From an uncultured Clostridia bacterium (GTDB taxonomy: Bacteria; Bacillota; Clostridia; UBA1381): a stretch of 34,174 nucleotides of DNA. Shown piece by piece: positions 1 through 34,174 of this stretch (position 1 is the stretch's first letter; each line of letters opens with the position of its first letter). The DNA is taken from the NCBI GenBank assembly GCA_904420525.1, contig CAJFVT010000017.1, forward strand, positions 1-34,174, given 5' to 3'. The notes under the pieces were generated by a model, which was given only the letters and a program-made list of their open reading frames with translations, did not search any database and was not told the origin of the DNA. The position numbers and the translations under genes are program-made.

Positions 1-289
1 CCATTCCGCATTTATTCGACCTGCTGTCAAGGGTGACGGCTGTTTTATTTTGCGTTCTGTTTTTCATATCCTACTTTACACTACCGTCTGAGCTCCTTTT
101 ATATTTTAGGCCTATACTGTTATAGTGGGAAAATATCTTTATTCGTTGCATGGATTTAAAAATTTTTTCTATGGAAATTATATTGTGCAGGCAGGCTGAT
201 GTCAACACCGGGGCGCTTGGAATATATATGGAGCGAAAAAGCATAGGTGAACAGGAATGCAAAAAATAGATTATTTAGAAAAATAGATA
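1..289. other. Upstream region, no confident gene; possible 3' tail of a membrane protein gene
   Basis: Nearly 300 bases precede the first promoter. On the + strand the frame starting at base 3 is open from the window edge to a TAG at 123-125. It would encode 40 residues with a hydrophobic stretch (AVLFCVLFFISYF), so it could be the end of a membrane protein gene that starts outside the window. No start codon or homology can be judged from so little. The rest (126-289) is AT-rich, and I see no gene, clear terminator or RNA in it. A short minus-strand frame covering 71-262 has no ribosome binding site and no recognisable protein character. Confidence 0.25.
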
Positions 290-318
290 TTGCAATTTTA
301 CCAAACTTAAGTTATAAT
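290..318 (+). promoter_or_regulatory. Sigma-A promoter of the pyrH operon
   Basis: A TTGCAA -35 box (290-295) and a perfect TATAAT -10 box (313-318) are separated by 17 bp. Transcription would start near 325, about 38 nt before the pyrH ATG. No other good promoter is visible before 8397, so this one probably drives a transcript reaching through the isoprenoid and cell-envelope genes. Confidence 0.85.
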
Positions 319-362
319 ATTATTATATAGGCAAACGAATTCCATTGAGGAGGAAAAAGACA

Positions 363-1079
363 ATGAGAGCGAAGTATAAGCGCGTACTTTTAAAGGTCAG
401 CGGCGAGGCTCTTGCAGGGCCGCAGGGCTTCGGTATAGATGAGGATACCGTTGCGGAGATATCAAAGAACATCAAAAAGATAGTTGATATGGGTACTCAG
501 GTAGCGATAGTTGTCGGCGGCGGAAACATATGGCGCGGACGTTCGAGCGAGAATATGGACAGAACCCGCGCCGATCATATGGGGATGCTGGCAACGGCTA
601 TAAATTCCCTGGGCTTGTGCAGCGGACTGGAGGCACAGGGCGTGGAGACGCGTGTCCAGACGGCTATAGACATGCGCCAGATCGCGGAGCCGTATATAAG
701 GGGCAAGGCGGTCCGTCATATGGAAAAGGGAAGAGTCGTTATATTCGGCTGCGGAACAGGCAACCCGTTCATGTCGACCGACACGGCTGCGGCGCTGAGA
801 GCGGTCGAGATGGAGGTAGACGTTATACTCCTTGCAAAGAAGGTGGACGCGGTCTACGACAGCGATCCGAATATAAACCCGAACGCTAAGCGTTACACAA
901 ATCTTTCGTTCAGCGATATACTGTCAAAAAATCTCGGCGTTATGGATTCAACGGCCGCATCACTATGCCGTGACAATAATATGCCGATACTCGTGTTCGG
1001 ACTGAACGATCCGGAAAACATCGTGCGTGCCGTAAAGGGCGAAAAGATAGGCACACTCGTAAACATGGAAGGAAAATAA
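363..1079 (+). CDS. pyrH: UMP kinase
   Basis: UMP kinase phosphorylates UMP to UDP with ATP in the cytoplasm, feeding RNA, DNA and cell-envelope nucleotide sugars. The 238-residue product has the amino-acid-kinase fold signatures of bacterial PyrH: KVSGEAL near the N-terminus, [40 protein letters not shown] and a C-terminal GLNDPENI. The length is normal for the family. An in-frame TTG lies at 345, but it precedes the Shine-Dalgarno GAGGAGG (347-353). The ATG at 363 has ideal 9-nt spacing and is the real start. It is the first gene after the promoter at 290-318 and is followed 33 bp later by frr, the usual partner in Firmicutes. Confidence 0.97.
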
Positions 1080-1112
1080 TAAAAGACATATAAATTAAAG
1101 GAGGAGCATATC

Positions 1113-1664
1113 ATGGGAAAATATCCTGAAGTAGAACAGAAAATGGAGAAGAGGATCAACGGGCTTATAAGCGAATTCAAAACGATCCGCGCAGGCCGCG
1201 CGAACGCGTCGGTCCTCGACAAGATAGCTATAGATTATTACGACACGATGACGCCGATCAATCAGGTGGGATCGATATCATCACCGGAGCCGCATCAGCT
1301 CGTTATCCAGCCATGGGACGTGTCTGTCCTCAGCAAGATAGAAAAGGCTATAAACAAGTCTGATCTGGGCATTTCGCCGCAAAATGACGGCAAGGTTATA
1401 CGCCTTAACTTCCCGCCGCTCACGGAGGAGAGAAGAAAGGAGCTTGTAAAGACTGTTAAGAAATATGCCGAGGAGGCAAAGGTGCAGATAAGGAACGCGC
1501 GCCGTGACGGTATCGATATGTACAAGAAGCAGAAGAAGAACGGCGAGATAACAGAGGACGATATGAAAAATATCGAAAAGGATATCCAGAATATGACGGA
1601 TAAGTATATCAAGGAGATCGACAGTATAACTGCCGATAAGGAAAAGGAAATAACGTCTATATAA
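1113..1664 (+). CDS. frr: Ribosome recycling factor
   Basis: RRF works with EF-G to split the post-termination ribosome complex so that subunits can be reused. The 183-residue length is close to the family norm of about 185. The sequence is collinear with RRF: an N-terminal helix followed by EFKTIRAGRANASVLD, the small beta domain (TMTPINQVGSIS), then the long charged C-terminal helices (PPLTEERRKELVKTVKK). AAAGGAGG lies just upstream of the ATG. Its stop codon lies inside the first of two stem-loops that separate it from uppS. Confidence 0.97.
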   Translation: MGKYPEVEQKMEKRINGLISEFKTIRAGRANASVLDKIAIDYYDTMTPINQVGSISSPEPHQLVIQPWDVSVLSKIEKAINKSDLGISPQNDGKVIRLNFPPLTEERRKELVKTVKKYAEEAKVQIRNARRDGIDMYKKQKKNGEITEDDMKNIEKDIQNMTDKYIKEIDSITADKEKEITSI

Positions 1665-1725
1665 CGCATACGCGCGTTATCAAGTGGAACAGTACCGTGC
1701 GGCTTGAGCCGTTCGGTGCTGTTCC
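1661..1725 (+). other. Tandem stem-loops between frr and uppS
   Basis: The first hairpin pairs ATAACGC (1661-1667) with GCGTTAT (1674-1680) and overlaps the frr stop codon. The second spans 1686-1725. Its outer arms GGAACAGTACCG and CGGTGCTGTTCC pair along 12 positions with one G-U/A-C-type irregularity, and an inner CGGC/GCCG pair extends it. Only TGCGTTT follows, so this is at best a weak terminator. It more likely modulates readthrough or stabilises the upstream RNA, since uppS has no visible promoter of its own. Confidence 0.5.
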
Positions 1726-1764
1726 TGCGTTTAAAAAAGGAATCGCCGGAAGGGATTTGGGAGT

Positions 1765-2514
1765 ATGCTTTTTGAAGCTTTTAAAAAGAAAAAAAAGGAT
1801 CATGAGATAGACCTCAGCAATCTGCCAAGACATATAGGCGTCATAATGGACGGAAACGGCAGATGGGCGAAAAAGAGAGGGCTGCCGCGCAGCGCAGGCC
1901 ATAAGGCCGGAGCGGAAAGCCTTAAAAAGATAGTTACCGAGGCCAATGAGCTGGGAGTTGAATATATAACGGTATACGCGTTTTCGACAGAGAACTGGAA
2001 AAGACCGCAGGCAGAGGTAGATTATCTTATGGATCTGCTCATGGACTATCTGATAAACGCGGAAAAAACTCTCGCGGGAGAAAATGTGCGTATCCGCGCC
2101 ATAGGCTCAAGAGCTGAGCTTTCGGAGGAGATGCGCAGGCAGATAAAGAAGACAGAGGAGCTCACAAAGGACCGTTCGGGTATAGTTATGAATATTGCAC
2201 TCAATTACGGCGGGCGCGAGGAGCTTGTGCATGCCGCGCGCGTCATAGGAGCGGCGGTGAAGAACGGCGGGCTCGAGCCGGAGTCCATAACGGAGGAGGA
2301 TATCGAAAAGAGTCTTTATACCGCGGGACAGCCGGATGTGGATCTTTTGATCCGAACGAGCGGCGAGCAGAGGCTGTCGAACTTTATGCTCTGGCAGGTG
2401 AGCTATGCTGAAATGGTATTTGTAAATAAGCTTTGGCCTGATTTCAAGCCGAAGGATCTTATAGAGTGTATAAAAATATTCCAGGGCCGCGGCAGGCGGT
2501 TCGGCGGTATATGA
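1765..2514 (+). CDS. uppS: Isoprenyl (undecaprenyl) diphosphate synthase
   Basis: This cis-prenyltransferase extends farnesyl-PP with isopentenyl-PP to give the C55 lipid carrier for peptidoglycan and other envelope polymers. The 249-residue product carries the hallmark HIGVIMDGNGRWA (catalytic Asp29), YAFSTENWKRP, and the C-terminal RTSGEQRLSNFMLWQ block that binds diphosphate. A lysine-rich N-terminus is encoded over a run of eight A's (1789-1796). GGAAGGGA (1748-1755) serves as the ribosome binding site. The stop codon overlaps an ATG of the cdsA frame (ATGA at 2511-2514), pointing to translational coupling. Its substrate comes from the MEP pathway, two of whose enzymes (dxr, ispG) lie downstream in the same unit. 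Confidence 0.96.
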   Translation: MLFEAFKKKKKDHEIDLSNLPRHIGVIMDGNGRWAKKRGLPRSAGHKAGAESLKKIVTEANELGVEYITVYAFSTENWKRPQAEVDYLMDLLMDYLINAEKTLAGENVRIRAIGSRAELSEEMRRQIKKTEELTKDRSGIVMNIALNYGGREELVHAARVIGAAVKNGGLEPESITEEDIEKSLYTAGQPDVDLLIRTSGEQRLSNFMLWQVSYAEMVFVNKLWPDFKPKDLIECIKIFQGRGRRFGGI

Positions 2515-2531
2515 GAGGGGCGGTGAAAAAT

Positions 2532-3338
2532 ATGCTGACTCGTATAATCACTTCAGTTGTCGCGCTGGCGGTATTCTTTGCGGTCATATTCGCGGGCGAG
2601 CTGCCGCTCGTTATCGCGGTGCTCATAGTAACGGCAGCCATGCTGTTCGAGACCTACAGCGCGGTAACGGGATCGGCTGCGGTAAAGGTATCGGGGTATA
2701 TCACCGCGGCGATCGTAACAGCAGGAGTGTATGCGGATATGACAGGGGCAGCGCTTTCGGCCGCGATACTCATAATACTGGTCTTTCTCGTATTTCTTCA
2801 TGGGAAGGTACGGTACCGCGAGCTGCTGTCGGTGTCGTTCATGTCGGTATATATAGCGCTGTTTATGAGCTATATACCGCTGCTGCGGATAAACATGGGG
2901 CTTGCGTATATGGCGTTCGTGTTTATAATAGCGTGGGGAAGCGACACCTGCGCCTATTTCTGCGGCACATTCTTCGGGAAGCACAAGCTGATACCGAAGG
3001 TAAGTCCGAAAAAGACGGTCGAAGGCTCGGTGGGAGCGATAATATCGGTAATGCTTTTATGTATGCTGTATGCGCTCATCCTTGATAAAAGCGGTCATCC
3101 GCTCGGCGGTGTATCGCCGGAGGCGGCGGACTATATAAAGATAGGCCTGCTCGGCGCGGTGACTGCGGCAGTTTCGCAGCTGGGCGATCTTGCAGCGTCG
3201 GCGATAAAAAGGGATACCGGGATAAAGGATTACGGAAAAATATTTCCCGGTCACGGCGGATTTATGGACAGATTCGACAGTGTTATATTTATCGCGCCTG
3301 TAGTATACTATTATTGTGTGTATATCATTATCATATAA
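2532..3338 (+). CDS. cdsA: Phosphatidate cytidylyltransferase (CDP-diglyceride synthase)
   Basis: CdsA makes CDP-diacylglycerol from CTP and phosphatidate in the cytoplasmic membrane, the branch point for phospholipids. The protein is almost entirely hydrophobic, with about seven or eight membrane segments. It ends with the family signature SAIKRDTGIKDYGKIFPGHGG followed by FMDRFDS. Start choice is uncertain. ATG 2511 overlaps the uppS stop, GTG 2523 would begin MKNMLTRIIT, and ATG 2532 is best spaced from GAGAGGGG (2513-2520), so I use it (268 residues). All three give family-like lengths. dxr follows after 14 bp. Confidence 0.93.
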   Translation: MLTRIITSVVALAVFFAVIFAGELPLVIAVLIVTAAMLFETYSAVTGSAAVKVSGYITAAIVTAGVYADMTGAALSAAILIILVFLVFLHGKVRYRELLSVSFMSVYIALFMSYIPLLRINMGLAYMAFVFIIAWGSDTCAYFCGTFFGKHKLIPKVSPKKTVEGSVGAIISVMLLCMLYALILDKSGHPLGGVSPEAADYIKIGLLGAVTAAVSQLGDLAASAIKRDTGIKDYGKIFPGHGGFMDRFDSVIFIAPVVYYYCVYIIII

Positions 3339-3352
3339 ACAGAGGTAGAAGA

Positions 3353-4507
3353 ATGAAACTGACAATACTAGGCTCCACCGGCTCGATCGGCACCCAGACG
3401 CTCAGCATCGTCCGCGATAATCCGGAAAGGTTCTCGGTCACGGCGATCACCGGGAACAGGAATACCGCGCTGCTTGAGGAGCAGGCGCGCGAGTTCAGAC
3501 CGGAGCTGGTATGCGCGGCCGATGAGCAGAGCGCGGCGGAGCTGCGCGTTAGGCTCGCGGATACGGGCATAAGGGTGCTTGGCGGAGCGGAGAGCATAAA
3601 GGAGGCGGCAGCGCTCCCGGCGGCTGACGCGGCCGTGGTATCGGTCGTTGGCATGGCCGGCATAGAGCCGACAATAGAGGCGCTCAGGACAAGAAAAAGG
3701 GTCGCGCTCGCGAACAAGGAAACGCTTGTCGCGGCCGGAAATATAATAAAAAGATACGAGAGGGAATACTCAAACAGGATAATACCCGTTGACAGCGAGC
3801 ATTCCGCTATATTCCAGTCTATGCTTGGCATGAACGGCAAACGTGAGATAAAGCGGATAATACTTACCGCTTCGGGCGGCAGCTTTTACGGGAAAAAGCT
3901 TGATGAGCTGAGGGATGTTACTCCGGAGCAGGCGCTGCATAACCCGAACTGGGATATGGGCGCAAAGGTGACTATAGATTCCTCAACGCTCGTAAACAAG
4001 GGGCTTGAGATGATAGAGGCAAAATGGCTGTTTGACATAGACATAGACAGGATAAAGGTCGTGATACACCGCCAGAGCATACTTCATTCGGCGGTGGAGT
4101 TTGTTGACAATGCGGTGATAGCGCAGCTCGGCGCGCCGGATATGCGTCTGCCTATCCAGTTCGCGCTTACGTATCCGGAGCGTGTACCGATAAGGGATAA
4201 CGAGCTGGATCTGTGCGGATGTGCGGATCTCACGTTTGAGGAGCCTGATACCGAAACATTTTACGCGCTGGAGCTTGCGAAGCGCGCAGGCCGCGAGGGC
4301 GGCACTCTCGCAGCGGTGTTCAACGGCGCGGACGAGGCGGCGGTCGGACTGTTTATGGAGGGAAAGCTTTCATACACCGGTATAACCGAGGCGGTCGCTT
4401 ATGCGATGGATAGGCACAAAAACATACAGGATCCCACTCTGGAGGAGATCTATGCGGCGGATAAAGAGGCGAGAGCGGCCGTAACGGCCGGTTTTGCCGG
4501 AAGATGA
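3353..4507 (+). CDS. dxr: 1-deoxy-D-xylulose 5-phosphate reductoisomerase
   Basis: DXR converts DXP to 2-C-methyl-D-erythritol 4-phosphate with NADPH, the first committed step of the MEP isoprenoid pathway. The 384-residue product has the NADPH-binding GSTGSIGTQTL at residues 7-17, ANKETLV, the metal and substrate block PVDSEHSAIFQ, ILTASGGSF, NPNWDMGAKVTIDSSTLVNK and EMIEAKWLF. All catalytic motifs are intact. The frame extends 13 codons upstream into cdsA, but AGAGGTAG (3341-3348) sets the ATG at 3353. Confidence 0.97.
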   Translation: MKLTILGSTGSIGTQTLSIVRDNPERFSVTAITGNRNTALLEEQAREFRPELVCAADEQSAAELRVRLADTGIRVLGGAESIKEAAALPAADAAVVSVVGMAGIEPTIEALRTRKRVALANKETLVAAGNIIKRYEREYSNRIIPVDSEHSAIFQSMLGMNGKREIKRIILTASGGSFYGKKLDELRDVTPEQALHNPNWDMGAKVTIDSSTLVNKGLEMIEAKWLFDIDIDRIKVVIHRQSILHSAVEFVDNAVIAQLGAPDMRLPIQFALTYPERVPIRDNELDLCGCADLTFEEPDTETFYALELAKRAGREGGTLAAVFNGADEAAVGLFMEGKLSYTGITEAVAYAMDRHKNIQDPTLEEIYAADKEARAAVTAGFAGR

Positions 4508-4564
4508 TAAAGAATTTATGTAAACTGTTCAGCCCTGTGCGGACTGCAAGGAGGTATATAAGTA

Positions 4565-5716
4565 TTGGTAACGGCAATCGTAACGATAATCATGTTTCTC
4601 GTGATGGTATCGCTTCACGAGTTCGGTCATTTCATAACCGCTAAGATAATGGATTTCAAGATCCTTGAATACTCGATCGGCTTCGGTCCGGCTGTCTGGC
4701 ACAGCAAAAAAAGCGAGATACAGTATTCCATAAGGGCGATACCGTTCGGCGGCTACTGTAAATTCGAGGGCGAGGACGAAGCGTCCGAGGATAAGCGGGC
4801 ATTTTCAAACCAGCCGGTATGGAAGCGTATAATCGTGGTAGCGGCGGGAGGCATCTTTAATATCATACTTGGCTTTGTGCTGTTTCTGTTTATCGTTCCG
4901 GCTGGCTCGCCTGTGAGCACTAATGTGATAGACGAGGTCGTGGAGAACAGCTATATCGAGGAGCAGGGCATAATGCCGGGAGATGAGGTCGTTGAGATAA
5001 ACGGCAAGCATGTCAGCTTTTATAATGATATATCCCTGTACACACAGGATTTCACCGCCGGTGAGGAGTGTGAGCTGGTGGTCAAACGCGACGGAGAAAA
5101 GCTTAGATTCACCTTCCGTCCGTCCGAGAGCGTAACGAGCTACACGTATACCGAGGAAGGCATCGAGGTCACAAGCTCAGTGAACGGCGTAAGCGAGGAT
5201 ACTGTATTTTACAAATACGGCGAGGGCGCTCAGCGCGACGATTCAAGGATAGGGACTACCGAGACTGTAACGAGGCTGATAATCGGCTTCAGACCTCAGC
5301 AGGAGGATATAAACGCGCTGAACGTCTGGGGCGAGGCATGGAATCAGACGAAATTTGTCGTAAAGCTTGTATATAATTCATTATGGCAGCTGGTCACAGG
5401 CAGGGCAGGCATGGATCAGATGGGTGGGCCTGTAGCGATAGTTTCTGAGGTCAACAACGCCGTGAATTCCGGCAGCCAGAGCTGGCTGTATGTGCTGAAT
5501 CTTACGGCGCTTTTGACGATAAATCTGGGTGTGTTCAACCTTCTGCCGATCCCGGCGCTTGACGGAGGAAGGCTGCTTTTCATGTTGATCGAGCTGATCC
5601 GAAGAAAGCCGATCCCGCCGGAAAAGGAGGGACTCGTTCACGCGGTAGGCTTCCTGCTGCTGATAGCGCTGATAATATTTGTGTCGTTCAATGATATAAT
5701 GCGGCTGATAAGGTAA
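4565..5716 (+). CDS. rseP: Site-2 zinc metalloprotease, RseP/RasP family
   Basis: This intramembrane protease family cleaves membrane-anchored anti-sigma factors and leftover signal peptides. The 383-residue product has HEFGH (residues 18-22) in its first membrane helix. A PDZ domain follows at about 115-190 (PGDEVVEINGK), and the second catalytic motif NLLPIPALDGGR has its zinc-ligand Asp at about 333. Three to four membrane segments are visible. Translation appears to begin at TTG 4565, 10 nt after AAGGAGG (4548-4554); no ATG or GTG fits better. It lies between dxr and ispG, the standard Firmicute arrangement. Confidence 0.95.
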   Translation: MVTAIVTIIMFLVMVSLHEFGHFITAKIMDFKILEYSIGFGPAVWHSKKSEIQYSIRAIPFGGYCKFEGEDEASEDKRAFSNQPVWKRIIVVAAGGIFNIILGFVLFLFIVPAGSPVSTNVIDEVVENSYIEEQGIMPGDEVVEINGKHVSFYNDISLYTQDFTAGEECELVVKRDGEKLRFTFRPSESVTSYTYTEEGIEVTSSVNGVSEDTVFYKYGEGAQRDDSRIGTTETVTRLIIGFRPQQEDINALNVWGEAWNQTKFVVKLVYNSLWQLVTGRAGMDQMGGPVAIVSEVNNAVNSGSQSWLYVLNLTALLTINLGVFNLLPIPALDGGRLLFMLIELIRRKPIPPEKEGLVHAVGFLLLIALIIFVSFNDIMRLIR

Positions 5717-5746
5717 TGTTGTTTCACTGCGGAAAGGAGCGATATT

Positions 5747-6796
5747 TTGAACAGAAGGATAACGAGGACCGTCAATGTCGGCGGCGTTAGGATAGGCGGC
5801 GGCAGTCCTGTCTCGATACAGTCAATGTGCAACACGGACACGCGCGATGTGTCGGCCACGGTAAGGCAGATACTGGAGCTGGAGGCAGCGGGCTGTGAGC
5901 TGATCCGCGTTGCGGTGCCGGATATGGAGGCGGCCGAGGCGGTAAAGCGGATAAAGGAGCGGATCCATATCCCGCTTATCGCGGATATACACTTTGACTA
6001 TAGGCTCGCCCTCAAATGTATAGAGAACGGTATCGACAAGGTGCGCATAAATCCCGGAAATATCGGCAGCCGTGACCGTGTAAAGCTGGTCGCGGACGCC
6101 GCAAAGGCAAAGGGCATCCCGATCCGGATCGGAGTAAACGGCGGCTCGCTCGAAAAACGGCTGATCGAAAAATACGGCGGTCCTACGGCGGAGGCGCTCG
6201 TTGAGAGCGCGCTGGGGCATGTGGAGATACTCGAAGACGTTGATTTCAGCGATATAGTTGTGTCGATAAAGGTATCAAGCGTGCCGGTCATGCTGGAGGC
6301 TTACCGGATGTTTTCGGAAAAGACTGATATACCGCTGCATGTCGGCGTTACAGAGTCGGGAACGGAGCGGCTGGGGACTATCAAGTCGAGCATCGGTATC
6401 GGAACGCTGCTCTCGGAGGGAATAGGCGATACCGTGCGCGTTTCGCTCACGGCCGATCCGGTGCGCGAGGTATACGCGGCAAAGGATATCCTGCGCATTC
6501 TGGGACTGAGGAAGAACGGTATAGAGTTCGTTTCATGCCCGACCTGCGGCAGGACACAGATAGATCTTATCGGTATAGCGTCCGAGGTAGAGCGGAGGCT
6601 TGCCGGCGTTGACAAGAATATCAAGGTCGCTGTGATGGGCTGCGTCGTTAACGGACCGGGCGAGGCGAGAGATGCCGATATAGGAATCGCCGGCGGCAGG
6701 GGCGAGGGGATAATCTTCCGCAAGGGCGAGATACTCAGGAAGGTACCCGAAAATATGATCGTAGAAGAACTGTTGAAGGAAGTAGATAAGCTATGA
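5747..6796 (+). CDS. ispG: 4-hydroxy-3-methylbut-2-en-1-yl diphosphate synthase (GcpE)
   Basis: IspG performs the reductive ring opening of MEcPP to HMBPP in the MEP pathway using a 4Fe-4S cluster. The 349-residue bacterial form has an N-terminal TIM barrel ([30 protein letters not shown]) and a C-terminal cluster domain. The three cluster ligands are present: C264 and C267 in SCPTCGRTQ, and C299 in [10 protein letters not shown], with the conserved Glu306 nearby. The likely start is TTG 5747, 7 nt after AAAGGAG (5733-5739). The stop overlaps the aroQ start (ATGA, 6793-6796). Confidence 0.97.
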
Positions 6797-7233
6797 AAAA
6801 GTTTCTCGTGATAAACGGAGTAAATCTGAATATGCTTGGCATACGCGAGCCGGGGATATATGGAAGCGACTCGCTTGCGAGTCTTGAGGAACGTGTGAGA
6901 AGAAGAGCAGAGCAGCTTGGTGTGCAGGTCGATTTTTTCCAGAGCAACTATGAGGGCGCCGTGTGCGAGGCGATACAGAACGCGCTAGGCGTGTACGATG
7001 GGCTGATCATGAATCCCGGCGCGTTCACGCACTATTCGTACGCGATCCGCGACGCGCTGGGTTCCGTTAAGCTCCCGGCGGTCGAGGTGCATATATCAAA
7101 CATACATAAACGGGAGGAGTTCAGGCATACGTCTGTTACAGTGCCGGAGTGCGTCGGACAGATATGCGGTCTTGGACTTTTGGGCTATGAGCTGGCATTG
7201 GAGGCGCTTTGTGATGCAGTCAAGGATCGATAG
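6793..7233 (+). CDS. aroQ: Type II 3-dehydroquinate dehydratase
   Basis: This enzyme dehydrates 3-dehydroquinate to 3-dehydroshikimate in the shikimate pathway. The 146-residue length is typical of the dodecameric type II enzyme. Motifs run in order: [18 protein letters not shown] with the catalytic Arg18 and Tyr23, [26 protein letters not shown], and [18 protein letters not shown] with the catalytic His. Its ATG overlaps the ispG stop by 4 nt, and its 3' end overlaps the next gene by 20 nt, so all three are probably translated as a coupled set. Confidence 0.96.
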
Positions 7234-8263
7234 GCTTCTTAATAACATTGACGAGGGCAGTGCGGTCCTTATATCGGGATATCCTAATATATTCTATTAC
7301 AGCGGCTTTACCTCGGAGGACGCCTGGCTCATAATATCGAAAAACACAAGGCTGCTCATAACCGACTCCAGATATACGATACAGGCGCGCTCTCAGGCTG
7401 AGGGATTTGATATCGCGGACATCAAGGAGGGCTGGGAAAAGCTCTTGAAGAATATAAGCGAGGAGCAGCTCGTGTTTGAGGAGGACAAGATGAATGTCGG
7501 CGAGTATAAGCGGCTAAAGGCCGCGGCGCCGGGGAAGATATTTGTTCAGGGACAGGAGCTTATAGACAGGCCGCGCCGTGTAAAGGACGCGGCGGAGCTT
7601 GAGCTTATCGCCGCGGCGGAGAAAATAGGGGATGACGCGTTCTCGCATATGCTCCGATATATACGCGAAGGCATGACGGAGCGTGAGATAGCTCTGGAGC
7701 TTGAAACGCATATGAAGAAGAACGGCGCGGAGGGACTGTCGTTTGCGACGATCGCCGCGTCCGGTGAACGCTCGGCTATGCCTCATGGGACCGCAAGCGG
7801 TAAGAGGATCGAAAAGGGCGACTTCCTGACTCTCGATTTCGGCTGTGTGTACAAGGGCTACTGCTCGGATATGACCAGAACTGTGGTGATAGGCCGCGCG
7901 GATGAGCGGCAGCGTGAGATATACTCGGTGGTGCTCAGGGCTCAGGAAAAGGCGCTGGAAGGCATATATGAGGGGATCGGCTGCGCCGAGGCGGACGCTC
8001 TCGCAAGAAGGGTCATAGAGGACGCGGGCTACGGCGGCAATTTCGGACACGCACTCGGACACAGCGTGGGTATAGAGATACATGAGCGCCCTAATTTTTC
8101 GCCGAGAAGCAAGGATAAGCTTGAGAACGGCAACGTTATGAGCGTGGAGCCGGGGATATATATAGACGGCTTCGGCGGGGTAAGAATAGAGGATCTTATA
8201 GCCGTCCGTGACGGCGAGATCATCAATTTTTCGCACTCTCCCAAGCAGCTAATAGAGCTTTGA
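7214..8263 (+). CDS. M24-family Xaa-Pro aminopeptidase
   Basis: Cytoplasmic metallopeptidases of this family release an N-terminal residue preceding proline. The 349-residue product has an N-terminal creatinase-like domain (about 1-120, with YPNIFYYSGFTSEDAWL) and a C-terminal pita-bread domain. The five dinuclear metal ligands are visible: D208 and D219 (LDFGCVYKGYCSD), H283 (GHALGHS), E312 (SVEPGIY) and E326 (RIED). TTGGAGG (7198-7204), located inside aroQ, places the start at ATG 7214. In Firmicutes this gene often precedes efp, as it does here. Confidence 0.93.
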   Translation: MQSRIDRLLNNIDEGSAVLISGYPNIFYYSGFTSEDAWLIISKNTRLLITDSRYTIQARSQAEGFDIADIKEGWEKLLKNISEEQLVFEEDKMNVGEYKRLKAAAPGKIFVQGQELIDRPRRVKDAAELELIAAAEKIGDDAFSHMLRYIREGMTEREIALELETHMKKNGAEGLSFATIAASGERSAMPHGTASGKRIEKGDFLTLDFGCVYKGYCSDMTRTVVIGRADERQREIYSVVLRAQEKALEGIYEGIGCAEADALARRVIEDAGYGGNFGHALGHSVGIEIHERPNFSPRSKDKLENGNVMSVEPGIYIDGFGGVRIEDLIAVRDGEIINFSHSPKQLIEL

Positions 8264-8396
8264 GTCCTAATATGCCCTCATTTTATCTGTATACGCAATG
8301 CGGATCCGGAAGTGGGTCGAGACCGTGCAGACGCTCATGATCGACCGTGAATAGTAACAAATTTAAACGTATATGCTCTATTATTGAAAAAAGGTA

Positions 8397-8425
8397 TTGC
8401 AATTTATGAGTTTTTTTGATAGAAT
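8397..8425 (+). promoter_or_regulatory. Sigma-A promoter of efp
   Basis: TTGCAA (8397-8402) and TAGAAT (8420-8425) are separated by 17 bp. A perfect TATAAT overlaps downstream at 8425-8430, but its spacing to TTGCAA would be 22 bp. Transcription would begin near 8432, giving a leader of about 116 nt before efp. Confidence 0.7.
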
Positions 8426-8465
8426 ATAATATGGATATTATGGTCATGTCTGTATAAGCGCACAG

Positions 8466-8528
8466 TTCGGGCGAATAATATGGGCGATGTACCGAAAGAA
8501 TAGAATAAAAAGCCCCGGTACAGCCGGG
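8466..8528 (+). promoter_or_regulatory. Structured efp 5' leader with three overlapping stems
   Basis: Three short pairings share strands. TTCGG (8466-8470) pairs with CCGAA (8492-8496). TGTACCG (8488-8494) pairs with CGGTACA (8516-8522). CCCGG (8514-8518) pairs with CCGGG (8524-8528). Neighbouring stems in this chain are mutually exclusive. The last hairpin ends two bases before the efp ribosome binding site. There is no U-run, so any control would act on translation initiation rather than termination. No known riboswitch class is recognised. Confidence 0.35.
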
Positions 8529-8547
8529 TGGAAAGGAATGGGACAAG

Positions 8548-9111
8548 ATGGTAACCGCAGGTGATTTTAGAAACGGAGTAACATTTGAGATGGACGGCGG
8601 CGTTTGGCAGGTCGTTGAGTTTCAGCATGTAAAGCCGGGAAAGGGTGCCGCATTTGTGAGAACAAAGATGAAGAATGTTATCACTGGCAGCGTGGTGGAA
8701 AAGTCGTTCAGACCTACAGAGAAGTTTGAGAACGCGTTCGTTGAAAGAAAGGACATGCAGTATTCCTACAATGACGGAGATCTTTACTACTTCATGGATC
8801 AGGAGACATTCGATATGCTTCCGATCGCCATGAACGATATAAAGGACAAGATGAAGTTTGTTAAGGAAAACGATGTGTGCAAGATCCTTTCATACAAGGG
8901 CAAGGTGTTCGATATAGAGCCGCCGACATTCGTTGAGCTGGCTATAACGGAAACAGAGCCGGGCTTTGCCGGAAACACAGCCACAGGCGCTACAAAGCCT
9001 GCTACTCTTGAAACAGGTGCAGTTATCCAGGTGCCGCTGTTCGTTGACGGCTCGGATATAATCCGCGTTGACACGAGAACAGGTGAATACATGGAGCGTG
9101 TAAGCAAATAA
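8548..9111 (+). CDS. efp: Translation elongation factor P
   Basis: EF-P enters the ribosomal E site and relieves stalling at consecutive prolines. The 187-residue product shows the three beta-barrel domains of the family. The domain I loop [14 protein letters not shown] carries Lys32 at the tip, the position that is modified or active in other bacteria. Domain III ends with [24 protein letters not shown]. Both ends are intact. The ribosome binding site AAGGA (8533-8537) fits the ATG at 8548. No EF-P modification enzyme is adjacent. Confidence 0.97.
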
Positions 9112-9151
9112 AGGCATTATTTATCATGACGCTGAAGGGAGGCTGAAAGGC

Positions 9152-9652
9152 ATGAATGAAATATCTAAGGATGCGGCGTTTTTGAAGGGACTCGCCGAGG
9201 GAATGGCTATAGAAGGAAAGTCGGACGAGGGCAAGCTGATATCAAAGCTTATCGATCTTGTTTCCGAGGCGGCGGACCGAATAGAGGAGCTCGAGGAATG
9301 CGTGCAGGATCTCACAGAGGAGCTGGAGATGATCGATGAGGACGTGTACGAGCTCGGCAAGGACGTTGATGATCTTTATGAGTCAGCGGACATTGACGGC
9401 GATCCGTATGATTATGATTTCGGCGATGACGGGGATGATGATCTCTTTGACGAATTTGACGATGACGACGACAATCTTTTTGAGATCATGTGTCCTGAAT
9501 GCGGCGAGGATGTAGTTGTTGATTTTGATCTGCTCGATGAGGAAAACAGCATCGTATGTCCGAATTGCCACAGCAATATCGAGCTTGAGTTCGATATCCC
9601 TGAGGACGATGAGGACGAGCAGGACGATAATGACGATGAGATAGACGACTGA
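9152..9652 (+). CDS. Acidic zinc-ribbon protein, CD1247 N-terminal-domain-like
   Basis: The protein has 166 residues and no known biochemical function. Residues 1-75 form a helical, probably coiled-coil domain (DAAFLKGLAEGMAI, SKLIDLVSEAADRIEEL) that I recognise as the type annotated CD1247 N-terminal domain in Clostridia. A very acidic Asp-rich linker follows (about 75-112). A zinc ribbon with CPECG and CPNCH is present, and the tail is again Asp/Glu-rich. AAGGGAGG (9135-9142) fits the ATG at 9152. It follows efp by 40 bp and is closed by a strong terminator, so it is probably co-transcribed with efp. Confidence 0.75.
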   Translation: MNEISKDAAFLKGLAEGMAIEGKSDEGKLISKLIDLVSEAADRIEELEECVQDLTEELEMIDEDVYELGKDVDDLYESADIDGDPYDYDFGDDGDDDLFDEFDDDDDNLFEIMCPECGEDVVVDFDLLDEENSIVCPNCHSNIELEFDIPEDDEDEQDDNDDEIDD

Positions 9653-9674
9653 CCGTAGATTTAGGATCGTGTAA

Positions 9675-9713
9675 AAAACAGAGACTGCCGAATTATGCGG
9701 CAGTCTCTGTTTT
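9675..9713. terminator. Bidirectional intrinsic terminator
   Basis: A 16-bp perfect stem pairs 9675-9690 with 9698-9713 (core ACAGAGACTGCCG / CGGCAGTCTCTGT) around a 7-nt loop. A-rich sequence lies on the left and T-rich on the right. It closes the efp unit just before hemW, whose ribosome binding site lies 7 bp beyond it. Confidence 0.92.
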
Positions 9714-9728
9714 ATATATGGAGGAAGT

Positions 9729-10841
9729 ATGGGATATACAGGTTTATACATTCATATACCGTTTTGTGTGAAAAAGTGTGACTATTGTGATTTTGTGTCG
9801 TTTTCAGGCAGGGAACACGAGTTTGAGGCATATATCGGAGCTCTGGAACGCGAGCTGAGCCTTTATGCAGGAGCGGCCGCAGATACGGTATTTATCGGAG
9901 GCGGCACTCCGTCCGTACTGCCGACCGCCCTGATAAGCCGGCTGTGCAGATGCGTGAGGGACAGGATAGAGCTGGCGGCGGACACGGAATGGAGCATAGA
10001 GGTGAACCCCGGCACGGTATCGGAGGAAAAGATAGACGCGATGCTTGAGGGCGGGATAAACCGGGTCAGCGTCGGCGTGCAGTCGTTTTGCGACAAGGAG
10101 CTGAGAGCCGCGGGAAGGATACACAGCGCGCAGACGGCATACGATACGGTGCTGAAGCTGCATGAGGCGGGTTTTGACAATATAAGCATAGATCTGATGG
10201 AGTCGCTGCCGCTGCAGACTCCGGAAAGCTTCAAAAAAACGCTTGAGACGGCGGTGAGCCTGCCGCTAAGGCATATAAGCGTTTACAGTCTCATAATAGA
10301 GGACGGCACGCCGCTGAAGGAGAAGTATGAAAACGGTGTGTACCGCGAGCCTGATGAGGACACCGACCGTGAGCTTTACCGTTATACGGCGGAGTTTCTC
10401 TGCAGCAGGGGGCTTGAACGCTATGAGATATCAAACTATGCGCAACCCGGGTTCGGATCGCGCCATAATGTAAGATACTGGGAATGCTTGCCGTATATAG
10501 GCGCGGGCTTGGCAGCACACTCGTATACGGGCAGCGTGAGGTATTCCAACACCTCAGAGCTTGAGGAATATATAAAGGGAAATTACCGATCCGGGGAGAT
10601 CGAGCAGCTGAGCGAAAACGATAGGATATCGGAGTTTATGATGCTGGGGCTGAGGATGATAAAGGGAGTGTCGTTCGAGGAGTTCGGACGGCGTTTCGGC
10701 TGTGACCTGCGCGCCATGTTCGGGCGTGAGCTGGAGAGGCTTGAGGGTCTCGGTCTCATAGTCACGGACGGCGGACGCTGCCGGCTTACAGAGCGCGGGC
10801 TTGACGTGGCCAATTCAGTTATGTGTGAATTTATGCTCTGA
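9729..10841 (+). CDS. hemW: Radical SAM heme chaperone HemW (coproporphyrinogen-oxidase-like)
   Basis: HemW is a 4Fe-4S radical SAM protein that binds heme and is thought to deliver it to membrane enzymes. It is often misnamed oxygen-independent coproporphyrinogen oxidase. The 370-residue product opens with YIHIPFCVKKCDYCDF, giving the C13/C17/C20 triad. It continues with FIGGGTPSVLP (SAM glycine motif), NPGTV, NRVSVGVQSF, ISIDLMESLP and a C-terminal HemW domain. GGAGG (9720-9724) lies only 4 nt before the ATG, which is tight. No promoter is evident after the terminator, so its transcription is unclear. Confidence 0.92.
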   Translation: MGYTGLYIHIPFCVKKCDYCDFVSFSGREHEFEAYIGALERELSLYAGAAADTVFIGGGTPSVLPTALISRLCRCVRDRIELAADTEWSIEVNPGTVSEEKIDAMLEGGINRVSVGVQSFCDKELRAAGRIHSAQTAYDTVLKLHEAGFDNISIDLMESLPLQTPESFKKTLETAVSLPLRHISVYSLIIEDGTPLKEKYENGVYREPDEDTDRELYRYTAEFLCSRGLERYEISNYAQPGFGSRHNVRYWECLPYIGAGLAAHSYTGSVRYSNTSELEEYIKGNYRSGEIEQLSENDRISEFMMLGLRMIKGVSFEEFGRRFGCDLRAMFGRELERLEGLGLIVTDGGRCRLTERGLDVANSVMCEFML

Positions 10842-10883
10842 CAATAGAAATATGAATAAAATATTAAATATAGAATAAAATAC

Positions 10884-10912
10884 TTGACAATCGGAGAAAA
10901 AAGTGCTATTTT
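10884..10912 (+). promoter_or_regulatory. Heat-shock promoter of hrcA-grpE-dnaK
   Basis: A consensus TTGACA (10884-10889) is followed after 17 bp by TATTTT (10907-10912); an alternative TATATA box lies slightly downstream. The expected start near 10919 lies just before the CIRCE element, so HrcA would block transcription from this promoter. Confidence 0.8.
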
Positions 10913-10923
10913 ATATATAGTTG

Positions 10924-10950
10924 TTAGCACTCGTTAGCCTTGAGTGCTAA
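10924..10950. promoter_or_regulatory. CIRCE operator (HrcA binding site)
   Basis: This is a perfect CIRCE inverted repeat: TTAGCACTC, a 9-nt spacer, then GAGTGCTAA. It is the known binding site of the HrcA repressor encoded immediately downstream and implies autoregulated, class I heat-shock control. Confidence 0.98.
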
Positions 10951-11002
10951 CAGAAGGCAAAAAATCAGATTTGGTGATTGCAGACGAAGGGATGCGGACA
11001 CA

Positions 11003-12040
11003 ATGGATCTTAACGACAGAAAAAAACAGATCCTGCAGGCAATAATCGACGAATATATCGGCTCGGCGGAGCCGGTAGGCTCAAGGGCGATATCAAAGAA
11101 GCATGAGCTGGGGCTTTCGAGCGCAACGATCCGCAACGAGATGGCAGATCTGGAGGAGATGGGCTACCTGATACAGCCACACACCTCGGCCGGACGTATA
11201 CCGTCCGATGCTGGGTATCGGTTTTATGTAAACTCGCTTATGAAGAGATATCAGATCGGGCTTGAGGCTATCGAGCGGCTGCAGAGTGAGCTGGCGGGCA
11301 GGATACAGAATCTAGACAAGGCAGTTAAGCGCGCGGGCTTTCTGGCCTCGGTGCTGACCGATTATACCACGGTGGTATCGGCTCCGGTAGGAGAGAGAGC
11401 GGAGATAAAGAAGATAGATCTTGTTCCGGTATCCCCAGAAACGGTCATGCTGATAATAGTTACGAGAACGGTCAAGAACCGGATCATAAACGCGAGACTG
11501 TCGTTTGACGAATGCGAGATGATCGCGTCAGTGCTGAATTCAAGACTGCGTGAAAAGTCGGCCGACGAGATAACCTACGACACGATTCGCGGTATTGAAT
11601 CGGAGCTGTGCGAGGAGCTTTCGGTGCAGCCGAAGCTGCTTATAAATGTGCTCCACTTCGTGTATGACGCGGTAACGGAGGCGGAGGATACAGAGATATA
11701 TGTTGAGAACGCAAAGTCGATACTGCAGTATCCGGAGTATCATGACGTAGACAAGGCGCGGGAGATATTCAGCTTTCTGGATGATAAATCAAATCTAAAG
11801 CAGCTCATAGCTGAGACGGGTGAAAAGGAAGGCGTAAATGCCAGGATCGGCGGTGAGAATGATCCGGAGATCCTGAAGGACTGTTCGCTCGTTACCGTCA
11901 ATTATTCGCTCGACGGCAAGGCGGTGGGAAAAATAGGAGTTATAGGACCGAAGAGGATGGATTATGCGAAGGTGTTCGCAAGCCTCGATCTTATATCTCA
12001 TGAGATAGATAAGCTGCTCGGATTTTTCTCGGGCGGATAA
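11003..12040 (+). CDS. hrcA: Heat-inducible transcription repressor HrcA
   Basis: HrcA binds CIRCE and represses chaperone operons, and its activity depends on GroE. The 345-residue product has the N-terminal winged-helix domain (DRKKQILQAIIDEYIGSAE, then SSATIRNEMADLEEMGYL) and the GAF-like C-terminal domain ending IGPKRMDYAKVFASLD. The frame extends 21 codons upstream into the CIRCE leader. AAGGGA (10987-10992) and the family N-terminus set the ATG at 11003. It is the first gene of the hrcA-grpE-dnaK unit. Confidence 0.96.
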   Translation: MDLNDRKKQILQAIIDEYIGSAEPVGSRAISKKHELGLSSATIRNEMADLEEMGYLIQPHTSAGRIPSDAGYRFYVNSLMKRYQIGLEAIERLQSELAGRIQNLDKAVKRAGFLASVLTDYTTVVSAPVGERAEIKKIDLVPVSPETVMLIIVTRTVKNRIINARLSFDECEMIASVLNSRLREKSADEITYDTIRGIESELCEELSVQPKLLINVLHFVYDAVTEAEDTEIYVENAKSILQYPEYHDVDKAREIFSFLDDKSNLKQLIAETGEKEGVNARIGGENDPEILKDCSLVTVNYSLDGKAVGKIGVIGPKRMDYAKVFASLDLISHEIDKLLGFFSGG

Positions 12041-12046
12041 TAAAGG

Positions 12047-12069
12047 ACGGATACGGAGGCTGTATCCGT
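12047..12069 (+). other. Stem-loop between hrcA and grpE
   Basis: An 8-bp perfect stem, ACGGATAC / GTATCCGT, closes a 7-nt loop in the gap between the hrcA stop and the grpE ribosome binding site. No U-run follows, so it is not a terminator. In some Firmicutes the equivalent transcript is processed between hrcA and grpE. A 5' stabilising hairpin for grpE-dnaK mRNA is a reasonable inference. Confidence 0.5.
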
Positions 12070-12091
12070 ACCACAATAAGGAGGGATTGGA

Positions 12092-12610
12092 TTGGATAAG
12101 AACAAGGATGCTGAGGTACAGGAGACTGAGGATACCGCGGCTGAGAAACCGGAGGAGCTGACAGCAGAGGAGGCTCTGAAGCAGGAGCTTGCGGAGCAGA
12201 AGGATAAGTATCTCAGGCTTCTGGCTGAATATGATAACTATCAGAAGCGTACACAGCGCGAAAAGGCGGCACGGTATGCCGATGCCGTTGTTGACACTGT
12301 AGAAAAGCTGCTGCCGGTCGGCGATAACCTTGAAAGAGCGCTCAATACCGAGGTGACCTCGGAGGACGCGGTGAAGTTCAAGGAGGGTGTTGAGATGGTC
12401 TGGAAGCAGTTCATAGACGCGCTCGAAAAGCTCGGAGTCAAGCCGATACAGGCTAAGGGCGAGCAGTTCGACCCTAATCTTCACAATGCGGTAATGCATG
12501 TCGAGGACGACAGCGTTGACGACAACACCGTTGTAGAGGACTTTGCGAAGGGTTATATCTATAACGATGAAAGGGTAGTAAGACATAGTATGGTAAAGGT
12601 GGCTAACTGA
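12092..12610 (+). CDS. grpE: Nucleotide exchange factor GrpE
   Basis: GrpE releases ADP from DnaK and so paces the Hsp70 cycle. The 172-residue product has an acidic, disordered N-terminus (about 1-30), a long dimerising helix (EEALKQELAEQKDKYLRLLA) and the C-terminal beta domain with the signature GYIYNDERVVRHSMVKV. The start is apparently TTG 12092, 6 nt after AAGGAGGG (12079-12085). No ATG is available at a suitable distance. dnaK follows after 67 bp, with a weak AT-rich inverted repeat in the gap. Confidence 0.96.
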   Translation: MDKNKDAEVQETEDTAAEKPEELTAEEALKQELAEQKDKYLRLLAEYDNYQKRTQREKAARYADAVVDTVEKLLPVGDNLERALNTEVTSEDAVKFKEGVEMVWKQFIDALEKLGVKPIQAKGEQFDPNLHNAVMHVEDDSVDDNTVVEDFAKGYIYNDERVVRHSMVKVAN

Positions 12611-12677
12611 AACGCCGCTTTAGCAGAAAAAGAGAATTAACATATGGTTAATAGAAGCTTTTGAGGAGGAATTAAAA

Positions 12678-14528
12678 ATGGGAAAAATAATCGGTATAGA
12701 CCTTGGAACAACAAACAGCTGTGTAGCTGTAATGGAGGGCGGAAATCCGAATGTTATAACTAACAGTGAGGGCGCAAGAACAACGCCGTCAGTCGTAGCG
12801 TTCCAGAAGGACGGAGAGAGGATAGTAGGTCAGGTAGCAAAGCGTCAGGCTGTAACTAATGCGGACCGCACTATCATGTCGATAAAGCGAAAGATGGGTA
12901 CGACCGAAAAGGTAACGGTGGACGGCAAGTCCTACACGCCGCAGGAGATCTCGGCGATGATCCTTTCAAAGCTCAAGAATGACGCTGAGGCATATCTCGG
13001 AGAGCCTGTAACTCAGGCGGTCATCACAGTTCCTGCGTACTTCAACGACTCGCAGCGTCAGGCTACCAAGGACGCCGGAAAGATAGCAGGTCTTGAGGTG
13101 CTGCGTATAATAAACGAGCCTACAGCGGCAGCGCTGGCGTACGGCATGAGCGATAAGGATCAGACGATCATGGTATACGACCTCGGCGGCGGTACCTTCG
13201 ATGTATCTATACTTGAGATCGGAGACGGCGTATTCGAGGTTCTTTCAACAAACGGTGACACACACCTCGGCGGTGACGATTTCGACCAGAAGATAATAGA
13301 TTATCTCATAACCTCGTTCAAGAACACGGACGGCATCGATCTTTCAAATGATAAGGTAGCTATGCAGAGACTTAAGGAGGCTGCTGAGAAATCAAAGATA
13401 GAGCTTTCGACCACGACCACATCAGAGATAAATATACCGTTCATAACAGCAGACGCGACAGGTCCGAAGCATATGAACATAACGCTTACAAAGGCTAAGT
13501 TCGATGAGCTTACCGCAGATCTGGTAGACAGGACTCTTGTATGCATAAGAAACGCTATGAAGGATGCCGGTCTCACCGCGTCACAGATCGATGAGGTACT
13601 GCTCGTGGGCGGTTCATCGCGTATACCGGCCGTACAGGAGGCTGTAAAGAAGGAAATGGGCAAGGAGCCGCATAAGGGCATCAACCCGGATGAGTGTGTC
13701 GCAGTAGGAGCAGCTCGTCAGGCAGGTGTTCTGGGCGGTGAGGAAACAGGCGTTCTCCTGCTAGATGTAACACCGCTTTCGCTCGGTATCGAGACTCTCG
13801 GCGGCGTATGCACGAAGCTTATCGAGAGAAACACAACTATCCCGACAAGCAAGTCGCAGATATTCTCAACTGCAGCTGACGGACAGACGCAGGTAGAGAT
13901 CCACGTGCTTCAGGGTGAGCGTGAGATGGCTCAGTACAACAAGACGCTCGGCCGCTTCAACCTCACAGGCATAGCTCCGGCTCCGAGAGGCGTTCCGCAG
14001 ATCGAGGTAAAATTTGATATCGACGCCAACGGTATAGTTAACGTATCCGCTAAGGATCTCGGAACAGGCAATGAGCAGAAGATCACTATAACGGCATCCT
14101 CGAACCTCAGCGATGAGGATATCGACAGAGCTGTCAAGGATGCTGAGAAGTATGCCGAGGAGGATAAGAAGCGTAAGGAAGAGGTAGAGACCCGTAACAG
14201 CGCGGAGTCGATGGTATTTCAGTGCGAGAAGGCGCTCAAGGATCTCGGCGACAAGGTGAGCGAGACAGAAAAGAGCGAGGTGCAGGCAGAGATCGACAAG
14301 GTCAAGGAAGCGCTCAAGGGTACGGATACAGCCGCTATAAAGGCTGCATCGGAGGCTCTGACTCAGAAGTTCTATTCTATCTCGGAGAAGATGTATCAGC
14401 AGGCCAACCCTAACGGCGGCGCGGCAGGCTTTGATCCGTCACAGGCTCAGCAGGGAGCGGGTCAGGCTCCGGGCGGAGAGAATGTATATGACGCCGATTA
14501 CAGAGAGGTAGACGACGATAATAAATAA
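12678..14528 (+). CDS. dnaK: Chaperone DnaK (Hsp70)
   Basis: DnaK is the ATP-driven Hsp70 chaperone that binds unfolded segments with DnaJ and GrpE. The 616-residue product begins [17 protein letters not shown] and carries [41 protein letters not shown] and [13 protein letters not shown] in the nucleotide-binding domain. The substrate-binding domain follows from about residue 360 ([13 protein letters not shown]). The tail ends in a Gly/Gln/Ala-rich linker and [12 protein letters not shown]. The length matches Gram-positive DnaK. GAGGAGG (12663-12669) is strong. ATC is used more for Ile here than in most neighbours, as expected for a highly expressed gene. Confidence 0.99.
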
Positions 14529-14546
14529 TCATATAGAGTTTAACAG

Positions 14547-14580
14547 AGGGCGGGTCATTTAAAATGCTCCGCCCTTGTTG
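14547..14580 (+). terminator. Probable terminator after dnaK
   Basis: The arms AGGGCGG (14547-14553) and CCGCCCT (14569-14575) pair. An inner CATTT/AAATG extends the stem past one mismatch. Only a short interrupted T stretch (TTGTTGGGTT) follows, so termination may be partial. It separates the CIRCE-controlled genes from dnaJ. Confidence 0.65.
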
Positions 14581-14634
14581 GGTTAAGGGAACGCCCGTCT
14601 ATAAACATTTTTTACATTTTGTGCGTGTTGACTA

Positions 14635-14663
14635 TTTACAAACAGTAAAAAAAGGATTATAAT
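14635..14663 (+). promoter_or_regulatory. Promoter of dnaJ
   Basis: TTTACA (14635-14640) and a perfect TATAAT (14658-14663) are separated by 17 bp. No CIRCE repeat lies near it, so dnaJ transcription from this site would not be under HrcA. A small GC-rich hairpin (GGCGC/GCGCC, 14710-14723) lies in the leader just before the ribosome binding site. Confidence 0.75.
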
Positions 14664-14743
14664 ATATTCGGTGTCTTTCTGTTGCACCGGAAAAATCGTA
14701 TTTTGGGCAGGCGCGTCTGCGCCGGTTATGGAAGGTGAGGATT

Positions 14744-15880
14744 TTGGCAGATAAACGAGATTATTACGAAGTGCTGGGCGTAAGCAAGGGCGCGTCCGCA
14801 GACGAGATAAAAAAGGCATTCCGTAAAATGAGCAAGAAGTATCATCCCGATCTGCATCCGGGCGATAAGGAGGCCGAGGAAAAATTCAAGGAAGTAAACG
14901 AAGCGTATCAGGTGCTTTCCGACGACGAGAAGCGCAGCCGTTACGATCAGTTCGGTCATGCCGGAGTTGACGGGAATGCGGGCTTCGGCGGCAGTGGTTT
15001 CGGCGGCGGCTTCGGCGGCTTTGATATGGGTGATATAGGCGATATATTCGGCGATCTGTTCGGCGGCGGCTTTGGCGGCGGCAGAGCAAGACGGAACGGA
15101 CCGCGACGCGGCTCGGATCTGAGCCAGTATATCAGCCTTACATTCGAGGAAGCGGCGTTCGGCTGCAAAAAGAAGATCAATATAACCAAAAACGAGACCT
15201 GCGGCGACTGCGGCGGAACGGGCGCAAAGCGCGGCACATCACCGGAGACCTGTCCGCAGTGTAACGGGACCGGTCAGATCCAGCAGCGCAGGCAGACGAT
15301 GTTCGGGTTCTCAAATGTTATATCGGAGTGCCCCAGATGTCACGGCAAGGGCAAGATCATAAAGGAGGCATGCTCCACATGCCGCGGTACCGGGCGCGTG
15401 AGAAAGAACAAGACTATTGAGGTGAACATACCCGCCGGAATAGACGATGAGCAGGTAATGCGCATACCGGGCGCGGGAAACGCGGGCGAGAACGGCGGAC
15501 AGAACGGAGATCTGCAGCTCGTTATCAGGGTAAAGCCGCATGATCTGTTTAGGCGCGACGGCTACGATGTGAATGTCGTGTTCCCGATAACGTTCGTGCA
15601 GGCGGCGCTGGGCGCTACGCTGAAGGTGCCGACGATACACGGCATAGTCGAGTATGACATCCCTGAGGGAACGCAGACCAACACGAGGTTCAGGCTGAAG
15701 GGAAAGGGTATCCCGATCCTTCACGGACGCGGCAACGGCGATGAGTACGTAACTGTAACGGTCGAGGTGCCGAAGAACCTGAGCTCGAAGCAGAAAGAGC
15801 TTCTGAAGGAATTTGACGAGGACAGGAACTATACAAAAAAGAAAAGCTTTATGGATAAAATGCGCGATGCATTCAAATGA
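14744..15880 (+). CDS. dnaJ: Chaperone DnaJ (Hsp40, type I)
   Basis: DnaJ delivers substrates to DnaK and stimulates its ATPase. The 378-residue product has the J domain (1-70, with the YHPD loop), a Gly/Phe-rich segment (about 75-115) and four CxxCxGxG-type zinc repeats ([32 protein letters not shown]). The C-terminal substrate-binding domains complete it. An in-frame GTG lies at 14735. I prefer TTG 14744, because it gives the family N-terminus [11 protein letters not shown] and is 6 nt from AAGGTG (14732-14737). Confidence 0.96.
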
Positions 15881-15936
15881 CAGCCTGATGCATTTGTATT
15901 GGCATTGACCGCGCAGGAAGGAAGGGATTGCAGATT

Positions 15937-17235
15937 ATGAGACCAAACATTTATGAGCTTGACAAGATGACCAAGGAGCAGTATGACTTTATCATGAAGA
16001 GGGCTGAGCTTGACATCACCGAGCAGATGAAGGTGGCAAAGGAGGTCTCGGATGATATCCGTGACCGCGGCGATGAGGCTGTGCTTGAATACACGGCTAA
16101 ATTCGATCACGTAACGCTCACGGCCGATCAGATGAAGGTCACTGAGGAGGAGATCGAAGCCGGCTACGAGCGCCTCGATAAGGAAACCAGAGAGGCGATA
16201 GAGTACGCGTATAAGAATATATACGATTTCCATGAAAAGCAGCTCCCTGAGGAAATGTGGTTCACGATGGTGGATGACGGTCTCATGGTCGGAGAAAAGA
16301 CCACGCCCATAGTTGACGTGTGTCTGTACGTTCCGCACGGGAAGGGCTCGTTCCCGTCCGTGCTCTGTATGCTCGGCATACCGGCGGTAGTCGCAAAGGT
16401 GCCGAGGATAGTTGTCGTAACGCCCCCGAACGAGAAGGGCGAGGTGGACGATGCGATCCTTTGCGCGGCTAAGATAATAGGGATAAAGGAGATATACAAG
16501 GTCGGCGGCATACAGGCCGTTGCCGCCGTTGCTTACGGCACGGAAACGATCCCGAAATGCCACAAGATAATAGGACCGGGAAACAGCTATGCGACAGCGG
16601 CAAAGCGTGTGCTTGCTAACCATATCGATGCCGGTCTCCCGGCAGGACCGTCGGAGATAATAGTTCTTGCGGACGAGAAGGCGGATCCTGAGAAGGTAGC
16701 TCTCGACTGGATGATAGAGGCGGAGCACGGTCCGGACAGCGCGGCGCTGCTTGTCACACATTCGCGTGAGCTGGTAGAGGCGGCGATCCCGATAGTGAAC
16801 AGACAGCTTGAAAAGATATCGCAGAAGCGCAGAGAGTGGATCGAGACCAATCTCACGACCTACGGCGGAGTCATACTTACGAATTCGCTTGAAGAATCGA
16901 TAGATTTTGTTAACGACTACGCGCCTGAGCATATGGAGGTAATGACGGAAAAGCCGTTCGACACGCTCCCGAAGATAAAGAATGCGGGCGAGATACTGCT
17001 TGGCGATTACACGCCTGTAACGCTCTGCAATTTCGTGCTCGGCCCGAACGCTATCCTGCCTACAGGCGGATTTGCGAAAACATATTCATCGGTGTCGGTA
17101 ATGGATTTCCTCAAGCGCTCATCAGTCGGCTACGCGTCGAAGGAGGGCTTTGAGAACGTGCGTGAATACGCGTACAGATTTGCAAAGGTCGAGGGCTTTG
17201 ACACCCATGGCCTGGCGGTAAAGGAGCGTAAATAA
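15937..17235 (+). CDS. Histidinol dehydrogenase-like protein, divergent active site
   Basis: The 432-residue protein is collinear with HisD, the NAD- and zinc-dependent enzyme that oxidises histidinol to histidine. The NAD-domain segments VGGIQAVAAVAYGTE, IGPGNSYATAAKR and LPAGPSEIIVLAD are present. The catalytic pair E331-H332 (APEHMEV) and E419/H424 are kept. Compared with E. coli HisD, zinc ligand Q259 is replaced by E261, zinc ligand D360 by N365, and substrate-binding H367 by A372 (GPNAILPTGG). It is therefore probably a HisD-family dehydrogenase for another alcohol, possibly related to sulfopropanediol-type HisD homologues. An in-frame TTG lies at 15928, but ATG 15937 is well spaced from AAGGGA. 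It lies 56 bp after dnaJ with no clear promoter. Confidence 0.85.
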   Translation: MRPNIYELDKMTKEQYDFIMKRAELDITEQMKVAKEVSDDIRDRGDEAVLEYTAKFDHVTLTADQMKVTEEEIEAGYERLDKETREAIEYAYKNIYDFHEKQLPEEMWFTMVDDGLMVGEKTTPIVDVCLYVPHGKGSFPSVLCMLGIPAVVAKVPRIVVVTPPNEKGEVDDAILCAAKIIGIKEIYKVGGIQAVAAVAYGTETIPKCHKIIGPGNSYATAAKRVLANHIDAGLPAGPSEIIVLADEKADPEKVALDWMIEAEHGPDSAALLVTHSRELVEAAIPIVNRQLEKISQKRREWIETNLTTYGGVILTNSLEESIDFVNDYAPEHMEVMTEKPFDTLPKIKNAGEILLGDYTPVTLCNFVLGPNAILPTGGFAKTYSSVSVMDFLKRSSVGYASKEGFENVREYAYRFAKVEGFDTHGLAVKERK

Positions 17236-17244
17236 CAGATAGAA

Positions 17245-17277
17245 AAAATGCCGCGGCCGGAGGGCGCGCGGCATTTT
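17245..17277 (+). terminator. Intrinsic-terminator-like hairpin after the HisD-like gene
   Basis: An 11-bp perfect stem, AAAATGCCGCG / CGCGGCATTTT, closes an 11-nt loop starting 9 bp after the stop codon. The T-run is short (TTTT, then GCG), so efficiency may be moderate. No convincing promoter is seen between it and the HisB-like gene, which suggests partial readthrough. Confidence 0.7.
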
Positions 17278-17358
17278 GCGCATAAAAAAATACGATGGGT
17301 AATTGTGAAACGAGCGTTTTGCGGTCACCTATCCGAATATACAAAGAGGAGAGCCGAT

Positions 17359-17982
17359 ATGAAAAAAATCAAGGTCACGAGAAGAACGACTGAATCGGAA
17401 ATGACGGTGACGCTCGATCTCTCACCGTTAAAGCCGGATTACAGAAAAAGGATAACAACGCCCATACCGTTCCTGAACCATATGCTTGAGCATATAGCCT
17501 ACAGGGCGGGCTTTAATATAGAAACTGAGCTGAAGCTGGCCGATTATTCACTGACGCACGTCGTTGCGGAGGATCTGGGCATCGCGCTAGGCAAGGCGGT
17601 AAAGGAGTATATCGATGGCACCGACGGCACTTACGGCTACGGTGACGCGATAGGAATTATCGATGAGGCAAAGGCTGAATGTGCAGTAAGCTTCGAGTCC
17701 CGCGCGTATATAGATTGGGACTGGCACGGCATAGAGCTGCCGAAGGAGACGGAGGGGATGCTCAGCGAGGATCTTGAGACGTTCCTTGACGGCTTTGTCC
17801 AGGGCGCGATGTGCACGCTGCATATAGATCTTTTCAAGGGACACAACGGTCACCATATCTGGGAGGCGGTATACCGCTCGGTAGGCTCGGCGCTCGGCAG
17901 GGCTGTGACTGTTGACGAGTCGCGCAGGGGCAAGACCTCGGGCGTAGCCGGGAAGATAGAGTGGATAACGGAAACCGAATGA
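17359..17982 (+). CDS. Imidazoleglycerol-phosphate dehydratase-like protein, altered substrate site
   Basis: The 207-residue protein has the duplicated fold and metal-motif layout of HisB (IGPD), which dehydrates imidazole glycerol phosphate. Seven of eight manganese ligands align (H41 in NHML, H67, E71, H155, H165, H166, E169), but the second His of the first HHxxE motif is V68. The conserved G-x-R-[YF]-G arginine is lost (TYGYG). The C-terminal P-S-T-K-G phosphate motif is missing (TSGVAGK), and DHML reads NHML. A metal-dependent dehydratase or isomerase acting on a non-histidine substrate is the likely reading. The start ATG 17359 follows AGAGGAG. The stop overlaps the next gene (ATGA). 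Confidence 0.82.
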   Translation: MKKIKVTRRTTESEMTVTLDLSPLKPDYRKRITTPIPFLNHMLEHIAYRAGFNIETELKLADYSLTHVVAEDLGIALGKAVKEYIDGTDGTYGYGDAIGIIDEAKAECAVSFESRAYIDWDWHGIELPKETEGMLSEDLETFLDGFVQGAMCTLHIDLFKGHNGHHIWEAVYRSVGSALGRAVTVDESRRGKTSGVAGKIEWITETE

Positions 17983-18998
17983 GCATGAACAGACTTCTGG
18001 ATAAATACGACACCGTCATATTCGATATGGACGGTGTTATAACGAGCGAGCAGAACTACTGGAACAGCGCCGCGCTGACAGTCCGTGAGTATCTTTCAAG
18101 CGGCAGGTATTTCGGTAACGGGGATATCGACGCCGCGGCGATGAGCGCTGATGTGAGTTCGATACGCGGCGAGGTGTTTTCGGATGACAGGCTCATAGAC
18201 GAGCTGAAATCGCGCGGCGTGAATTCAAACTGGGATCTTGGCTATGTAACGGTGCTTATAGCGCTTATAACGAAAAGCGCGGATCCTGAGAAGATCCTGG
18301 ATCATGCAAGGACGCTGCCGGACAATATCCTTGATATGTACGGGAGCCTGGCGGAGTCAGCTGCGGCCGCGGCTGGGCTTGATCCGGCGGAGGCCGGGCG
18401 AAACGGCAGGCTATGGACGGATATGCGCGACTGCTTTCAGGAGTGGTTTTTGGGTGATGATGTGTTCAGGGAGCAGTACGGCAGGGAGCCGGCGCAGACC
18501 GGTAAGCCGGGGCTTCTGCACAGCGAGCAGCCTATAATACCTATGGACAGTCTAAAAAAGCTGCTCTGCTCTCTTGCGGAGACAAAGCGCGTTTGCACCG
18601 GCACAGGCAGACCGTATGCGGAGCTGATAACGCCGCTGCGGGCGTGGAATGTTGAAAAGTATTTTGCGGAAAACGGGCTTTGCAATTATGACCATGTTGC
18701 CAAAGCGGAGAAGCGGTTTGAGGGTATGACGCTGACAAAGCCGCATCCGTATATGTTCCTGAAGGCTCTTTACGGCACTGATAAGGATGACGCATGGATA
18801 CTTTTCGGCGAGCATGACCGCTCCGAGATAGAGCGCGCGCTCGTGGTCGGCGACGCGGGAGCGGATATACTTGCGGCAAAGGCTATGGGAGCAGATTTCT
18901 GCGCTGTGCTTACGGGTGTTGCAGGCACGGCCGCAAGAGGCTTTTTTGAGGAGCAGGGCGCGGAGTACATACTGGGCTCTGCCGCTGATCTGCTGTGA
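17979..18998 (+). CDS. HAD-superfamily hydrolase (probable phosphatase), large cap
   Basis: The 339-residue protein has all HAD core motifs. The nucleophile and acid are D16 and D18 in FDMDGVITS, motif II is T207 in CTGTGRP, the lysine is K254 in TLTKPHP, and motif III is GDAGAD at 291-296. A large helical cap of about 170 residues sits between motifs I and II, longer than in simple phosphoglycolate phosphatases. The ATG at 17979 overlaps the HisB-like stop. GTG 17961 is possible but lies inside that gene. The coupling suggests it acts on the same metabolite; E. coli HisB is itself a HAD-IGPD fusion. The substrate is unknown. Confidence 0.85.
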   Translation: MSMNRLLDKYDTVIFDMDGVITSEQNYWNSAALTVREYLSSGRYFGNGDIDAAAMSADVSSIRGEVFSDDRLIDELKSRGVNSNWDLGYVTVLIALITKSADPEKILDHARTLPDNILDMYGSLAESAAAAAGLDPAEAGRNGRLWTDMRDCFQEWFLGDDVFREQYGREPAQTGKPGLLHSEQPIIPMDSLKKLLCSLAETKRVCTGTGRPYAELITPLRAWNVEKYFAENGLCNYDHVAKAEKRFEGMTLTKPHPYMFLKALYGTDKDDAWILFGEHDRSEIERALVVGDAGADILAAKAMGADFCAVLTGVAGTAARGFFEEQGAEYILGSAADLL

Positions 18999-19006
18999 AT
19001 ATGGAG

Positions 19007-19040
19007 GTGATCGCGAAGCGCTGCCGCGTTTTGCGGTCAC
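19007..19040 (+). other. Long leader hairpin before the fumarase-beta-like gene
   Basis: GTGATCGCGAAGCGC (19007-19021) pairs along all 15 positions with GCGTTTTGCGGTCAC (19026-19040), using three G-U pairs and a 4-nt loop. It lies wholly between the HAD stop and the next ribosome binding site and has no U-run. Its 3' arm is repeated exactly at 17314-17328, upstream of the HisB-like gene. Confidence 0.6.
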
Positions 19041-19059
19041 ATAATATGGAGATGGTGAT

Positions 19060-19611
19060 ATGGAGAAAAGAATAAAAGCGCCTATCGGCAAGGAAACGGC
19101 GCGCTCTCTCAGAGCGGGCGATAGTGTGCTAATCTCAGGCGTTATCTATACGGCCAGGGACGCCGCTCATGAACGTATGATCAGGCTGTTCCATGAGGGC
19201 GAGCCGTTCCCTATAGAGCTTAAGGATCAGGTGATATATTACGCCGGACCGTGTCCGGCGAAGCCGGGCGAGGTCATAGGCTCGTGCGGTCCTACTACCG
19301 CCGGGAGGATGGATGCGTACACGCCTGAGCTGCTTGATAACGGGCTTGGCGCGATGATAGGAAAGGGCGCGAGGAGCCCGGAGGTGGTCGAGGCGATGAA
19401 GCGGAACGGCTGCGTCTATTTCGGCGCAATCGGCGGCGCAGGTGCGCTTATAGCCGAGTGCATAAAAAAAGCCGAGATCATCGCATATGAGGATCTTGGC
19501 ACGGAGGCGATAAGGAGGCTGGAGGTCGAGGATCTCCCGGCCGTGGTGCTTATCGACTCTCAGGGCGGAGATCTGTACGAATCGGGACAGAAAGATTACA
19601 GAAAAATATAG
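19060..19611 (+). CDS. Fe-S hydro-lyase beta subunit, fumarase class I / tartrate dehydratase (TtdB-like)
   Basis: The 183-residue protein matches the C-terminal domain or beta subunit of class I fumarases and L-tartrate dehydratases. Features include AGDSVLISGVIYTARDAAHER, VIGSCGPTTAGRMD, GAMIGKGARS, YFGAIGGAGALIA and EDLGTEAIRRLEVEDLPAVV. This subunit supplies substrate-binding residues; the iron-sulfur cluster sits on the alpha subunit. No alpha gene is present anywhere in the window, which is unusual because the pair is normally adjacent. It may partner with a subunit encoded elsewhere or have a different role. The ATG at 19060 follows GGAG by 8 nt. Confidence 0.87.
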   Translation: MEKRIKAPIGKETARSLRAGDSVLISGVIYTARDAAHERMIRLFHEGEPFPIELKDQVIYYAGPCPAKPGEVIGSCGPTTAGRMDAYTPELLDNGLGAMIGKGARSPEVVEAMKRNGCVYFGAIGGAGALIAECIKKAEIIAYEDLGTEAIRRLEVEDLPAVVLIDSQGGDLYESGQKDYRKI

Positions 19612-19628
19612 GGTCATAAACCGCGTGT

Positions 19629-19676
19629 CTTACACATATAATTTAATTACGCATTCTTTTGCGAATAAAGTGTAAG
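19629..19676 (+). promoter_or_regulatory. Inverted repeat that could hide the next ribosome binding site
   Basis: CTTACAC (19629-19635) pairs with GTGTAAG (19670-19676). The second arm overlaps the AAGGG ribosome binding site (19674-19678) of the following small gene. A smaller CGCA/TGCG pair lies inside the loop. A TATAAT box sits at 19637-19642 but has no good -35, so whether a transcript starts upstream of the hairpin is unclear. Confidence 0.3.
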
Positions 19677-19687
19677 GGATGATGGCA

Positions 19688-19999
19688 ATGGAAGAAAAAC
19701 AGCGCACTGATACGGAAGACAATACCGGGAGCAGGACATATCAATACATAATACCGAGAATGGTCAGCGAGAAATACTCTGATATCGTCTGTTACGGAGT
19801 AAGACTGGAAAAGGTCACGGCTGAGCAGGGCAGAGGAAAAGCCGTGCTGTCCGCGCAGATAGACGATGTGTTTTTCCGGTATGAGGACGCATTGCTTTTT
19901 GTGGAATACGCGCGCAGGAACAGAACGGAGCCGTACCGGCTGCGGGAGGCTCTGGAGCGGTTCACGCGCGAGCATATCATGTGCGCGGCGGGCGCGTGA
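19688..19999 (+). CDS. Small conserved-looking protein of unknown function (DUF6514-like)
   Basis: The 103-residue soluble protein has a short polar N-terminus. A core follows with alternating beta strands (DIVCYGVRLEKV, AVLSAQIDDVFF) and two helices (YEDALLFVEYARRN, PYRLREALERFTREH). The layout resembles the small Firmicute family DUF6514; I offer this from memory of its pattern, with modest confidence. Starts at 19679 and 19682 are in frame, but AAGGG (19674-19678) best fits ATG 19688. It sits 76 bp after the TtdB-like gene and 55 bp before murI. No function can be assigned. Confidence 0.65.
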   Translation: MEEKQRTDTEDNTGSRTYQYIIPRMVSEKYSDIVCYGVRLEKVTAEQGRGKAVLSAQIDDVFFRYEDALLFVEYARRNRTEPYRLREALERFTREHIMCAAGA

Positions 20000-20054
20000 A
20001 GGCCTCCGCTATACTATACATATAAAAATAATAAGCGACGAAAGAAGAACGGTA

Positions 20055-20837
20055 ATGAAAATAGGAATATTTGATTCCGGTATAGGCGGTCTGTCCGTCC
20101 TGCACCGTGCCCGTAAAATGCTGCCCGGAGCGCAGTTTATATACTATGCGGATGAAAAACACGTGCCTTACGGTGAAAAGACGCCGGAGGAGATACGCGT
20201 GTTCATAGGCGAGATATTCGGTTTCATGATAGAGAGAAGGGCTGACGCTATCGTCATAGCCTGCAATACTGCCACGAGCGCCGTGACGCGGGAATACAGA
20301 AACAGCTTTTCCGTGCCGATAATAGGCATGGAGCCTGCGGTAAAGAAGGCTGTCGATCTTTACGGTGATGAGGACAGACGTATACTTGTCGCCGCTACGC
20401 CGATAACGATAAAGGGTCAGAAGCTCCATGAGCTTGTCGAGCGCGTGGACACACGCGGCATGGTCGATCTGATAGAGCTGCCCGCGCTCGTGCGCTTTGC
20501 CGAGAAAGGGATGTTTGAGTCCGGTGAGGCGGAGGAATATCTGAGGAGCGCGCTCAGCGGCTATGAGCTGAGCGATTACGGCACGATCGTTCTCGGCTGT
20601 ACGCATTTCAATTATTTCAAGAGATCGTTCCGGCGCATATTCGGCGAAGATATCAGGTTTACCGACGGCAATGAGGGTACGGTAAAGCAGGTGCAAAGGC
20701 TGCTGCCGGATCGTGAGGATACGAATGAAGCGGGCGGAACGGAGTTCTATTTTTCGGGCGAACGTGTAGGCGCTGAGCAGCGCAGGTTTATCGACCGCTG
20801 CCTGGCCCAGTTAGACAGCGTTTTCGATATCGAATAA
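20055..20837 (+). CDS. murI: Glutamate racemase
   Basis: MurI converts L- to D-glutamate for peptidoglycan. The 260-residue product has IGIFDSGIGGLSV at the N-terminus. The two catalytic cysteines are C70 (ACNTATSA) and C182 (GCTHFNYF), and IYYADEKHVPYG lies in between. The length is normal. The frame extends far upstream without meaning; ATG 20055 gives the family N-terminus, though its ribosome binding site (GAAAGAAG) is weak. The last Glu codon and the TAA stop lie inside the left copy of a 22-bp direct repeat that reappears after the toxin-antitoxin pair. Confidence 0.96.
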   Translation: MKIGIFDSGIGGLSVLHRARKMLPGAQFIYYADEKHVPYGEKTPEEIRVFIGEIFGFMIERRADAIVIACNTATSAVTREYRNSFSVPIIGMEPAVKKAVDLYGDEDRRILVAATPITIKGQKLHELVERVDTRGMVDLIELPALVRFAEKGMFESGEAEEYLRSALSGYELSDYGTIVLGCTHFNYFKRSFRRIFGEDIRFTDGNEGTVKQVQRLLPDREDTNEAGGTEFYFSGERVGAEQRRFIDRCLAQLDSVFDIE

Positions 20838-20853
20838 TATCGTGAAAGGAAGA
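20832..20853 (+). repeat. 22-bp direct repeat, left copy
   Basis: This copy begins in the last sense codon of murI (GAATAATATCG...) and ends in the toxin gene's ribosome binding site (...GAAAGGAAGA). It is identical over 22 bp to 21355-21376. Together the copies bracket the toxin-antitoxin genes with a period of 523 bp. Confidence 0.95.
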
Positions 20854-20858
20854 AAGCA

Positions 20859-21119
20859 TTGAAAATAAAGTATTCAAGAAGTTCTCTGAAATTTTTAAGC
20901 AGATTGGATAAGAAATCCGTACAGCGTATAAGAGAAGCGATACAGGGACTTACAAAAAATCCGCCGGAAGGTGATATAAAAGTTATGGCGGGATATACTG
21001 ATAACAGAAAAAGACTTCGTGTAGGAGCATGGAGAGTTATATATAATTATTCAAATGAAAATGAAGTAAGGATACTTTTAATAATAGATATTGGAAATCG
21101 CGGTGATATTTATAAGTAA
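20859..21119 (+). CDS. Type II toxin, RelE/ParE superfamily
   Basis: The 86-residue basic protein has the RelE/ParE fold pattern. It contains KIKYSRSSLKFLSRLDKK, an RIREAIQGLTKNPPEGD helix-loop, then KRLRVGAWRVIYNYSNENEVRILLIIDIGNRGDIYK. The VGAWRVIY strand and the C-terminal IGNRGDIYK are typical of RelE-like ribosome-dependent mRNA endonucleases. Start is TTG 20859, 8 nt after AAAGGA, which lies in the repeat. Base composition is visibly AT-richer than murI or csoR, suggesting acquisition. The toxin precedes the antitoxin, the less common order. Confidence 0.88.
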   Translation: MKIKYSRSSLKFLSRLDKKSVQRIREAIQGLTKNPPEGDIKVMAGYTDNRKRLRVGAWRVIYNYSNENEVRILLIIDIGNRGDIYK

Positions 21120-21131
21120 GGAGGAAAAATT

Positions 21132-21350
21132 ATGTCAGGAATTGTTAAGAATGCGGCAAAAATGATGGAAATGCTTCCTGAGGAAGATAAGCGTTTTGCG
21201 TATGAATTTATCAAAAAGCTTGTGCTGGCATGGGATCCGGATTTTACAAAGGTAACAGATGAAGAACGGCGGAATATAGAAGAAGCGGAGCAAAGTGGGT
21301 TTGTTGATGAAGAGGACATCAATTGGGATGATTTAAGCGCAGTATTTTGA
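21132..21350 (+). CDS. Probable cognate antitoxin
   Basis: The 72-residue protein has an acidic C-terminal half (EERRNIEEAEQSGFVDEEDINWDD) suited to wrapping a basic toxin. Its N-terminal helical part (AAKMMEMLPEEDKRFAYEFIKKLV) resembles small proteins found beside RelE toxins in Clostridia. I see no clear ribbon-helix-helix or HTH motif, so DNA binding is uncertain. AAGGAGG (21118-21124) overlaps the toxin stop and precedes the ATG by 7 nt, indicating tight coupling. It is AT-rich like the toxin. Confidence 0.78.
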   Translation: MSGIVKNAAKMMEMLPEEDKRFAYEFIKKLVLAWDPDFTKVTDEERRNIEEAEQSGFVDEEDINWDDLSAVF

Positions 21351-21354
21351 GATA

Positions 21355-21376
21355 GAATAATATCGTGAAAGGAAGA
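21355..21376 (+). repeat. 22-bp direct repeat, right copy
   Basis: Identical to 20832-20853. Here the GAATAA that ends murI in the left copy is non-coding, and the GAAAGGAAGA part supplies the csoR ribosome binding site. The simplest reading is an ancestral murI-csoR junction duplicated when the toxin-antitoxin cassette entered. Confidence 0.95.
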
Positions 21377-21383
21377 GGAACAT

Positions 21384-21656
21384 ATGAAGCAGTGCATGGA
21401 TTCTGAAAATCTTCACAGAAGGTTTAAAAAGATCATAGGACAGGTACAGGCTATAGACAGGATGGTCGATGAGGATGTTCCATGTGAGGACGTGCTCTCA
21501 CTCATAAACGCGGCAAAGTCTGCGCTTCACAGCGCCGGACAGGTGGTGCTTGAGGGACACATCAAGCACTGTGTCCGTGAGGGCATCGAGCACGGCGACG
21601 CCGACAAAACTATAGAGAATTTCACGAACGCCGTAAAACGGTTCGCGAATATGTGA
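21384..21656 (+). CDS. csoR: CsoR-family metal-sensing transcriptional repressor
   Basis: The 90-residue all-helical DUF156 protein represses metal-efflux genes until it binds metal. The CsoR ligand set is present as C34 (VPCEDVL), H59 and C63 (LEGHIKHC), the Cys-His-Cys arrangement known for Cu(I). The N-terminal RRFKKIIGQVQAIDRMVDED is the family signature. The ATG at 21384 uses a ribosome binding site inside the right copy of the 22-bp repeat. A strong terminator follows, so csoR is probably expressed with murI rather than with the ATPase. Its likely operators lie just downstream. Confidence 0.93.
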   Translation: MKQCMDSENLHRRFKKIIGQVQAIDRMVDEDVPCEDVLSLINAAKSALHSAGQVVLEGHIKHCVREGIEHGDADKTIENFTNAVKRFANM

Positions 21657-21661
21657 GCTTT

Positions 21662-21712
21662 CATGGCTGCTGCAAAATGCTTATGTGTTTTTGCAGCAGC
21701 CATGTTTTTTTT
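21662..21712 (+). terminator. Strong intrinsic terminator after csoR
   Basis: A 16-bp perfect stem (21662-21677 with 21689-21704, core CATGGCTGCTGCAAAA) is followed by eight T's (21705-21712). Confidence 0.97.
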
Positions 21713-21724
21713 CTTGCTTTCCTC

Positions 21725-21753
21725 TTGACAAATGATACCCATAGGGGTATAAT
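21725..21753 (+). promoter_or_regulatory. Promoter of the metal ATPase gene
   Basis: A full consensus TTGACA (21725-21730), a 17-bp spacer and TATAAT (21748-21753) form the best promoter in the window. A palindromic operator fills most of the spacer, as expected for a tightly repressed gene. Confidence 0.95.
21735..21750. promoter_or_regulatory. CsoR-type operator 1
   Basis: ATACCCATAGGGGTAT is an A/T-flanked C-tract/G-tract palindrome with 6-bp arms, of the kind bound by CsoR-family tetramers. It lies between the -35 and -10 boxes and overlaps the first bases of the -10, so bound repressor would exclude polymerase. Confidence 0.85.
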
Positions 21754-21759
21754 ATACAT

Positions 21760-21775
21760 ATACCCCTAATGGTAT
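21760..21775. promoter_or_regulatory. CsoR-type operator 2
   Basis: ATACCCCTAATGGTAT repeats the pattern of operator 1 with one arm mismatch, centred 25 bp downstream. It covers the expected transcription start. Two sites suggest binding of two repressor tetramers. Confidence 0.75.
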
Positions 21776-21805
21776 AAATATCTGATGGTACGGAGGAGAT
21801 CAAGG

Positions 21806-23695
21806 GTGAAGAAAACTATAGACAGATGGGCGGAGAAGCTGGAGAGTCTTTTGGAGAAGGGCGGAACAAGGAAGGATATCGCGCTGCTTGCGGTTTCGGG
21901 GATAGCTCTGCTTGTGAGTATTTTCGGAGCTGACGCGCTGCCGTTCGATCCGGCATGGATCGCTGTGATCCTCTGCGGCGTCCCTATAATCCTGGAGGCC
22001 GTGATAGGTCTGGTAACGGCGTTTGATATCAAGGCCGATGTGCTGGTTTCTCTTGCGCTGGCAGCATCGCTGTTTATCGGCGAGGATTTTGCGGCCGGTG
22101 AGGTGGCGTTCATCATGCAGCTGGGCGCGCTGCTGGAGGATCTGACGGTCGCGAGGGCGCGGGCCGGCATAGAAAAGCTGGTCGATCTGTCGCCGCGCAC
22201 TGCCAGGGTCATAAACGGCGGTGAGGAGAAAATGATCCCGGCGGAGCAGGTCAGCCCCGGGGATATGATCCGGGTGCTTCCGGGAGAGACTATACCGGCA
22301 GACGGCGTTGTCACTGCCGGCAGAACATCGGTGGATCAGGCGGTTATGACGGGAGAATCATTACCTGTCGATAAGGCTGAGGGCGACGAGGTGTCGAGCG
22401 GAACAGTGAACCAATTCGGAGCATTTGAGATGAGGGCGGAAAGGACGGGTGAGGACAGCTCGATACAGAGGATGATACGGCTCGTCCGGTCCGCGGATGC
22501 GGGAAAGGCGAAGATCGTTGGTATAGCGGACAGATGGGCTACATGGATAGTGGTCACGGCTCTTGCGGCGGCGATCATTACCGGTATCGCAACAGGCGAG
22601 ATAATACGCGCCGTAACGATACTCGTTGTGTTCTGCCCGTGCGCGCTTGTCCTGGCCACGCCTACAGCTATAATGGCGGCGATAGGCAATGCGGCAAAGC
22701 ATGGTTTTCTCGTCCGCGAGGGAGATGCGCTCGAGCGGCTCGCCAAGGTGAAAAAGGCGGCCTTTGACAAGACGGGAACGCTTACATATGGTGTGCCTGA
22801 GGTGACGGCTGTGGAAAGCGGCGGAACGGGCGAAAAAGAGCTGTATATGCTCACGGCTGCCGCGGAACAGCTTTCTGAGCATCCGCTGGGCAAGGCGGTG
22901 GTGAGCTGCTTTAAGCGTGATCACGGTGAAAAGCTGCCGGAGGCACATGATTTTGATATGATACCGGGCAGAGGCGTGGAGGCCTTGGCCGGCGGAAAAA
23001 AAGTAACAGCAGGAAATGCCGCGCTTATGGAGGAGCGGGGGATAGAGCTGACTCCGGAGCTGAGGCAGAGAGCCGAAGCGCACATATCTGAGGGCTGTAC
23101 AGTGATATATACGGCAGTGAACGGAAGGGCCGCCGGATTTATTGCGCTTTCGGACACGGTGCGCGGCGACAGCAGAGCTGTGATAGCCGGCCTTAAGGGA
23201 ATCGGTGTAAGTCCCGTGCTGCTGACCGGCGACAACAGGAACGCGGCCGGGAAAATAGCCTCCGAGCTGGATATAGATGAGGTATACGCGGAATGTCTGC
23301 CGGAGGATAAGCTCGATATCATTGAGTCCTTTCAAGGAAACGGTATGCCGGTATGCATGGTGGGCGACGGGATAAACGATGCTCCGGCGCTCAAAAAGGC
23401 CGAGGTCGGGATAGCTATGGGAGGAGTAGGAAGCGACATAGCGGTCGAGGCCGCGGATATAGCTCTTGCAAATGACGAGGTAAGGGAGCTGCCGCATCTG
23501 CTTGCGCTGTCAAAACGAATGATGCTTACGATCAAATGCAATCTGACGTTTTCAATGGTGCTGAATTTTGCGGCGGTGATCCTAGCGATAACGGGGATAC
23601 TGGATCCGGTAGTTGGCGCGCTCGTCCATAACGCCGGTTCTGTTATAGTTATAATCAATTCGGCGTTTCTGCTGAAATGGAAGAAAAAGCATTGA
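21806..23695 (+). CDS. P1B-type heavy-metal translocating ATPase (no N-terminal metal-binding domain)
   Basis: The 629-residue metal efflux pump has the actuator TGES (182-185), the membrane CPC motif (277-279), phosphorylated D321 in DKTGTL, HP at H359 (SEHPLG) and GDGINDAPA (D521). It lacks an N-terminal HMA/CxxC domain. The promoter palindromes and csoR point to copper. However, the last helices read VLNFAAV and H608-N-A-G-S, not the YN and MxxSS pattern of Cu(I) pumps, so specificity is open. The frame extends to ATG 21785, but GGAGGAG (21792-21798) falls inside that extension and sets the start at GTG 21806. Confidence 0.92.
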   Translation: MKKTIDRWAEKLESLLEKGGTRKDIALLAVSGIALLVSIFGADALPFDPAWIAVILCGVPIILEAVIGLVTAFDIKADVLVSLALAASLFIGEDFAAGEVAFIMQLGALLEDLTVARARAGIEKLVDLSPRTARVINGGEEKMIPAEQVSPGDMIRVLPGETIPADGVVTAGRTSVDQAVMTGESLPVDKAEGDEVSSGTVNQFGAFEMRAERTGEDSSIQRMIRLVRSADAGKAKIVGIADRWATWIVVTALAAAIITGIATGEIIRAVTILVVFCPCALVLATPTAIMAAIGNAAKHGFLVREGDALERLAKVKKAAFDKTGTLTYGVPEVTAVESGGTGEKELYMLTAAAEQLSEHPLGKAVVSCFKRDHGEKLPEAHDFDMIPGRGVEALAGGKKVTAGNAALMEERGIELTPELRQRAEAHISEGCTVIYTAVNGRAAGFIALSDTVRGDSRAVIAGLKGIGVSPVLLTGDNRNAAGKIASELDIDEVYAECLPEDKLDIIESFQGNGMPVCMVGDGINDAPALKKAEVGIAMGGVGSDIAVEAADIALANDEVRELPHLLALSKRMMLTIKCNLTFSMVLNFAAVILAITGILDPVVGALVHNAGSVIVIINSAFLLKWKKKH

Positions 23696-23728
23696 GTCCT
23701 TTTAGGAATGTTGAGTTAAGAACCGCAT

Positions 23729-23813
23729 AGGGCTGTTCGATTTTAGATGCAGAACGTTAAATGGCTTTATAAAGCTATTTAGCGTTCCGCGCTGAAAGCG
23801 ACAGTCCCTTTTT
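23729..23813 (+). terminator. Branched-stem terminator or structured RNA after the ATPase gene
   Basis: The outer arms AGGGCTGT (23729-23736) and ACAGTCCCT (23801-23809) enclose two further hairpins. One is a 36-nt near-perfect palindrome (23752-23787) that pairs throughout with two G-U pairs. The other is a small CGCT-GAA-AGCG hairpin (23790-23800). Five T's follow (23809-23813). It could simply terminate the ATPase transcript, but the three-way-junction layout is more elaborate than needed. Confidence 0.7.
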
Positions 23814-23844
23814 GGCTTTATTGCTTGAAAACTTGCTAAAAACC

Positions 23845-23873
23845 TTGACACCGGCTGATTTTTATGATATTAT
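23845..23873 (+). promoter_or_regulatory. Promoter of the yhbY-nadD-rsfS-leuS operon
   Basis: TTGACA (23845-23850), a 17-bp spacer and TATTAT (23868-23873). The leader of about 65 nt contains a 5-bp hairpin, CGCCT/AGGCG (23901-23915). Confidence 0.85.
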
Positions 23874-23943
23874 AGAATATGCATAAAAATGGTGAAATCC
23901 CGCCTTGCTGAGGCGTACAGATAAATCGGAGGGAACAATATAT

Positions 23944-24246
23944 ATGCTTACCGGAAAACAAAGGGCGTTTTTGAGAAAGCTCGGACATGATCTGCAGCCG
24001 GTGCTGCAGATAGGCAAGGACGGACTTACCGATACCGTTACGGCCGCTGTTGACGAGGTCCTCGAAAAACGTGAGCTTGTTAAAATATCGATACTTGAGA
24101 CCGCTATGCTCGATACCCGCGAGACCTGCGATGAGCTGGCAGGACGGCTGAAGGCCGAGCCGGTGCAGGCGATAGGCAGCAAATTTGTGATCTACAGAAG
24201 ATCCGGAACAGAAAAAAACAGAAAGATAGAGCTGCCGAGGAAATGA
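23944..24246 (+). CDS. yhbY: YhbY-family RNA-binding protein (CRM domain)
   Basis: A CRM-domain protein associated with pre-50S ribosomal subunits in other bacteria. The 100-residue product covers the whole domain: LTGKQRAFLRKLGHDLQPV, the GxxG loop in QIGKDGLTD, and VQAIGSKFVIYRRS at the C-terminus. The frame extends 13 codons upstream through the leader hairpin. CGGAGGG (23927-23933) sets the ATG at 23944. The stop overlaps the nadD start (ATGA). Its place before nadD matches the Firmicute order. Confidence 0.94.
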   Translation: MLTGKQRAFLRKLGHDLQPVLQIGKDGLTDTVTAAVDEVLEKRELVKISILETAMLDTRETCDELAGRLKAEPVQAIGSKFVIYRRSGTEKNRKIELPRK

Positions 24247-25439
24247 AAAGGAAGGTAGGTATCCTGGGAGGCACCTTCGACCCGATCCACTGCGGGCATA
24301 TGATAGTTGCCCGCTCGGCCATGGAGCAGTTCGGGCTGGACGAGGTGCGGTTCATGACGGGCGGAAACCCGCCGCATAAGAGAGAGCAGTGCGTTACGGA
24401 CGCACATATAAGGCACAGTATGGTCTGCTGTGCCGTCAAGGATGAGCCGGGTTTTGCCGCGGATGATCATGAAGTGAACAAAAAAACGTATTCCTATACC
24501 GCGGAAACACTTGAGGAGCTGAGGGAAAAGCTCAGGGATACGGAGATATATTTCATAGTGGGCGAGGATTCGCTCAGGGATCTGCCCGACTGGTACAGGC
24601 CAGAGCAGATACTTGAGGACAGCGTGCTGCTGGTATATCCGCGCATCGCATCGGAGGATCTGGACGAGCTAATAGCTGAACGCAGGCGCGTGCTCGGCGG
24701 GGATATACGAAAGATAGACGCGCCGCTTTTCGGTGTATCGTCAACTGATATAAGAGAGAGGATCGCGGCGGGGCTGTCGGTAAAATATATCGTCCCTGAC
24801 GGAGTAATTGATTATATAGAGACTGCCGGACTTTATAAGAAGGAGCGGACAAAAGCAGCGGTTATGGACGAAAAGGAAATGAGAAAAAAGCTGGCATCCG
24901 CCTTGAAAAAGAAGCGGTATAAGCACAGTATCGGAGTGAGCAGAGAGGCGGTGCGGATGGCGAAGCTGTTCGGCGCCGATGAGAAAAAGGCGTATATCGC
25001 TGGACTGCTCCATGACTGCGCAAAGGGCTTTGACAGGGATGAACAGCTTGATATATGCAAAAAGTATAATGTAAGAACGGATGAGATGACGGACCTGTGT
25101 CCTCCCGTCCTGCACGCGCCGGCAGGCGCGGCGCTGGCGGAGCATGAATACGGCATAGCCGATCCGGAGATACTTGACGCGATAAGGTATCACACCGTAG
25201 CGCGGCGGGATATGACACTGCTGGACAAGATAGTGTACGTTGCGGATATGACAGAGCCGGGCAGGGATTACAGCGGTGTTGAAGAGCTCCGCAGGCTGTC
25301 GGCTGAGGATATAGACAAGGCGTTTTTTGAAGCGGTAAGGCAGTCGCTCATGTTCAATTTTGAAAAGAAAACTATAATACACCCTAACACGCTTGACGCA
25401 TGGAACGGCATCCTGGCGGAAAAGCGTTATAAGGCATGA
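24243..25439 (+). CDS. nadD: Fused nicotinate-nucleotide adenylyltransferase / YqeK HD-domain hydrolase
   Basis: A single 398-codon frame joins two proteins usually encoded separately. Residues 1-205 are NadD, which makes deamido-NAD from NaMN and ATP: GGTFDPIHCGH (9-19), GNPPHK and SSTDIR (166-171). Residues about 208-398 are YqeK, a symmetrical Ap4A hydrolase family with an HD fold: H228, the HD pair H257-D258 (LLHDCAK), H291 and H317. The junction has no stop, and a Met at 208 lacks a well-spaced ribosome binding site, so one polypeptide is likely. Linkage of NAD synthesis to Ap4A breakdown is an inference from the fusion. It overlaps yhbY by 4 nt, and rsfS follows. Confidence 0.93.
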   Translation: MKRKVGILGGTFDPIHCGHMIVARSAMEQFGLDEVRFMTGGNPPHKREQCVTDAHIRHSMVCCAVKDEPGFAADDHEVNKKTYSYTAETLEELREKLRDTEIYFIVGEDSLRDLPDWYRPEQILEDSVLLVYPRIASEDLDELIAERRRVLGGDIRKIDAPLFGVSSTDIRERIAAGLSVKYIVPDGVIDYIETAGLYKKERTKAAVMDEKEMRKKLASALKKKRYKHSIGVSREAVRMAKLFGADEKKAYIAGLLHDCAKGFDRDEQLDICKKYNVRTDEMTDLCPPVLHAPAGAALAEHEYGIADPEILDAIRYHTVARRDMTLLDKIVYVADMTEPGRDYSGVEELRRLSAEDIDKAFFEAVRQSLMFNFEKKTIIHPNTLDAWNGILAEKRYKA

Positions 25440-25472
25440 GATGTATACTATGATGTGAAGGGAGATACAAGC

Positions 25473-25841
25473 ATGACAAGTCTTGAAAAAGCGGAAGCAG
25501 CCATGAAGGCTCTGGATGATAAAAAAGCGTCGAATATCGAGCTTCTGGACGTTTCGAAGCAGACCTCGCTCGGCGACTATTTCGTTGTGGCGTCGTGCCA
25601 GTCTACGGTACAGGTGCGCGCGTGCGTGGACGAGGTAGAGGAGCAGCTTGAGAAGGAAGGTATAGTAGTTCTCCATAAGGAGGGCTACAGCACGGGCTCA
25701 TGGGTGCTGATGGATTACGGCGACGTTGTCATCCATGTCATGCAGCAGGAGGTGCGCGAGTTCTACGGTATCGAAAGACTGTGGGACGAGGCCGGCACTG
25801 CTGTGAAGGCGGAGGATCAAAAAGCAGATATGAATATATAA
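25473..25841 (+). CDS. rsfS: Ribosomal silencing factor RsfS (Iojap)
   Basis: RsfS binds uL14 on the 50S subunit and blocks subunit joining when nutrients are scarce. The 122-residue product has the family core LLDVSKQTSLGDYFVVASC, VRACVDEVEEQLEKEG and WVLMDYGDVVIHVMQQEVR followed by FYGIERLW. The frame begins at GTG 25455, but AAGGGAG (25458-25464) lies after it and places the start at ATG 25473. It follows nadD-yqeK as in Bacillus (yqeK-yqeL). Confidence 0.95.
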   Translation: MTSLEKAEAAMKALDDKKASNIELLDVSKQTSLGDYFVVASCQSTVQVRACVDEVEEQLEKEGIVVLHKEGYSTGSWVLMDYGDVVIHVMQQEVREFYGIERLWDEAGTAVKAEDQKADMNI

Positions 25842-25868
25842 ACACATTGAAAGGAAAGCAAGGGCAAA

Positions 25869-28280
25869 ATGGTTGAGTATGATTTTAAAAAAATCGAAAA
25901 AAAATGGCAGGACAAATGGGATGAAGCAAATGCGTTCGCGGCGGAAAACGGCTCGGACAAGAAGAAGTTCTACGCGCTTATAGAGTTCCCGTACCCGTCC
26001 GGACAGGGGCTGCATGTAGGACATCCGAGAAGCTACACCGCTATGGATATCATAGCGAGAAAAAGGCGTATGCAGGGTTATAACGTTCTCTATCCTATCG
26101 GTTGGGACGCGTTCGGGCTGCCGGCGGAGAATTATGCGATAAAAAATAATGTGCATCCGGCGGTTATTACGGCTAAAAATGTGGCAAACTTTAAGCGTCA
26201 GCTGAAAATGCTTGGGTTCTCGTTTGACTGGTCTAGAGAGATCAACACGACCGACCCGAAATACTACAAATGGACTCAGTGGATATTTATCCAGCTTTTC
26301 AAAAAGGGGCTGGCATATAAAAAGGAGATGCCTATAAACTGGTGTACCTCCTGCAACGTGGGACTTGCGAACGAGGAGGTAGTGAACGGCGTATGCGAGC
26401 GCTGCGGCGGAGAAGTAATCCAGAAGCGTCAGAGCCAATGGATGCTGAAGATCACGGAGTATGCGGAGCGTCTCATAAACGATCTTGACGATATAGATTT
26501 TCTGGAAAAGATAAAGACACAGCAGCGCAACTGGATCGGCCGCTCGGAGGGCGCGGAGGTGACCTTCAAGCTAACCACAGGCGATGATATGGTCGTGTAC
26601 ACGACAAGGAGCGACACGCTTTTCGGCGCGACATATACTGTCATATCGCCTGAGCATCCGCTTATCGAGAAGCTTGCGGACACGATAGAGAATTATGACG
26701 AGGTCAAGGCTTATCAGGCTGCGGCCGCGAGAAAGTCGGAGTTCGAGAGGACGGAGCTTGCAAAGGAAAAGACTGGAGTAATGCTTAAGGGCGTCAAGGC
26801 GGTCAATCCTGTTACTGGAACTGAGATACCGGTGTTTGTTTCGGATTATGTGCTTGTTACATATGGAACAGGCGCGATAATGGCGGTGCCCGCGCATGAC
26901 ACGCGCGACTGGGAGTTCGCAAAGAAATTCGGGCTGCCGATAATCGAGGTGGTCTCAGGAGGAAAGAACGTTCAGGAGGAAGCGTATACTGATGTATATA
27001 AGGGCACGATGGTAAATTCGGGCTTCCTTACAGGCATGAAAGTCAAGGATGCGATCCCTGCCATGATAGACTATCTTGAAAAGGAAGGGCTGGGAAAGAG
27101 AAAGGTGAACTATAAGCTCCGCGACTGGGTATTCTCACGTCAGCGTTACTGGGGCGAGCCTATCCCGATAGTACACTGCGACAAGTGCGGGTATGTTCCG
27201 ATACCCGAATCAGAGCTGCCTCTCGTGCTTCCGGATATGGAGGAGTTCAAGCCGGGTGAGAACGGCGAGTCGCCGCTCGCTCATGCGACTGAGTGGATAA
27301 ACACCAAATGTCCGTGCTGCGGAGGTCCAGCTAAGCGCGAGACAGATACTATGCCGCAGTGGGCCGGATCGAGCTGGTACTTCCTCAGATACACCGATGC
27401 GCATAACGATAAAGCTCTTGCTTCAAAGGAGGCTCTCGATTACTGGACGCCGGTCGACTGGTATAACGGCGGTATGGAGCATACTACACTGCATCTGCTC
27501 TATTCGAGGTTCTGGCACAAGTTCCTTTATGATATCGGAGTAGTTCCGACTAAGGAGCCGTATCAGAAGCGTACATCGCACGGCATGATACTGGGCGAGA
27601 ACGGCGAGAAGATGTCGAAGTCAAGGGGCAATGTTATAAATCCTGACGATGTAGTAAATGAGGTTGGCGCGGATGCGTTCAGGATGTACGAGATGTTTCT
27701 GGGCGCGTTTGATCAGAGCACGCCGTGGTCACAGCAGGGCTTAAAGGGCTGCTATAAGTTCATAGAAAGGGTATGGAACCTGCAGAAGATAATGACTGAT
27801 GAGGAAGGCTACAGCGCCGACATAGAAAAGCTTGCTCATAAAACGATAAAGAAGGTCGGAGATGACTTTGAGCGAATGAAGTTCAACACGGCTATAGCGG
27901 CGATGATGAGCTTTGTCAATGAGGTATCGAAGAAGGGATCGATAACGAAGGGCGAGTATATGACGCTCATAACGCTGCTTAATCCCGTGGCGCCTCATAT
28001 GACCGAGGAGCTTTGGGAGATGTACGGCGAGGGAGGTCTGCTCTCACTGAGACAGTGGCCGGAATATGACGAGGCCAAGACCGTGGATGATGAGATCGAG
28101 ATCGTGGTACAGATAAACGGCAAGATACGTGACAAGGCCATGGTACCGGCAGGACTTGACAGGGAGGGCCTGCAGAAAACGGCGCTCGAATCGGAAAAGA
28201 TAAAGGCGCTGATCGAAGGCAAGAACGTTGTAAAGGTGATAGCTGTTCCGGGCAAGCTTGTAAATATAGTGGTAAAGTAA
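25869..28280 (+). CDS. leuS: Leucyl-tRNA synthetase
   Basis: LeuS charges tRNA-Leu and edits misactivated residues. The 803-residue length is typical of Firmicutes. The class I signatures are HVGH (residues 49-52, after FPYPSGQGL) and KMSKS (581-585). The zinc-knuckle segment [15 protein letters not shown]...CERC and the CP1 editing domain ([30 protein letters not shown]) are present, as is the anticodon-binding C-terminus. No T-box leader precedes it; the gap from rsfS is only 27 bp, so it relies on the operon promoter at 23845. Confidence 0.98.
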
Positions 28281-28305
28281 AATAAAGCAAAAAGGAGATA
28301 AACAA

Positions 28306-29055
28306 ATGGCACTTTTCGGTAAAAAGAAAAAGAACGAAGCGGCAGAAGAAAAGAAGCAGGAAACGACACAGGAGACCGCGGCTTCGGAGACTTCAACGCT
28401 TGATCTGATAAAGGAGACTATGGAGGAGGCTAAGGAGGAGCGCCATGCGCAGCTCCTTCAGGAGACTGAAGCGGCTCAGGCAGCGGCGCAGCAGAACACG
28501 CAGCCACAGGGAGCGCCGAGCGCAGAGGAGATAAGAAAGGCTCAGGAGGTGCTTGCAAGGGCGCAGCAGGCTCAGGCATCGCAGATACCGGGCGGAGCGA
28601 AGGTGGGCGTAAACGCGCCGGTCAACACTGAAAATCTCAAGGCTGTTATAAACAAGTTCCAGCAGGCGAAAACACAGGAGAACCTCAAGCTCGTTATGGA
28701 CTGCCTGCAGAAGCCGCAGACGCTCGTGTGCGTGCCTGCGGGGATAGTAACAAGCAAGGAAAATCAGGAGAAGCTCCGCAAGGGCGGCGAGAACGGCGGA
28801 CAGGTAAAGCTTGAGGGTCCGGTTCATATCAATCCTGTCCTGCTTACTGACAATACGGGCAAAAAGGTGTTCCCGATATTCTCAAGCGAGGACGAGATCC
28901 CGGAGGATCTCCGTAAGAAAACTCCGAAGGTGAACATGCCGCTCGGTCAGTGCCTTAACATAATGAAGGGCATACCGGACGTGGACACGTTCGCGCTCAA
29001 CCCCTATACTGCCAATATACGTATAGGCGTGAATATAGAACAGAAGAAACAGTGA
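28306..29055 (+). CDS. SseB-family protein with disordered N-terminus
   Basis: The 249-residue protein has a charged, Gln/Ala/Glu-rich and probably disordered first 100 residues (GKKKKNEAAEEKKQE at the start). A C-terminal domain of about 112-245 is recognisable as SseB-like: TLVCVPAGIV, KVFPIFSSEDEIPE, NIMKGIPDVDTFALNPY. SseB-like domains are widespread in Firmicutes and Actinobacteria without an assigned activity. AAGGAG precedes the ATG. It follows leuS by 25 bp and is the last gene before a terminator. Confidence 0.85.
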   Translation: MALFGKKKKNEAAEEKKQETTQETAASETSTLDLIKETMEEAKEERHAQLLQETEAAQAAAQQNTQPQGAPSAEEIRKAQEVLARAQQAQASQIPGGAKVGVNAPVNTENLKAVINKFQQAKTQENLKLVMDCLQKPQTLVCVPAGIVTSKENQEKLRKGGENGGQVKLEGPVHINPVLLTDNTGKKVFPIFSSEDEIPEDLRKKTPKVNMPLGQCLNIMKGIPDVDTFALNPYTANIRIGVNIEQKKQ

Positions 29056-29065
29056 TATGCAAAAT

Positions 29066-29105
29066 AGGCACACCTGATCGCATGGGTGTGCCTGTTTATT
29101 TTTTT
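29066..29105 (+). terminator. Intrinsic terminator of the leuS operon
   Basis: AGGCACACC (29066-29074) and GGTGTGCCT (29085-29093) form a 9-bp stem with a 10-nt loop. GTTTATTTTTTT follows. Confidence 0.95.
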
Positions 29106-29172
29106 GCCGGAATGACCAAAAAAACACATTTATTTTCTACATTTTCAGCAGCGCGGACGGATAAAAAAAAAC

Positions 29173-29201
29173 TTGTAAGCAATGACCGTATATGATAAAA
29201 T
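29173..29201 (+). promoter_or_regulatory. Promoter of the large exported protein gene
   Basis: TTGTAA (29173-29178) and TAAAAT (29196-29201) are 17 bp apart, and a TG one base before the -10 makes it an extended -10 promoter. The start would lie about 55 nt before the ATG. The stretch 29106-29172 holds A- and T-runs and nothing else I recognise. Confidence 0.65.
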
Positions 29202-29263
29202 TATACAAAGGATATTTTTCAGCAGAGGTGTGACGGAAATACGGCAAGGAAAGGATAACTGCT

Positions 29264-32200
29264 ATGAAAAAAAGAATAAGAAAACGGACGATCGGTTTTA
29301 TAACGGCGCTGACGCTGCTTGCGTCTGTAACAGCCGTGCCGGTGACGGCGGAGGAGCTGTCGCTTGAGGAGACGGGCTACAGCGAGGTCGTTTACATATC
29401 CAATGCTGAGGAGCTTTTGGCGATAGACTCTCATGACGGCGGGTATTACGAGCTCACCGCGGATATAGACATATCCGGCATGGAATGGGAGCCGCTCACG
29501 CTCACGAACGCGACGTTCAACGGGAACGGGCACACCATAAGCGGGATGACGATAACACGTGATCCGGGAGAAAACTATATCGAAGAGGCAATGCCGGATA
29601 TCGGCGAAGGCGATGAAAACAACAGCGAAGGGCAAACAATAAACGGGCTTGGATTGTTTAACGGCTGTGATAATTATGTATACGAGGTCGACATGATCAA
29701 TGTCAGCATAGACCTGACCATTCCTTCGGATTCAGAGATAACGGTATATGAGAATATAAGTGTGTTCGGAGCGGCAAATTTGGACAGCTGCATGATCACG
29801 GGCAGCATAAGTGTGACTGACCTCAGAGAAGAGGGCGAAATATATGTATACGGATTTTACAACGGAAGCAAATGTGAAGCGGAGCTGGATATAACAGTTG
29901 AAAAAGCATATAATACATACGGCTCGGTACACGTGTCCGGGCTGGAACGGTGTACAGACAGCGAGTTCGTGGGGAATATATCGGTTGACGGCGCGTCGGC
30001 GGGAGAAAGCTCGGTAAGCGAGATAACCGGGATCAAAAGCTGCCGCGGATGCAGCTTTTACGGTGACATATCGCTCAACGGCACATATTCCTCTGCGGCG
30101 GATGTGTGCGGGATAAATGACAGCGAGAACAGCACATGCGCGGGTGATATCAGATCCGCAAAAAATGCATATGGGATAAAAGAAAGCGACAACAGCTCGT
30201 TTGGGGGAAATATAACAGCTGTAAATGAGGCTTTTTGCATATGGTACAGCAAGAACAGTACATTTGAGGGTGATGTTGAGTCTGATTATGCGTATTGTAT
30301 AGCGCACAGCAGCAATTGCAGTGCTAAAGGAGATGTTACGGTATCAGGAGAGTTTGAAACACCTGTAAACGATGTTGATTCGTTTTCCGTGCAGGAAAAC
30401 GTTGATATTAACGAGGAATTATCGAATGTTACAATCATGATCGCACATAGTAACGACAGCGTTTTTGAGGGGCGGTTGTTATGCAAGGGTAAAGGGATAG
30501 CTGCAGGAATATACGGAAGCGGTGATTGTATTATGACCGGAAGTATAACAGCGGATGCCGGAGGTGTTGGCTTCGGAATAATGGCAAGTAATAGCTGCAG
30601 ATTTTACGGCAATATCAAGGGGGATGATGCTGTTGGAATGTATATTAGCAATAACTGTAGATTTTACGGTGATCTCAAAGGCAGTGATTTTGTTATTGGG
30701 ATAAACGGAGGAGATAATTGTCTGTTATATGGCGATATTAAATCAGAAGAATACATACAGCCAATAAATGGATGCACAGAGTGCAGTGTTTACGGTAATG
30801 CATACGGCAGCCGTGAAATGCTAATTGAAAATGGGGGTAAATACTCCGTAGCTATATTTGATAGTAAGGATTGCTATATGAGCGGTTCAATGTCGATCAC
30901 CGGCGCCGATCATCCTGTTCTTGTGATAAATGCCGATTCACCCATGGAAGGTTTTTTCAGATGTGAGTATTGCGGCGCGGAGATGACAGCGACAAGCGAC
31001 CTTGAACGTACCGCACACTGCTATACATACAGCATCGATTCTGACGGTGATTTAGAGACTGTACCGCATTATTACAAGCTGGTAAAGGCTGTTCTGTATG
31101 AAGCATATAGCAATGAGGGGGATGATGATGAAATTGAGGATGAGCCGACAGCCGAGCCGACAGATGAGCCGGTCATAACGTATACGCTGCAGATAACGGA
31201 CGAGCAGAGCGAAGCGCCGCTTGCCGGAGCTGAGGTGAATATAGGCGGAGAGACGCATATTACGGACGAAAATGGTGTAATTGTGATAAAAGGTCCTCTG
31301 ATTTCCGGCGGCGTCAGGATAGACTACGGCGGAGCGGCGGTTTATACCGATCCCTCCTTCGAGCCTATGCCTAACCGGATGAACGTTATAAAAGTCAAGC
31401 CGCTGCAGCTTGAGAAAGGGGACATTTTTGCGGGGAACGACGCATCTGTCGTATTACAGGGGCCATCGATAAATGTGGCAGGTTATGAAATGCCCGCGTT
31501 TGAGATGCCGTTCAGTATTGATTACGAGCTTTTCGATGAGCTGAAAATAGCTTATGACGCGGAGGATAAGTGTTTTCAGGTGCTCATAGGCGGTGAGAAA
31601 GAGCTTGCAGATGTGGAGCTTGACGCAAATTCAACGTCGTGGAAAAAGACGTTTGAGGAATTTAAAGAGGAGTACAGAAAGTCCAAGGAGGACAGAAGCT
31701 ATAACGGCAATACAGACTTAAACGGAACTCTGGGAATACATGGCGGGATAGATACGCACGGCTTTATGGAGATACGGGCCGGGGATGACGGGAGTATGTC
31801 GGTAGACGGCGGTATGACCGTAGCTCTTCAAGGCAGTGCGGAGCATTATCATTATTTGATACCGGGCGTATATCTCGTGTTCTCGTTGTCCGGAGAGATA
31901 GGCGGCGAATTGAACTGGGAGATAGTGAACACATCCCCGATAGATCCTAAGATCGATGTTTTGGGAACTGTAGCAGCGGAGCTGTCCCCGAGCGTCGGAG
32001 CAGGGGCAGGGTTTCAGTCACTGCTCGCTCTGGAATTGGGTCTTAAGGGCACGCTCGGTGTTGAATATTCGTTCCCGGGATACGCACTTGAGGAGGCGCT
32101 CAGGGCGGAGCTCAACGCAGATTTTTATGCGGCGCTGTATGCACTGAACCATCCGTATACACATTCGTTCAGGTTAGCGGGAGTGCAGCTGTATCCCGAT

Positions 32201-34174
32201 CTCGGAGCGGCAGAGCCGCTGTCGCTTGACGATCCGGATATGTACACTATTGACCGTGAATACCTGAACGAGGTGTCGCTGTTCAATGACGATCCCGGCA
32301 CGTTCAAAACAAATCTGTACCCATACAGCGAGGTGCAGACGGCAAGCCTTGACGATGGACGTATAATGGCGGTCTGGACGGATGATGATACATCAAGGAA
32401 CAGCATGGACAGAACGGCGCTTTATTACAGCATATATGAAAACGGAGCATGGAGCGCGGCGGAGCAGATAGCTGATGACGGCACGGGCGATTATGAGTTC
32501 GACCTGCAGTCAAGCGGCGGCACGGCTGCGATAGTATGGCAGAACGCGGAGCAACAGCTGCCGGACGATATATCTGTGGATGATAACGCCGCGCTCGTGG
32601 GATTATCCTACGCGGTGTATGACGGCAGCGCATGGGGCGCACCTGTGAATATTACCGAAGGGAATACCGGCTATGAATACAGCCCGAAGCTGTATTATGA
32701 CGGATATGACGGATACATAGCGTGGATGGAAAACAGCCGCAATGCGGCGTTCCCGGCTGCCGGTGACAGTATAAGCGTATACAGTATCACGGCAAGCGGA
32801 GGAGAGACCGGCGAAAAGACAACGGAATATGAGGATATGCGGCTCGTCTATGAGATAGAGATAGGCTCGGAGGGCAGAGCTGCATGCATAGCAGACAGTG
32901 ACGGCGACAGCAGCACGGCGGACGGTGTGCTGTATGTCGATGGTATGGAATGTCATACGGGCGGCGCACTGTCAGGCTTGGAATATGCGGACGGCGGATT
33001 CTGCTTCAGTGATAACGGAACGCTCAGGCAGTCCGATGGCTTAAGCAGCTATGCGCGCGAGATAAGCACAACTGAGAAAAATACAGCGCCGAGGCTCGTA
33101 ACAAACAGCGCGACAGGCGCGAAAGCGATAGTGTATGAGGCGCAGGAGGAGTTCGCATCGAACCTGTACGCGTCATATTACACTGACGGCAGCTGGAGCG
33201 CGCCGGTACGGATAACGGAGCACGAGGAGAAGCTGCGCTCATGGAGCGCGGAGCTGGACGAGGACGGGAACATCATTGTCGCGGCGGTGCTTGCGGCTGT
33301 GGATGTGGCGGATGACGAGCTGCGGCAGAGTGTGCGGCTCTCGTTTGAGACGGCGCAGCCGAAAGAGGAGATAGAGGTGATTTATGTAAGCTCGGACGGA
33401 GCGGCTCCGGGCGAAACGGCAGAGTTTGAGATAAGAGTGAGGAACGACAGTCTTGCGGAGATGCTCAATGTCATGATAACGGACGAGAGCGGCGCGGTGC
33501 TGTATTCGGGAACGGAGACAGCAGCCGAAACGATAACGGTTAGCGCTGATATCCCGGAAGACTTTGCAAGGCAGACTGTGACAGTGTACGTGGACGGCGC
33601 GGAGAATGAGAGCGATACATCGGATAACAGTGCGTCGATGGTATTCGGCACGGCAGATCTCTATGCGGAGCTGCGCGGCAGCGCTGTTACAAAGACAGGA
33701 ACAGTGTCGGCGGTCGTAACGAACAACGGCTGCGAGCCTGCGGAAAACACGGTGCTGAGGCTCAAGGATGCGGACGGGAATGTGATAGCGGAAGAAAGCC
33801 TTGGAACGATCGCGGGCTGTGAAAAACGCACGGTGCGTGCTGCACTTGACAAGAGCCTGTACACGTTTGAGGACAGCTATGGGAGCACGCTGATATCGGC
33901 GGAGGCAGTATCCGACACGGAGGAAGCGGTAAGCTGGAACAACAGCACGTATTATATGATAAAGGCGGCGGACGGCATATCGCTGCGGCTTGAAAGCGGC
34001 AGTACGGGCATGGCTCCCGGCGAGATATACACACCGGCTCTAAGCGTATATCCTGAGGGGATCGGCGCGGAGATATACTGCACATCATCGGATGAGTCGG
34101 TGGCAGCAGTGGATGAGGACGGCGCTATAACGGCTGTGGGTGAGGGCACCGCGGTGATCTCATACATGACCCCG
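29264..34174 (+). CDS. Very large exported multidomain protein, 3' end outside window
   Basis: The frame is open for 1637 codons and continues past the edge. A signal peptide (KKRIRKR, hydrophobic core, VTA) ends near residue 29. Residues about 170-545 hold some 15 short repeats of the form S-x-N-C-x-F-x-G-D-I, read as a right-handed beta-helix. A CEYC motif (567-570) and a DEPTAEPTDEP linker (about 621-640) come next, then an Ig/CNA-B-like domain (640-705) and a Gly-rich beta region (745-975). Propeller-like blades with YYTDGSWSAPVRIT-type motifs (1010-1365) follow. Two CARDB-like Ig domains (1370-1565) and a BIG2 domain at the edge (SSDESVAAVDEDG) complete it. AAAGGA precedes the ATG. A cell-surface or adhesive role is inferred; any anchor lies beyond the window. 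Confidence 0.85.
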   Translation, partial: MKKRIRKRTIGFITALTLLASVTAVPVTAEELSLEETGYSEVVYISNAEELLAIDSHDGGYYELTADIDISGMEWEPLTLTNATFNGNGHTISGMTITRDPGENYIEEAMPDIGEGDENNSEGQTINGLGLFNGCDNYVYEVDMINVSIDLTIPSDSEITVYENISVFGAANLDSCMITGSISVTDLREEGEIYVYGFYNGSKCEAELDITVEKAYNTYGSVHVSGLERCTDSEFVGNISVDGASAGESSVSEITGIKSCRGCSFYGDISLNGTYSSAADVCGINDSENSTCAGDIRSAKNAYGIKESDNSSFGGNITAVNEAFCIWYSKNSTFEGDVESDYAYCIAHSSNCSAKGDVTVSGEFETPVNDVDSFSVQENVDINEELSNVTIMIAHSNDSVFEGRLLCKGKGIAAGIYGSGDCIMTGSITADAGGVGFGIMASNSCRFYGNIKGDDAVGMYISNNCRFYGDLKGSDFVIGINGGDNCLLYGDIKSEEYIQPINGCTECSVYGNAYGSREMLIENGGKYSVAIFDSKDCYMSGSMSITGADHPVLVINADSPMEGFFRCEYCGAEMTATSDLERTAHCYTYSIDSDGDLETVPHYYKLVKAVLYEAYSNEGDDDEIEDEPTAEPTDEPVITYTLQITDEQSEAPLAGAEVNIGGETHITDENGVIVIKGPLISGGVRIDYGGAAVYTDPSFEPMPNRMNVIKVKPLQLEKGDIFAGNDASVVLQGPSINVAGYEMPAFEMPFSIDYELFDELKIAYDAEDKCFQVLIGGEKELADVELDANSTSWKKTFEEFKEEYRKSKEDRSYNGNTDLNGTLGIHGGIDTHGFMEIRAGDDGSMSVDGGMTVALQGSAEHYHYLIPGVYLVFSLSGEIGGELNWEIVNTSPIDPKIDVLGTVAAELSPSVGAGAGFQSLLALELGLKGTLGVEYSFPGYALEEALRAELNADFYAALYALNHPYTHSFRLAGVQLYPDLGAAEPLSLDDPDMYTIDREYLNEVSLFNDDPGTFKTNLYPYSEVQTASLDDGRIMAVWTDDDTSRNSMDRTALYYSIYENGAWSAAEQIADDGTGDYEFDLQSSGGTAAIVWQNAEQQLPDDISVDDNAALVGLSYAVYDGSAWGAPVNITEGNTGYEYSPKLYYDGYDGYIAWMENSRNAAFPAAGDSISVYSITASGGETGEKTTEYEDMRLVYEIEIGSEGRAACIADSDGDSSTADGVLYVDGMECHTGGALSGLEYADGGFCFSDNGTLRQSDGLSSYAREISTTEKNTAPRLVTNSATGAKAIVYEAQEEFASNLYASYYTDGSWSAPVRITEHEEKLRSWSAELDEDGNIIVAAVLAAVDVADDELRQSVRLSFETAQPKEEIEVIYVSSDGAAPGETAEFEIRVRNDSLAEMLNVMITDESGAVLYSGTETAAETITVSADIPEDFARQTVTVYVDGAENESDTSDNSASMVFGTADLYAELRGSAVTKTGTVSAVVTNNGCEPAENTVLRLKDADGNVIAEESLGTIAGCEKRTVRAALDKSLYTFEDSYGSTLISAEAVSDTEEAVSWNNSTYYMIKAADGISLRLESGSTGMAPGEIYTPALSVYPEGIGAEIYCTSSDESVAAVDEDGAITAVGEGTAVISYMTP

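Follow-up and report, generated by a model that had tools for sequence, protein, structure and literature searches.

To our knowledge, histidine biosynthesis is taught as a single invariant route in all histidine-making organisms. In imidazoleglycerol-phosphate dehydratase (IGPD, HisB), eight residues bind manganese, four per Mn, and position 145 is either His or Glu (PMC4509728). In histidinol dehydrogenase (HDH, HisD), the textbook Zn ligands are Gln259, His262, Asp360 and His419, the catalytic residues are Glu326 and His327, and Glu414 binds the imidazole ring (residue roles from PMC4509728 and PMC5585171). The HisD family also hosts HpsN, a sulfopropanediol 3-dehydrogenase whose substrate is a vicinal diol that has no amino group and binds the Zn through a hydroxyl (PMC11382572). 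In a reconstruction of amino acid synthesis in the gut microbiome, HisC and HisN count as optional, and for histidine no new displacement is reported (PMC9026213). Our literature search on histidine via imidazole pyruvate, HisB-like paralogs, missing hisB or hisC, dephosphorylated intermediates and the structure 1qyi returned no description of the system reported here, in which an altered HisD, an altered HisB and a phosphatase appear to perform the last steps of histidine synthesis within a single branch of Clostridia from gut and soil.

We analyzed a window of 34,174 nucleotides, that is, the whole stretch of DNA taken from the genome of an uncultured Clostridia bacterium. Open reading frames and profile matches confirmed that a HisD-like, a HisB-like and a HAD gene lie together on the forward strand at 15937-18998, as had been proposed from the sequence alone. 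The first gene, hisD2 (15937..17235, from the ATG at 15937 to the stop at 17235; PF00815, E = 5e-151), encodes a variant enzyme of the histidinol dehydrogenase family. The second, hisB2 (17359..17982; PF00475, E = 1e-34), encodes a variant of the IGPD family with rebuilt metal and anion sites. Its conserved start is the ATG at 17359, preceded by a ribosome binding site, and the 5' extension from 17248 in the earlier description is absent in relatives. The third gene encodes a HAD phosphatase with conserved catalytic motifs (17979..18998), and its ATG at 17979 overlaps the hisB2 stop by four nucleotides (ATGA), exactly as had been noted.

Upstream of the trio lie hrcA-grpE-dnaK-dnaJ. The adjacent dnaJ (14735..15880, forward strand, assigned from its translation and position) serves here as context only, and its adjacency to hisD2 is kept within the family of this organism. 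Downstream, the sequence-only reading had placed murI. Both flanking genes are there, murI being an Asp/Glu racemase gene (19866..20837), but the reading did not mention a forward-strand gene between the trio and the racemase, which encodes the beta subunit of a FumA-C/TtdB-type Fe-S hydro-lyase (19060..19611; NF005310, 292 bits, cut-off 238). This hydro-lyase gene is a conserved neighbor that comes after the HAD gene in the majority of lineages. We recognized no further his gene in the window, in agreement with the same reading.

We named HisB2 and HisD2 the altered types with changed active sites, and aligned 93 HisB2 and 84 HisD2 sequences. HisB2 proteins share about 27-37% identity with canonical HisB and form a clade of their own (100% SH-aLRT); the window HisB2 does not reach any NCBIfam HisB cut-off, its best score being 116.6 bits where 189 are required. 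Its AlphaFold model (mean pLDDT 92) has the IGPD fold (TM 0.84 to 4mu4). Like canonical HisB (PF00475; A. thaliana IGPD2, 4mu4; S. aureus, 2ae8), HisB2 keeps the catalytic E21, D108 and R121 and six of the eight metal ligands. By contrast, H74 is replaced by V, L, I or T and H/E145 (Glu in the aligned canonical clostridial HisB) by T, V or A in all 93 sequences, with the loss of one ligand per Mn. The phosphate pocket is also changed: in 90-92 of the 93 proteins, R replaces H55, G replaces R99, R replaces K177 and VA replaces the [ST]K of the C-loop, R55 and R177 being present in 91 each. In the window HisB, the first HHxxE motif is indeed without its second His, and the H/E145 ligand and most residues that bind phosphate are absent as well; the earlier claim of missing residues holds for both proteins.

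In HisD2 the changes are Q259E, D360N and H367A, which occur in the window protein and in 84 of 84 aligned relatives. At the textbook Zn-ligand positions 259, 262, 360 and 419, all 84 sequences have Glu, His, Asn and His instead of Gln, His, Asp and His, and all retain H262, E326, H327, E414 and H419, which include the catalytic pair and the imidazole-binding residue. The window protein is a full-length match to the family (PF00815, 503.7 bits) well above the HisD cut-off (TIGR00069, 473 bits against 243.8). In addition to the replaced residues, HisD2 differs from HisD (1k75, 5vlb) in a GKGSF motif where HisD has GSAPL. HpsN (8v35) is the precedent within the HisD family for a diol substrate without an amino group, as proposed below for HisD2. 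However, Gln248 and Asp352 are retained in HpsN, whose motif is GRY[AS]H, while HisD2 has Glu/Asn and GKGSF, and by sequence HisD2 matches HDH (E = 5e-84) better than HpsN (4e-51).

The phosphatase carries the complete set of HAD catalytic motifs (DxDGV, T/S-GR, KPHP and GDxxAD types), which are invariant in 22 relatives. The nearest structure is S. aureus Q8NW41 (1qyi), with a full-length match (E = 5e-77), a TM of 0.86 and the same large cap, but only 28% identity; a literature search returned no paper on it. With the known HAD- and PHP-type histidinol phosphatases (E. coli HisB-N and HisJ) the enzyme would share the pathway, and with HisB-N it shares the HAD superfamily, whereas its proposed substrate is imidazole glycerol phosphate (IGP). 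It scores below the cut-off of the model for HAD-type histidinol phosphatases (TIGR01656, 22.5 bits against 84.15). The HAD gene co-occurs with HisB2 in 27 out of 30 genomes and with canonical HisB in none of nine. No relative was found in the other three HisB2 genomes, one of which is Clostridia AS01 (L101).

The sequence-only reading had assigned the trio to a non-histidine pathway, which should not hold if these were the only hisD and hisB of a genome otherwise encoding histidine synthesis. The search for a separate canonical pair found none: hisD2 and hisB2 of the window are the only matches to PF00815 and PF00475 in their own genome. The same genome has hisZ, hisG, hisA, hisH and hisF above NCBIfam cut-offs, and hisI as fragments at two contig ends. 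The non-histidine assignment is therefore not supported by its own criterion, and the relatives repeat the pattern. The genome also encodes a HisJ-family protein. A 214-bit 'HisC' candidate was rejected as HisC, because it lies in a cobalamin operon and is CobD-like. The chemistry put forward in that reading, in which a polyol phosphate is dehydrated, dephosphorylated and oxidized to an acid, does fit, the polyol phosphate most likely being IGP itself.

The suggested survey of co-occurrence found that dozens of genomes share the trio, its gene order and its residues, so the arrangement is not due to chance. The HisB2/HisD2 type was detected in 55 surveyed genomes, 52 of which have hisI. Out of 61 close genomes, 42 have HisB2, 10 have canonical HisB and none has both. 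When 216 Clostridia were considered, HisB2 was found in 38 (13 family groups) and canonical HisB in 132, and none clearly has both. HisB2 is the sole HisB in nearly every genome that carries it. In the complete genome of Petroclostridium X23, a hisZ-G-H-A-F-IE operon lacks B, C and D, a type-2 HisB and a HisD are each present once, and the only HisC-like protein above the cut-off adjoins aroF, tyrA and aroA. Although the trio is usually distant from other his genes, hisZ-G-H-A-F-I-D2-B2 form a single run in AS01. Almost every locus pairs HisD2 with HisB2, and in UASB270 the two are fused; in L097 and L185, hisB2 is not adjacent to hisD2. Formimonas has a canonical HisB as well as a type-2 pair within a catabolic-looking cluster (ribose-type ABC transporter, glycolate-oxidase-like genes), so the pair can also serve elsewhere.

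Two near-constant partners of canonical HisB are often missing in HisB2 genomes. HisC is above the cut-off in six out of six canonical-HisB genomes and in 14 out of 34 HisB2 genomes, the 20 that lost it including several that are 97-99% complete; hisJ is present in eight out of nine and seven out of 34, respectively, the window genome being one of the seven. The whole half of the pathway that follows IGP therefore appears to be replaced in HisB2 genomes. Upstream signals were also inspected. A HisR-like operator lies directly upstream of hisZ in AS01, ahead of the operon with D2-B2, and at hisZ in several his operons. None was convincing upstream of approximately 50 hisD2 genes and none was found at the trio of the window. 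Ahead of the trio and of his genes, the window and eight loci likewise gave no T-box and no other Rfam RNA.

We consider it very probable that the trio works in histidine biosynthesis. As for the reactions, we tentatively favor a second bacterial route from IGP to histidine, at a probability that falls somewhat short of even. It would use the same four kinds of reaction in permuted order, namely phosphatase, dehydrogenase, dehydratase and aminotransferase. The HAD enzyme, a proposed imidazoleglycerol-phosphate phosphatase, would dephosphorylate IGP to imidazole glycerol. HisD2, for which we propose an NAD-dependent four-electron oxidation of imidazole glycerol (or histidinol), would then consume two NAD+ in oxidizing the terminal CH2OH, which yields imidazole glycerate, with the neighboring hydroxyl on the Zn in place of the amino group of histidinol. 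HisB2 would eliminate the C3 hydroxyl beside the imidazole, as IGPD does, to give imidazole pyruvate, and its two arginines would grip the carboxylate of the substrate where IGPD binds phosphate. Finally, a general aminotransferase other than HisC would produce L-histidine, so that HisC, histidinol phosphate and histidinol would be bypassed. We infer all substrates, the order of the reactions and which aminotransferase takes part; what we observe are the sole copies, the co-occurrence with hisZGAHFI, the mutual exclusion of HisB2 and canonical HisB, the reduced hisC and hisJ, one his-operon location and the invariant residue changes.

R55 and R177 in place of H55 and K177, the change of R99 to Gly and of the C-loop Lys to Ala, and the retained E414 speak for this permuted route, together with the genome patterns, the D2-B2 pairing and the HpsN precedent described above. 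Against it count the HisC-type aminotransferase in 14 of the 34 genomes and the HisJ-family protein in seven, the three genomes in which no HAD relative was found, the Formimonas pair placed elsewhere, the unpaired genes of L097 and L185, and the lack of a HisR site or T-box at the trio of the window. Moreover, Arg in place of His or Lys could still bind phosphate, and we found no assay of any enzyme of this type in the literature.

It is possible, but rather unlikely, that divergent enzymes perform the textbook reactions, with HisB2 as IGP dehydratase, the HAD protein as histidinol-phosphate phosphatase, HisD2 as histidinol dehydrogenase; the transamination in between would fall to an aminotransferase that is either HisC-like or general. 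The sole HisB and HisD in genomes holding the remaining pathway would agree with this, as would the high TIGR00069 score and conserved H262, E326, H327, E414 and H419 of HisD2, the six metal ligands and three catalytic residues kept by HisB2, and HisC where it persists; histidinol phosphatases are also known to swap between families (PMC5516325). It is harder to reconcile with one changed ligand per Mn and a mostly changed phosphate site in nearly all HisB2, with the coordinated Q259E/D360N swap in every HisD2, and with the loss of hisC from 20 of 34 genomes, several of them nearly complete. Furthermore, the pairing and fusion of D2 and B2 fit consecutive steps, because the textbook B and D steps are not consecutive.

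Less probable still is an early dephosphorylation with HisB2 acting before HisD2, in which imidazole glycerol would become imidazole acetol, and then either HisD2 would yield imidazole pyruvate for transamination, or transamination would yield histidinol for HisD2. This order explains the altered phosphate site, the co-occurring HAD gene and, in its first form, the missing HisC, but it leaves the near-invariant R55 and R177 in an anion pocket with no anion to bind. The histidinol form also requires an aminotransferase acting on imidazole acetol and leaves the D2-B2 pairing unexplained. Finally, action on a non-histidine polyol phosphate, in bacteria that make no histidine or finish it with other enzymes, would suit the Formimonas cluster with its separate canonical HisB and the usual distance of the trio from other his genes, but is very improbable, since dozens of genomes would retain hisZGIAHF without HisB or HisD, and both the mutual exclusion with HisB and the his-operon location would be coincidences.

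If the permuted route is true, histidine synthesis would have a second solution, with a coordinated replacement of the lower half of the pathway across many families of Clostridia. Annotations would also be corrected, as automatic pipelines likely label hisD2 and hisB2 as hisD and hisB. Both IGPD and HDH serve as targets for herbicides and antimicrobials, so organisms with these rebuilt sites would probably respond differently.

The window carries, 3' of hrcA-grpE-dnaK-dnaJ, a HisD-family gene whose product scores well above the TIGR00069 cut-off (hisD2, 15937-17235), a clear PF00475 member (hisB2, 17359-17982) and a HAD phosphatase gene (17979-18998) that overlaps hisB2 by ATGA. The HisB-family protein falls far under all curated HisB models, the best of them giving 116.6 bits where the cut-off is 189. 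A GC-rich inverted repeat (AAATGCCGCG...CGCGGCATTT, 17246-17290) in the hisD2-hisB2 gap is possibly a terminator or attenuator. A gene for a FumA-C/TtdB beta subunit follows at 19060-19611, then one for an Asp/Glu racemase at 19866-20837. The beta subunit gene of class I fumarase/tartrate dehydratase lies 3' of the HAD gene in most lineages (also at the relatives' loci L084, 12443-13045, and L176, 9420-9974), and no alpha subunit gene adjoins it in the loci inspected.

The sequence-only reading had proposed a survey for conserved co-occurrence of the three genes, and their order indeed recurs in the order of the window (Candidatus Ornithomonoglobus and relatives), Petroclostridium, Dethiobacter, Syntrophomonadaceae and many further families. 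Clostridia AS01 has hisZ-hisG-hisH-hisA-hisF-hisI-hisD2-hisB2 in one run (identified by position, length and N-terminal sequence, with hisI verified by PF01502), and a near-consensus HisR-like operator, CACTTTAATATGATAAATTA, lies immediately upstream of hisZ (consensus from PMC9413887). The complete genome of Petroclostridium X23 has the operon hisZ-G-H-A-F-IE, identified by sequence and order and devoid of B, C and D; its trio lies elsewhere, downstream of a polar-amino-acid ABC transporter. Bacterium UASB270 encodes HisD2-HisB2 as a single fused protein of 661 aa (L103, 6615-8597), and its genome has a second HisD-family gene. At two loci (L097 and L185), hisD2 stands apart from hisB2 and the HAD gene. 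One genome (G053; L046 and L045) has two copies of the trio, the sole such case among close relatives, and no hisI (PRA-CH) match was found in it. Several genomes of one family, f2, have a gene for a protein of about 350 aa with no Pfam match, divergent upstream of hisD2 (L045, 10361-11407; L044, 10433-11500; L049, 8177-9202), and one for a small DUF1858 protein (81-87 aa) after the HAD gene (L045, 6776-7018; L049, 4520-4780).

Among 61 close genomes, HisB2 occurs in 42 (E <=4e-72), canonical HisB in 10 (E ~1e-18 to 1e-24) and both in none. Of 216 Clostridia sampled evenly across the class, 38 genomes from 13 families have HisB2 and 132 have canonical HisB; a single match is reported for each of these genomes except G221 (one gene in two fragments) and G268 (second match outside those listed). 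Both kinds occur, in different genomes, within each of four families (f1, f17, f27 and f28), which suggests repeated swaps. HisB2 forms a single clade on a long stem (47+8 rows, 100% SH-aLRT), although the program warned of long branches meeting.

The enzymes acting after imidazoleglycerol phosphate (IGP) appear to be swapped together. Compared with canonical genomes, and ignoring relatedness in all three tests, HisB2 genomes less often have hisC above the cut-off (14/34 versus 6/6, Fisher P = 0.02) and the hisJ family (7/34 versus 8/9, P = 0.0003), and more often have the HAD gene (27/30 versus 0/9, P = 1e-6). HisC and hisJ are both absent from 16 HisB2 genomes, the genome of the window encodes a HisJ-family protein, and 52 of the 55 HisB2 genomes surveyed for it have hisI. 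In the three HisB2 genomes where no HAD gene was found, another phosphatase must take over. The HisC-type gene of Petroclostridium adjoins aroF, tyrA and aroA, and may therefore encode an aromatic aminotransferase.

We found no biochemistry or genetics of the HisB2/HisD2 form in the papers searched. Using published metal-ligand assignments for IGP dehydratase (IGPD; PMC4509728), all 93 HisB2 sequences retain E21, H47, H73, E77, D108, R121, H169, H170 and E173, lose H74, a Mn1 ligand, and carry T, V or A at 145, a Mn2 ligand position that canonical enzymes fill with His or Glu. In nearly all of them, R replaces H55, G replaces R99, R replaces K177 and VA replaces the C-loop [ST]K. The AlphaFold model of HisB2 is an IGPD monomer (TM 0.84 to A. 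thaliana IGPD2, 4mu4), and that of the HAD protein resembles the large-cap HAD Q8NW41 of S. aureus (1qyi). All 84 HisD2 sequences retain H262, E326, H327, E414 and H419, and carry the substitutions Q259E, D360N and H367A. By motif, HisD2 matches neither textbook HisD (GSAPL) nor sulfopropanediol 3-dehydrogenase (HpsN, GRY[AS]H; PMC11382572). In plant histidinol dehydrogenase, the reported substrate contact at the H367 equivalent is the carbonyl O rather than the side chain, and the residue corresponding to E414 forms a hydrogen bond with the imidazole ring (PMC5585171). With E414 kept, HisD2 looks able to bind this ring, in an altered Zn environment.

The HisB2 pocket lacks R99 and the C-loop Lys and has gained two arginines, which suggests that it holds a carboxylate in place of the phosphate. 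Pairing and fusion suggest that HisD2 and HisB2 catalyse consecutive steps, and the frequent loss of HisC suggests transamination by another enzyme. A permuted order of the post-IGP steps fits all three and is the likeliest reading; we take it as a working model and infer its every step. The HAD protein would dephosphorylate IGP to imidazole glycerol, HisD2 would oxidize this to imidazole glycerate, HisB2 would dehydrate the latter to imidazole pyruvate through the usual IGPD elimination, and a general enzyme would transaminate the product. For a HisD-family enzyme that oxidizes a vicinal diol to give a hydroxy acid, HpsN offers a precedent (PMC11382572). Textbook chemistry by divergent enzymes accords with the HisC kept in 14 of the 34 HisB2 genomes, and we consider it rather unlikely. 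An early dephosphorylation with HisB2 acting first is more doubtful still.

A non-histidine role of the trio, as initially proposed, is highly improbable, since these are the only HisD and HisB of a genome that otherwise encodes the early pathway: the assembly (GCA_904420525.1, 2.5 Mb, 88% complete) has exactly one match each to PF00815 and PF00475, located in the trio, together with canonical PHP gene-hisZ-hisG-hisA (contig C139) and hisH-hisF (C104), and a hisI divided between the ends of contigs C151 and C106. In Candidatus Formimonas warabiya, HisD2-HisB2 lie in a catabolic-looking cluster (L087, 1-12739), after genes for a Zn alcohol dehydrogenase, a HisD-like protein (34%), a ribose-type ABC transporter and a HisB-like protein (29%) that also lacks the second His, and with glycolate-oxidase-like genes; this genome also carries a canonical hisB close to hisI, and a further HisB-like gene at 5.76 Mb. 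Because the genome keeps canonical HisB and has the pair in such a cluster, the chemistry of HisD2-HisB2 may not be limited to histidine.
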